Source: a virus. From it: a stretch of DNA of 42,605 nt. The stretch lies in the IMG/VR virus record IMGVR_UViG_3300009506_000072, positions 1-42,605 of that record; one strand, given 5' to 3'. Positions 1 to 42,605 of the stretch are shown piece by piece. Under the pieces are notes generated by a model. It worked only from the letters and a program-made list of their open reading frames with translations, did no database searches and had not been told where the DNA came from. The translations under genes were made by a program, and so were the position numbers. Positions within the stretch are counted from its first letter, which is position 1. Each line of letters opens with the position of its first letter.

Positions 1-804
1 ACGGCAGCGTTTTACTACAATACAAACGCTGACCCGGACGGTGAGCTGGATGATATGACGTTCAATAAGGGTACTGCTTCCACCCATGCTATTGAGTTGG
101 GTTCGAATACTCCTACCAGCATTACATTGAGGGGTTGGACTACTAGCGGTTATAACGCTGCGAATGGAAATACTGATTCAACTATCTATAACAATAGTGG
201 TAAGACGATCACGATCAATGTTGTTGGGGGTAGTGGAAATTTTACATACAAAAATGGTTCAGGGGCGTCCACGAGTATTGTTGTTGACCCCATTACTACA
301 ACTATTACGGTTAAGGACTTCGACACCGGTAGTGTTCTTCAGTATGCTCGGGTGTTGTTGGTGGCTGCTGATGCTACCGGAAATTTGCCCTATCAGGAAT
401 CCGTCACTCAGATTACCCGTTCAGGCAGTACAGCTACAGTTTCTCATACGGGGCATGGGATGGCTACAGGGGATTTTGCTTTAATTTCTGGGGCAAACCA
501 AGACGAGTATAACGGGTGCTTCGAAATAACGGTTACTGGGACAGACGAGTATACTTACACCGTTCCTGGCACCCCTAGTAGCCCAGCAACAGGAACTATT
601 ACTGCAACAGGAGGAATTTTCAATACTCAAACTAATGCGAGTGGGGTTGTAACTGACAGCCGCTCTATCACGAGTGACCAGCCAGTAACTGGACGGGTAC
701 GGCTTGCTACAGGAACAGCCCTGTACAAATCTTCCCCGATCAGTGAGACGATTGATAGTTCTAACGGACTAACCGCTACGGTTTATTTAATTCCAGATGG
801 TTAA
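1..804 (+). CDS. Tail fibre/baseplate-associated structural protein, 5'-truncated by window edge
   Basis: The reading frame is open from base 1, so this is the C-terminal 267 residues of a longer protein. The first in-window ATG (55) is probably not the real start. The sequence is rich in Thr, Ser, Gly and Val with short beta-strand-like stretches and no membrane segment, as in phage fibre and baseplate proteins. A segment around codons 140-200 (ITRSGSTATVSHTGHGMATG, then YNGCFEIT and a TY-rich strand) matches a beta domain I know from phage tail proteins. It is followed by a small coiled-coil gene and the fibre cluster. Structural role is inferred from composition and context; the exact function is unknown. 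Confidence 0.7.
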   Translation, partial: TAAFYYNTNADPDGELDDMTFNKGTASTHAIELGSNTPTSITLRGWTTSGYNAANGNTDSTIYNNSGKTITINVVGGSGNFTYKNGSGASTSIVVDPITTTITVKDFDTGSVLQYARVLLVAADATGNLPYQESVTQITRSGSTATVSHTGHGMATGDFALISGANQDEYNGCFEITVTGTDEYTYTVPGTPSSPATGTITATGGIFNTQTNASGVVTDSRSITSDQPVTGRVRLATGTALYKSSPISETIDSSNGLTATVYLIPDG

Positions 805-815
805 AAGGATGGATA

Positions 816-1094
816 ATGTCGAAAGAAAATTATGAAGCGTTGTATAAAGAAATGGTGGAGAGATACAATTCAATCACATTGGCTACAATGCGGCAATCAG
901 GAGAGCTTGAAGCGAAAAGAACAGAAATCACTCGGCTTACTAACGAGATCACTCGTTTGCAGGCAGAGCTGGCCGCTGCACAGAACAATGCCCAGCTACT
1001 AGGAGACGACTATAACAATCGTTCACAGTCGGCTGGATTCGAGGTTCAACGACTGAGGGAGAAACTCAGGGAAAATGGCATCGATCCGGAGTAA
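816..1094 (+). CDS. Small coiled-coil protein, possible fibre chaperone or spacer
   Basis: A 92-residue, almost entirely helical protein. Residues 25-60 alternate ITRLTNEITRLQAELAAA-type heptads, typical of a two- or three-stranded coiled coil. There is no signal peptide or membrane segment. An AAGGATGG sequence ahead of ATG 816 serves as a weak ribosome site. It lies 11 bases after the preceding structural gene and 3 bases before the Ala-rich fibre gene. A trimerisation, assembly or connector role in the fibre is an inference from this position; no family is recognised. Confidence 0.7.
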   Translation: MSKENYEALYKEMVERYNSITLATMRQSGELEAKRTEITRLTNEITRLQAELAAAQNNAQLLGDDYNNRSQSAGFEVQRLREKLRENGIDPE

Positions 1095-1097
1095 TCA

Positions 1098-2060
1098 ATG
1101 GCTATTTCGGTTAACTGGGGAACGAAGGTTATTTATGTTCCGCAGGACTATTTAACTAGTCTTGGCGGGAGTCTTTACGAATTGGATGTAGACCAGTTTC
1201 GTCTTGATCTTAAAGACCTTGAGGATAATGAAGACGGTATCCCTTTTCCAGATACTCATCGCCACAATACAGAAGTTTCGTTATCCGGTACCACTTATGC
1301 GCGTTCAGTTGAAATCATTAATGGTTATGTAGTTACCTTTGAAGCAGGAGGTTATCAGGTTTCTTGCGTAGGGGCCAACCACAACATCGGTGACGTAATG
1401 ACCAACACCACCGGACCATCGCTCATTATTGGTAATGCGGCTGGTCTGATTGTTACTTCTGGTGGAAGTGGTTTAACGCCTGAACAAGAGATTGAGTTAA
1501 CAACCGCTGCAACGGAAGCTACGGGCGCTCACACCGAGGCTACTGGTGCCCATAGCGAGGCAGCAGCCGCAGCCATAGACGCAGCCACAGCCGCTTCTGA
1601 GGCTACTGGAGCGCATTCTGAAGCCACTACAGCGGCTACTCAAGCTACTACAGCAGCCACCCAATCCACAACGGCAGCCACTCAAGCTACAGCAGCCGCA
1701 GCGGATGCCGCTATAGCCGCTACACAGTCTACGAATGCGGCTGTGGATGCAGCAACAGCGGCTACCCAGTCTACTGCTGCTGCTGCTGACGCAGCTACCG
1801 CAGCTACACAATCAACTGCCGCAGCTATTGATGCGGCTACCGCAGCTACTCAGTCCACCGCAGCCGCTACTGATGCGGCTACTGCCGCTTCTGAAGCCAC
1901 AGATGCAGCAATTGATGCTGCTCTTGCCCGTAAACTGGCTTCTAACAAGGCAGTTGTTTCCCTCGATGATCTCACTGTGACAATTTATGATGATGACGAG
2001 GTAACTCCTCTTGTTGTGTTCGACATCTCAGCGGATAAACGGCAAAGGACTCCACAGTAA
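1098..2060 (+). CDS. Fibre shaft protein with long Ala/Thr-rich heptad repeats
   Basis: 320 residues. Residues 1-135 form a globular domain containing a GTTYARSVEIINGY stretch. This kind of N-terminal domain is frequent in phage tail fibres. Residues about 135-275 are a tandem array of seven-residue units close to AATQSTA or AADAATA, which would form a long alpha-helical coiled-coil shaft. A short C-terminal domain follows (about residues 285-320, SLDDLTVTIYDDDEVTPLVV), which looks like a cap or a joint to the next subunit. Its stop overlaps the next ATG (TAATG), so the genes are translationally coupled. A fibre shaft is a confident reading of the architecture; the receptor and partner are unknown. 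Confidence 0.75.
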   Translation: MAISVNWGTKVIYVPQDYLTSLGGSLYELDVDQFRLDLKDLEDNEDGIPFPDTHRHNTEVSLSGTTYARSVEIINGYVVTFEAGGYQVSCVGANHNIGDVMTNTTGPSLIIGNAAGLIVTSGGSGLTPEQEIELTTAATEATGAHTEATGAHSEAAAAAIDAATAASEATGAHSEATTAATQATTAATQSTTAATQATAAAADAAIAATQSTNAAVDAATAATQSTAAAADAATAATQSTAAAIDAATAATQSTAAATDAATAASEATDAAIDAALARKLASNKAVVSLDDLTVTIYDDDEVTPLVVFDISADKRQRTPQ

Positions 2061-2476
2061 TGGCCCTTCCTGGTGTTTATCCTGCTTGGACGATGAATAC
2101 GCCCAGCGTGTTCCCAGAGTGGTTAGGGGTCTATTTAGACTACCAAGAGGAGGGGGTACGAACAGTCGCGGGGTACATTGTTGATCCGTGGGGTATACCG
2201 ATAAATGGAAAGATCATTTTCAAACGCTTAATTCGTGAGTACCCACCGAACGTTTACCCTATTGAGTATGAAGCAGAAGTTGTTAATGGGTATTATTCTA
2301 TTGAGTTAGCGGATGATAGATGGTATGACATTTTGGTTCTGGACAGATTTGATGAGACTATTTGGAATTATGAGGCTCCACTGAATCCTGAGACCGATGA
2401 AGATCCAGGACCCATTACTATTGCGGAGATGTGGATACAATCAGGGGCATCACCCTATGACGACGCAACTCCATAG
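2060..2476 (+). CDS. Fibre-cluster beta-domain protein, paralogue 1
   Basis: 138 residues. After a short Pro/Trp-rich lead, residues about 33-130 form a beta-sandwich-like domain. It starts VAGYIVDPWGIPINGKI, contains a WYDI...ETIWNYEAPL stretch and ends with PITIAEMWI. The next two genes begin with clearly related domains: the same order of IxDPxGxPxNG, (W/I)YDxxxxDxxxExxWNxxAPL and ISxAELxxL. This is the only member with almost nothing after the domain, so it may be an adaptor or a cap. It begins inside the preceding stop codon and a good ribosome site follows for the next gene. Confidence 0.7.
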   Translation: MALPGVYPAWTMNTPSVFPEWLGVYLDYQEEGVRTVAGYIVDPWGIPINGKIIFKRLIREYPPNVYPIEYEAEVVNGYYSIELADDRWYDILVLDRFDETIWNYEAPLNPETDEDPGPITIAEMWIQSGASPYDDATP

Positions 2477-2484
2477 GAGATAAC

Positions 2485-3342
2485 ATGGCTGTTGTATACA
2501 GAAATATTACCGGGGATATTAGAGACCCGCAGGGTAACCCAGCTAATGGTTGGGTAGTAGCGAAATTGCTTCGTCCTCTGATTGATAGCACCACCTTCAT
2601 TTCGCCCGAGGAAATTAGAGTCGATCTGGTGGATGGGGATTTTACCCTGGTTCTTGCTGCGCCTGCAATATACGATTTTCAGATTAAGGATACGGATAAC
2701 GAGACGTGGTGGAATTTTCAAGCTCCGCTGGATAATGATGATGCTTCGGATATCTCTCTAGCTGAGTTGTATGTTCTTACCGGTTACATAGAGCAAACTT
2801 TTGAGCTTCCAGTAGTTTACTTGGCAGACTTGTTGGATGTGACTACAGTTGGAGTTGCAGACCATGAGCAACTTACGTGGGATGCAGCAGAGGGCTATTG
2901 GCGTAACCACTTACCGGAACTGGGGGAACTGTACGAAGATAACGATGCAGGTTCCTCTATCATGATGACAACTGCTGGAGTTTACTACGGTTGGGTCACG
3001 GCTACGGAAGGGACTTTAGAAGGGGTTATAGCAGATACTACGAATGTCGTGGCTGATACCTTAGCTCCTGTGGAGACTGGACGGTATGAAGTTCGAGCTA
3101 CCGTGAGTTTTTCTGGGGAAGCCAATTCAGTTATAACTGCTTGTATTCACGTGAATAACACTCCTCAAGCCAATATTAAGTTTGACCGTAAATTGGGGAC
3201 GACTGGAGATGTGGGTTCAGCTATGTGCTCCGGTATCCTAGACTTAACAGCCGGGGATCTAGTAGATCTTCGTTTTTCTTGTGATGTTAGTAGTAAGACA
3301 ATCCAGATTACTAGATGTAACATGTTAATGCACAGGGTTTAA
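2485..3342 (+). CDS. Fibre-cluster protein, paralogue 2 with C-terminal jelly-roll-like domain
   Basis: 285 residues. Residues 1-100 are the shared N-terminal domain (IRDPQGNPANGW, YDFQIKDTDNETWWNFQAPL, ISLAELYVL). A linker region (about 110-150) contains a DLLDVTTVGVADHEQLTWD stretch, similar to motifs in many phage fibre linkers. Residues about 150-285 form a C1q/TNF-like or jelly-roll-like beta domain: YGWVTATEG, GRYEVRATVSFSGEANS, ACIHVNNTPQ. This resembles receptor-binding tips or adhesins. The start at 2485 has a GGAGATAAC ribosome site. The receptor-binding role is inferred. Confidence 0.7.
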   Translation: MAVVYRNITGDIRDPQGNPANGWVVAKLLRPLIDSTTFISPEEIRVDLVDGDFTLVLAAPAIYDFQIKDTDNETWWNFQAPLDNDDASDISLAELYVLTGYIEQTFELPVVYLADLLDVTTVGVADHEQLTWDAAEGYWRNHLPELGELYEDNDAGSSIMMTTAGVYYGWVTATEGTLEGVIADTTNVVADTLAPVETGRYEVRATVSFSGEANSVITACIHVNNTPQANIKFDRKLGTTGDVGSAMCSGILDLTAGDLVDLRFSCDVSSKTIQITRCNMLMHRV

Positions 3343-3354
3343 TACGGATGTTCA

Positions 3355-4347
3355 ATGGCCATTGTAACAAGACAAATAACTGGACCTATTGAGACTCCTG
3401 AACATGAAGTTGTTACTACGGGTCTCATGCGGGTCAATTTGTTATATCCCATTGCAGAAGGGGATATTTTCATTGCGCCTTTCAAGTTGGAGTACAACAT
3501 CACAGCAGGGGATTTACCGGCTACTTGTAAGCTGTCTGTCCCTGGTTGGTACCAGTTTAAAATTTATGACCTAGAGGATGAACGGGTATGGTCATTCCAG
3601 GTAATGGTCTACCCAAATTCGGGTTCTTCAATTTCTGTTGCCGAGCTGTGGTTGCTTTCTCGTCTTGAAGGTGGTCCAGATACAGATCTTCCTCCCGAAC
3701 AGATTGATCTTGCGCTCTTTGGTTCAGATGGAGCCAATGCAGGGGAGGTTTTGACTGCTGATGGAACAGGAGGGACATCCTGGGAACCAGTTGAGGGAAC
3801 AGGTTTGGGCGATATGCTCAAATCGGTTTATGACCAAGACGATAATGGAGTAGTAGACCTCTCAGAAAGAGCGACAGTTGCGGATGATGCTGACTTATTA
3901 GGCGGAATAGCCCCTGAGAATTATCAACCAAAATTAACCGATGCTGTAAATGAAGGTGCAATTCTTACCTGGGATGATCTGAATTCTGAGTACACTCCGA
4001 ATGAAAATTTCTTGGTGGGAGCGGATGGTTCAATCACGCTTGGAGGTCTTGATCTTCAAGGACCTTGGTTCGGTAACGTTTTCGTGATGAATCAGGTTTA
4101 TTATTTGATAGATGCGGAAACGCATGTGCTCGTTACTAAACAAGCTAACGTTGAACTCCGCGTTCCCGATCCTGCTTTGAACGAGGGTAGGGTGGTAGAA
4201 ATAAAGAAGGCATCTGATGATGGCTTCGTGGTTACAATATCAGTAGTCAATAACGCTCCTATTGAGGGGCAGGGCACATACGAATTGAATTTTAAATATG
4301 AAGCCATCACTCTTTTAGCCGCAAACGGCGAGTGGTGGATCTACTAA
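3355..4347 (+). CDS. Fibre-cluster protein, paralogue 3 with shared C-terminal tip domain
   Basis: 330 residues. Residues 1-104 are the third copy of the shared domain (YQFKIYDLEDERVWSFQV, ISVAELWLL). The middle (about 118-215) is a linker with GSDGANAGEVLTADGTGG and ATVADDADLLGG motifs that are frequent in phage fibres. The C-terminal ~100 residues (VVEIKKASDDGF ... TYELNFKYEAITLL ... EWWIY) closely resemble the C-terminus of the next gene product, so a tip domain has been duplicated or exchanged. The ribosome site is weak (ACGGATGT) and coupling to the gene upstream is likely. Confidence 0.7.
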   Translation: MAIVTRQITGPIETPEHEVVTTGLMRVNLLYPIAEGDIFIAPFKLEYNITAGDLPATCKLSVPGWYQFKIYDLEDERVWSFQVMVYPNSGSSISVAELWLLSRLEGGPDTDLPPEQIDLALFGSDGANAGEVLTADGTGGTSWEPVEGTGLGDMLKSVYDQDDNGVVDLSERATVADDADLLGGIAPENYQPKLTDAVNEGAILTWDDLNSEYTPNENFLVGADGSITLGGLDLQGPWFGNVFVMNQVYYLIDAETHVLVTKQANVELRVPDPALNEGRVVEIKKASDDGFVVTISVVNNAPIEGQGTYELNFKYEAITLLAANGEWWIY

Positions 4348-4364
4348 GGATATAGGAGGAAGCG

Positions 4365-6215
4365 ATGTCTCATATTAAACATGTCCCTGATCCATGGGAT
4401 GCTTTTCTGGTCCTAAATGACGTAGACGAAAGTACGTATACGGGTAAGGCGGGTCAGTTTGTCCGGGTGAATGCTACCCCAGATGGGTTGGAGTTTACGT
4501 CTGACGTGCTTAACAAGTCCGGTGGTACGATGACGGGTACTCTTGTTCTAGACGCTGACCCGACATCTGGACTCGAAGCAGCTACCAAGCAATACGTAGA
4601 TGGTGTTGCCCAAGGACTGGATATCAAAGAATCAGTAGTTGTAGCTACAACTGCTTCTATTACTCTGTCTGGTGAGCAGAGTATTGACGGCGTTAGCGTT
4701 GTAACTGGGGACCGTGTTCTGGTAAAGGATCAAGGTTCCGGTTCTCCTAATGCTGCGAACGGTATTTATGTTTGCGCTTCAGGTGCGTGGTCTCGTTCTA
4801 CGGATGCGGATGAAGATGACGAAGTTACTTCGGGCATGTTCTGCTTCGTTGAAGAAGGTACTGTTAATGGAAATACTGGTTGGGTACTGACAACCAATGA
4901 CCCGATTACCGTAGGCACCACCGCTATTGAATTTACCCAGTTCTCGGGAGCAGGCACATATACTAACGGTGCCGGTCTTACTCTGACGGGTAATGAGTTT
5001 GCGGCAGACTTTGAGGATACAGACGGTAATATCAATCCTGTTGGTACGCAGGATGCTGGTACGAGTGACAAGGTTGCTCGTGCAGATCACGTTCATGCTC
5101 ACGGAGACCAAGCGGGCGGTTCTTTGCACGCAGCGGTTATTGCGGCAGGGGCTTCTGGTTTTATGACCGGGTCAGACAAAACCAAGTTGGATGGTATTGC
5201 TACAGGCGCTGAGGTTAACCAGTATGCTTTCTCCAACATCGACGTAGACGCGGCAACAGCGGTGTTGGCTGCGGATGCTAAGACTGACACTTTGTACGTT
5301 ACTGGTGGAACTCTTATTACCCTGACCGGTACAGAGGGTTCGGATACTCTTGATTTTGCGGTTACAGGTGGTTCTGATGGGCAAGTTCTATTGACTTCAG
5401 GTACTACTCCAACATGGTCAACGCACGCATTTACGGCAATGTCGGATACTCCTGGGACGTATCAAGGTGACGGGTTCTTGATGGTCAATGCGACTGCGAA
5501 CGGAGTTGAGGAAAGGTTCTATTCTGCTACGCAAGGTGATATTCTGTACTATAATGGTACTATCTGGACTACGCTGGCAGCCGGTACAGATACTTATGTA
5601 CTAACCAGTAATGGTCCAAGTTCAAGTCCTTCATGGCAGACTAACCCAACAGGTGTTACAACTTTCTTGGGTCTTTCTGATGTTGATCCTACGGATTATA
5701 CGGGATCAGCCGGATACCTTGTGAGGGTTAACTCTACTCCGGATGGGTTGGAGTTTGCGAATTTGACCGGTGTTCCTTCTTCTGCAACGAATAACCAGAC
5801 TCTTTACTGGAATGGTTCTGCGTGGACGGCAAGTAGTATCATCTATAATGACCACAGTAATGCAGAGGTTGGTATTAATACCGCTTCGCCTAATGCTACG
5901 CTGCACGTTAACGGGTCCATTTCTGCTTTGACCACCACTCAAACGGGTGACTATAACTTGGATACGGGTACGAATGGAGATGTGTATACTGTTCTCCACA
6001 ATAACACTGGGGCGGATCAGACTATCACCCTCCCAACAGTAGCGTCATATCCTGGTAGGGTGTACAACATCAAGAAGATCAGCGGTCCAACTTACAAAAC
6101 TACGATTGCTACAACTGGTGCCGAAACCATTGACGGTGCTGCTACTTACGAGTTGAATATCCAATACGAGTCGGTAACCTTAGTGAGTGATGGTTCCAAC
6201 TGGTATATCGTATAA
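4365..6215 (+). CDS. Large tail fibre protein with VDxxTYxG repeats
   Basis: 616 residues with three copies of a fibre repeat of the form FLxLxDVDxxxYTGxAGxxVRVNxTPDGLEF. They start near residues 14, 353 (degenerate, FTAMSDTPGTYQGDGFLMV) and 440. Residues about 48-210 contain a widespread fibre domain (ATKQYVDGVAQGLD, VVVATTASITLSG, RVLVKDQ ... NGIYVCASGAW). A segment near 230 reads GTQDAGTSDKVARADHVHAHGD, also common in fibres. The C-terminal ~100 residues end RVYNIKKISG ... TYELNIQYESVTLV ... NWYIV, shared with the preceding protein. A strong TAGGAGG lies before ATG 4365. It is probably a main adhesin or side-fibre subunit. Confidence 0.8.
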   Translation: MSHIKHVPDPWDAFLVLNDVDESTYTGKAGQFVRVNATPDGLEFTSDVLNKSGGTMTGTLVLDADPTSGLEAATKQYVDGVAQGLDIKESVVVATTASITLSGEQSIDGVSVVTGDRVLVKDQGSGSPNAANGIYVCASGAWSRSTDADEDDEVTSGMFCFVEEGTVNGNTGWVLTTNDPITVGTTAIEFTQFSGAGTYTNGAGLTLTGNEFAADFEDTDGNINPVGTQDAGTSDKVARADHVHAHGDQAGGSLHAAVIAAGASGFMTGSDKTKLDGIATGAEVNQYAFSNIDVDAATAVLAADAKTDTLYVTGGTLITLTGTEGSDTLDFAVTGGSDGQVLLTSGTTPTWSTHAFTAMSDTPGTYQGDGFLMVNATANGVEERFYSATQGDILYYNGTIWTTLAAGTDTYVLTSNGPSSSPSWQTNPTGVTTFLGLSDVDPTDYTGSAGYLVRVNSTPDGLEFANLTGVPSSATNNQTLYWNGSAWTASSIIYNDHSNAEVGINTASPNATLHVNGSISALTTTQTGDYNLDTGTNGDVYTVLHNNTGADQTITLPTVASYPGRVYNIKKISGPTYKTTIATTGAETIDGAATYELNIQYESVTLVSDGSNWYIV

Positions 6216-6227
6216 TCGGAGTGGTGT

Positions 6228-8504
6228 GTGAGCCACATCTTAGAATTCTTAGACCTAGTAGATACTCCAACTACTTTTGTGGGTTCAGGTGGGTATCGTC
6301 TTAGAGTTAACTCTACGCCTGATGCGGTAGAATTTGTAGCTGATACTTTTCTGAATCTTTCGGATACTCCGAGCACCTTTTCAGGTTATCCTAGTGCTTA
6401 TCTAAAGGTTAATTCTGGGGCCAATGCAGTAGAATTCGTTACAGATGACACCTTTCATGAAGGTACTGTGGGAGAAATCAAAGGGTTATCGAATAAGGCT
6501 ACAATAGTTGATGATGATGTCTTTCTTATTGAAGATTCTGCGGCGTCATGGGCTAAAAAATATACTACAGCCGCTAATATTGCCACATACATAGGTTCGG
6601 GGCTAACTGATGCTGCGGCTATCCATGATGATACAGCCCAGGAAATCCAACCTATTACAACTAAATCTACCCCCGTAGATGCAGACGTTTTACTGATTGA
6701 AGATAGTGCTGCGTCTTGGGCCAAGAAAAGTGTGGCGTTTTCAAACCTTTCTTCTTATGTAGAGAGCGATTTAGGTGGTCCATTCCTCCCTTTGACGGCT
6801 GGATCTGGTGAGTCCTTAACCGGAGATCTATATGTGCATACAGGTCTTAATCCTGGGATTGTTTTACGAGAAGGGGGCACAGCTAATTACTATATACAGA
6901 TCTATGATGATGGAGCTGGGAGTAGTTATATTTACGCTGGTGCTGAAACTGCTGGAACCGCTGCTACCCTTAACATAAATCCTTACCCCACTTCTACTGG
7001 AGCGGCTTATCTTAATATTTTCCCCCAGGTTACCACTAGTAGTACTGTGGCTATGCGGGTTTACAATGGTGGTGGTGCTGTGGCGCACACTTTTGGTGGG
7101 AGTAGCGGGGATGCGGATCTGTGCCAACAAGGAGGTCAGGTAACTATTGGGGGTACAGGTGGAGCAGAGAAGCTGACCATTGTTGGTGGTAACATTCGCC
7201 TAGACTATACCTATGGTCTGTATTGTGAAAACTCAGTTGGGACAGCTTATAAGATTGCTTCTATGGCTAGTGGTAATGTAGTAACTTTTGGTACTGATAC
7301 GTATACTACAGATATTCGAGGAAGCGGAACTCGACCAACCTACAAGGGTAGTAGTCTTGCTCTCTACAGTGATATTGGTGGGGGGACAGATCCTGATGCT
7401 ATCCACGATAACGTAGCTAACGAAATTACGGCCATCACTGAAAAAACCAGCCTCGCGGATAATGATGAGTTTGTGATTGAAGATTCTGCGGCATCTTATG
7501 TTAAGAAGTCGGTTAAGCTTTCTAACTTGCAAACCTATGTGGGAGCGGACTATCTTCCGTTAACGGGTGGGACTCTTTCGGGAGACACTATCATCGATGG
7601 TGGTTCCTTTGGTGATGCAAACCTTCGGTTAGAAGGTGTCCTCCAGCTAGATGACTATGTTTGGGGAGCACAAGTCTTCAAGGGGGTTGGTGGAGTACTT
7701 AGCTTTACCGATAACACCGCTGGGGCTTTGAAGCTTCAGTTAGGTACCTTTTCCCAAACTCGACAGTATGATTTCATCATTCGCGGTTATCATCATTATG
7801 CTACGAAAAATATGGGTCCTTGGGAAATACACTGTTCTCTTAGAATCGCTACTACTCCAGATATAACAGACCTTGTTGCCGAAGTGACTGCTGGCAGCCC
7901 GCCTTTTGATGTGGTCAGTGCTGGTAATGATGGTTCGGGAAATGAGGTTGTAGTTTTTGGGACTACCTCTGATGTGATGGGGTACTTCGGTAAAATTCAT
8001 ATTCTAGATTTTGCGTCTGGTGGAAATCCCAACACGACTGAAGCCTCAACCTGGACGATGAGTCGTATAACCAGTACAAGCGGTTATACCTTCTATGAGT
8101 CTTCAATTCCTATTTATAGACCTCATGATGCTCAGAGAATGTGGGTGTACAACAACTCTGGTGGAGCTATTGCAGCGGGTGATCTTTGTTACATTTCAGG
8201 TTATTCAACCTACCCAACAATCGCACTTGCTGACGCGGATGCTGTTAGTACAAGTTCAGGAATGTTGGTGTGTGCTTATGCCGCCATGAGTAACGGTACT
8301 ACCGGTTGGGTTATTACTCGGGGAAAGATGAGCGGTTTTTCTAGTTTAACCGCAGGAAATATTTTGTATGTGAGTACTACGGCTGGAGATTTTACAGCAA
8401 CAGCGCCGACCGGAACTAATGATGTGGTTCGTGTTGCCGCATATGCTTTAAGCACTACAGAGATCTTCTTTGACCCATCTAAGACCTGGGTAGAGAGAAC
8501 TTAG
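6228..8504 (+). CDS. Large tail fibre/receptor-binding protein, GTG start
   Basis: 758 residues. GTG 6228 has CGGAG five bases upstream and places MSHILEFLDL at the front, parallel to the MSHI start of the previous protein. Two N-terminal repeats of the VDTPTTFVGSGG / LSDTPSTFSGYP type are followed by three copies of a unit containing (L/V)IEDSAAS(W/Y)(A/V)KK, near residues 98, 161 and 421. The middle carries Gly/Ser/Tyr-rich beta sequence. The last ~130 residues (MWVYNNSGGAIAAGDLCYIS ... GWVITRGKMSGF ... FFDPSKTWV) match a C-terminal domain type frequent in phage fibres. I read it as a multi-domain fibre with a C-terminal receptor-contact region. Confidence 0.8.
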   Translation: MSHILEFLDLVDTPTTFVGSGGYRLRVNSTPDAVEFVADTFLNLSDTPSTFSGYPSAYLKVNSGANAVEFVTDDTFHEGTVGEIKGLSNKATIVDDDVFLIEDSAASWAKKYTTAANIATYIGSGLTDAAAIHDDTAQEIQPITTKSTPVDADVLLIEDSAASWAKKSVAFSNLSSYVESDLGGPFLPLTAGSGESLTGDLYVHTGLNPGIVLREGGTANYYIQIYDDGAGSSYIYAGAETAGTAATLNINPYPTSTGAAYLNIFPQVTTSSTVAMRVYNGGGAVAHTFGGSSGDADLCQQGGQVTIGGTGGAEKLTIVGGNIRLDYTYGLYCENSVGTAYKIASMASGNVVTFGTDTYTTDIRGSGTRPTYKGSSLALYSDIGGGTDPDAIHDNVANEITAITEKTSLADNDEFVIEDSAASYVKKSVKLSNLQTYVGADYLPLTGGTLSGDTIIDGGSFGDANLRLEGVLQLDDYVWGAQVFKGVGGVLSFTDNTAGALKLQLGTFSQTRQYDFIIRGYHHYATKNMGPWEIHCSLRIATTPDITDLVAEVTAGSPPFDVVSAGNDGSGNEVVVFGTTSDVMGYFGKIHILDFASGGNPNTTEASTWTMSRITSTSGYTFYESSIPIYRPHDAQRMWVYNNSGGAIAAGDLCYISGYSTYPTIALADADAVSTSSGMLVCAYAAMSNGTTGWVITRGKMSGFSSLTAGNILYVSTTAGDFTATAPTGTNDVVRVAAYALSTTEIFFDPSKTWVERT

Positions 8505-8505
8505 T

Positions 8506-9240
8506 ATGGCTGCTCCTTCTCTTGGTACGGCTGGTACCCTGGTAGCAAATTCTGGGGTTACTCAAATCACTGTGTACTACCCCACTGGTAGTGCCGGAGA
8601 TATTGTTATCATTCACGGTTTAGGTCAAGGAGCGGTGTATATAAACGCTTCTGGGTTTACGCCTATTTATCAGTCTATTGGTCCACCAACTAAACTTTTA
8701 GCTTGGAAAAGGGCAACGTCTACCTCGGGGGGTAGTACTACCCTTTCATACGTTTCGGGGTCAAATGTTTTAAAGGGTATTTGTTATAGATTTACAAATT
8801 GTATCGCCGCAGGAGACCCACAAGAAATTTATCCTACGGAGTACCAATATCAATCAAACGGGGCTTCATATTACTGCCAAATTCCTAGTATCACTACGGG
8901 AGGGGCAGATAGATTAGGGGCTGCTTTTTGTGTAGTGAATGATGCAAGTATTTCACTTTATGACGATGCTACCTACTATTCAAAAGAGAATGCCCAAGAT
9001 ACAACTATTGGTGACGACACAACTTTTGCTCTATACACCTACCCTAAATCATCTGCGGGAGCTATTTCCTCTGATCAGTTTGGTTTAAGTGTTATTAACA
9101 CCTCCCATGTTATTTTAGCGAAAATATACCCGGTGAGTTTCACAGAAGATGTTTATAGCGTGAAGGCTAATTACACGGATAAGGTTTGTGGTGTGGATGA
9201 TGTGGATATTACCAGTGTTGCTGGTGCAGATACGGCTTGA
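8506..9240 (+). CDS. Probable fibre tip/adhesin, beta-rich
   Basis: 244 residues, one base after the previous stop. It is beta-rich with no membrane segment or enzyme motif: GTLVANSGVTQITVYYPTGS, IVIIHGLGQGAVY, LLAWKRATSTSGGSTTL, CYRFTNCIAAGDP. This pattern, including an AWKRA strand before a Gly/Ser turn, is like single-domain concanavalin- or jelly-roll-type tip proteins at the end of fibre operons. Its position as the last gene of the cluster fits a tip. The stop codon overlaps the -35 box of the promoter at 9237. Confidence 0.65.
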   Translation: MAAPSLGTAGTLVANSGVTQITVYYPTGSAGDIVIIHGLGQGAVYINASGFTPIYQSIGPPTKLLAWKRATSTSGGSTTLSYVSGSNVLKGICYRFTNCIAAGDPQEIYPTEYQYQSNGASYYCQIPSITTGGADRLGAAFCVVNDASISLYDDATYYSKENAQDTTIGDDTTFALYTYPKSSAGAISSDQFGLSVINTSHVILAKIYPVSFTEDVYSVKANYTDKVCGVDDVDITSVAGADTA

Positions 9241-9267
9241 CAATTTCGATTAATTAAGTATTATAAT
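9237..9267 (+). promoter_or_regulatory. Candidate sigma70 promoter before the coiled-coil gene
   Basis: TTGACA at 9237-9242 and TATAAT at 9262-9267 are both perfect boxes, but the spacer is 19 bases. An alternative -10, TATTAT at 9259-9264, gives a 16-base spacer. It sits in a 44-base AT-rich gap directly after the fibre cluster, and AAGGAGG follows for ATG 9285. It would separate fibre expression from the next genes. Confidence 0.5.
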
Positions 9268-9284
9268 CCTAAGGAGGATAGACA

Positions 9285-9710
9285 ATGTCTCACATGAGTA
9301 TCAAAGAACCAAAGAAGAATACCCCCACTCCAAAAGGCCCTGAGGAGATTTCCATTCCCGCTCTGGGTACTTCGGTAGAAGAGCTTTCTACTGAATACAA
9401 GAAGTTGGATGCTATGTTGGGGGCAATCAATGGTCGTATCGAGGAAGAAAACCAGAAGGTTGTTGCCGCTCAAGAGCAGATTGTCGCTCTTCGTAATCAG
9501 GGACTGCAAGTCGTTGGACAGGCCAATGTTTTAGCTCGTCAGTTGAGCGGAATGGGTATAGACGCCCGAAAATTGGGTGCAACGCCTGCTCCTCCAGCCG
9601 TAAATTCGCCCAATTTTTCGCCTTCTGAGGCTGAAAATGAGGTCGAAGTATCTGAGCCTGAAGAGTTTAACCCTGTTTCGAGCATCAAGAACCGTTTTGC
9701 CCGTCGTTAA
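9285..9710 (+). CDS. Coiled-coil structural or assembly protein
   Basis: 141 residues. A Pro/Lys-rich N-terminus (about residues 1-25) precedes a helical segment at about 28-90 (LSTEYKKLDAMLGAINGRIE ... QKVVAAQEQIVALRNQ). The C-terminus is Pro- and acid-rich, ending IKNRFARR. The start is set by AAGGAGG eight bases upstream of ATG 9285. The MSH- start repeats that of two fibre proteins. It may be a fibre assembly factor or a virion accessory protein; no family is recognised. Confidence 0.7.
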   Translation: MSHMSIKEPKKNTPTPKGPEEISIPALGTSVEELSTEYKKLDAMLGAINGRIEEENQKVVAAQEQIVALRNQGLQVVGQANVLARQLSGMGIDARKLGATPAPPAVNSPNFSPSEAENEVEVSEPEEFNPVSSIKNRFARR

Positions 9711-9786
9711 TACCTTCTGTGCTTTATTAGATGTGAGAGCGGATTCACGCTAGTAAGGCCCAGGATAAGAAACTAGGAGGTATAAA

Positions 9787-10242
9787 ATGGGCAGCGAATT
9801 TGATTATACGTATGAAGAACGGCAACGCGATATCAATGCGGGGCTGTATCAGAAATTTTACATTGAAACTCCAGTCGGAGACATGGAGTTCACCATTGGT
9901 GCCGAGACAGGTGAGGTTATTACCGTAACCGCACAGATGGTAGACCCTGCGGGCGATGCTCTAGAGAACGAGTATGTACTCCCCTTCCAGGTTACTTCAG
10001 ATGCAGATGGTTATACCCCAGCCGCACCTGCTAACATTACAGTTGCAGCGACTACTGGAACTATTCTAGCAGACTACCCTGGTTATGTAGCTAGTGAGAG
10101 CTTCCAAGCTGTTTCAGATGATGCTGGTGCTTTTGTGTTTACTTTCACTGATTCCGCTGGTGGGGCTGTAACTTGTTATTTGGCTTGTGATCTCCCCAAC
10201 GGTGCCCACGTAGTAAGTGATGCAATTACCTTTACTGCGTAA
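9787..10242 (+). CDS. Ig-like/beta-sandwich virion protein, candidate decoration protein
   Basis: 151 residues. A charged N-terminal segment (about 1-30, YTYEERQRDINAGLYQKFYI) is followed by an all-beta domain of alternating Thr/Val strands and Gly/Asp turns (GEVITVTAQMVDPAGDAL, FVFTFTDSAGGAVTCYLAC). This resembles the Big/Ig-like modules displayed on phage particles. The ribosome site is AGGAGG seven bases before ATG 9787. It is followed at once by an intrinsic terminator, so it is probably the last gene of a short, well-transcribed unit, as expected for an abundant particle protein. Surface decoration is an inference. Confidence 0.65.
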   Translation: MGSEFDYTYEERQRDINAGLYQKFYIETPVGDMEFTIGAETGEVITVTAQMVDPAGDALENEYVLPFQVTSDADGYTPAAPANITVAATTGTILADYPGYVASESFQAVSDDAGAFVFTFTDSAGGAVTCYLACDLPNGAHVVSDAITFTA

Positions 10243-10265
10243 TCCTCTGTGAATAACACGTTCGC

Positions 10266-10297
10266 ATGGGGACGGTTAGCCGTCCCCATTTGTTTAT
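10266..10297 (+). terminator. Intrinsic terminator after the Ig-like protein gene
   Basis: A perfect 10-bp stem (ATGGGGACGG 10266-10275 with CCGTCCCCAT 10280-10289) with a TTAG loop is followed by TTGTTTATTT. It lies 24 bases after the stop at 10242 and before the membrane-protein gene. Confidence 0.85.
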
Positions 10298-10327
10298 TTA
10301 CTGGGGGCGAACTTAGGGAGGCACTGT

Positions 10328-10783
10328 ATGGACCCGAATTTAATCCAGACAGGTTTAGGACTAGCTGTAGTGGTGCTGGTCCTTGAACGAGTGTATGCAA
10401 TCATTAAAGTCACACTCGATAGTCGAGGGCAGAAGTCTTCTCAGAATGATGGTACAAAAGTAGCGCAGGCATTGTTAGAAATCATTCAGGATATGCAGCA
10501 TAAGATTGGCGATTTACACGAATGGCATAAGAAGGAAGACTCTGAAGGACGTAAGGTTTGGTATGGTCCTATGGGTCTTGACAGAGCTTTAGAACAAATA
10601 GCAACAACTCAGTTGGCACAAACAAAGTTGATGGAACATTTAGTTCGATCTTCCGAAGCACAAGATGTAGCTTTGGATGACATGCACAGAATTTTGTCCG
10701 ATCTCTATTCTAATATAACTTCGTATAGGGAAACGATATGTCCATTTCGGGAATCTACAAAGCGGTCAAATCAAGGGGGCTAA
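10328..10783 (+). CDS. Membrane-anchored coiled-coil protein, possible holin or lysis accessory
   Basis: 151 residues. Residues about 5-27 (LIQTGLGLAVVVLVLERVYA) form one membrane helix with a short N-terminal tail. A long, mostly helical and charged soluble part follows. GGGAGG precedes ATG 10328. The last 46 bases overlap the next gene in another frame. One N-terminal anchor followed by a coiled coil is seen in some phage holin-like proteins and in cell-envelope accessory proteins. No lysis enzyme is visible in the window, so the lysis reading is weak. Confidence 0.7.
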   Translation: MDPNLIQTGLGLAVVVLVLERVYAIIKVTLDSRGQKSSQNDGTKVAQALLEIIQDMQHKIGDLHEWHKKEDSEGRKVWYGPMGLDRALEQIATTQLAQTKLMEHLVRSSEAQDVALDDMHRILSDLYSNITSYRETICPFRESTKRSNQGG

Positions 10784-11007
10784 AGGCCACACTGTTACGG
10801 ATTCCGGTCAATCCTCATCCGTTTGATATTGAGCATAACATGAAAAAAGAATTTCAACGAGAAATTCTGTTTTCTTTGCTCGAAGAAGTAGAACAATTCT
10901 TGGTTGATTTAGAGTTAACTCCAGAAGAATTAGATACTAGCCGCCTGCGCAATTTGCGGGAAAAAGTTTGCGCACGAAAGAAAGAATTGCATGAGTATAA
11001 GTATTGA
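10738..11007 (+). CDS. Small helical protein overlapping the upstream gene
   Basis: 89 residues, with an N-terminus of MSISGIYKAVKSRGLKATLL followed by a charged helical region (FQREILFSLLEEVEQFLVDL). ATG 10738 lies inside the end of the membrane-protein gene and has AGGGAAACG upstream, so expression by coupling is likely. The stop codon (11005-11007) lies inside the -35 box of the sigma-gene promoter. Unknown function. Both overlapping frames look protein-like, but I am less sure of this one because the overlap is 46 bases. Confidence 0.6.
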   Translation: MSISGIYKAVKSRGLKATLLRIPVNPHPFDIEHNMKKEFQREILFSLLEEVEQFLVDLELTPEELDTSRLRNLREKVCARKKELHEYKY

Positions 11008-11032
11008 CAAACAAACAACCTACGAGTATACT
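11004..11032 (+). promoter_or_regulatory. Strong sigma70 promoter for the phage sigma gene
   Basis: TTGACA (11004-11009), a 17-base spacer, then TATACT (11027-11032). This is one base off consensus with the ideal spacing. Transcription would start near 11039, so the leader to ATG 11052 is very short. It lets host RNA polymerase transcribe the sigma gene independently of the surrounding structural operon. Confidence 0.75.
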
Positions 11033-11051
11033 GTATTAGGTTGGAGGATTG

Positions 11052-11819
11052 ATGTCGTCAGGATGGTTTGCAGATTTAGGGTGGTGGGACCAACATGCCG
11101 CCTATGCTGCGTTTAATGCTTATAGATCTGACCCGACTGATCAACTATTTACTGAGGCTATTACCTTATCCCTTCCCATAATCCGCGTAGTTTATTCCAC
11201 CCAAAAATTCAAAGTATCATATGCAGGAGATGAGGACGACCTCATTTCTCACGCTGCCTTGACCATAACTAAAGCTCTTCCTAAAATGATAGAAAAACCA
11301 GTTGAAAAGCTAGACAACGATAAAAAATACATGCGATATTTGTTTACCTGTGTGATCAATGCCTTCTACAGAGAGTACGATATCTTACACGGCAAACAGA
11401 ATAAGCTTACAAAGAAGATCATTGAGAAGCATGACCCTGAGGATATGTATAAAGAAGCGGTTGGGGTAAAGGCCCTGGAAGCGGACCTTACACTCCAGAG
11501 AATCCCTCAGCAGCTACTGGATTACGCCATGGAGTGTGTCCGGTTTGAAGGTAGCTCACGAAAAATATGTAAGTATATTTTAGAGCAAATGATTGATGGT
11601 AGAGAAATTGCTAAGTCGGTTCTTCAGCTAATGGGTTGTAAGAACCGACATTTTTTTATTCATTACTGTGAGAGCATCCTTTTTCAGGCATTTCTACTCC
11701 TGAGAAGGAGAAAGCCCTATTCGGTAGAAGAAAGTTTCAATGAACTGGGTGGCTATGAAGATATGGAACCTTCTTTTGATTTAGATTTTTTCGTAGGGGA
11801 AGGATATGTGGAGGTATAA
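11052..11819 (+). CDS. T4 gp55-like late sigma factor
   Basis: 255 residues, against 185 for T4 gp55. I chose ATG 11052 because TTG 11049 lies too close to the GGAGG at 11043-11047. Residues about 38-112 read as sigma region 2: ITLSLPIIRVVYSTQKF, GDEDDLISHAALTITKALPK, then YMRYLFTCVINAFYREYD. T4 gp55 has the same order: a LIAEGLSKRFNF-like helix, a helix ending in ASIKGLHNF, then AYITQACFNAFVQR. A helical middle part (about 155-215) has no gp55 counterpart and might be a remnant of region 4. The C-terminus, EPSFDLDFFVGEGY, resembles the gp55 tail SLDFLYE that binds the sliding clamp. It has its own promoter and an internal terminator hairpin. It is expected to direct host RNA polymerase to late promoters. 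Confidence 0.7.
   Translation: MSSGWFADLGWWDQHAAYAAFNAYRSDPTDQLFTEAITLSLPIIRVVYSTQKFKVSYAGDEDDLISHAALTITKALPKMIEKPVEKLDNDKKYMRYLFTCVINAFYREYDILHGKQNKLTKKIIEKHDPEDMYKEAVGVKALEADLTLQRIPQQLLDYAMECVRFEGSSRKICKYILEQMIDGREIAKSVLQLMGCKNRHFFIHYCESILFQAFLLLRRRKPYSVEESFNELGGYEDMEPSFDLDFFVGEGYVEV
11615..11657 (+). terminator. Perfect intrinsic terminator inside the sigma gene
   Basis: GTCGGTTCTT (11615-11624) pairs perfectly with AAGAACCGAC (11640-11649) around a 15-base loop. A plus seven T residues (11651-11657) follow. It spans codons about 188-202 of the sigma-like gene, on the coding strand. In form it is a standard intrinsic terminator. Whether it works when ribosomes translate through it is unknown; it could attenuate the message or act only on untranslated RNA. 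Confidence 0.6.
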
Positions 11820-11820
11820 G

Positions 11821-12048
11821 ATGACTAGAGAAGAAATTATTGAAGCTATTCTGGAAAGTCAGTGGATTCAAAAAGCTACAGCGAGTATCAAGCGTCGGGG
11901 GACAGAGGGGGCATTTACCAAGTCAGCACGACGGGCTGGGTACTCGGATACTTTGGCATACGCTCGGGATGTAATGTCTGGAAAAGTAAAAGGTAACAAG
12001 AAGAGGGCCAATTTTGCGCTGAATGTTAACAAGCGCAGTAACAAGTGA
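11821..12048 (+). CDS. Small basic protein with a short conserved-looking viral motif
   Basis: 75 residues starting at ATG 11821, six bases after GGAGG (11810-11814), directly behind the sigma stop. An in-frame ATG at 11806 lies upstream of that site and is less likely. A helical N-terminus is followed by RRGTEGAFTKSARRAGYSD. The pattern KG/TEGxFTxxAxRAG is one I associate with short proteins of unknown role in large phages and viruses. The C-terminus is Lys/Arg/Asn-rich. Co-transcription with sigma suggests a nucleic-acid-binding or regulatory partner, but this is inference. Confidence 0.65.
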   Translation: MTREEIIEAILESQWIQKATASIKRRGTEGAFTKSARRAGYSDTLAYARDVMSGKVKGNKKRANFALNVNKRSNK

Positions 12049-12055
12049 TTGAGTT

Positions 12056-12190
12056 AGGTGCCTCAGATGTGGACACTGTATGGTTAGTGCTCTAAAATTT
12101 TATGGAACTACTCGATATATGATCGAGGAACACTAAACCAAGCCGTTGAGAACTGCTGTACAGTGCAAGCCCGTTTGAGGCGCCTTTTTA
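12056..12190 (+). ncRNA. Nested, probably structured RNA with terminator-like 3' end
   Basis: This fills the longest gene-free gap in the window (12049-12199). Four helices nest: AGGTGCCTCA 12056-12065 with TGAGGCGCCT 12176-12185 (10 bp, one G-U); CACTGTA 12074-12080 with TACAGTG 12159-12165; GGTTAGTG 12082-12089 with CACTAAACC 12131-12139 (one bulged A); and CTCGAT 12111-12116 with ATCGAG 12122-12127 (ATATG loop). Two near-identical segments, CAAGCCGTTGAG (12139-12150) and CAAGCCCGTTTGAG (12166-12179), lie in the 3' half. Five T residues (12185-12189) follow the closing stem. I do not recognise the family; it is not a tRNA. It could be a stable small RNA, a 3' untranslated structure or a regulatory leader for the gene at 12200. 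Confidence 0.55.
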
Positions 12191-12199
12191 AGGTGACAA

Positions 12200-12451
12200 A
12201 TGGAGAATACCAACATCCTCTCCCCTATCTTCGGGGAGCTTATAGCTTTAGCGGATCAAGTAGCACAGATAGATGATGAGGTTATTGAGGCGTACTGTAT
12301 GACTCTCGATAACGAAGAGTCTTTTATACCAGAACTCATCGGTATTATCGGCCCTATGGCATTTAAGCAGTTAGTATGTTATTATGGCAATCAGTCGATT
12401 CGTATACCTGCTCCAGAAGAAATTCTGGATAGGTTGAAGGAGAATCCATGA
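12200..12451 (+). CDS. Small protein resembling the N-terminal part of Mor-type regulators
   Basis: 83 residues, helical and acidic. Residues 40-75 (FIPELIGIIGPMAFKQLV then YYGNQSIRIPAPEE) recall the dimerisation segment of Mor/C-type phage activators, in which an ELxxLxGxxxxxxLVxxxGGxxIYIP pattern occurs. The C-terminal helix-turn-helix of Mor is absent, so a DNA-binding activator is not supported; it may be a small structural or regulatory protein. The start follows AAGGTGACA, 10 bases after the T tract of the structured RNA. The stop overlaps the next ATG. Confidence 0.65.
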   Translation: MENTNILSPIFGELIALADQVAQIDDEVIEAYCMTLDNEESFIPELIGIIGPMAFKQLVCYYGNQSIRIPAPEEILDRLKENP

Positions 12452-12984
12452 GAACTGGGGACGATATTGACATAGTTCATGAACTATCTGGTGAACTATT
12501 AGCCGCAGTCACTTCCGGGGGAAAGGTCAGTAACGAGCTGATTGATTACGCCGAAAATGTTATTCAAGCACATCAGGTGTATGTACAACTACTTTATGTT
12601 GGCATGGTAGTGGGTCAAATTAACTCTTTGGCTGACTATTTAAATGCGATGGACCAACTTGCGGCTGACATTGACATAGAAGACCTTGCAGAAGCGGATG
12701 TTCCCGTAAAGGTGCGGGGTATCACCGCGTTTAATCAAGCAGTTAAAACCAAGGTTGATATTATCTCCAGCATGATGGCTTCCAAAGATGCTATCGGTAT
12801 GCTTACTTCCTCTTTGAGAGAGACGTTCGGACAGAAGGATAGTCTTCTCGAAGAGGGTGGAGCGGATAGTGGTATGATGCAAAAGCTGAAAGATATGTCT
12901 CCAGAGGTTAGACAACGGGTATTGGGTGCTGCTGTTTCTAAATTACGCGAATCAATGGTAGGAGACGAAGAAGATGACGGATGA
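12448..12984 (+). CDS. All-helical acidic protein, weak candidate for terminase small subunit
   Basis: 178 residues, predicted almost entirely helical (LIDYAENVIQAHQVYVQLLY, FNQAVKTKVDIISSMMAS, MQKLKDMSPEVRQRVLGAA). AAGGAG precedes ATG 12448, which overlaps the previous stop. It lies about 2 kb before the large terminase gene. The size and the central long helices fit a T4 gp16-like small terminase, which is otherwise missing from this stretch. However, I see no clear DNA-binding motif, so this stays a weak suggestion. The stop overlaps the next gene by 11 bases. Confidence 0.7.
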   Translation: MRTGDDIDIVHELSGELLAAVTSGGKVSNELIDYAENVIQAHQVYVQLLYVGMVVGQINSLADYLNAMDQLAADIDIEDLAEADVPVKVRGITAFNQAVKTKVDIISSMMASKDAIGMLTSSLRETFGQKDSLLEEGGADSGMMQKLKDMSPEVRQRVLGAAVSKLRESMVGDEEDDG

Positions 12985-13327
12985 GGAGCTGATCGCCAAG
13001 AAAGCAGATCGGATACGCAAGGTTGGATTAGAGGGTACAAAACATACTATTGAAAAGAACCAAAAATATGGAGACGCAGTACGGAAGACAATTGGAATTC
13101 TCGGTACTCTGTACCCCGAAGGCATCCGTCCTGATCAATACCCCGACCTCTTGTTGTTAGTTCGAGTGTTAGACAAAGTAGTTCGTATTTCTTCATACAC
13201 TCCAGAACGTCGTGCTGAAGATGATGAGAGTCCTTGGGCAGATATTCGTGGGTACGGGATCTTGGGCGAAGAGAAAGATCTCGATGCATTGGAGGAAGGT
13301 ATTCCTCCAGGGAAGTATGAGTTGTAA
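12974..13327 (+). CDS. DUF1599/nucleotide-modification-domain-like protein
   Basis: 117 residues. Three blocks match the small phage domain family I know as DUF1599 (nucleotide modification associated domain): NQKYGDAV at 29-36, RVLDKVVRI at 64-72 and SPWADIRGYGIL at 86-97. The Asp/Lys/Arg positions follow the family order K..YGd, R.lDK..Ri, Di.GY. The family is linked to nucleotide metabolism or base modification in phages, by association rather than by an assay known to me. ATG 12974 has GGAGACGAAGA upstream and lies inside the previous gene. Its place in a packaging and structure operon is unusual. Confidence 0.65.
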   Translation: MTDEELIAKKADRIRKVGLEGTKHTIEKNQKYGDAVRKTIGILGTLYPEGIRPDQYPDLLLLVRVLDKVVRISSYTPERRAEDDESPWADIRGYGILGEEKDLDALEEGIPPGKYEL

Positions 13328-13617
13328 TGAATACACCAATAATAGTAGGGTTTTTGTTCGTATTACTACTCAATGTAATTTTTGTAGTTGTTTCTTTTTG
13401 GTTGATACGAAGATTTTACAGTGCCCGATTTGACCGTTTGGCGGTTATCGTTCAAGAGGCTATGGCTTTACGAGATGCTGAATTCCGTAAGCTTGAGGCT
13501 CAGTTTGCTTCAATGATTATCAAGGATACCCGGCTACTAGATGGGGCCTTAGAAGATTACTCAGACGTACTTGAGGCAGAGGGAGAAGACGATGAACGCG
13601 AAGGCACAGATAGCTAA
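13327..13617 (+). CDS. Small membrane protein with cytoplasmic coiled coil
   Basis: 96 residues. One N-terminal hydrophobic segment (residues about 5-27, VGFLFVLLLNVIFVVVSFWL) is followed by RRFYSARFDR and a helical, acidic tail ending EGEDDEREGTDS. The positive residues after the helix suggest that the bulk faces the cytoplasm. Start 13327 overlaps the previous stop (TAATG), with only a weak ribosome site. It overlaps the next gene by 26 bases. A membrane or lysis-related role is possible; the function is unknown. Confidence 0.65.
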   Translation: MNTPIIVGFLFVLLLNVIFVVVSFWLIRRFYSARFDRLAVIVQEAMALRDAEFRKLEAQFASMIIKDTRLLDGALEDYSDVLEAEGEDDEREGTDS

Positions 13618-14608
13618 AGAGCTGGATGATCTCGTTTTACATATTGCAGAAGCCTACAACGATCTAATCGCAGATGAGATTTCTGATAAAGAATTTGAAG
13701 AGGCGGTAAAAAAAGTAACTTCAATAAGGGATAAGACGGCTGATAACCTTCTACAACTAGTGAATGATGTTGTTGAGGCAACAATCAAGGTTGTAGTAGA
13801 GAACGAAAAGCCTACAACAAAAGAAGAAAGGCTGGCCAAGCTTCTCCCAGAACCGCTTGTTCCGCAAGCTCCCGAAGTTGTTGAACCTCCTCCTACACCA
13901 GTCAAACCTACTTTACTTGGTCCTCCTAGCCCCCTCCCACGGGAAGTAGGACAAGTTTCTTCTTCCTCTTCTATCCCACCACAATTGATGGAGGATGAGG
14001 ATATCGATATTGGAACCCACAATTTAGGGCTAACTATCGAGCAGGAGAAACGGTTAAAGGCTGGTAAGCCTATTAATCCTCTGCGTCCTACAATCTCAGT
14101 AGACCATCAAGGAGTACGAGAGACACACCCTAATCGTGCTCCTACTCCTACACTACCTATTCCTGAACCGGCACCCAAGATTGAGCCTAAGAGTATGCCT
14201 GTAGAGAAAGCTGAGATAAAACCTCTTACACCTACCGAAAAGAATGCGCTGTATCTGATTCAAGATATTATGGTGCCTTATCGTGAGGATAAGGATAGAA
14301 CGCTCGCTACAGTGGCTTGTAGCGTTCTTTCTGTGATCTCCAAGGCACTCTCCAAGGAGGGGGCTATCGAGCGTTACAGCGGCGTAGAGATGCTCTGGAA
14401 GGCACTTACAGCCGCTATCCAGAAACTTCGTAAACTTGAAAAGGATGTAAAGTTTGAGGGGGATGTTTTACGTTTGAGAGAAGTTGTGTCAAGTGCGGTT
14501 GAAGATATTGTAGCGACAGTAGCTTCTTATCCTCTACCGGATGAGGCTCCTACGGAGAAACCAGTAGTCCCTTTATCAGAAGTGGAGGAGGAGAAAGATG
14601 GAACCTAA
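13592..14608 (+). CDS. Helical protein with Pro-rich linker, unknown function
   Basis: 338 residues from ATG 13592 (GGGAG six bases upstream; an in-frame TTG at 13571 lacks a site). The N-terminal ~75 residues are helical (QIAKELDDLVLHIAEAYNDL). A Pro-rich stretch (about 80-145, VVEPPPTPVKPTLLGPPSP) and a second Pro-rich linker near 170-205 follow. A helical domain at about 210-325 comes next (NALYLIQDIMVPYREDKDRT), then an acidic tail. Two helical domains joined by flexible linkers suggest a scaffold or adaptor that bridges partners. A hairpin with T-rich tail lies inside at 14305-14334. Confidence 0.7.
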   Translation: MNAKAQIAKELDDLVLHIAEAYNDLIADEISDKEFEEAVKKVTSIRDKTADNLLQLVNDVVEATIKVVVENEKPTTKEERLAKLLPEPLVPQAPEVVEPPPTPVKPTLLGPPSPLPREVGQVSSSSSIPPQLMEDEDIDIGTHNLGLTIEQEKRLKAGKPINPLRPTISVDHQGVRETHPNRAPTPTLPIPEPAPKIEPKSMPVEKAEIKPLTPTEKNALYLIQDIMVPYREDKDRTLATVACSVLSVISKALSKEGAIERYSGVEMLWKALTAAIQKLRKLEKDVKFEGDVLRLREVVSSAVEDIVATVASYPLPDEAPTEKPVVPLSEVEEEKDGT

Positions 14609-14924
14609 AGAAACTATTTTCCTGGTCCTGGTTAGGGTCACTTTACTGGGGGGAAAAGAAGCTGTAGCTGTTGATGCTTTTAAGGTTGAAGATGCAACTA
14701 CTGCGTTGAACTATGCTCGTAATATGTTTATTCAGAGTAGGGGAGAGGCGGTTGTTTATGGAACAACCTCTTTCTTGGTGGATATGGTTACCAGTGTAGA
14801 GGCAGAAGTATTAGCTGTACTAGACGAGACTCATCCTTTCAACGCTCCTTGGTTGGAGTCTATTGAGATGTTTGAAGATTTTTGGGAGAAGGAAGAACAA
14901 AAGGTGAGGGCTGACAATAGATGA
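14598..14924 (+). CDS. Small alpha/beta protein before the terminase gene
   Basis: 108 residues with an alternating strand/helix pattern: IFLVLVRVTLLGGKEAVAVD, then ATTALNYARNMF, then AVVYGTTSFLVDMV. The C-terminus is acidic and helical. GAGGAG precedes ATG 14598, inside the preceding gene, and the stop overlaps the terminase ATG (ATGA), so it is translationally coupled to the terminase. It lacks a helix-turn-helix or the long helices of known small terminase subunits. Unknown function. Confidence 0.7.
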   Translation: MEPKETIFLVLVRVTLLGGKEAVAVDAFKVEDATTALNYARNMFIQSRGEAVVYGTTSFLVDMVTSVEAEVLAVLDETHPFNAPWLESIEMFEDFWEKEEQKVRADNR

Positions 14925-16999
14925 GTAGAAAACGTACTGATATCTCAAGACTTTTACCTACTGTAGAAGCTGAAGAACTCACTTCAGCCGATCATGAGTT
15001 GGTAAAAGAACTGTTGGAATACCTGGAAAGCACGGGGGATTCCTCAGTGTTGGATGATATCTTTGCGCTCGACTACGATATGACGCCTATCCCTCCGGGT
15101 GAGTTCCTTAATTCTAGACACTACATGGGACCATTCATCGACGCTCTTTACCCCAAATGGAAAGAAGAGCTGTTGTATGTTTTAGACCCAAAGAACCAGA
15201 TCAACGAGTGGATCATTTACGGGTCTATTGGAACAGGTAAGACTTCAGCCGCTTGTGTGGCTCAGTTGTATAAGCTCTACTGGCTTACCTGTATGAAATC
15301 CCCTCAGCGTATTTTCGGATTGGCGGAACACTTCCCGGTGTATTTCGCTTTCTTCTCTGTAACAAAGGGTAAGGCAGAGGATGCCATTAACGCTAAGTTC
15401 CAGGGGCTGATGAACATGAGTCCCTACTTCCGTGAGCATCTTCCCAAGAACCCTAGAAAGGTGTTTTTGCAAGGTGCAGCTAATCTCTTCGGCGCGGGGT
15501 ACAAAGAACATCCTAAAAAAGACGATCTTTTTGAGCTTGTGCTGCCTCACAATCTACACCTACTATTCGGTTCGCAAACACAGCACGCGCTTTCTCTTGA
15601 CGTGTTTAGCGCAACGCTAGACGAGATGAACTTTCGTGGTAAGAAGTCTGTCCGAGAGGAAGAAGACGAAAATAGTGCTCAAAAACTTTACCATCAGGTA
15701 CGGACTCGTATTGAATCTCGTTTCAAGAACGCAGGCTATAACCCTGGATTGGTTATTAATATCTCGTCAGCTAGGTCTTCGGATTCTTTCGTGGAGCAGC
15801 GTATTCAAGAGGTTCGTCAAAATCATGTTTCTAACGTTCATATTTCTGATTTCGCTTTGTGGGATGTGAAGCCTGGACGATATGGCAATAAGTTCTTCAA
15901 GGTGTTTGTTAGCTCCGGTTTCCGTTCTTCTAGGATTCTAGATGAGGGAGAAATAGTCCCCGATATGCGTGAGGGGGAACAAATCATCGATGTACCTGAC
16001 TCCTTTAAGAGTACGTTTGAAACGGGGTTGGATGCTGCAATTAGGGATATTGCTGGAGTTCCTACGGCGGCTATCAATAAGTTGTTCAAACGAAGAGAGA
16101 TTATTTTAGAAGCTAATGGGAAATATGCTAATCCTATCCAACCTGAAACTCTTGAAATAGGATTGCAAAGTGGGCTAGAAGTTTCTGACTTTTTTGACGT
16201 AGATGAAGTAAGCCGTTATGATAATATTCAACGACATCTTCTACATTATCCTAGGGCCGGAAGGTTTGTACACGTTGACTTAGCTCGAAATGGTGACTGT
16301 GCAGCTATAACGAGTTTAGCTATACCTTTTTATTTCTATAGGCACCTTCCTCATGTAGATAATAATCGAGAAACAGTAACCTTAAAACTTCCTTTTGTTT
16401 TTGTAGACTTTCATTGTAGAATTAAAGCTCCTAAACTTGATGAAATTGCCTTTGAAAAAGTACGTCAATTTATCGTATGGCTTAGAGATAGTATGGGCTA
16501 TAATATAGTTCGGGTGTCTTATGACTCCTGGCAGTCAATTCATTCCATGCAACTTTTAAAGGAAAATGGTTTCGAAGTAGAGACTATCTCCGTGGATAAA
16601 ACAGATGAACCATACATGGAATTGCACAATGCTTTTGTAGAGAGACGACTTATGAAACCTCCTTTTACTGCCATAGATGTTGAGCTGCGGGATTTGGAGC
16701 ACGATATTACTGCGGCTAAAGGTTCAGTAGACCACCCTAGAAATAGCTCTAAGGACGTGGCTGACTCTTTGGCCGGTGCGTATGCTAATGCGTTAGAGTG
16801 GATTCACAAACACGGTTTTGGAGCTATAGGAGCAACCCTGGTTCAAGAGGCCGTCTTGCCATACCTCTTCCAGAAATCTCCGAAAGAAATCCGGGCCGCG
16901 AAACTATCGAAAGAACTGGGGTATGATGAGCCGGTTACCCTGGATAGCGGATATGAAGGACGATTTCAAAGGCCATCACGTCTTGCTTCCAGAGGTTAG
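14921..16999 (+). CDS. Terminase large subunit (packaging ATPase-nuclease)
   Basis: 692 residues. The N-terminal ATPase has a Walker A motif at 101-109 (GSIGTGKTS) and a Walker B motif ATLDE at 231-235 with the catalytic Glu. The C-terminal RNase H-like nuclease has a first acidic residue in FVHVDLARNGD (Asp453), a likely second near VSYDSW (Asp535), and the last in KDVADSLAGAYANA (Asp612 and Asp615). The enzyme docks on the portal, hydrolyses ATP to pump DNA into the prohead and cuts the concatemer. Base composition drops in the nuclease half (17 of 60 G or C at 16381-16440, against 30 of 60 at 15301-15360), which may reflect mosaic origin. The function is firm from the motifs. Confidence 0.93.
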   Translation: MSRKRTDISRLLPTVEAEELTSADHELVKELLEYLESTGDSSVLDDIFALDYDMTPIPPGEFLNSRHYMGPFIDALYPKWKEELLYVLDPKNQINEWIIYGSIGTGKTSAACVAQLYKLYWLTCMKSPQRIFGLAEHFPVYFAFFSVTKGKAEDAINAKFQGLMNMSPYFREHLPKNPRKVFLQGAANLFGAGYKEHPKKDDLFELVLPHNLHLLFGSQTQHALSLDVFSATLDEMNFRGKKSVREEEDENSAQKLYHQVRTRIESRFKNAGYNPGLVINISSARSSDSFVEQRIQEVRQNHVSNVHISDFALWDVKPGRYGNKFFKVFVSSGFRSSRILDEGEIVPDMREGEQIIDVPDSFKSTFETGLDAAIRDIAGVPTAAINKLFKRREIILEANGKYANPIQPETLEIGLQSGLEVSDFFDVDEVSRYDNIQRHLLHYPRAGRFVHVDLARNGDCAAITSLAIPFYFYRHLPHVDNNRETVTLKLPFVFVDFHCRIKAPKLDEIAFEKVRQFIVWLRDSMGYNIVRVSYDSWQSIHSMQLLKENGFEVETISVDKTDEPYMELHNAFVERRLMKPPFTAIDVELRDLEHDITAAKGSVDHPRNSSKDVADSLAGAYANALEWIHKHGFGAIGATLVQEAVLPYLFQKSPKEIRAAKLSKELGYDEPVTLDSGYEGRFQRPSRLASRG

Positions 17000-17047
17000 G
17001 GCTAATCCTGCTTTATTACAGTGACTTGACGAGTCGGAGGACTTATT

Positions 17048-17401
17048 ATGGATTTTCGTGACAAAGTAAACAAGCACATCGAGGAAACACTTATGGAAGG
17101 TGTTCTTCCAGACGTGGATGACATCCTGGAAATAGAAGTTCCTAATCAGAAGCCGGGTCCACAACGAAGTGGGGATGAGGGTGGTCCGAAGAGTGCTCGG
17201 GCAGCCGAGGCTACCTTCACTGATCACGTTGCGCCCCCGAACTTTGCTGGGGCTAGCCAAGGGAAAAAGTTCCCTTGCCCTCCGTTTAGTAATGCTAATC
17301 GGAGCATCCCTCCTGCAAAGTTTGGTAGTGCGGCTAAGATTAGAGAAGAAGCTATTCAAGCTGTTCTTGCCGACTTGGAAGCCATTCAGGACGAAGAATA
17401 A
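17048..17401 (+). CDS. Small linker-rich protein after terminase
   Basis: 117 residues. A helical N-terminus (FRDKVNKHIEETLMEGVLP) is followed by a Gly/Pro/Ala-rich, probably disordered middle. The C-terminal helix is ILADLEAI-like (REEAIQAVLADLEAIQ). GGAGG lies before ATG 17048. A perfect 8-bp inverted repeat lies inside at 17258-17277. The layout (helix, flexible linker, helix) suggests an adaptor or assembly factor in the terminase-portal region. No family is recognised. Confidence 0.65.
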   Translation: MDFRDKVNKHIEETLMEGVLPDVDDILEIEVPNQKPGPQRSGDEGGPKSARAAEATFTDHVAPPNFAGASQGKKFPCPPFSNANRSIPPAKFGSAAKIREEAIQAVLADLEAIQDEE

Positions 17402-17412
17402 GGGGGTTGCCC

Positions 17413-18507
17413 ATGGCGACCCTGAAAGCTCGCGCCCAGCAAAGTTTATTTGCTGCAAAAAAGAGGGTGCGGTTGAGTCCTTTAACTGTAGGTGACGCTA
17501 CAGCAGTCGCTTTTACAGTTATTAGATCTTCGCCTAATGCTCTGTTACGGGCAGCGTATGCCTCTAAAGGGGCAAAGAACTTTCCTCCAAACCCAGATCG
17601 ACGGGTGTTTAATAATGCCATAAATGCCGTTGTAGATCATCGTAGAGGAAGTATCTACGCCGCCTTTGTAACTTCTGTAGACGTTAGCGGAGTGTACCAC
17701 GCTGACCGTTTTGCCACTTCGCTAAAACGTCTGGGGATTATGGATGATCTTAACGTTAAACTCACAGCGGATGGGTTCGACGCTATTGCCCCCTTGGTTA
17801 TAAACAAGGCTCCCTTCTTTTGGGCCGATTTGACTAGTAGAGAAATTGATGCTGTTCGTAAAGAAGTGTCTGGTGTAGTTCAACGTGTGGTCTCTAGGTT
17901 TACGGAAGACGTAGAAAAAGAAGATATTAACGAACTGATCGAAGCGCAAGTATTTAAGTTGTCCCCTCAAACTTTAAGCCCGCGTGCTCAACTTCTTCAT
18001 GGTGCGGGGCAGTTATTCGTTACTGGGGGGAATCAGAGTATTTTTCTGAATTTGTTTCGTAAACTAGCACAGAACTCTAGAGTAACTTTGTTAAACCAAA
18101 ACAGTAGCCTAGAGGCCACTTTTGAGTCTTTTCACCAGCACCTGATGACGAATACTTCAGCTCTACAACGGTTGTTGCCTAAAGCAAAGTTTGGTGGACA
18201 AGCATTAACGGCTCAACAGATTCAGCGGTTGTTTCGTGATTCTCAGTTAACACGTCAGATGAAAAAGGCTTTTGAAGCTTCTTACGATGAAAAGCAACAT
18301 GCCATTAAAGTTGATGCTCTGTATAGGAATATGAGTCGTTATAACGTTATGTTTGACATGAAGAAAGCAGCTAAAGATAAGCTCCATAAAAAACTCAGTG
18401 ATGATTCAGCATCAGCTATACTTAGTAGCGTTGTCGGGTTGTTCTTTGCATTTGCGGGGGATACTAAAGGTCAGTCTTTCCCTGTTATGAAATCGTTAAA
18501 GGGGTAG
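17413..18507 (+). CDS. Unknown protein between terminase and portal genes
   Basis: 364 residues from ATG 17413, six bases after AGGGGG; an in-frame TTG at 17407 is too close to that site. The protein is mixed alpha/beta in its first half and helical and basic in its second (AQQIQRLFRDSQLTRQMKKA). A hydrophobic stretch lies near the C-terminus (about 340-355, SAILSSVVGLFFAFAG), which could insert in a membrane. The position fits an internal head or ejected protein, but this is inference. I do not recognise the family. Confidence 0.7.
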   Translation: MATLKARAQQSLFAAKKRVRLSPLTVGDATAVAFTVIRSSPNALLRAAYASKGAKNFPPNPDRRVFNNAINAVVDHRRGSIYAAFVTSVDVSGVYHADRFATSLKRLGIMDDLNVKLTADGFDAIAPLVINKAPFFWADLTSREIDAVRKEVSGVVQRVVSRFTEDVEKEDINELIEAQVFKLSPQTLSPRAQLLHGAGQLFVTGGNQSIFLNLFRKLAQNSRVTLLNQNSSLEATFESFHQHLMTNTSALQRLLPKAKFGGQALTAQQIQRLFRDSQLTRQMKKAFEASYDEKQHAIKVDALYRNMSRYNVMFDMKKAAKDKLHKKLSDDSASAILSSVVGLFFAFAGDTKGQSFPVMKSLKG

Positions 18508-18510
18508 TTC

Positions 18511-20298
18511 ATGCCTGAAGGTAAGATAATTCAGGGTCTAATGCGGATGACTGGGCTGGATAAAGTTATCCAGCGTGAGGTAGCTCTACGGGCACAGCTC
18601 GGAGGGATTCAAACTCAGTTTGCCGCAGGAGATGATCTCGTTGGGGATCTAGCCACGATTGAGGAGACTCTGAGCCAGTTTAATATGATCACTCGTATGC
18701 ACCGTGAACGTAGAATGCGTTACCGGGACTACGAAGCGATGGATAATTACGGGGATGTTTCAGTTGCTCTTGATATCTACGCAGAAGAAGCAACCCAAAC
18801 GGATCTGGTCAAGGATAAGAATGTTTGGGCTACAGGAGATTCAGAGGCAGTTAAAGAGATAGAAGCTTTTTTTGTCAAACATCGTATCCATACGCTCATT
18901 CATGGTTTTGCCCGAAACCTTGCGAAATATGGAGACATGTTTCTTTCTGTTAAGTATAGTTATGAAGGTATTGATCGCATACTGTATTTACCTCCAGACT
19001 ACATTTATCGGATTGGTCCAAGCATTGATCAAATTAAACATTTCAAACTAGAACAACAGCTCGCTAAGGTTTCCCCTCGTCAAGATGGTTTACTTCTCCC
19101 GTGGGAATGTGTCCATATGCGGCTGCTCTCTTTCGGATTCTCCACCCTTTATGGGCGGTCTATGATTGAACCTGCTCGTAAGCGTTGGTTGCATTTGAAG
19201 TTGCTGGAAGATTCTATTGCGATCTACCGTTTGAATCGAGCGGTTGAGCGGATTATTTTTTACATTGATGTGGGTGCAGCTTCACCTTCCGAAGCTCTAA
19301 GAATGGTCAATACCTATAAACGTAAGTTCGGTAACAAGCGTTCTTATATTGATCCTTCACAGGGGACATTCGAGCAACAGTATGACCCGCACAACATGCT
19401 GGAAAACATTTACTGGCCTGTCAATAGTGCAACAGAGAGATCTCGGATTGAAAAATTAGCTCCTCCACCAGAGCAGGGGCAACTTCAAGACTTGGATCAC
19501 TTTAATGAAAAGCTGTATGTAGCGTTGGGTATTCCGCGTGATTACCTTACTGGAGAAACTTCCGGCGCGTGGAATAGCCGAGAGGCTTTGGCTCTTCAAG
19601 ATGTGCGGTTTTCTCGTAAGCTCCATGCACTCCAAATTGCTCTTTTGGAGGGTCTGGAGACGCTGTGCCGTTTCCATTTAGCAGTAAGATGGGGGGATGC
19701 TGATAAGGCAGCTTCTGCACAATTTAAGCTCCATTTGGCGGATATTTCCAAGGTCGCTAGACAGCAATACGATACAATCATGATCAATCGTATGCAGCTC
19801 TTGACTATGATGAATGATCTTGGAAATCAGATGAGCTTTAACCGAGATGTATGGTTGGCTTTCATTGTAGAGAATTTCTTCCCCGATGTACCAAAGGAGT
19901 TAATTCCTCGTTTGATTATTCCGGATGCGGAATTAGCCGCAGCGAATGATGCGATAATGCAACAACAACAAGCTTTGGCTGTAGCCTCAAAACCGGCTGT
20001 TAAGTCTACGGGTGGTAAGAAACCAGTTGCTAAGAAAAAGAAATCAGCGACTGAAAGTATTAAACACACCATTTTGAATGACATACTACGTAATAACCTT
20101 ATGGAAGAGGAAGAGAGGGAGATGTTAGAAGACTATCTCCTAAATGATAATGGTGTGTTGCACCCTAGGGATCTTTCTTTCACTCTGCAATCACCACCGA
20201 AAATTCCACTTAACACGTTGCAGGAGTTGGTCAATAAACACTCTAAAACTTCTGCCCAGAGCGGGTTGCTTGTAGAAAACAATAATGGGGGTAAGTAG
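18511..20298 (+). CDS. Portal protein, T4 gp20-like
   Basis: 595 residues. Features of the gp20 family are visible: YGDVSVALDIYAEEATQ at 80-96, YGDMFLSV at 140-147, LPPDYIYRIGP near 160-170, and RAVERIIFYIDVG near 250. An ERSRIEKLAPPPEQGQLQDL segment near 315 and a LGIPRDYLTGET segment near 345 occupy the places of the gp20 segments around TTLPGG and ALRVPxSYL. It forms the dodecameric ring at the capsid vertex through which DNA enters and leaves. The C-terminal ~100 residues are Lys-rich with a long helical tail. An 8-bp inverted repeat lies at codons about 16-21. Strong identification from several motifs in order. Confidence 0.88.
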   Translation: MPEGKIIQGLMRMTGLDKVIQREVALRAQLGGIQTQFAAGDDLVGDLATIEETLSQFNMITRMHRERRMRYRDYEAMDNYGDVSVALDIYAEEATQTDLVKDKNVWATGDSEAVKEIEAFFVKHRIHTLIHGFARNLAKYGDMFLSVKYSYEGIDRILYLPPDYIYRIGPSIDQIKHFKLEQQLAKVSPRQDGLLLPWECVHMRLLSFGFSTLYGRSMIEPARKRWLHLKLLEDSIAIYRLNRAVERIIFYIDVGAASPSEALRMVNTYKRKFGNKRSYIDPSQGTFEQQYDPHNMLENIYWPVNSATERSRIEKLAPPPEQGQLQDLDHFNEKLYVALGIPRDYLTGETSGAWNSREALALQDVRFSRKLHALQIALLEGLETLCRFHLAVRWGDADKAASAQFKLHLADISKVARQQYDTIMINRMQLLTMMNDLGNQMSFNRDVWLAFIVENFFPDVPKELIPRLIIPDAELAAANDAIMQQQQALAVASKPAVKSTGGKKPVAKKKKSATESIKHTILNDILRNNLMEEEEREMLEDYLLNDNGVLHPRDLSFTLQSPPKIPLNTLQELVNKHSKTSAQSGLLVENNNGGK

Positions 20299-20666
20299 TG
20301 TCAGTTACTTATCAAAAATTGGCTAATAGGTTACAGAGCGATCCGAAAGCCTTAGATTATACGCAGAATCAGTTAATGTACTTGATGTCCCGAATCTTTT
20401 TTCATATTGGGGATGCTTTGGCTTCTGGCGAAGATGTTTATCTAGAAGGGTTTGGAAGGTTTTACCCGGACTGTAAACCCCCAAGAAAGATCAAATCCGG
20501 ATTAACGTCAGAAGAGCATATGACTGATTTCAAAGTGTTCGTTAAATTTAATGCTTTCAAACAACTGAATACCCAGGTTCAAGAGCTTATGAAACGCTTG
20601 GGTATAGAAGAATATTTAGGAGGAGAAGATGCTTCCACACCAGAAGAATCCGCCAGAAAAACCTGA
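20298..20666 (+). CDS. HU/IHF-like DNA-binding protein
   Basis: 122 residues starting at GTG 20298, which overlaps the portal stop. The layout is HU-like: N-terminal helices (LMYLMSRIFFHIGDALASGE at 26-45), the diagnostic strand VYLEGFGRFY at 47-56, a basic arm KPPRKIKSG at 60-68, and a closing strand/helix FKVFVKFNAFKQLNTQV. In HU the same places hold a VxLxGFGxFxxxxRxxRxxRNP arm and a FKPGxxLKxxV end. The long RNP arm is degenerate, so DNA bending may be altered. Such proteins condense or bend DNA. Its position directly after the portal gene suggests a role at packaging or in the head. ATG of the next gene lies inside its end. Confidence 0.75.
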   Translation: MSVTYQKLANRLQSDPKALDYTQNQLMYLMSRIFFHIGDALASGEDVYLEGFGRFYPDCKPPRKIKSGLTSEEHMTDFKVFVKFNAFKQLNTQVQELMKRLGIEEYLGGEDASTPEESARKT

Positions 20667-20802
20667 GCCGTTTACCACTATGGATGCTGAGATGGCTAAG
20701 GTATATCGAGAGACTCATCCACATTATGACGAGGAAGATTACTACGGGAATAAGCCCGTGAACTCAGACTCCAAAGACAGTGATGACGAATCAACTTCAT
20801 GA
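20629..20802 (+). CDS. Small acidic 57-residue protein, overlapping both neighbours
   Basis: 57 residues (MLPHQKNPPEKPEPFTTM through DSDDESTS). ATG 20629 has AGGAGGAG four bases upstream, the best ribosome site in this stretch. It begins inside the HU-like gene and ends inside the minor head gene. The protein is Pro-rich at the front and acidic at the back with no domain recognised. Because the minor head gene has no ribosome site of its own, translation of this small gene may deliver ribosomes to it. A real gene is supported by the strong ribosome site and overlaps typical of this phage. Confidence 0.6.
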   Translation: MLPHQKNPPEKPEPFTTMDAEMAKVYRETHPHYDEEDYYGNKPVNSDSKDSDDESTS

Positions 20803-21550
20803 AGCCAAGAACGTTGGTGATCATGCTGCAACTAAAAACCCTTGGCGACATCATGCTTTAGTTGCCACTTTAAGTGCGGCTGTTCGCCCAGGAAGGACTC
20901 AAGCGTTGCAAGATATGGGGCAGCGCATGACCTTCCCTAAGTTCGCTCGTCTTGAAGCAGATTTTCGTAAAGAACTTACTGATGCTTTCAGCACTATAAC
21001 AACAGATAGTGAGATGAGTAACCGGAAGATGAAAAGGATCTTCCGGGTTTTTTACACCCAAGCTTTCCAACTTGGACAGTCCTCTCTAAAAGGAGGAATG
21101 AGTAATCGTCTTCCTACTCTTACACAAGAAGATAGGCGATGGATTGAGACCTTTCTTCGTAAAGAGTTTGACCTTTGGAAAAAGTTCATAATAGATGTCA
21201 AAACGAAAAAAGGGAAAATGGATTATGACCAACGTAAGGAGATGTATGTCCAAACGTTGCGGTCTATGTACCAGGGTTCACGAGCCATTGGTATGCCCCC
21301 TATGACTCTTTTCTATTGGGATACTACTCCGGCTGAGCACTGTCCTCACTGTTTATATTTGAAGTCAAAGAGTCCTTTTACCAAGGACAACTTACCTACT
21401 GTACCGGCTGGTGGAGATACCCAGTGTAAAAGTAATTGTCGATGTCATCTACGGACTGCACAAGCATCAATCCCTGAATACCTTAGAGTGAAACGAAAAT
21501 CTCCAACTCGTCAAGAGCTTCTTAGAGGGATGCGTGCTTTGACCAAGTAG
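20783..21550 (+). CDS. Minor head protein, SPP1 gp7/Mu F-type
   Basis: 255 residues from ATG 20783 (GTG 20780 is also possible; neither has a clear ribosome site). The helical N-terminal part is followed by the family's C-terminal zinc-like block: FYWDTTPAEHCPHC (177-190), a Pro/Gly turn VPAGGDTQC (207-215), then KSNCRCHL (216-223). In Mu F/SPP1 gp7 proteins the same order occurs as W.....C..C...., P..PPxHPxCRC. These proteins bind the portal and reach into the head. A perfect terminator-like hairpin interrupts the gene at codons about 80-91. A T4-type portal next to this protein is an unusual mixture. Confidence 0.75.
   Translation: MTNQLHEAKNVGDHAATKNPWRHHALVATLSAAVRPGRTQALQDMGQRMTFPKFARLEADFRKELTDAFSTITTDSEMSNRKMKRIFRVFYTQAFQLGQSSLKGGMSNRLPTLTQEDRRWIETFLRKEFDLWKKFIIDVKTKKGKMDYDQRKEMYVQTLRSMYQGSRAIGMPPMTLFYWDTTPAEHCPHCLYLKSKSPFTKDNLPTVPAGGDTQCKSNCRCHLRTAQASIPEYLRVKRKSPTRQELLRGMRALTK
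21022..21053 (+). terminator. Perfect intrinsic terminator inside the minor head gene
   Basis: CCGGAAGAT (21022-21030) pairs perfectly with ATCTTCCGG (21038-21046) around GAAAAGG. G plus six T residues (21048-21053) follow. It lies on the coding strand within codons about 80-91 of the minor head gene. The form is textbook; activity in a translated message is not known. Confidence 0.6.
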
Positions 21551-21583
21551 CCCGTAGTATTCATTAATTGGTAGGAGTCGGAT

Positions 21584-21967
21584 ATGAACCAGCATGAGAA
21601 ATTAGATACTTTTATAACAGAAATGTTAGCTAGAGATTTTACGGAAGGTCAGATTGCTGAGCTACTTCTATTCGAAGATGACGTTTTAACAGAGACAGTT
21701 CGGCGTGTGCGTCGTAAGGTTAGTGGTATTAACGTTACGATGAGAAAAACTGGTCGTCCTAATCCTTTAAGGTCTCAAAGAGCCAAACGAGCTGCTCGTG
21801 CTCATCGGGCTTCTCGTTTGCAGGCCATGCGAAGATTCCAGAGATCACCTAAGGCAAAACAGATGCGTCGTGTGATGTCTCGTGTAAGAAAAACTAAACC
21901 TCGTCGTCCCACGGTAAAAAAACATGGGCCACCGCGCAGAGGTTATAAACCAGTTCGTAGGCGGTAG
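21584..21967 (+). CDS. Very basic protein with helical N-terminus
   Basis: 127 residues. Residues 1-45 are acidic and helical (LDTFITEMLARDFTEGQIAE LLLF) and may form a helix-turn-helix. From residue about 46 on the protein is dominated by Arg and Lys (RSQRAKRAARAHRASRLQAM, RRPTVKKHGPPRRGYKPVRRR), a pattern expected of a nucleic-acid-condensing tail. AGGAG precedes ATG 21584. An internal DNA-packaging or ejected protein is a reasonable inference from charge and position. No family is recognised. Confidence 0.7.
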   Translation: MNQHEKLDTFITEMLARDFTEGQIAELLLFEDDVLTETVRRVRRKVSGINVTMRKTGRPNPLRSQRAKRAARAHRASRLQAMRRFQRSPKAKQMRRVMSRVRKTKPRRPTVKKHGPPRRGYKPVRRR

Positions 21968-21969
21968 AC

Positions 21970-24900
21970 ATGCGGGTAGGAGATCCTCTTCGTTCTGACG
22001 CTCGTTGGCGTTTCTATGATGTTATGGAAATCGATCAAAAAGAGTTTAAGGAACGAGGTAAGTATAACGGTATTGCCAAACTTATTTGGCACGGCCTTTT
22101 CGGGGGTGGAGAGAAAACTCTGCCTATGGTGTACATTAATGCTTTTCCTGCTGAAAGCACACCGGATTCAGAAAAAGTAGCCTTGCTTTCTCCTAAAGGG
22201 CGTCAGGAACTTTTAGTTAATGTAGCTAAAGTAACAGCACAGGGGCACCTTCCTAGAGCTTACTACGCTTATTTGGTTGGCCCTTCTCCGAAGTTTTTTG
22301 AAGAGCTATCTGTTAAGGCTTATGACCTTTGGAAAGATTTTTCAGATAAGAAAATTACATCTAAAGAAGCAGAAACCAAAATCAAGGCTTTCGTTAACAA
22401 GGAAGCTGATAAAATTGTTTTGGGTAGAATTGTTATAAGGGCTAATAGCCGTACCTCCACTAACACATGGACCTCTTTTCAAGTTAGTGCAGACATGGGA
22501 ACAAGGGAGCTTATACGTTGGGGTGGTTTAGCTGTCTCTACAAGTAATATTTCAGCTCAAGATTTAGATCGACTTACTATGGGGATTAGCCCAAATAACC
22601 GAGAGTTAGATATTCGCTTAGCTGCAACCAAGGCTTATTACGCTGCGGCTTGGAAATTATTTTCAACTTTTGTTACTAGCCCGAATGTTCGTCAAGGCCC
22701 GATAGCTGAGCTTTACAGTGCTTTGAATACCCCTGAAGTAAGGAAGGGTTTTGACGTTGCCCATAAGCGTAAACCCAAAGAAGCTCCTGAAGGTTCTGAT
22801 GAAGAAAAGAAGATTCCACCCAAGAAATCGTACAACCGGAGTAAAGTAGTCCCTTCTCGTCCAGTTCAGGGTGGTGGGGATGCTGCTAACTTTGTAACTG
22901 CTGATCCTAATGAAAAGATCTGGCAGAATGCTCAGGGGGTTTATATAAAGCCTCATGGTATCAGGGAGGAATCTCTTGGGAGACAAGAACCTGTTACTAT
23001 GGTTGCTCCTCTTATTGAGACTGACGAATTCAAGATTATTTTTGGTATTGTGTACGACCACCCATTGTTCAATGCCAAGCTTAGAGACCAGATTTGGTGG
23101 TACTCAAACCGAAATCAGTTCATTGCAGCCGCTAAAATGTATGCCACTATGTTTGGGGATAAAGCTCATTTGGCATACCGGATTATTCCTAAAAAGGGGA
23201 GACTGGCTAACACCTATATTTCGGCTCACGTATTTGGCTCGATAACTAGCCCTGAAGCCCAAGAGACAAAAAGAGAGCTGCTTAAACTGGTGACCAGTTT
23301 TAGACGGGCAGGTAGTGAAGGACAACGAGAGTACCCTGTTATTGTACGTAAGCGTCTAGGAATAACCGAGCAGGATATTGGAAATACGGAAAAGGGAGAG
23401 AGGCCGGAATCGGTTTCTCCTGAAGCGTGGGTAGATTATCTGCGTTGGGTTCGTAAACAAACTAAAGGTGTTTTGGGGCTGAATATAATGGCTTCGATAC
23501 CTAAAGAGTTTGTGGACCAAGAGACAGGTAAGCTGAAACCCTTGAGATATTCTCGTCATGACAAGAAGGCTCGCCTTGGGTTGCAGAGAAGCCAGAGATT
23601 TGTTGGAGAGAAAGACGAACCTTGGGGTCTTTACCTGATTCAATATCTATTAGCTTACAAGGCTAATCGTTCTATGTCTGGGGCTACGTTTATGATCCCG
23701 CTTAACGTCTTGCGGGCAACTAAAGTAGAGCTTCCTCCGCGTAATAGTATAAAGAGAATTGATAAGGTCTATCTGATGAAACTACTACGGGAGAATTACA
23801 GCAACTATAGGTTTTTGTCAGATGACAAATGGCACTATGTGAAATCGAACATCTTCTTACACTTTCCATACTCAAGGTTGATTCGACCTATGGTGATAAC
23901 AAGTAAGGAAAAATTGGATGCCATCAACAGTAAGATAAACAATCCAGCCATTAAACGAACTCATCATGGTTATGAGATCGATGGGATTGAGTACTCGGCT
24001 TACGCGATGGTCGTTGCAATGCCCCCTTCAGTAGCGGATAAAGAGTTTGGGCTATTGAACCGGCAAGCTTATGCTCGTCAGATTATTGATGACCCTGAAG
24101 CGGTATACCGTTTACGACGTACTATTCGTGGGCAGCGTCAATCTATGCGGGACATGGGGCTAACAAATGTTTTCCTTAAACTACAGGCTGTAACGGATGA
24201 AGATCCTGATGTAATGACCGGTAAAAAATCAGAAACAAGTTTCTTCTCTAAGCAATCTCTTTCACAAACTAATCCTATAGATGTTCTAGGTAAAACCCAA
24301 TCAGATTTACCACCGGGATATTACGGAAAATATAATGAAATTGGAAAACGTTGGGAACCAATTATAAAAGAAGTGTTTGATAAGGTCGGTAATATCGTTA
24401 AACGAGATATTGTAGGTTTTCAGGTTGTTAATGATCCTGAAAAGAAACACGAATTGTACTTACGATATGCTGAAGAAGCGGCCAATCTTTACCCTGAAAT
24501 TCGTCTTTATCTTAAGCAATATGTGGCTGCTCTATCAAATGTTAAGGCTACTCCTGGTACACAACTAGGAGAGCTGGCGTCTGCGGCAGATACCTATGTG
24601 AAATATTTACAAAAAGAGGTTAGCCCTGGATCTGGGAAGTATTATAAAATTCCGACCTTGGTTAATCGTCTAGGGTTGACGGAATACCATGCTCCTTATG
24701 GATCGGTAAGAGGATCTACACAGCTTTTGACCACGAAAGCCCCTTCAGCGGATGTGGCTAAATTTATCATTCTCCACCGGCTACTTCGTCGTTCTGTTTT
24801 GAACAAAGCGGTAGGACGTTTAATGGCGGTAAGAAAATTCCGGTCAAAGTCTTTTTTGTTCCCAGACCTTCATGCACGTATTCTGGCACAGTGGGCATCG

Positions 24901-25047
24901 ACAGGGTTCATCGTAATACCTAGTCACGATCCTAAGAATGTGCGTAGAATGGAACAGCGAAGATTCTATACGGATAGGTCTCCGGAAATCCAGAGAGCTG
25001 CTCCGATGGGAGATCATCGTTTTGCTAAGATGTTACGGACAGACTAA
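21970..25047 (+). CDS. Very large protein of unknown function
   Basis: 1025 residues, the largest gene here, starting two bases after the previous stop. It is basic and rich in Tyr, Arg and Lys, with mixed alpha/beta sequence and no membrane segment, signal peptide or enzyme motif that I can see. Segments such as FQVSADMGTRELIRWGGLAV, IIFGIVYDHPLFN and DKEFGLLNRQAYARQ look globular. A Lys/Pro-rich linker near 260-290 divides it. Its gene and the next four continue a block with no relatives I can name, between the minor head gene and the protease. A virion-internal protein is inferred from context only. Confidence 0.65.
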   Translation: MRVGDPLRSDARWRFYDVMEIDQKEFKERGKYNGIAKLIWHGLFGGGEKTLPMVYINAFPAESTPDSEKVALLSPKGRQELLVNVAKVTAQGHLPRAYYAYLVGPSPKFFEELSVKAYDLWKDFSDKKITSKEAETKIKAFVNKEADKIVLGRIVIRANSRTSTNTWTSFQVSADMGTRELIRWGGLAVSTSNISAQDLDRLTMGISPNNRELDIRLAATKAYYAAAWKLFSTFVTSPNVRQGPIAELYSALNTPEVRKGFDVAHKRKPKEAPEGSDEEKKIPPKKSYNRSKVVPSRPVQGGGDAANFVTADPNEKIWQNAQGVYIKPHGIREESLGRQEPVTMVAPLIETDEFKIIFGIVYDHPLFNAKLRDQIWWYSNRNQFIAAAKMYATMFGDKAHLAYRIIPKKGRLANTYISAHVFGSITSPEAQETKRELLKLVTSFRRAGSEGQREYPVIVRKRLGITEQDIGNTEKGERPESVSPEAWVDYLRWVRKQTKGVLGLNIMASIPKEFVDQETGKLKPLRYSRHDKKARLGLQRSQRFVGEKDEPWGLYLIQYLLAYKANRSMSGATFMIPLNVLRATKVELPPRNSIKRIDKVYLMKLLRENYSNYRFLSDDKWHYVKSNIFLHFPYSRLIRPMVITSKEKLDAINSKINNPAIKRTHHGYEIDGIEYSAYAMVVAMPPSVADKEFGLLNRQAYARQIIDDPEAVYRLRRTIRGQRQSMRDMGLTNVFLKLQAVTDEDPDVMTGKKSETSFFSKQSLSQTNPIDVLGKTQSDLPPGYYGKYNEIGKRWEPIIKEVFDKVGNIVKRDIVGFQVVNDPEKKHELYLRYAEEAANLYPEIRLYLKQYVAALSNVKATPGTQLGELASAADTYVKYLQKEVSPGSGKYYKIPTLVNRLGLTEYHAPYGSVRGSTQLLTTKAPSADVAKFIILHRLLRRSVLNKAVGRLMAVRKFRSKSFLFPDLHARILAQWASTGFIVIPSHDPKNVRRMEQRRFYTDRSPEIQRAAPMGDHRFAKMLRTD

Positions 25048-26075
25048 TGGGGTTTCTAGTTGTTGAACGACATGTTTTCTATGCCGAAGGGAAAGAATTC
25101 GCTGACCCTCGTTCGGCAGGACAAACGCATTTGTTTTTGCGCCATAGACGTGTGCCTTGGGAAAATAGTAACTATAAAACCGTAATGTATCTTCCAGCTT
25201 CTCAACTTTCTGTACCTCCTAGTTCTGGAGGACGAGTTGCGGGTATAGATAGAATGAGAGAATACTTATTAGGCTCAGAGCAGTATAAACACCCTAAACT
25301 TATTGTAGCGGATATTCATTCTCCTCAAGAGATTATGACTAAGAGCCAATTGGGTAAGCTTTTAGTTCAAAGTTATGCACAACGCTATAGTGCTTTTGCT
25401 AGGCAACACACGATTCGTAAGCCTAACGATAAAGGAAATGAAGCGTGGTTTATCTTTGATCCTTCTCGTCCTGGACGGCAGGGATTAAAACGTGATACAT
25501 ATTTACGATTGGCTAAAGAAGTTCTTCCTAAAGAAGCTATTAGTCGAAAGATGTACACTAAGAACGAAGGTCGTCGTCGTAGATATAATACAGACAATAT
25601 CGTTGTTTTAGGTATGGGATACCGTTTAGCTTATTATCATGGTCCAACTTCCGATTTAGCAGATTTGGGTCATGATGAAAGATTACAACAGCGGTTAAAC
25701 AAATTCTTAAGCCAGCAAGCAGGGTCCTCTACTGAAACAGGTAAGGAACCATGGTTTGTTTTAGGCAAAATAAAAATTCCTGTGCCAAGTGTTAGAGTTC
25801 ATCCTACTCCCTTGGGAAGAGAACGACGCATTCTTACTTATCGGCACGGTAGAGGATTACAGATTCCATCTAAGGAAGAACAATCGGCTACTCGACCAAT
25901 GTTTTTGGTTCTTGCTAGAACAGAGCAGGAAGCCAAAGAGGAAGCTAGAAAACGTTTTAAAAAAATGCTGGGTGTAGATCGCAGGAAAGCTCTACTTCAG
26001 TATGAAAAGTGGCTGGACAGCGGAGAGTCCGTTGTTCCACGTAGAATATGGGATATGCATCGCACAAATCGTTAG
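25047..26075 (+). CDS. Unknown basic protein
   Basis: 342 residues. The ATG overlaps the previous TAA, with no clear ribosome site, so coupling is likely. The protein is very basic and Tyr/Arg-rich, with runs such as MYTKNEGRRRRYNTDN and ERRILTYRHGRGLQIPSKEE. A helical Lys/Arg-rich C-terminus reads EQEAKEEARKRFKKMLGV. Base composition is low in G+C for most of its length. The character resembles the 1025-residue neighbour. It may be a DNA-associated virion-internal protein; no family is recognised. Confidence 0.65.
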   Translation: MGFLVVERHVFYAEGKEFADPRSAGQTHLFLRHRRVPWENSNYKTVMYLPASQLSVPPSSGGRVAGIDRMREYLLGSEQYKHPKLIVADIHSPQEIMTKSQLGKLLVQSYAQRYSAFARQHTIRKPNDKGNEAWFIFDPSRPGRQGLKRDTYLRLAKEVLPKEAISRKMYTKNEGRRRRYNTDNIVVLGMGYRLAYYHGPTSDLADLGHDERLQQRLNKFLSQQAGSSTETGKEPWFVLGKIKIPVPSVRVHPTPLGRERRILTYRHGRGLQIPSKEEQSATRPMFLVLARTEQEAKEEARKRFKKMLGVDRRKALLQYEKWLDSGESVVPRRIWDMHRTNR

Positions 26076-26150
26076 GAGGATTCCTTTTAAAAAGTTTTGT
26101 TCCTATGGGTTTATTGTGTGTGGATGCACGAATTCGATAGGAGGATTGAC

Positions 26151-26519
26151 ATGAATCGCCCAATAGACACACTTTACTACCAGTGGGTTGCTACTGATGA
26201 AGATAAGCAAATCCCGACTGTATTTGAAGAAATCACTGAGATGGAAGATGCCCAGAAGTTCGATGAGCTTCTAGGTGTATATGCTGATACCGTAGCTACT
26301 TTGATCGAGAATGAGGTAGCTCATCGTGCGTTGATCGAGCAATATATTGCCAAGGCTGTTAATGATGAAGAGTTGGAAGAAGCAGATCAGGACGAAATCG
26401 CCCAGGCTATAAACGGTCTTGAAGACGTTCAGGAGAGTGAGCAGGAGGTAACTGCTTGCAAGAATGCTTTGGATATTCTGCACACTAGTCTGGTGAAAAC
26501 ATTTGCTCGGAACGAGTAG
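26151..26519 (+). CDS. Small acidic helical protein
   Basis: 122 residues from ATG 26151, which has TAGGAGG seven bases before it; the longer reading frame upstream lacks such a site. Acidic and helical throughout (FEEITEMEDAQKFDELLG, NDEELEEADQDEIAQAINGL), with no membrane segment. The 75-base gap before it holds a second TTAGGAGGATT copy (about 26074-26083) and an A/T-rich stretch, but no gene. Unknown function; possibly a small scaffold or adaptor of the structural block. Confidence 0.65.
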   Translation: MNRPIDTLYYQWVATDEDKQIPTVFEEITEMEDAQKFDELLGVYADTVATLIENEVAHRALIEQYIAKAVNDEELEEADQDEIAQAINGLEDVQESEQEVTACKNALDILHTSLVKTFARNE

Positions 26520-26523
26520 TCCA

Positions 26524-26997
26524 ATGAACAAGAAACCGTTACTTAGGGCCACCCAGATTACCAACGACGAAGCCGTAAAAGAGGCTTTGAATAAACTACT
26601 TTATGGTGATGACGAGGAACCCCGAGATACAAGAGCCTACGGTTGGAATAACCTCCATTATGACGAGGGGAGAGATAGCATGAAAATGTGGTATGAAGAG
26701 CTAGAGGACATCGATAAGATCATTTCTGAAGCTGAAGAAGTAAACCCTACCAACTTGCCCACGGGTAGTTTGGTCGAAAAGCTGGATGCAGCAGCCGAGA
26801 AGTTGAGTTCCTGGTATGCAGCAGCCGTTCCCGTTTATCAAAAACGTCTTCTTCATATTCGTTATGATGAGCTGGCTGAGTTGGCAGGAGATCTTCGTTC
26901 TGGAAAGATCAATGCCGCAGAAGCCCAGGCTCGCTTTGACGATGTTATGGCGGATGTAAGTGAGATCGTAGAATTCTCTAAGTTCATGGGGGACTAG
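26524..26997 (+). CDS. Acidic helical protein
   Basis: 157 residues from ATG 26524, four bases after the preceding stop. Helical and acidic (MWYEELEDIDKIISEAEEVN, LVEKLDAAAEKLSSWYAA, SGKINAAEAQARFDDVMA). No membrane segment or motif. An upstream in-frame TTG at 26503 would overlap the previous gene and has no ribosome site. The pair with the preceding acidic helical gene may act together, for instance as a connector to the basic proteins nearby. Unknown function. Confidence 0.65.
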   Translation: MNKKPLLRATQITNDEAVKEALNKLLYGDDEEPRDTRAYGWNNLHYDEGRDSMKMWYEELEDIDKIISEAEEVNPTNLPTGSLVEKLDAAAEKLSSWYAAAVPVYQKRLLHIRYDELAELAGDLRSGKINAAEAQARFDDVMADVSEIVEFSKFMGD

Positions 26998-27000
26998 ATC

Positions 27001-27372
27001 ATGCCGACCCTCTCATTTGATGGGTCGGTCTACTTCTCTAGTTCAGTTGATCGTAGGGAGCTAGTACGACTTGCCCCAGCGTATGATGTCGATGTACTTA
27101 TGAACCGTGCGCGGACAAGTATTGCAGACACAGACGTTCACGAGATAAACTTCACCGACTTGCCTACCAACAAGGTAAGTAATTTCCTCTTCTATCTTTC
27201 AGAGGGGGATGTTACTGTGGAAATAACGGATGATAACTCTTCTGTGAATACTTATGATGTTACTCCTTCGGGGATGATTATTATAATGAATGGGCTTATC
27301 ACGGGTCTTACTATTACGGCTAACGCTGATTCCGTATACGATATGATTGCTGGAGGAAAGGCTGCCGCATAA
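27001..27372 (+). CDS. Small beta-rich protein
   Basis: 123 residues with a run of strands and turns: LSFDGSVYFSSSVDRRELV, VTVEITDDNSSVNTYDVT, GMIIIMNGLITGLTITANAD. It ends IAGGKAAA. The pattern looks like a small structural or decoration-type beta domain, but I recognise no family. The start at 27001 has no strong ribosome site and lies three bases after the previous stop. The stop overlaps the next ATG (TAATG). Confidence 0.6.
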   Translation: MPTLSFDGSVYFSSSVDRRELVRLAPAYDVDVLMNRARTSIADTDVHEINFTDLPTNKVSNFLFYLSEGDVTVEITDDNSSVNTYDVTPSGMIIIMNGLITGLTITANADSVYDMIAGGKAAA

Positions 27373-29528
27373 TGGCTGACCCAAAGAAATCTTCTGTCCC
27401 CGAACTAGGAATGTTTTATGGGGATCAAGGGGGGCCAGGAGTAAGCCTCCCTTCTACTGATGCCCATAAACTATGCCCTTTCCTGGATAAAAGAGAGCAG
27501 ACTTTTTGCACTCTGGATGGTGCTCTGTGCCCTTTTGTGGGCTTTAACTATCGTAGGTGTAAGAAGTATACCAACAATATGGCTAAGGGTGCGCTTGTTC
27601 CTATGGGAGCAACACCAGCCGCAGATAAGCCCCCACGTCTAGAGTCGCTCGTAGAAGCGGCTAAAAAGGGGGGTCCAGCGACCGAGGAAGACCTCGACAA
27701 AGAGTTAAAAAAACTCGAAGGTAAGGACATCAAGTCTGCCTTGTTTGCAACTTTTGCCACCCAACTGGGGTTGATGAAGGATGAGGGTGCGTCCCCAGAG
27801 GAGATAAGGGCTGCGGAAGATGAAATACACCAACAGATGTTGGACATTGGTATAATTACTCCTCCTGTTATCAAAGGCAAAAAGAAATTACCCGGTGAAA
27901 CTGTTAAAGATCACCAAGCTCGATTAGCTACTGAGAAGAAAAAAATTGATGCTCAAAAACGTAAAATAGAGCAGATGGAAAAACTGGTCTATGCTTACAA
28001 CAATCGAGTTTTAGGGGCCAAAGACGATAGTGGTCGTAAGGCCAATGTTCAAGCAGCGGCAAAAGACTTGTTTGCGTTTGCCAATATGAGCGTTCAACAG
28101 GGGGTGCCAGATATTTCTTGGTACCATACCAGACAACATAATCTCCGTTATCATGACGCAGGAAACACTGAAGATTTGTTTTTCCACAAGTATGGAGAAG
28201 AGTTAAAGGGTACTCCGACTTCACAGAGTACAGAAGAACCGGATACTCGTCCGCATACTCCACGTAAGGGGCCTAAGAAAGGGTACGCTTCTAAGGCTTT
28301 TAAAGGTCCAAAGCCCTTAAAATCTCGTGCAGGAGAGTCTCAGGCTAAAGCTAAGAACTCTAGAGATGCAAAAGAAAAAGCTGAGAGATCTCAATTCCAA
28401 GTTAAAAGCTATAGAACACGTAAACCCAAGACTCCGAAAGAAAAAACTCAGCAGACGGAAAAGAGCACACCCACTTTCACAGTTAAACGACATGAGAGTG
28501 GTTTACCTCAAACAAGCACTAAAGTTCGTACTGCGGAGCAGTTTAAAGCTTGGGCAGATGAATTATCTCAGCACTATTCTAAGGCCACTTTGGAAGCCGT
28601 TTTTCGCGGTGAACATGATAGTGTAGGCGAGAATATCAACAAGTTCAAGAAGACTGCTGATGATCTGTACCAGAAAAACGATGTTGAAGCTATTGCCAAG
28701 ATGAAGACTTGGCTGGATAACAAGCTTAAAGATTTTGATGATATCGAGCATAAAAAACAAATTTTTGACCGGGATTTCGAGGAGAATAAGCGAAGAGCAA
28801 GAATACTTGATCCTCATGTAGACGAAAAACTCAAGGCTTGGAGAACCGACCCAGAGCGATTGACTAAGCTTGCTGAGATGCAGAACAAGATGACTAGAAA
28901 ACTCTATCGTCTTGAGCACCAGAAAACTAAGATTGGTAATTCCGAGGTTATCCAGACTATTCGTAAAGCGACTATGCCTAAGATGACTCGTTCGGATTTC
29001 GAGGTTATTCGTATGTCCGAACAACTCGGATTAGCTGCAATTCAAAAGCAGCACCAGTATGGACGTAAATACGGTATATTTAACACTTGGGTCCTATTTG
29101 CCCGAGATGTACTAATGCCCATGATCGTATCCCTTATGGGAGCGGGGCACGCTCAATATGTTCCAATTCTTAAGAGTCTTTGGCCTCAGGCTTTCTTGGA
29201 TTCCTTTTTCTTTGCCCATGTTGATAAACCTTTGCCCAAGTATAAGACTTATGGGGGTAAAGATGACGGGCTGGTTATGTCTCGTGATGATAAGAGCATG
29301 ATCAGTCAGCGTATGGTTTCTGGTAGGGGTAAAAGACTTATGCGGGGGTTTGATAAAGACTATGTTATGCCCCCTGACAGAGCAGTTCTTCACACTCAAT
29401 GGCGTCCAACCACTAAAAAGCCTTGGAGTAAGATACGGAATAAGGAACTGGCAAAGAGATATCAGGCAGTTAAGAATACGGCGATGGGTCATGCGGAAAC
29501 TTGGCGTCGTGGGTTTCTACGGAGATAA
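27372..29528 (+). CDS. Large basic protein with N-terminal Cys cluster
   Basis: 718 residues. Near the N-terminus four cysteines (35, 46, 53, 63) are spaced CPFLDK..TFC..ALCPFVGF..RRC and could bind a metal ion. A Lys/Arg-rich, Pro-containing disordered middle follows (about 280-380), then a long charged helical region (about 420-560). A hydrophobic stretch near residues 575-600 (VLFARDVLMPMIVSLMGAGH) might insert in a membrane, and the C-terminus is basic. This order of metal-binding head, charged middle and membrane-active segment would suit an ejected protein, but that is inference. No family is recognised. Confidence 0.65.
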   Translation: MADPKKSSVPELGMFYGDQGGPGVSLPSTDAHKLCPFLDKREQTFCTLDGALCPFVGFNYRRCKKYTNNMAKGALVPMGATPAADKPPRLESLVEAAKKGGPATEEDLDKELKKLEGKDIKSALFATFATQLGLMKDEGASPEEIRAAEDEIHQQMLDIGIITPPVIKGKKKLPGETVKDHQARLATEKKKIDAQKRKIEQMEKLVYAYNNRVLGAKDDSGRKANVQAAAKDLFAFANMSVQQGVPDISWYHTRQHNLRYHDAGNTEDLFFHKYGEELKGTPTSQSTEEPDTRPHTPRKGPKKGYASKAFKGPKPLKSRAGESQAKAKNSRDAKEKAERSQFQVKSYRTRKPKTPKEKTQQTEKSTPTFTVKRHESGLPQTSTKVRTAEQFKAWADELSQHYSKATLEAVFRGEHDSVGENINKFKKTADDLYQKNDVEAIAKMKTWLDNKLKDFDDIEHKKQIFDRDFEENKRRARILDPHVDEKLKAWRTDPERLTKLAEMQNKMTRKLYRLEHQKTKIGNSEVIQTIRKATMPKMTRSDFEVIRMSEQLGLAAIQKQHQYGRKYGIFNTWVLFARDVLMPMIVSLMGAGHAQYVPILKSLWPQAFLDSFFFAHVDKPLPKYKTYGGKDDGLVMSRDDKSMISQRMVSGRGKRLMRGFDKDYVMPPDRAVLHTQWRPTTKKPWSKIRNKELAKRYQAVKNTAMGHAETWRRGFLRR

Positions 29529-29530
29529 TA

Positions 29531-31015
29531 ATGGCACGTACTATACCACGAAAAACCGCTACTAAGCTTCAGTCCATGGGTAGCGCCCGTCCTGTTCGAT
29601 TCGAAGGTGGATCGGATATGGAGCTTCATGGGTATTGGTTACCTGAGGATAAACAAGCTCTGGTAGAAGTGCCTATTTTTCAGCACGCTTTTTATCCTAC
29701 TCATGCCCATACTGACCTTGATGTGCGTCAGAACGTCACCTATCGTTCGGTAACGATCCCTTCCTTATCCACCCTTAGGGCGCATGGTATCGAAGCTGAG
29801 AGGGCTGTTTTTGTGGCTGAAGTGGTAGTTCATCCTCGGTATATCAAACACAACAACTATTTCCGTGGTGATTTTCCAGCTACCATAAAAACGTTAGCAC
29901 GTAGAGAAAATATTGTATTTCTCTTCCCGGCTAGCGATATGCCTTCAGCTCGGTTGAAGCGTAAACAGGTTTTGAATTTTTGGCGTTTATCTTTTTCTCC
30001 TCTTTTGTTGAAGGGTAGACAATATACCTCTGGGCGGATGGGCTTCTTTATGGTTGCACCACCCGGCTCGGCTACCAAGTTTAAGAAGTCTCTTAACCTA
30101 GAAGATATTTCTAAAAGCGTGAAGAATATTTTGGAATGGCATCCTGCGGTCAATACTACTCGTAGACCAAGAAAGCGGGGGCCTCGTCCAAAATATACTG
30201 CTGAAGAGCGTAGAATGGCGAATGAATTAGTGAAGGAGACTTCGGATAAACTATCCGATCAACTTCTTCCTCTAGTGACTTCTAAGCTTGATATTGATCC
30301 CCATTCAACCACAGCACAAAAACTGGATGCTTACTTCAGTAATCCTACTACAAGTAGAGAGTTGATAAAAGCTACAGAGGGTAAACCTAACCGGGTGTTT
30401 GCAGTTAAAAACTGGGTTCGGAACTCTTTGATCCCCCACATTAAAGAGATTGCTAAAGAAGAGATAGCCGTACAAGGTGAGAATATACTGCGGTTTGGGA
30501 TTATAACCATGCTTACAATTGCTGTAGATATTATATTGGGTGAAGCTCAAGCAAGTAGATTTGGTAAAAAGATAAATGCTCTTCAAAAATTAGAGTATAA
30601 ACCCTCTTCCATGGCTTCTTCTACTCAGGTAGGAGCAGGATCTATGGTTTACAAGTTCTCGCCTAACAGTAGAGATCTGTCTACTATGCAGAATAAGATC
30701 GCAGAATTTGTTGTGGGCAAAATTATGGAAGCAGTTAATGACTGGCGTCCTGCTAATGTTATTCAAAAGTCCTTGTTTGATATTACCTTAAATCCAAACA
30801 ACAAGACCAAGCCCATAACCGTGAAATTGGATCGAAATGCCTTAAAGACCCATAGAGAACACAATAGCGAAGGTCTGGGTCCTTTTGCAGATGGGAACAA
30901 GGACGGGTATTTGGTAGGTACTATTCTCCCACATGTAGAACGCGAAGCAAATACGTGGTATTTACAGGGTATGGAAACCGAGTCTTCTTATGCTAGTTCT
31001 CTTTTTGGATACTAA
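29531..31015 (+). CDS. Unknown protein with a central hydrophobic segment
   Basis: 494 residues from ATG 29531, six bases after GGAGAT; an in-frame upstream start near 29501 has no site and overlaps the previous gene. The first part is mixed and basic (RLKRKQVLNFWRLSFSPLLL), with an Arg/Lys/Pro linker at about 215-230. A hydrophobic helix lies near 320-340 (LRFGIITMLTIAVDIILG), then a helical region and the end SSYASSLFGY. Like its neighbours it is a large, basic protein with one membrane-like segment. A virion-internal or ejection role is inferred from this pattern. Confidence 0.65.
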   Translation: MARTIPRKTATKLQSMGSARPVRFEGGSDMELHGYWLPEDKQALVEVPIFQHAFYPTHAHTDLDVRQNVTYRSVTIPSLSTLRAHGIEAERAVFVAEVVVHPRYIKHNNYFRGDFPATIKTLARRENIVFLFPASDMPSARLKRKQVLNFWRLSFSPLLLKGRQYTSGRMGFFMVAPPGSATKFKKSLNLEDISKSVKNILEWHPAVNTTRRPRKRGPRPKYTAEERRMANELVKETSDKLSDQLLPLVTSKLDIDPHSTTAQKLDAYFSNPTTSRELIKATEGKPNRVFAVKNWVRNSLIPHIKEIAKEEIAVQGENILRFGIITMLTIAVDIILGEAQASRFGKKINALQKLEYKPSSMASSTQVGAGSMVYKFSPNSRDLSTMQNKIAEFVVGKIMEAVNDWRPANVIQKSLFDITLNPNNKTKPITVKLDRNALKTHREHNSEGLGPFADGNKDGYLVGTILPHVEREANTWYLQGMETESSYASSLFGY

Positions 31016-31017
31016 TC

Positions 31018-31737
31018 ATGAACCCAGAGCAAGAAGCAGCACAGCGAAAAGTGGCCGAAGGAGTAGATATTCTCGTTCGTTCTTTGATGCGTCTGCGTAA
31101 TCTGGAAGAGGATGAGGCGTTAGAAACAGTTAGAAATCTCCCAGATCTAGTTAATAAGATCCAGGATAACAAGCTATGTGAGCTATTTGAAGCAGCAGCG
31201 AAACATCCTCAGGTTATCAAGTTTGACCAACCTAACCCGGATGAATACTACCCCGGTCACCCAAAGTTCATGCCAGATTTGACCACTAAAACTACGTTCA
31301 ATGAGCATGTAGCCCAGGCACTAGAACCATATGTTACCGCTATCTTGAACAAGGTAGCTAAGGATCGGGGCTTACAACCTCCTGAGACTAGAGTCGTAAA
31401 GGCAGTTATAGCTCAGACAGATTGGGCAAGGGCAGCATATGAGGCCAAAAAGATGCCCCCCAAACCCCCACCAAGTCAATTACGTAAGTTTTTTAAAAAG
31501 TACCTTGGACCAATTGAAAGTAAAATTACAGGAAAAACGGCTACCCTTTTTGGGTTAGCCATGTCTGCGCTTATGATACAAATGATATGGCAAGCTTTTG
31601 GTCATGCCGTTGAATCAGCCGGGGGTGGGGTGAAGCTTTTCAAACCTTATTCTCATTGGTCACAACACCGGACACAGAATAAGCTTCAGAGTAAACTAGG
31701 TATCCCTAGACGATATCGCGTTTTTAAAACATACTAA
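31018..31737 (+). CDS. Helical protein with C-terminal hydrophobic segment
   Basis: 239 residues. The acidic helical N-terminal part (NLEEDEALETVRNLPDLV) is followed by a Pro/Lys-rich linker near residues 142-152 and a hydrophobic segment near 172-200 (TATLFGLAMSALMIQMIWQA). The basic C-terminus ends PRRYRVFKTY. A bulged inverted repeat (GGCTACCC/GGGTTAGCC, 31540-31561) lies over the hydrophobic segment and is probably incidental. It ends in TAATGA overlapping the next gene. Unknown function; a membrane-interacting virion protein is possible. Confidence 0.65.
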   Translation: MNPEQEAAQRKVAEGVDILVRSLMRLRNLEEDEALETVRNLPDLVNKIQDNKLCELFEAAAKHPQVIKFDQPNPDEYYPGHPKFMPDLTTKTTFNEHVAQALEPYVTAILNKVAKDRGLQPPETRVVKAVIAQTDWARAAYEAKKMPPKPPPSQLRKFFKKYLGPIESKITGKTATLFGLAMSALMIQMIWQAFGHAVESAGGGVKLFKPYSHWSQHRTQNKLQSKLGIPRRYRVFKTY

Positions 31738-32147
31738 TGAGTGTTAAACGTCAGTGGCGGGTTATGAAACTTCGACAACTGTCGATGGATGAATCTGTCA
31801 GAGCACAGCTCATAAAAGATATCATAAGCCGTAAACATCCCACCATTCAATTGTATGCCTGGAAAGTCCGACATAAGGGCGTCAATCTTATTGCAGAACA
31901 GGCTTTCTTTAATCGTCAGGAAGCAATTAAAGATTGGTACATGGCTAAACGTGTGTGGGAAAATGAAGAACCACCGTCAGGAGTAGTTATCTATGCATGG
32001 AAAATGTGTGTAGATGATATTATTAAACACGCTGATGGTACAACTTTGCGCGAAATGAAGCTTCCTAGGCAACGAGAGATGGATGTTGTTATCCCCCCTT
32101 CCTCTATACAGGAGGATATACAACGAACCCTGCAAAACCAGTCCTAA
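31737..32147 (+). CDS. Unknown basic protein
   Basis: 136 residues. The ATG overlaps the previous stop. The N-terminus is basic (MSVKRQWRVMKLRQL), followed by mixed alpha/beta sequence with a Trp/Tyr-rich middle (LYAWKVRHKGVNLIAEQAFF, VIYAWKMCVDDIIKHADG). The repeated YAWK(V/M) block, about 50 residues apart, hints at a small internal duplication. No motif is recognised. It is the last gene before a 90-base gap. Confidence 0.6.
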   Translation: MSVKRQWRVMKLRQLSMDESVRAQLIKDIISRKHPTIQLYAWKVRHKGVNLIAEQAFFNRQEAIKDWYMAKRVWENEEPPSGVVIYAWKMCVDDIIKHADGTTLREMKLPRQREMDVVIPPSSIQEDIQRTLQNQS

Positions 32148-32189
32148 ACCCCTCCTTTTTATACCCCATATACCTAATTGATTGACTTG

Positions 32190-32213
32190 GGAAACCAGAG
32201 AACTTGGTTTACC
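32190..32213 (+). other. Hairpin in the gap before the protease operon
   Basis: GGAAACCA (32190-32197) pairs with TGGTTTACC (32205-32213), leaving one bulged A, around GAGAACT. No T tract follows, so it is not a standard terminator. It lies in the 90-base gap 32148-32237; nothing else stands out there except a TTGACT without a matching -10 box. Confidence 0.3.
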
Positions 32214-32237
32214 TAAAACAAACATAGGAGGTAACAG

Positions 32238-32510
32238 ATGACCTATCCGAATATGGATCTGCAATCCTTGCCCGCGAGTATTGACTTGCGTGTTGGAACA
32301 GATCAGGCCGAACGTGCGATTCAGCTTTCGTACTGGCAAGTCTGGGCAGGAATCCAGTCGTTGAACATTATCGACGATCTGGGTATTGTTCCTGAGGTTG
32401 TGGTAAATGCTGGTGACGAAACTGCGTTTGCTACAGCTCTTGACAACCTTATTGCTGCTCTAGTTGCTGCTATGGTTTACTACGACGAAATTCTTGCGAT
32501 GGTTCCGTAA
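32238..32510 (+). CDS. Small helical structural-region protein
   Basis: 90 residues with a helical C-terminal half (AFATALDNLIAALVAAMVYY) and a short N-terminal region (LQSLPASIDLRVGTDQAERA). AGGAGGTAACAG precedes ATG 32238, a strong site that marks it as the first gene of a well-translated block. The C-terminal helix is hydrophobic but also fits a packed helix. The position ahead of the protease and capsid genes suggests a small head protein; no family is recognised. Confidence 0.7.
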   Translation: MTYPNMDLQSLPASIDLRVGTDQAERAIQLSYWQVWAGIQSLNIIDDLGIVPEVVVNAGDETAFATALDNLIAALVAAMVYYDEILAMVP

Positions 32511-32518
32511 GGTGAATC

Positions 32519-32884
32519 ATGGAACCCCGGCGGCTGATTGACGCTAACATTGTTCCGGGTGAATCCGTTACACGCTTTCATCTGGCGGTTGATAACCCAA
32601 TGTTTCCGGATAGCAGCACTGAACTCCATGTAGCCCATCATGACGATGGCGACCTAAAAGAACCCGCACAGTGGTACAATATTTACGAGCACCCCTCAGA
32701 AGAACATCTTAGGCTAGTTCGTGAAGCACTTAATATTGATGAGGAAGATTGGAAGATCGTAGAGCACATGCTCGGATCATTTCGGTGGGTTATCTACCGG
32801 CACCCCAAACCTCCTCAACGCGCCGAAATTTGTGTTGATGTCGCTGGTATAAAAGCCAACGAATGGACAACAACCTATTTCTAG
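32519..32884 (+). CDS. Small alpha/beta protein before the protease gene
   Basis: 121 residues: an N-terminal beta region (FHLAVDNPMFPDSSTELHVA), then a helical middle with acidic residues (EEHLRLVREALNIDEEDW) and a strand RWVIYRHPKPP. AAGGTGAATC precedes ATG 32519. It has no enzyme motif that I recognise. The gene sits immediately before the protease in a well-spaced operon, so it may be a prohead component. Confidence 0.65.
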   Translation: MEPRRLIDANIVPGESVTRFHLAVDNPMFPDSSTELHVAHHDDGDLKEPAQWYNIYEHPSEEHLRLVREALNIDEEDWKIVEHMLGSFRWVIYRHPKPPQRAEICVDVAGIKANEWTTTYF

Positions 32885-32894
32885 GAGATCACTG

Positions 32895-34421
32895 ATGACT
32901 GACCTGATTGAAGTTATACCCTTTGAGTATCAGATTGTAGAATCTGAGAATGGCGCGTTTCACGTGGAAGGGGTTTTTCAGCGGTCAGATATCGAGAATG
33001 CGAACAAGCGTGTGTATCCTCGTCGGATTTGGGAAAAACAATTGGGCGACCCGAAGATTTCTGAAGCCCTTCAGAGTCGTTCGATGTATGGTGAGCTAGA
33101 CCATCCCTCTGACGGGAAGACATTATTGAAGCGTGTGTCTCACGTAGTTACTGACCTCCATCTTAACGAGGATGGCACAGTGACCGGTGGGGCAGATATT
33201 TTGCCTACACCCAACGGACAGATCCTTAAGACTCTCTTTGAGTCGGGTACCCAAGTCGGAATTAGTTCTCGGGGGTCAGGTTCCGTGCAAAATGGTGTAG
33301 TACAGGAGGATTTCAAGCTAGGTACTTTTGATTTCGTAGCGCGACCCTCCACTCCAGGTGCGCTCCCCCGCTTAGCGGGGGAAACTAGCGGTAAGAAGTC
33401 TCGTACTGAGGCCGATGACACCATTGAGAATGCCGTTGTACTAGATGCTGAAGATGTTGATTCCGACCTCTTCGACAAACTCTGTAAAGAGCTGGAAAGC
33501 ATTGATGCCAAGGGCAGTTTCAGTAGTGAACTCACTGAGGACGAACTTTCTACCATGGACTTCAACGACATCGCTCATGATGTTACCGTTTTGCATAACG
33601 CAATAATGGAAGAGCAGGAGTTTTCTCCTGAGTTCGTGAGTGAAGCCAGTGAAGATATCCTAAATCTTGGTGGCGCACTAACTCAATTAGCGGCTGACCA
33701 CCCCGAACATGGAACAGTTATTTCAGATCTACTAGAAAAAATTGAGCAGAGCCGTGAGGCCCTGATTACACAGGTCCCACGAAAAATTGTTAAGGAGGAA
33801 CCCATGGACAGGCTTCAATTCATTAAAGATCGTCTCCAGGAGTCAGCTATGCAGGCTGACGAGGAGATCATGCAAGAAGCCGAAGAACTGCGTCAGGAAC
33901 TAGAAAGCCTTTCTGATGATGAGCTTATCCAAGTAGCTTTGGAAGCTGGTGTTCTTGAAGAGGACGATGAGGAAGATGGTGAGGACGACATGAATGCCGA
34001 AGTTACCGTTCAAGATCTTCTGGATTATATCGAAGAGCTTGAGAACACCAATGAAGAGGCAACTGAGCTTATTACAGAGATGGCCGAAGCTCTCGAAGAG
34101 TCAGAAGATGTGGATGACCTTAAGCTGAAGTATGAAGCTTCGCTTAATATCATCTTGGAGACCGTTGGTCGCTATCAGCTTCTGCAAGAAGCAGTCGGAG
34201 GCGAGGAGAAGGCCGAAGAGATTATGGAAGCTCATATCCAGGCTCTTGAGGCCGCATCGGACAATGTTACTGAAGGTAAAGAAGAGCGGCAGCAGCTTAC
34301 CGAGGGAGATGACGACGTAGTGGCTGTTGAGGATCTTTTGAACGGCGGTAACCTTGAAGAAGATGTAAAAATGCGTCGTTATGTGGAATTGGCAGAAGGC
34401 GCTGTTGGCAGGCTGAACTAA
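32895..34421 (+). CDS. Prohead protease fused to a scaffold-like domain (T4 gp21-like)
   Basis: 508 residues. Residues 1-160 match the T4 gp21 protease: GVFQRSDIENANKRVYPRRI (26-45), the His motif GELDHPS (His70), a strand ILPTPNGQILKTLFESG (102-118), the Ser motif GISSRGSGS (Ser124 or Ser125) and FDFVARPS (145-152). It cuts head proteins during maturation, usually after L/I-x-E. Residues about 165-508 are acidic and helical, like a scaffold. AAGGAGG followed by in-frame ATG 33804 (Met304) could yield a separate 205-residue scaffold. A strong GC hairpin lies at the domain boundary (33364-33382). Confidence 0.85.
   Translation: MTDLIEVIPFEYQIVESENGAFHVEGVFQRSDIENANKRVYPRRIWEKQLGDPKISEALQSRSMYGELDHPSDGKTLLKRVSHVVTDLHLNEDGTVTGGADILPTPNGQILKTLFESGTQVGISSRGSGSVQNGVVQEDFKLGTFDFVARPSTPGALPRLAGETSGKKSRTEADDTIENAVVLDAEDVDSDLFDKLCKELESIDAKGSFSSELTEDELSTMDFNDIAHDVTVLHNAIMEEQEFSPEFVSEASEDILNLGGALTQLAADHPEHGTVISDLLEKIEQSREALITQVPRKIVKEEPMDRLQFIKDRLQESAMQADEEIMQEAEELRQELESLSDDELIQVALEAGVLEEDDEEDGEDDMNAEVTVQDLLDYIEELENTNEEATELITEMAEALEESEDVDDLKLKYEASLNIILETVGRYQLLQEAVGGEEKAEEIMEAHIQALEAASDNVTEGKEERQQLTEGDDDVVAVEDLLNGGNLEEDVKMRRYVELAEGAVGRLN
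33364..33382 (+). other. Strong GC hairpin at the protease/scaffold junction
   Basis: TCCCCCGC (33364-33371) pairs perfectly with GCGGGGGA (33375-33382) with a TTA loop, one of the most stable small hairpins in the window. It falls at codons about 157-163, right after the protease domain. There is no T tract. It may slow ribosomes between domains or be incidental. Confidence 0.5.
33792..33806 (+). promoter_or_regulatory. Internal ribosome binding site and start for a scaffold product
   Basis: AAGGAGG (33792-33798) lies five bases before ATG 33804, which is in frame with the protease gene. The ideal spacing and full consensus make it as good as the starts of the capsid and tail genes. The product would be residues 304-508, which begin MDRLQFIKDRLQESA and are acidic and helical. 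Confidence 0.65.
33804..34421 (+). CDS. Candidate independent scaffolding protein from internal start
   Basis: 205 residues, the C-terminal part of the protease reading frame, translated from ATG 33804. Acidic and helical: LQESAMQADEEIMQEAEELR, VQDLLDYIEELENTNEEATE, with several I/L-x-E sites that a gp21-type protease could cut to remove the scaffold. Composition and length fit phage scaffolding proteins. The arrangement recalls lambda C/Nu3, where the scaffold is made from inside the protease gene. Separate production is inferred from the ribosome site and not proven. Confidence 0.55.
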   Translation: MDRLQFIKDRLQESAMQADEEIMQEAEELRQELESLSDDELIQVALEAGVLEEDDEEDGEDDMNAEVTVQDLLDYIEELENTNEEATELITEMAEALEESEDVDDLKLKYEASLNIILETVGRYQLLQEAVGGEEKAEEIMEAHIQALEAASDNVTEGKEERQQLTEGDDDVVAVEDLLNGGNLEEDVKMRRYVELAEGAVGRLN

Positions 34422-34453
34422 ACATAGGAAAAGAATTATAAGGAGGATCGATC

Positions 34454-35821
34454 ATGCAAACCCACGAACTTCACGCACTTGGTGAAAGGGGAAAGCAGCT
34501 TGCAGAGGGCTATTGGCGTCCACTTGTGGAGTCAATTGAAGATAAATCAGCTCGGGAGCTGACTGCGCTTCTGCTTGAGAATGAAAGAATGTACATTCAA
34601 AACATGGAAGAGGATGTAAAGATTCAAAGTATTGGATCATTTGAGAAGTTTGTCTTCCCAATCGTCCGCGCCGTGTTCCCCAATCTTATTGCTAAAGATA
34701 TCGTTAGCGTCCAGCCGATGACTGGACCCACCTCGCTGGTATTCTACCTTGATGCCGTGTACGGCACTACCAAGGGTAGCGTTACCGCTGGTGACACGAT
34801 GTTCAGCGCCCGTAAGGGTCACCTTGCGGACGATCAATATTCGTCTGAATTCGTAGACGGCGAGACTTTCCAGGCTCTGTCTGCGACTGATGCCATTTCA
34901 TTTACTCTAGGATTCCATTCTTGCCGTCCGGGTACTTTCTCGGCTTCTTACACTGACCAGACTGGTGCCGTTACCGTTTCGGACAATGGTGTTGGTGGTC
35001 TTGTAGGTAGTGGTGGAGATGGTATCACAGTTGGTGTCATCAACTACGCAACTGGCGCAGTTTCATGGACCGCTGGCAGCAATTTGGCTACTGCCGTAAC
35101 CGGTAGCTACTATTACAATTCTGAGGGATCTGACCAGATTCCTATCGTAGACATTAACCTGTCTAGCGTGCCCGTGCGTGCGATTCCGCACAAGTTGCGT
35201 GCGCGTTGGTCGGTTGAAGCTGCAACTAACCTGAAGGCTATTCATGGTATGGATGCCGAGTCTGAGCTGGTTGCGCTTCTGTCCGAGAAGATCCGGTGGG
35301 ATGTTGACCGTAGGGTTATCTCCGACCTCTTCACTATCGCTTCGGCTGGTTCCGTTACCTGGAACAAGCCTGCTCCTGCGGCGATTTCGTACAACGATCA
35401 CAAGCAGACCTTCATCGATGCGTTGATTGAAGCCAGCAACCTGATCTTCCGTGCGACTCGTCGTGGTACCGGTAATTTCGTTGTTTGCGGTACCAATGTG
35501 GCGAACGTCGTTGAGTCTCTCTACGGCTTCCGTCCGCAGGCTGTGGCTGGTAATGGCGTTGTGTTTGTTGGTACTCTCCAGGGTCGTTGGTCGATTTACA
35601 AGGACCCGTATATGGATGCGGATTCGTTCCTGGTTGGTTGGAAGGGTTCGTCCTTCCTTGAGGCCGGTTACGTGTATGCTCCATATGTACCGCTGTATAC
35701 TACACCAACCTACGTGCTGGATGACATGCTGAACCGTAAGGGGATGATGAGCCAGTACGGTGTAAAGGCGATCAACGGTGACTTCTACGCTACCGGAACG
35801 GTTACCTACAACGTGGTATAA
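34454..35821 (+). CDS. Major capsid protein, T4 gp23-like
   Basis: 455 residues. The key match to gp23 is VRAVFPNLIAKDIVSVQPM, followed by TGPTSLVFYLDAVYG; T4 has a VRRAIPNLIAFDICGVQPM segment and a related AVYG segment. An N-terminal helical region (1-60) probably acts as a prosegment; L40-L41-E42 is one possible protease site of the L-x-E type. Residues about 158-225 form a beta module that is also found in the sheath protein. The gene is preceded by AAGGAGG and followed by a terminator, as expected for the most abundant head protein. The protein forms the hexamers of the capsid shell. Confidence 0.9.
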   Translation: MQTHELHALGERGKQLAEGYWRPLVESIEDKSARELTALLLENERMYIQNMEEDVKIQSIGSFEKFVFPIVRAVFPNLIAKDIVSVQPMTGPTSLVFYLDAVYGTTKGSVTAGDTMFSARKGHLADDQYSSEFVDGETFQALSATDAISFTLGFHSCRPGTFSASYTDQTGAVTVSDNGVGGLVGSGGDGITVGVINYATGAVSWTAGSNLATAVTGSYYYNSEGSDQIPIVDINLSSVPVRAIPHKLRARWSVEAATNLKAIHGMDAESELVALLSEKIRWDVDRRVISDLFTIASAGSVTWNKPAPAAISYNDHKQTFIDALIEASNLIFRATRRGTGNFVVCGTNVANVVESLYGFRPQAVAGNGVVFVGTLQGRWSIYKDPYMDADSFLVGWKGSSFLEAGYVYAPYVPLYTTPTYVLDDMLNRKGMMSQYGVKAINGDFYATGTVTYNVV

Positions 35822-35851
35822 TCGTTCTGAAATGAACGTGTAGTAACCCAG

Positions 35852-35887
35852 GCCCCTCACAGTTTTGTGGGGGGCTTGTCTTTATTT
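35852..35887 (+). terminator. Intrinsic terminator after the major capsid gene
   Basis: GCCCCTCAC (35852-35860) pairs with GTGGGGGGC (35867-35875; one G-T wobble) around AGTTTT, followed by TTGTCTTTATTT. It lies 31 bases after the capsid stop. Confidence 0.85.
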
Positions 35888-35903
35888 ACAGACGGAGGAT
35901 CTA

Positions 35904-36647
35904 ATGGCACTAGAAAAATATCTATATTTCGACAAGAAGCCTACTAATGTTTGTTGGAATGGCACCTCTTTTCCCATCCAACCCAGAGACGTTATTGCCT
36001 GCTTGCCAGGATTTATTGAGGCTTTTATTGACCCTAAATGGCTCAAGAGACTTCCTAAAGAAGATACCCGCCCGGTGAAGTATACCTTTCCTGCTTCACC
36101 TACTTTCCTTCTTCCAGACCCCTCAAAGGGTCTCCCTGTAAGGTCTGACCCCTCAGCCGGTCCTAATCTCAAGAGTAAACTTCGTGCAAGAATGCTTTTG
36201 GAAGAGCCAGAGATCAATCCTTATGATCTTGGTGTAGAAGACGCCGTGGTGGATGAGGAACCAGAAGTAGTTCTGACAACTAATCCCACCGGGGAAATGA
36301 AGAAGACGAAAGAGGAAGAACCTGTAGAGGAAGTGCTTGAAGAACTCGTAGAAGAGTCTCAAGAAGAGAATGATGAGACGGTTGTGGATTTAGAGCTTCC
36401 TGAACCACCAACAGAAGAGGAAGTTCACGCAGATGTCCCAGAAGAAGATCAAGGACCAGATGTTCCTCTTAAGAGTATTCTCCGGAATGAAACTCGGGGA
36501 GATATCTATGACCGCATGGTTGCTGTACGAGAAGCTGGTTGTCCTTTGAAGCCTGAAATGCTTGATACCTTCAACGAATTCAAGAGCAACAGTACTCGGG
36601 GGATCATGTTCAAGGCTTTGTGGCAGTACTACGGTTTTGATGACTAG
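35904..36647 (+). CDS. Acidic protein between capsid and neck genes
   Basis: 247 residues from ATG 35904 (GGAGG eight bases upstream). A compact N-terminal domain (1-60, LYFDKKPTNVCWNGTSFPIQ) is followed by a Pro-rich stretch and a strongly acidic region (about 110-190, VEEVLEELVEESQEENDETV). A C-terminal helical domain (about 195-247) ends ALWQYYGFDD. The acidic centre looks disordered and might mimic DNA or form a linker. The position between capsid and neck genes suggests a head accessory protein. Unknown family. Confidence 0.65.
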   Translation: MALEKYLYFDKKPTNVCWNGTSFPIQPRDVIACLPGFIEAFIDPKWLKRLPKEDTRPVKYTFPASPTFLLPDPSKGLPVRSDPSAGPNLKSKLRARMLLEEPEINPYDLGVEDAVVDEEPEVVLTTNPTGEMKKTKEEEPVEEVLEELVEESQEENDETVVDLELPEPPTEEEVHADVPEEDQGPDVPLKSILRNETRGDIYDRMVAVREAGCPLKPEMLDTFNEFKSNSTRGIMFKALWQYYGFDD

Positions 36648-36664
36648 TTTATAGGGGGCGATAA

Positions 36665-37387
36665 ATGGTACAACCGGCAGCCTTTACCAATAGTTACATC
36701 ATTGACTGGGTTCGTAAGAAGTTGGGTGACCCCACCATTCAGGTAGAATTAGATGAGACTCAGATTACTCAAGTTATTGATGACGTTAAAGAACTATTTA
36801 TGAAGTATCGTCCGCTAGAGTATAATGTGGGCGCTCAATATGCCCGTGGGCATTATCTTATTGACCCACCAACGGATGCTATTGGGGTATTGGATGTAGA
36901 GTTTGTACGTAATGACTTCGCTACTTATGAGAGTGTAGAGGGGGCATTACTGTATGACCCCTTTTACTTTTTGTCTGCTGGTGGCATTACGGGTATTGAT
37001 GTTCAAACCTACGATATGGTTCGTCACTGGTTAGAACTTATCAGTCGTGAGTTTGGATCGGAAGAAGGGTACCTACTTTTAGATGATGGAAGAGTCTTCC
37101 TTCAGGTTCCTGGTACCTTCGATGTCACTATAAAATGGGCGATGCCATGGACAGGTTTAGAGAATCTTCATCGTCCTTATCAACAGCTTTTTCTCAATCT
37201 TACACTAGCTAAAAGTCGTCAAATTCTTGGTCATATTCGTGGAAAGTTTGCTCAGGGTGTTCCTGGAGCCGGTACCATGGTTCAGTTAGATGGTGAGTAC
37301 CAGCGTGAAAAAGGAGCCGCAGACGAAGAAAAGTATACGGATGAACTAATTCGTACTAGCCCATACTTCCTACCTTCATTGGGGTAA
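36665..37387 (+). CDS. Head-tail connector (neck) protein
   Basis: 240 residues. The start SYIIDWVRKKLGDPTIQVEL and a following helix ITQVIDDVKELFMKYRPL are typical of connector proteins that begin with such a helix pair. The middle is beta-rich (HYLIDPPTDAIGVLDVEF), then KWAMPWTGLENLHRPYQQLF and a helical C-terminal part. GGGGGCG lies before ATG 36665. It is the first gene of the neck block (connector, adaptor, gp10-type, gp15-type, sheath). It may play the part of T4 gp13, but direct similarity is not clear from reading. Confidence 0.65.
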   Translation: MVQPAAFTNSYIIDWVRKKLGDPTIQVELDETQITQVIDDVKELFMKYRPLEYNVGAQYARGHYLIDPPTDAIGVLDVEFVRNDFATYESVEGALLYDPFYFLSAGGITGIDVQTYDMVRHWLELISREFGSEEGYLLLDDGRVFLQVPGTFDVTIKWAMPWTGLENLHRPYQQLFLNLTLAKSRQILGHIRGKFAQGVPGAGTMVQLDGEYQREKGAADEEKYTDELIRTSPYFLPSLG

Positions 37388-37390
37388 ATT

Positions 37391-37903
37391 ATGCCGTTAC
37401 CATTATTTGGTCCTACTAAAGATCGCCGGTTGATGGAACAGATCAACAAAGAGATGTATGAATTGTATATGCATCAGATGGATGTGTACAAGCTGAACTT
37501 TAGAACCGGTTCAGAGACTTACGTGTACCACGAGGATGTCCATCGGGAGCTTCCGGCTGAAGTTTCTTACACCATTGAAGCATACGTGGATGTTACCGAT
37601 AATGGTATGGCTGTGTTATACAAACAAGGTCAACAGCTTGATCGGCGTTTATACGTTTACACTAGTCGTAAGGGGCTGGAAGATGTATTGAAGTCTCTGA
37701 ATTTAGACTACTATCGAGATGTACCTACGGATGGAGATGTTGTACGTATTCAAGATGGGTTATGGGAGGTTATAACCGTAGACCCAGAGGGATACCACAT
37801 GAACGATAACCGCTATCCTTTCGATTTCCAATTCTTGATTACTCCTCTTCAGCGTTCTAGCATCCCTCAAGATGATACTCATGAAGTGTTTAAGAGACTC
37901 TAA
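37391..37903 (+). CDS. Head closure/adaptor (neck) protein
   Basis: 170 residues. A helical N-terminus (RRLMEQINKEMYELYMHQMD) is followed by a beta-barrel-like body (AEVSYTIEAYVDVTDNGMAV) and a C-terminal DGDVVRIQDGLWEVITVDPE. The order D.VxIxDGxWEVxxV is common in small neck and stopper proteins. GGGGTAAATT precedes ATG 37391. It lies between the connector and the gp10-type gene. It could be the counterpart of T4 gp14, but the family is not certain. Confidence 0.65.
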   Translation: MPLPLFGPTKDRRLMEQINKEMYELYMHQMDVYKLNFRTGSETYVYHEDVHRELPAEVSYTIEAYVDVTDNGMAVLYKQGQQLDRRLYVYTSRKGLEDVLKSLNLDYYRDVPTDGDVVRIQDGLWEVITVDPEGYHMNDNRYPFDFQFLITPLQRSSIPQDDTHEVFKRL

Positions 37904-38460
37904 TGGCTTTTCGGATTAGGTTGTTCCCAAGAATTAGACAACGGGTAACCAGAGCACTACATAAGCTACGGATAAAATATCATAGAGCTTCTAGTCCTAA
38001 TTTAGCTTCTAGTCCTCGACCTTTTTTTAACAAGGGACTTTCAGCTTTGCAAGGGCTAGGAGAAGAAATGGCTACTGAGTTTGCTGATGACCTAAAACAA
38101 ATAATCACCCGGCAGTTAATTGCTTGGGTACCTTTAAGTTCTGGTTATGCTAAACGTAAACGTATGTTGGGGTTAGACCCCCGTATTCTTATCGCCACTG
38201 GACGGTATGTAAACTCTATTCAACCTATGCAACAACCAGATGGTAGTTGGATTGTTTCTATCCCTGATGAACCTTTACGCCCTGGTAGTAAATATACCCT
38301 AAAGGATTTAGCCCGTTGGTTGGAGTATGGAACTCAGACCATGCCTGCACGTCCACACTGGCGTCCTGCCCAAAATATATGGCGTACTAAGATTTATCAA
38401 ATGAAGAGAAGAGTACACTTCGACCTTGTTCAAGAGTTGAAGAAGTCTGGATTCCGATGA
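37903..38460 (+). CDS. Tail completion protein, HK97 gp10-type
   Basis: 185 residues. The ATG overlaps the previous stop. A very basic N-terminus (RIRLFPRIRQRVTRALHKLR) is followed by a domain whose hallmark is WLEYGTQTMPARPHWRPA near residue 140; the gp10 family has (I/L)EfGTxxxPArPfxrPa at the same place. A SGYAKRKRMLGLDPRILIATGRYVNSIQ segment carries the usual Thr-Gly-Arg loop of the family. The protein probably seals the tail-head interface. A short direct repeat (GCTTCTAGTCCT, twice) encodes ASSP twice near residue 28. Confidence 0.75.
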   Translation: MAFRIRLFPRIRQRVTRALHKLRIKYHRASSPNLASSPRPFFNKGLSALQGLGEEMATEFADDLKQIITRQLIAWVPLSSGYAKRKRMLGLDPRILIATGRYVNSIQPMQQPDGSWIVSIPDEPLRPGSKYTLKDLARWLEYGTQTMPARPHWRPAQNIWRTKIYQMKRRVHFDLVQELKKSGFR

Positions 38461-39305
38461 CTGATAACTGGACAAGCAGTATTTACCGCCCGGACCACTT
38501 TCCGGAGACTCAGCAGATTGCTACTGAGCGGGTGGAGAACTATGACGTTATCGCTCGTCACGATATCGCGTTGATGAACTATTTCACTTTCTGGATGCCC
38601 TTCAGGGACAAGACAACCAATATTCTTTACGAGAAGCTGGTCCCTATGGTGTTTGCTACGCCACGAAGAGAGTATTCTGAAAGGGATTTGAATGCTGGGG
38701 ATGATGCTAGACGAACTGGTATGGAATGGGAGGGAGATTTCCCTCCGACACAGCTTGAGAGAATTGTTTATCCCTCTGTATCGGTAACCAGATTAGACAT
38801 CACCTATGACCAGACTAGATTCGCTTACCCTGCTTGGCGAAAACTTATTTACTCTGATGATTTGAATATGGCTTTGCAGTCTAATTTTCCTTTACCTTAT
38901 AACTTCTCATATCAATTTGACTTTTGGATGTTGGATCAAGTCCATTGGAACATTTTTCAGGAGTCCTGGGCACGAAAGTTTCCAAGACCTACACATTGGC
39001 TCGATGTTAACTATCCTAAGCCTTGGGAAGTACAAACTGTTCACATGCAGACACAAGGGATATTATCAAATACTTCTACTCTTGAAGGTGTAGAAGATCA
39101 ACGACAACTTCGTGGTGTGGCTACGGTTAATGTGTTTGGTTGGATTCCTCTTCCCACTACTTGGGTGCGTACTATCCAAAAGGTCACCATTGATGTTATT
39201 GAGGAAAGCTCTGAAGAGATTCTTCAGACATATGAAACTGAATTAGCAAGTAAGCAATTGTTCTGGGAAACCGGAGATAAGGATCAGGTGTTGACATGGA
39301 AGTAA
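38457..39305 (+). CDS. Tail terminator/sheath stabiliser, T4 gp15-like
   Basis: 282 residues. The order of segments follows T4 gp15: a beta region (YFTFWMPFRDKTTNILYEKL), a central strand pattern ending SVSVTRLDITYDQTRFAYPA, and a helix LDQVHWNIFQESWARKF. The C-terminal LRGVATVNVFGWIPLPTTW has a counterpart in gp15 (a strand ending in FEVNGWMYPP). gp15 caps the tail tube and sheath and joins them to the neck. The start is an ATGA overlap with the preceding gene. The A/T content rises across the middle of the gene. Good but not certain. Confidence 0.65.
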   Translation: MTDNWTSSIYRPDHFPETQQIATERVENYDVIARHDIALMNYFTFWMPFRDKTTNILYEKLVPMVFATPRREYSERDLNAGDDARRTGMEWEGDFPPTQLERIVYPSVSVTRLDITYDQTRFAYPAWRKLIYSDDLNMALQSNFPLPYNFSYQFDFWMLDQVHWNIFQESWARKFPRPTHWLDVNYPKPWEVQTVHMQTQGILSNTSTLEGVEDQRQLRGVATVNVFGWIPLPTTWVRTIQKVTIDVIEESSEEILQTYETELASKQLFWETGDKDQVLTWK

Positions 39306-40159
39306 AAAAGGATTTGATTGGCAAGAAAACGCCTTCTCTTGAAGCAATTTCTAAAAAGCATGGTATTTCTATAGCTTTTCTTCGTAAACAGCTTGCTAAA
39401 GGAGTTGGAGTTGAACACGAGCACACTAAGAGTGATGCCGAGGCTAAAGAGATTGCTCGTGATCATCTAGCTGAAATTCCTGACTACTACACCCGGCTTA
39501 AAAAGATGGAAAAAGAAGCAGGGGTGACTGAAATGGAGTCTTCAGGATCTCAGTCCTTTGATGAGTATCGGAAAAAAATGTTGTCGAAGACCTCTTCTGA
39601 GCAACGGAAACGTTTTGTTAGGGCGCATAAAAAGCATTATACAGATGAATTTGACCACAGTGAAGGTGTTTTCCCAAAAGGTGTGAAGAAGAACGAGCGA
39701 GGACAGTTCACTGCTTGGCACCATGATCAAATCACGCGGGAAAGGAAGAGACGGGAACAAAAAGTTGCTGCGTGGAAGAAACGTACCCCTCTCCCCAAAC
39801 GAATTAAGTATGCAGTCACAGGTAAACACCCTGGTTGGAACAAGAAAGCTCTTATCCCTGAATGGGATGATGAGCTTGAGCGGAGGCACAACGCCAACCG
39901 GGAGCGCATTCTTAAGGGAGCTAAAGAAGGCAAGTATTGGCTCCTTCGTTCTGAGGCAGATGAAGAGCGGTGGCGTGAAGCTCTGGCTAAGGTTGTAGAG
40001 GATACTATGGCTGCCAATATTGGAGGGTATAACAAGCCAATGGTGGGTAGTCAAGGAGATCCCGCTTTCGGTGGGCGTAACCGATTCAATAAGAAGCAAC
40101 TAAGATTTGCCATAGCAAGGCTGTTAGGCAACAAATCTGTTGGCTCACCAGAGCCTTAA
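39296..40159 (+). CDS. DUF5661-containing basic protein
   Basis: 287 residues. Residues 37-72 (GVGVEHEHTKSDAEAKEIAR, then DHLAEIPDYYTRLKKME) match a domain I know as DUF5661, with the diagnostic EHT, A..IA..HL.E.PDYY sequence. Its function is not established. The remainder is very basic (ERKRREQKVAAWKKRTPLPK) and helical, with RYNxKKQLRFAIARLLG-like end sequence. It begins 10 bases inside the gp15-like gene. It lies in the tail block but has no known tail counterpart; a structural or nucleic-acid-binding role is possible. Confidence 0.7.
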   Translation: MEVKKDLIGKKTPSLEAISKKHGISIAFLRKQLAKGVGVEHEHTKSDAEAKEIARDHLAEIPDYYTRLKKMEKEAGVTEMESSGSQSFDEYRKKMLSKTSSEQRKRFVRAHKKHYTDEFDHSEGVFPKGVKKNERGQFTAWHHDQITRERKRREQKVAAWKKRTPLPKRIKYAVTGKHPGWNKKALIPEWDDELERRHNANRERILKGAKEGKYWLLRSEADEERWREALAKVVEDTMAANIGGYNKPMVGSQGDPAFGGRNRFNKKQLRFAIARLLGNKSVGSPEP

Positions 40160-40194
40160 TCTATTTATTGTACGATGACTTGAGGAGGATCTGT

Positions 40195-40560
40195 ATGAAC
40201 CGCTACCTCATAATTGGAAAATCCCCGCAGATGTGCGATGTCTTCTTGAAAGATGATAATGGGGTTTTTCGGCAGCATAAATTCATCAGCGGGAAAAAAA
40301 TGGAAATCACTGAAAAGGAAATGACCTTTCATGTGATTCGTCAGCAGGGATATGGGTTGATCAAATTGGTTGAGCTTGACCCAATCGAAGAAGAACTTCC
40401 TACGGAGAAATCACTTATCCTTGAAGATCCCATTGAAGAAGTTGAAGAAGAAGTAATTATCGAGGAGGAATCTCCTGCGGTAAACATAGAGGAAGTTGAA
40501 TCTAAAGAAGCTGTGGCCCCACCCCGCAAGAGACGTAGGCGGAAAAAGGCCCAAACATAA
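40195..40560 (+). CDS. Small protein with acidic tail and basic end
   Basis: 121 residues from ATG 40195, six bases after GAGGAGG (an in-frame start at 40168 lacks a site). The N-terminal ~60 residues look like a small alpha/beta domain (MNRYLIIGKSPQMCDVFLKD). They are followed by a run of Glu (IEEVEEEVIIEEESPAVNIE) and a basic C-terminus (PPRKRRRRKKAQT). It lies just before the sheath gene. Acidic-basic tails of this type can bind DNA or partner proteins; the function is unknown. Confidence 0.65.
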   Translation: MNRYLIIGKSPQMCDVFLKDDNGVFRQHKFISGKKMEITEKEMTFHVIRQQGYGLIKLVELDPIEEELPTEKSLILEDPIEEVEEEVIIEEESPAVNIEEVESKEAVAPPRKRRRRKKAQT

Positions 40561-40579
40561 GAGCCTTTAGGAGGTTATG

Positions 40580-42421
40580 ATGAGTGTTTATGTTTCTCCT
40601 GGTGTGTACACTCGGGAAATCGATCTTTCGCTGTATGTGCCAGCCCTATCTTCTACAATCGTAGGGATGGTTGGTGTTACAACTAAGGGACCAACTCAAG
40701 AGCGTACCTATATTACTAACCAGCAACAGTTTATTGACACCTTCGGTCAGCCGGATGCTGCGGTAGGGGTTGAAGCTTATGCTGCGTTACAGTATCTTCG
40801 CCGTGGTCGTCAGCTCTGGTTCGTTCGTGTAGTAGGGGACTCGGCTGCTGCTGCAACTGGAACCTTCTCTTACTCTGATCCTACAGCAGATGAGACAGTT
40901 AATACTGACCCAGATGGTATTCTGACCTCTTTTTCTGATGCAGATGCGGGTGGTTCGGTATTTGCTAACTTGCCTATCACGCCAAGCAGCGTGACCATGA
41001 CGGCAACAATTGGTGCTGCCGACTTTGACGTTACAGATGATGGTGTTGGAGTGCTATCGGGTACCGGTCCTACTGGGGCGATCTCCGGTACTATTGACTA
41101 CACCACGGGTGAGTGGACCTTGGTCTTTAATGCGGCTGATCCACCAGATGATGCTACGGACATTACTGCCAGCTACGGTACAGATACGGATGCTTTCGTG
41201 GCTGATGCAGTAAGCGAAGGCGAGTGGGGTAACAGTATTTCTCTTACCATTTCAGCCGGTACTGAGACCGGTACCGTTCTTATCGAAGTATGGTTTGAGG
41301 GAGTCAAGGTTGAGCGTTTCAATAACGTAGACCTTGATGACACCACAGGGAATACCCAGTTCATCGAGACTAAGATTAACGGTGTATCGGATTACATTAC
41401 CGTGACTCTTGATGTTCTTCTTGCTGGTGGTTCTTCTGTTCTTCCTACCTACTTGACTACAGCTCAGAGCTTGACTGGTGGGGACACTGATGCGGCTGCG
41501 GTTGATGCAGACGCTATTATTGGGGTGGCTTGGGATGCTGGTTTGTCACAGGCTACTGGTCTGAACCTCTTTGCTTCTCCAGGCGCTGTGGATATCAATC
41601 TTCTGGCTGCTCCTGGTTGGGCTGATGCCGCAGTCGTGAACGAGTTGATCTCGATCTGTGAGACCCGTGCGGACTGTATGGCGATCATTGACCCGCCATC
41701 GGGTCTACGTCCTTCTGAGGTTGTGGATTGGCATAATGGTGCTGGTACTTATGCGGGACAGCACGCTGCGTTTAACAGCAGCTATGCTGCGCTGTATTAC
41801 CCGTGGGTGAAGGTTTATGACGCCTATAATGGGGCGTATGTATGGACTCCTCCTTCGGGTCACGTGTTGGCTGTATACGCTTACACGGACTACTCGACTG
41901 AGACTTGGTTCGCCCCTGCCGGTTTGAACCGTGGTCGCGTAACTTCGGGTGTTGATATTGCATATGCACCTACTCCCGGTGAGTTTGATCTTCTGTATGG
42001 TGACGGTAACGCGGTAAACGGTATCGCTCGTTTCTCTAAGGACGGGTTGGTAGTTTGGGGTCAGCGTACTCTACAGCGTGCGCCAACAGCCCTTGATCGG
42101 GTAAACGTCCGTCGTCTTATGCTGTATCTCTACAAGGTTCTTTCGACTTCAGTTCGTTATCTTGTGTTCGAACCGAATGATGAAAAGACCTGGAAGCTGT
42201 TTGGGCATTTGGTTATCCCTTATCTTAACGATGTTCGTCAGCGTCGTGGTCTGTATGACTTCCGTGTGAAGTGCGACGAAAGTACCAACACTCCAGAGGT
42301 TATTGACCGTAACGAAATGCACGCCCAGATCTTTTTGAAGCCTGTTAAGGCTGCTGAGTTCATTCAGGTTGATCTGGTTATCACTTCAACCGGCGCGAAT
42401 TTCGATGAGATTCTTTACTAG
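40580..42421 (+). CDS. Contractile tail sheath protein
   Basis: 613 residues from ATG 40580, five bases after AGGAGG; an adjacent ATG at 40577 is only two bases away from it. The N-terminus (YVSPGVYTREIDLS, STIVGMVGVTTKGPTQE, then FIDTFGQ and LRRGRQLWFVRVVG) is that of the phage sheath family. The C-terminal core is also typical (KTWKLFGHLVIPYLNDVRQR, GLYDFRVKCDESTN, and the IQVDLVITSTGANFDE end). An insert of about 240 residues holds a beta module at 131-200 that is shared with the capsid protein. The sheath contracts during infection. Identification is firm. Confidence 0.92.
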   Translation: MSVYVSPGVYTREIDLSLYVPALSSTIVGMVGVTTKGPTQERTYITNQQQFIDTFGQPDAAVGVEAYAALQYLRRGRQLWFVRVVGDSAAAATGTFSYSDPTADETVNTDPDGILTSFSDADAGGSVFANLPITPSSVTMTATIGAADFDVTDDGVGVLSGTGPTGAISGTIDYTTGEWTLVFNAADPPDDATDITASYGTDTDAFVADAVSEGEWGNSISLTISAGTETGTVLIEVWFEGVKVERFNNVDLDDTTGNTQFIETKINGVSDYITVTLDVLLAGGSSVLPTYLTTAQSLTGGDTDAAAVDADAIIGVAWDAGLSQATGLNLFASPGAVDINLLAAPGWADAAVVNELISICETRADCMAIIDPPSGLRPSEVVDWHNGAGTYAGQHAAFNSSYAALYYPWVKVYDAYNGAYVWTPPSGHVLAVYAYTDYSTETWFAPAGLNRGRVTSGVDIAYAPTPGEFDLLYGDGNAVNGIARFSKDGLVVWGQRTLQRAPTALDRVNVRRLMLYLYKVLSTSVRYLVFEPNDEKTWKLFGHLVIPYLNDVRQRRGLYDFRVKCDESTNTPEVIDRNEMHAQIFLKPVKAAEFIQVDLVITSTGANFDEILY

Positions 42422-42432
42422 GAGTTTGACAG

Positions 42433-42605
42433 ATGAATACGATGAAGAAAATAGCATTTAAAAAGCGTGCAAAGGCTACGGGTAAAGCTTATTGGGATTG
42501 GGTAAAGGCTACAAAACGAGCTAAGAAAGAGCATACTAAAAATGCAAATGTATCGCTTAAGACGTGGTTGAACAGCACCAATAAGCGGGGCGCAGACATC
42601 AGGGC
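42433..42605 (+). CDS. Basic protein, 3'-truncated by window edge
   Basis: ATG 42433 has GGAG nine bases upstream, 11 bases after the sheath stop. 57 residues are visible and the frame is open at the window end. The visible part is very basic: MNTMKKIAFKKRAKATGKAY, then KATKRAKKEHTKNANVSLKT. No family is recognised. The tail tube gene, which often follows the sheath, would be acidic or neutral; this looks more like a nucleic-acid-binding protein, but the fragment is short. Confidence 0.6.
   Translation, partial: MNTMKKIAFKKRAKATGKAYWDWVKATKRAKKEHTKNANVSLKTWLNSTNKRGADIR

Follow-up and report, generated by a model that had tools for sequence, protein, structure and literature searches.

A diverged sigma-like gene with its own sigma70-type promoter and a structured RNA in a family of large phages, and a candidate late promoter word in their genomes

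The stretch of DNA analysed here (the window) is the whole of IMG/VR record IMGVR_UViG_3300009506_000072, 42,605 bases, and it carries a sigma70-type promoter, a gene for a sigma-like protein and a structured RNA that are common to eight distinct phage records. Computation gives the conservation of all three parts, the sigma-like predicted fold of the protein, the covariation of the RNA, and a late promoter word with its positions; that the protein binds the word, that the RNA terminates transcription, and when these events would occur are what we infer from them. We consider it probable that host sigma70 gives rise to the phage sigma, that the phage sigma turns on late genes by way of GCTTTATT, and that the RNA serves as a terminator ahead of the packaging genes. 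The sigma unit would then be a unit of early type that lies within the late block. RNA polymerase with host sigma70 would read its TTGACA/TATACT promoter and yield the phage sigma, which would use its region-2 domain to capture the host core enzyme and would direct it to single-element late promoters of the form G-CTTTATT-NN(N)-RTG ahead of virion genes. The early transcript would end in the rod-shaped RNA, where the closing stem and U tract would act as an intrinsic terminator and keep transcription of the sigma gene from running into the packaging genes. The protein appears to be a new sigma family paired with a new promoter word, and the unit offers a testable early-to-late switch for large phages, with a sigma, the sigma's own promoter, a probable target promoter and an associated RNA.

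Judged by the PHROG matches of its virion genes, the window derives from a T4-like contractile-tailed phage. Downstream of the sigma unit lies the terminase (itself with weak PHROG matches), and beyond it stand genes with PHROG family matches for portal, prohead protease, major capsid and tail sheath. On this downstream side the packaging and structural surroundings are as a sequence-only reading had described them; the placement is less unusual than that reading held, since in Vibrio phage nt-1 the gp55 gene comes after a head gene and a sigma gene beside virion genes is therefore not unique. By capsid protein the closest named phages are Listeria phage LIS04 (36%) and Bacillus phage SP-15 (35%). 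The sigma-like protein had no match among 50,697 phage records, and of the contigs of bacterial and archaeal genomes, 43 stretches fit a pattern, none of them a confirmed relative. Eight further IMG/VR records do carry the gene; two of these are near-identical in the sigma-unit stretch, so that the window and the others amount to eight distinct loci, and the proteins of the seven other loci are 60-81% identical to that of the window. A search with the neighbouring gene at 12448-12984 led to the eight contigs already obtained with the sigma gene, so in neither search did this neighbour turn up without the sigma-like gene. The carriers, all of them uncultured records here, form a family of large phages. 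In one of them (G002) the sheath gene exits one end of the record and resumes at the other, so this record may be nearly closed; the remaining long records may be partial. Two small proteins of the window's virion region are recorded in passing: one of 122 amino acids after the portal gene (20298-20666), HU/IHF-like by eye, and one of 127 amino acids between the portal and protease genes (21584-21967), the C-terminal half of which is very rich in arginine and lysine.

The promoter of the sigma unit lies on the plus strand at 11004-11032 and consists of TTGACA (11004-11009), a 17-base spacer and TATACT (11027-11032), with 11 of 12 consensus bases. Promoter-like sites numbered 10 in 5 kb against 9.2 in shuffled sequence, and a single TTGACA-17-TATACT site is therefore not beyond chance. 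The pattern TTGACA-17/18-TA(T/C)A(C/G)T nevertheless precedes the sigma-like gene in all eight distinct loci, and because of this conservation we accept as real the near-consensus, host-type promoter that had been proposed from the window. In L005 it lies farther from the start codon (112 bases). Among 325 upstream regions of the eight records, 27 hold a TTGACA/TATACT-type pattern, and the sigma gene itself accounts for seven of them; the sigma promoter of the eighth record went uncounted, as the gene start called by our script covers the site. The promoter is followed, also on the plus strand, by a Shine-Dalgarno sequence, GGAGG (11043-11047), and by the gene of the 255-residue sigma-like protein (11052-11819), which starts with ATG (a TTG at 11049 is an alternative) and has its counterparts in the seven other distinct loci. 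A second strong sigma70-type promoter, TTGACA-16-TATTAT, was seen at 9237-9264 before the gene at 9285, and several relatives have sigma70-type sites at what is apparently the same place.

Directly after the sigma gene the window has an open reading frame for a basic protein of 75 amino acids (11821-12048, plus strand), which had been counted as part of the cassette. It is present in only three of the eight loci, the relatives that have it being L005 (with its near-copy L006) and L011, and it gave one distant phage match (E 3e-6); we dropped it as a core part and treat it as optional.

The RNA occupies 12051-12193 on the plus strand, with a closing stem of 12057-12072 and 12170-12184 and a U tract at 12185-12189. 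The structured RNA with a T tract that had been thought to end the unit was thereby substantiated: the window sequence folds at z = -4.7 (range among the eight relatives, -1.75 to -5.82), although that of L003 taken alone folds scarcely better than its own shuffles (z -1.75). The eight sequences, of 141-150 nucleotides, have the closing stem and a second stem in common; the interior holds a short third stem, a large bubble and, in most, a small apical hairpin, and the minimum-energy fold of L005 differs inside. RNAalifold gave 28 pairs, 23 of which show changes on both sides (22 in another analysis), a count that 0 of 500 shuffles reached; the apical hairpin, misaligned between two subgroups, was excluded from it. 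The covariation score was 0.687, compared with 0.115-0.298 for slid controls. The closing stem is paired in 98.3% of the cells of the alignment, and within a few bases after it there are at least four consecutive U in all eight sequences. Across 724,846 bases, which include parts of LIS04 and SP-15, a covariance model found one strong copy per record, always at the sigma unit, and its sole other match was the L106 copy itself on the opposite strand (17 bits). No Rfam family matched at the thresholds tested.

The simplest role for this RNA, on the evidence of its sequence, would be that of an intrinsic terminator, at which sigma70-driven transcripts of the sigma gene would stop short of the packaging genes. 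It has a G+C-rich stem with a U run directly after it, and a simple terminator scan (loops of 3-8) missed it because 97 bases separate the arms. Such a role accounts for the closing stem and the U run, but not for the conserved interior, and on the RNA alone we therefore also considered, as a minority view compatible with the switch set out above, that it is a 6S-like decoy for polymerase or a switch for the next gene. The rod with its large bubble and, mostly, its apical hairpin would fit this, as would the covariation of the second and third stems, which a terminator does not need, and the position of the U tract, which ends 0-13 bases ahead of the next start codon among the relatives and 10 bases ahead in the window. 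The 6S form of the proposal, to which the rod shape had led us along with short stretches that we took to be of 6S type, was rejected: RF00013 matched in none of four records at E<=10, while the control was matched in 8 of 14 genomes; Rfam scans of three loci (one at E<=5, two at E<=10) gave no 6S match; and at the E. coli ssrS locus the phage RNA model found only a short match of 6.9 bits on the opposite strand and matches of negative score.

The window has no GCTTTATT between 9729 and 17010, and transcription of the packaging genes beyond 12200 therefore seems forced through the RNA. It is conceivable, if rather doubtful, that the RNA serves specifically to regulate the sigma switch, the sigma gene, the RNA and a gated packaging operon making up one early-to-late checkpoint; the RNA might then stop the host-sigma polymerase and let the late polymerase pass, or might itself bind polymerase. 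In the open-licence papers searched we found neither a checkpoint of this sort nor anything describing such a unit with a structured RNA. The reason for so elaborate an ending of the sigma unit is a directly testable question.

The gene that follows (12200-12451, plus strand) encodes 83 amino acids and is weakly Mor-like. Pfam Mor matched two of the four relatives scanned (E 0.10 and 0.11) and did not match the window's own protein, which gave a PHROG late transcriptional activator at E 0.012 and is too short for the second DNA-binding half of the Mor type. An AAGG-type Shine-Dalgarno sequence stands between the U tract and the start of this gene in the window and L002 only.

The candidate target of the sigma came from a stranded count of words in 264 gene-upstream regions, drawn from the window and three long relatives, with genes called by a simple longest-ORF script and not by a trained gene finder. 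CTTTATT, usually as GCTTTATT, topped the 7-mers, level with a Shine-Dalgarno word, at 24 of 264 regions in the sense direction and 2 antisense; these counts differ by one between two runs as the upstream regions end at slightly different bases. Contigs of further relatives, unused in the discovery, gave 10 sense and 1 antisense among 61 regions, and over the eight records CTTTATT was the commonest of its 42 anagrams (34 against 11 for the next). These records are related, so the site counts are not independent, and G008 (the record of L006), near-identical to G002 at the place of the sigma unit, was left out of the site statistics. With the sites at hairpins removed, 34 noncoding and 32 coding sites were left, a rate ratio of 16.2 given that noncoding DNA makes up about 6% of the sequence. 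The upstream sites also share flanking bases that the coding ones lack, with G at -1 in 22 of 30 against 4 of 32, and RTG 2-3 bases downstream in 19 of 30 against 2 of 32.

A -35 partner for CTTTATT was sought and rejected, no column from -50 to -2 exceeding 0.45 bits. CGTTT and GTTTT each occur at -45 to -13 in 9 of 30 sites (shuffled maximum, 7); by inspection the end of a single orthologous upstream gene accounts for most of this excess, and a weak upstream element besides CTTTATT is possible. With the same script the T4 late region, used as a control, gave TATAAATA as its top word (12 sense and 6 antisense, of 23) and no GCTTTATT. The T4 word was conversely found in 0 of 264 and 0 of 61 upstream regions here, and in 0 of 19 in the near-copy G008.

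The positions of the word are those of late genes. Putative late promoters GCTTTATT lie on the plus strand of the window at 9721-9728, before the gene at 9787 (each of the eight records has a CTTTATT ahead of a member of this gene family), and at 17010-17017, between the terminase and the gene at 17048, a place at which it stands in all eight records. CTTTATT also lies upstream of a third gene, situated 0.7-1.7 kb beyond the sheath, in all four distinct records in which that gene was found, one of these sites being hairpin-flagged. In the three long records the DNA polymerase gene is flanked on either side by about 29 kb or more in which CTTTATT has no noncoding instance (in G003 this stretch reaches the end of the record), and sigma70-type promoters were found in this region. 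These genomes thus hold a single-element, non-sigma70 late promoter class, and by association GCTTTATT is the likely target of the sigma described here. The orthologue of the gene at 9787 is duplicated in two relatives (G002:C1:136432-137776 and G004:C1:2203-3109), with a GCTTTATT before each copy in G002 and before the first copy only in G004, where CTTTATT follows a T. At 10266-10298 the window further shows a strong terminator-like hairpin and after it TTTGTTTATTTACTG, possibly a variant late promoter that adjoins a terminator.

Given that the tie between the sigma and GCTTTATT is one of association, the protein could be a sigma while the word is read by a second factor that we failed to recognise, or marks termination or processing of transcripts; we rate this as improbable, if still worth weighing. 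Eight of the 38 gene-upstream CTTTATT adjoin terminator hairpins and may be T tracts, and one of the three long records encodes, in another open frame of 306 amino acids, a sub-threshold helix-turn-helix like sigma region 4 (G002:C1:80642-80713; 18.6 bits). The sites free of hairpins nevertheless keep the G at -1 and the RTG downstream, and the word recurs at matching late positions throughout the eight records. A region-2 search of nine records with PF04542 recognised no other sigma; this profile does not match the sigma-like protein itself, and could therefore miss another diverged sigma as well. A search for a phage-type RNA polymerase led to nothing, and its controls were silent too.

That the protein is a sigma was proposed from a likeness to T4 gp55, and at the level of the predicted fold the sigma reading was supported. 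Sequence searches of Pfam, PHROGs and the PDB gave nothing convincing, and no curated sigma profile was significant; the best were NCBIfam sigma70 profiles at E 0.041 and 0.058, far under the cut-offs and seen with two of the eight members. By our reading, both of these sub-threshold alignments start in region 2 and extend to the C-terminal domain, which fits a region 2 with a region 4 after it. An AlphaFold model built from eight orthologues has a mean pLDDT of 63.5; ten-residue means were 55-86 over residues 11-110 and 70-88 over 151-220, and fell below 50 at 112-150 and in the tail. The top six Foldseek rows were a sigma32 complex, two models that we read as B. subtilis SigD and SigH, and WhiG complexes, with a best E of 0.03 for the full model and none below 0.001. 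The best 50 entries of VIA-align were all sigma factors, sigma complexes or RNA polymerase holoenzyme or initiation complexes, and by our reading of titles, chains and ranges the matched chain in them is the sigma. First among these 50 was gp55 (Z 9.9, 131 residues, rmsd 10.2). Z scores of such size can arise by chance for helical bundles, and it is therefore the uniform make-up of the list, not Z alone, that carries the weight of the sigma reading.

Superpositions on region 2 covered 78-97 residues at 2.2-3.2 A (pro-sigmaK: 97 residues, rmsd 2.9, Z 9.3), and place a predicted region 2-like domain at residues 10-116 (11079-11399, plus strand), where the earlier reading had put it. According to PMC7892883, Y97 of gp55 stacks on a promoter base; in our own alignment this residue falls on the invariant Y96 of the sigma-like protein. 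Modest model confidence, the lack of a significant sequence profile and the absence of any Foldseek E below 0.001 weigh against the proposed switch. The protein is predicted to belong to the sigma70 superfamily at the level of the modelled fold only. Profile searches miss so diverged a sigma, and structure search together with an unbiased count of upstream words finds both halves of the system.

Membership in the gp55 family itself did not survive. In a profile-profile comparison with 14 gp55 sequences hhalign gave E 0.27 and the wrong register, BLASTP gave nothing meaningful, and TATAAATA is found in 0 of the 325 upstream regions. An additional helical part, absent from gp55, had been noticed at about residues 155-215 and was recovered in the model at 150-220 (11499-11711, plus strand). 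Folded alone, residues 128-232 form a helical helix-turn-helix domain with a mean pLDDT of 81.7 (93-97 over about 158-217). Its structural matches were weak, with Z up to 5.4 (an AlpA complex, KorA, sigma region 4 and sigma54 entries, plus unrelated ones), and Foldseek with this domain alone gave no match under E 2.4. It is plausible from the model that the domain is a sigma region 4; a -35 element would be expected if so, and that none was seen counts against the proposed switch.

The tail that follows (11712-11816, plus strand) is acidic and aromatic, contains FDLDFF, and is poorly conserved and of low model confidence, one aspartate being its sole invariant residue across the loci. Clamp-binding peptides have a motif with which such a tail can be compared, and by eye three of the eight tails resemble it: those of the window (DLDFF), L002 (DLGYF) and L003 (DLGMF). 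This likeness, and the place of gp55 at the head of the structural rows, would suit a late sigma of T4 type, its tail binding the replication clamp and late transcription coupled to replication; a late sigma dependent on a sliding clamp is what the sequence alone had suggested. We think this very unlikely, because no clamp was matched, the polymerase is of family A, and the tail keeps one invariant aspartate. The peptide is not kept in L005, L009, L011 and L012; the clamp families PF02916, PF09116 and PF00712 matched in none of the three long, possibly partial records (the bacterial clamp family was matched in 11 of 14 control genomes, none of which is known to carry gp45 as a control for the other two); all three long records encode a family-A DNA polymerase (E 7.6e-76 or better); and the T4 late word is missing from the upstream regions. 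It is possible that a diverged phage clamp or the host clamp is involved.

Also very unlikely is that the protein is not a sigma and its helical model resembles one by chance, for while its sequence has no significant match, the comparison with the gp55 profile fails, pLDDT is modest and helical models can reach middling Z, the 50 best structural entries are uniformly sigma or sigma-containing, region 2 superposes over 78-97 residues at 2.2-3.2 A, two sigma70 profiles align in the expected order, and the genomes have a matching single-element promoter class.

In its proposed form the system is of an already known kind, in which a phage sigma works with the core polymerase of the host and late promoters consist of a single element. 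By analogy the unit would work like the late sigmas of T4, Kayvirus and phiEco32, common membership in a family not being claimed. T4 gp55 has the region-2 fold and short single-element late promoters in common with it, the latter without a -35 element (PMC2988020); in gp55, region 2 is followed by a long helix and then another (PMC7892883), and our model has a very long helix at residues 90-126 and then another helix, its second half at low confidence. The sigma-like protein differs from gp55 in lacking sequence or profile similarity, in its extra C-terminal helix-turn-helix, in its promoter word and in that no clamp was found.

Kayvirus (phage K type), as described in PMC7698491, has host sigma70 early promoters and, in its virion gene region, late promoters TGTTATATTA without -35 that are ascribed to a phage sigma; likened by this description, it shares both promoter classes with the present phages and has a different word. 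phiEco32 gp36 and 7-11 gp47 are, according to PMC8948821, phage sigmas on host core polymerase, the promoter of the former single-element (tAATGTAtA) and that of the latter bipartite (GTAAtg-16-aCTA); they too are likened by description, and their words differ from ours.

A sigma-70 family factor of LIS04 and SP-15 is a further system to set beside this one. Kinship with the LIS04 sigma was rejected (hhalign E 0.29), a search with that sigma, run without a control, led to nothing, and LIS04 differs in that its sigma gene is far from the terminase and that no such RNA was found in the parts searched. In LIS04 the most frequent upstream 8-mer is GCTCTATT, which differs from GCTTTATT by one base, at 5 of 44 sense and 0 antisense (L110, 5000-54000), and that of SP-15 is CGTTTATA, at 5 of 27 (L111, 1-40000); these words are possibly the late promoters of the two phages.

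Follow-up and report, generated by a model that had tools for sequence, protein, structure and literature searches.

A covarying RNA flanked by a sigma-like gene and the packaging block in one clade of uncultured phages

The window, that is the whole stretch of DNA analysed here, is an IMG/VR virus record of 42,605 bases in which the largest gap between the main genes measures 151 nt. This gap raises two questions: does it hold an RNA, and what might such an RNA do between a sigma-like gene and the genes that lead to the large terminase (TerL)? An earlier note, made from the letters alone, had described 12056-12190 as a nested RNA structure in the largest gene-free gap, and both the coordinates and the description of the gap proved right. 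Here, we report that this segment is a structured RNA encoded on the + strand and conserved in structure and position among eight distinct phage sequences, and we weigh the roles that it may have.

Fold, covariation and strand of the RNA

The 135-nt element has a folding energy of -50.5 kcal/mol, as against a mean of -31.2 (sd 3.5) for 200 dinucleotide shuffles, 0/200 of which were as good, and the fold is thus beyond chance (z about -5.5), as had been supposed. The RNA folds better than shuffled sequence in the window and in each of its seven RNA-bearing relatives, with z from -3.1 to -6.5. The relatives were gathered by way of the window's large terminase, on contigs of up to 176 kb; the eight distinct sequences are the window and seven other IMG/VR contigs, with L007 a duplicate of L006, and the pairwise identity of their RNAs is 39-76%. 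A covariance model gives 85-122 bits in the eight, one copy per contig, but these scores are not independent, since the same eight sequences built the model, and the evidence lies in the covariation.

Two-sided compensatory changes, the check that the earlier note had proposed, were found in the model alignment at 24 of 33 pairs (12.7 when shuffled), in 50 cells (17.9 when shuffled), and 87.1% of cells pair (73.0% when shuffled), while sliding the 3' partners lowers pairing to 33-50%. The model alignment is fitted to the structure and somewhat favours it; a plain MAFFT alignment already holds compensatory changes in 22 of 28 pairs. MAFFT misplaced helix P4 in some rows, and P4 and P3 were realigned by hand in an alignment made by seeking pairing, which is also biased towards structure. 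Shuffled P4 strands were as good as the real ones in 0 of 2000 trials. Neither a gap without compensatory changes nor folding at the level of shuffled sequence, the two outcomes named beforehand as telling against a structured RNA, was found. A hidden coding extension of p83, the gene 3' of the RNA, was considered and rejected: in the window, L001 and L006 a stop interrupts its frame right upstream of p83, and the helices covary across indels.

Overall, the element is a long hairpin in the order P1-P2-P3-P4 with a large conserved internal loop (Table 1), and the pair probabilities of P1, P2 and the P4 hairpin are high in the window. P1 comprises 14 bp there, with 2 more beyond a bulge, and two-sided changes are seen at 12 of its 15 model pairs; the core of P2 is CACTGTA/TACAGTG. 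P3 (GTGCTC/GAGAAC) has one internal mismatch, and its inner 3 bp, of CUC/GAG type, are kept in 8/8 sequences, with double changes in 3/3 columns of the hand alignment. Of the 6 bp of P4 in the window, 5 are kept in 8/8 sequences with double changes in 5/5 columns, and the loop that P4 closes varies in both length and sequence among the relatives. The internal loop sets an AU-rich strand opposite [G/C]AAC..., and its invariant AAC was read from the invariant columns of alignments A1 and A4.

Of the four helices first proposed, the outer, the second and the 6-bp apical one have held, although the outer is longer than the 10 bp given to it. The 8-bp third helix, GGTTAGTG/CACTAAACC, was rejected, as the relatives keep just 1 to 5 of its 8 pairs; in the window it can form at 0.8 kcal/mol above the minimum and makes up about 20% of the ensemble there. 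As had been pointed out, there are two similar CAAGCC(C)GTT(T)GAG segments; they correspond to the 3' strands of P3 and P1, and outside the window and L001 they do not clearly resemble each other.

The strand can be read from P1, which contains G-U pairs in 19 cells of the model alignment; on the opposite strand these would be A-C, and the folded strand is therefore the + strand. The 3' T-run, the U tract already noticed after the outer stem, likewise places the RNA on the + strand, and 4-6 T follow P1 directly or almost directly in 8/8 RNA-bearing sequences.

Table 1. Positions of the RNA, its parts and the flanking elements in the window
Feature	Position	Strand	Basis or remark
Sigma70-type promoter before the sigma-like gene	11004..11032	+	TTGACA-17-TATACT
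Sigma-like gene, divergent	11052..11819	+	AlphaFold model, assignment of modest confidence; RNA at 3' end of the transcript
Gene of 75-aa protein	11821..12048	+	between sigma-like gene and RNA, in some relatives only
Whole structured RNA	12056..12190	+	fold z -5.53; covariance-model match in 8 distinct sequences
P1, 5' strand (outer helix)	12056..12072	+	15 model pairs, 98% of cells paired
P2, 5' strand	12074..12083	+	two-sided changes at 9/10 pairs; 76% of cells paired
P3, 5' strand (GTGCTC)	12087..12092	+	conserved; supersedes the 8-bp helix first proposed
P4, 5' strand (apical hairpin)	12111..12116	+	hand-aligned, CTCGAT
P4, 3' strand (apical hairpin)	12122..12127	+	hand-aligned, ATCGAG
Invariant AAC	12129..12131	+	just 3' of P4, inside the large internal loop
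P3, 3' strand (GAGAAC)	12148..12153	+	conserved; same basis as P3 5' strand
P2, 3' strand	12156..12165	+	same basis as P2 5' strand
P1, 3' strand (outer helix)	12170..12185	+	same model pairs as 5' strand
T-run	12185..12189	+	after P1; intrinsic-terminator-like end, by sequence
p83 gene	12200..12451	+	83 aa, Mor/C dimerisation-domain-like; first gene 3' of RNA

Distribution and neighbouring genes

The RNA family appears to be new, and its known range is narrow, namely eight distinct sequences from one clade of uncultured phages. The 4227 families of Rfam 15 gave no match at the curated gathering threshold over the whole window and no credible match even at E<=10 within 11950-12300. ARAGORN called 0 tRNA or tmRNA genes; to the earlier note, too, the element had not looked like a tRNA or a familiar riboswitch. 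No description of this RNA was found in the open-access literature. No phage record was matched by blastn of the region, two scans of genome contigs found no relative, and a search of distant TerL relatives with the RNA model gave nothing convincing. Three contigs (L014, L083 and L085) were discarded as members, being chance matches to the DNA pattern, and among 45 further DNA-pattern matches the RNA was present solely in already known contigs.

The gene order is kept as far as the contigs reach: sigma-like gene, in some cases a small gene, gap, p83, p178 and so on to TerL. In every close relative except L010 the gap holds a long hairpin that ends directly before p83; the RNA model found the element absent from this outgroup. 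The small gene (75 aa, WIQKA...RRGTEGAFTKSARRAGY) occurs in the window, L004 and L006, is absent from the other relatives, and its product has no match in Pfam or PHROG. The sigma-like protein had no credible Pfam match and matched no phage record by tblastn, and its AlphaFold model bears a weak resemblance to sigma32, WhiG and T4 gp55, none at E<=0.001; we regard the assignment as sigma-like with modest confidence.

Downstream, the orthologs of p83 match PHROG 836, 'late transcriptional activator', in 8/8 cases over about 35 residues (best E 2e-4), whereas the match to Pfam Mor reaches an E of 0.11 only, PDB gave no match, and the AlphaFold model of p83 is too low in quality for use. As p83 matches the Mor/C late-activator profile only in part and lacks the length needed to include the DNA-binding portion, it may be the dimerisation domain alone. 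The block from p83 to TerL spans 12200-16999, with TerL 2.7 kb downstream of the RNA; TerL weakly matches large-terminase PHROGs and also the terminases of Vibrio, Thermus and other phages, matches that speak against a packaging ATPase of phi29 type. Two proteins have T4 counterparts: the capsid protein matches Gp23, and the protease matches the prohead protease. In L010, TerL (4420-7776) contains about 430 extra in-frame aa directly behind its Walker A motif GTGK; this insertion begins CCRSSTLATTSKGLL, ends GGFISHN before T and has the look of an intein, and no Rfam intron was found in it.

Transcription context and possible roles

A TTGACA-17/18-TATA(C/G)T-type promoter lies about 48 bp upstream of the sigma-like gene in 7/8 RNA-bearing phages (not in L006), with 10-11 of the 12 consensus bases, and a weaker form is found in the outgroup L010. 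The RNA starts a few to about 20 nt past the stop codon of the preceding gene, which leaves little room for a promoter of its own, and it always ends 0-14 nt upstream of the p83 start codon. No shared promoter was found in the RNA or in the 60 nt upstream of it, matches there being at chance level, and none was recognised between the sigma-like gene and p83. One candidate inside the RNA (12070, TGGACA-17-TAAAAT) was rejected: it is not kept in the relatives, and promoter-like matches stay at chance level (18 found, 21 expected). In L010, TTGACA-17-TACCCT stands directly upstream of p83; a promoter where the RNA is missing fits the RNA having taken over control of the block, an argument drawn from this single contig.

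The phages also hold a second type of candidate promoter box, CTTTATT(A/G). Across nine related sequences, 14/14 exact CTTTATTA copies counted on the + strand are located in gaps; the gaps, called by a crude ORF rule, make up 11 kb of about 190 kb, and no exact p-value is attached to this count because the motif was picked after the gaps had been seen and the nine sequences are related. The box is found again at orthologous sites upstream of window genes 9787 and 17048, and a variant, ATTCATTA, precedes gene 21584 (window boxes at 9722-9729, 17011-17018 and 21559-21566; orthologous gaps in L020-L029). Such boxes are often followed by nnTG and lie about 10-70 bp upstream of gene starts, and we consider CTTTATT(A/G) a candidate promoter box for the phage's own sigma-like factor. 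There is no convincing copy in the RNA or in the 200 nt upstream, and no phage-type box at the RNA scores in the range of the other sites, bar a match to the T-run of L024 at the very bottom of it. In L021 and L022 a box lies shortly upstream of TerL, which may there have a second source of transcript. A strong ordinary terminator hairpin (10 bp, 7 of them G-C) is present between window genes 9787 and 10328, at 10266-10289, and a similar one, GGGAGCAGCTTGCTGCTCCC, at about 4461-4480 in L021.

In every RNA-bearing sequence the 3' end has the form of an intrinsic terminator, a stable helix followed at once by a U-run, and P1 with its U-run is probably an intrinsic terminator that ends the sigma-like transcript. 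A simple terminator scan, which uses loops of 3-8, cannot score the P1 hairpin. Against this assignment, a 15-bp P1 around some 100 nt is exceptionally large for a terminator hairpin, and the conserved inner core would be superfluous in a plain terminator; since the conserved internal loop exceeds what termination needs, a bound factor or a second role as free RNA would be expected.

The reading that we prefer, and for which we see about an even chance, combines termination, read-through and a factor bound to the loop, as inferred from sequence and gene arrangement. The RNA would form the 3'-terminal part of the + strand transcript of the sigma-like gene, and most transcripts from the promoter at 11004 would stop at about 12189 on P1 and the following U-run, leaving a paired-end, nuclease-resistant RNA. 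The block from p83 to TerL would then be made only by polymerases that read through; as no promoter is recognised for this block, it may depend on read-through, with the RNA as a gate before the packaging genes. Unrecognised promoters within p83 or later genes would make read-through needless. A protein of the phage or of its host probably binds the internal loop and the AAC 3' of P4, and could set termination, stability or both. The earlier suggestion of a small RNA ending the sigma unit fits this transcription context (promoter, start of the RNA, P1 and T-run in 8/8), with its stability and release as proposals. We think it rather unlikely that the arrangement amounts to a timing device, in which the fold of the sigma-like transcript's RNA is read by a phage protein, which may be for example the sigma-like protein itself or the Mor-like p83, and decides between stopping and the packaging genes.

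A serious rival to read-through gating, possible although doubtful, is a stable trans-acting small RNA, cut or terminated from the sigma-like transcript, whose targets could be host RNA polymerase, a host mRNA or a phage protein. The closed-end hairpin with its U-tail, the single copy per contig, the conserved internal loop with the invariant AAC and a structure far exceeding terminator needs all agree with this. Its place before p83 would then reflect genome economy, but that place is kept in 8/8 sequences even though the upstream neighbour changes; moreover, the P4 loop offers no conserved single-stranded seed and the RNA has no separate promoter.

The RNA may instead act on the gene that follows it, and as a leader of the protein at 12200, another of the roles first suggested, it is compatible with the distance of its end from the start codon. 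An improbable form of this is translational, with P1 restraining or organising ribosome binding and p83 or another phage protein perhaps serving as an autoregulator that binds the internal loop. In all relatives the start codon does lie within about 20 nt of the end of P1, and a clear Shine-Dalgarno is missing in most of them besides the window and L001; several other window genes, however, likewise do without a Shine-Dalgarno, so that its lack is nothing special, and translational control needs no T-run, yet the T-run after P1 is kept in all.

Far less probable is an attenuator that senses a ligand or factor through two exclusive folds, in which either of the two CAAGCC(C)GTT(T)GAG segments could pair with the P1 5' strand. 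In its favour, these segments, which form the 3' strands of P3 and P1, are alike in the window and in L001, and pairing of P3-5' with P1-3' beats shuffled sequence in L001, L002 and L011, but this exchange is inconsistent across the eight, in most of them P1-5' pairs with P3-3' no better than shuffled sequence does (fractions 0.05 to 0.84), and the very stable P1 forms without needing a ligand. No exclusive alternative pairing is conserved among the eight sequences, and a leader would therefore more likely work by termination and read-through than as a ligand switch. A packaging RNA of the phi29 pRNA kind ahead of the terminase block, also named in the earlier note, is hardly credible, for only the TerL block 2.7 kb downstream speaks for it, while TerL is an ordinary large-terminase relative, the Rfam pRNA families do not match and L010 has a related TerL without the RNA.

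The element adds a well-supported RNA family outside Rfam. The phages that carry it are uncultured and have a capsid protein and a prohead protease of T4 type, and it stands at the junction of a sigma-like gene and a packaging block, where one would expect an early-to-late switch. With the covariance model, the eight sequences and the flanking promoters, a specific and cheap test of termination and read-through is possible; were a trans-acting role true, this would be one more structured phage RNA possibly acting on transcription.

Comparison with known systems

Several known RNAs share features with the element. Like the packaging RNA of phi29 it is a phage RNA with paired ends near packaging genes, and it differs in the points given above: no match to Rfam pRNA families, an ordinary TerL and an outgroup that has the TerL but lacks the RNA. 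With 6S RNA it shares a long hairpin, a closing stem and a large internal loop, here beside a sigma-like gene; unlike 6S RNA, the loop is asymmetric and contains an additional hairpin, no bubble resembling a promoter was seen, and the Rfam 6S model does not match the element. The put RNA of HK022, as outlined in PMC9378689, is a structured nascent phage RNA in an operon where termination matters, as here, but put suppresses termination whereas the present RNA has a terminator-like end, the two being compared by description alone.

GraL, the leader of E. coli greA outlined in PMC6829880, is an RNA between promoter and gene that has its own terminator and whose read-through feeds the gene. Leaders of this type resemble the element, by description alone, in being ended by their own terminator with read-through to the next gene, and differ in that a whole sigma-like gene here precedes the RNA. 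An intrinsic (rho-independent) terminator has in common with it the G+C-rich helix running into a U-run at the end of a unit, found in 8/8 sequences, although here the place of the short loop is taken by about 100 nt of conserved RNA with structure of its own. In its working, the element would be most like an intrinsic terminator that carries a structured RNA.
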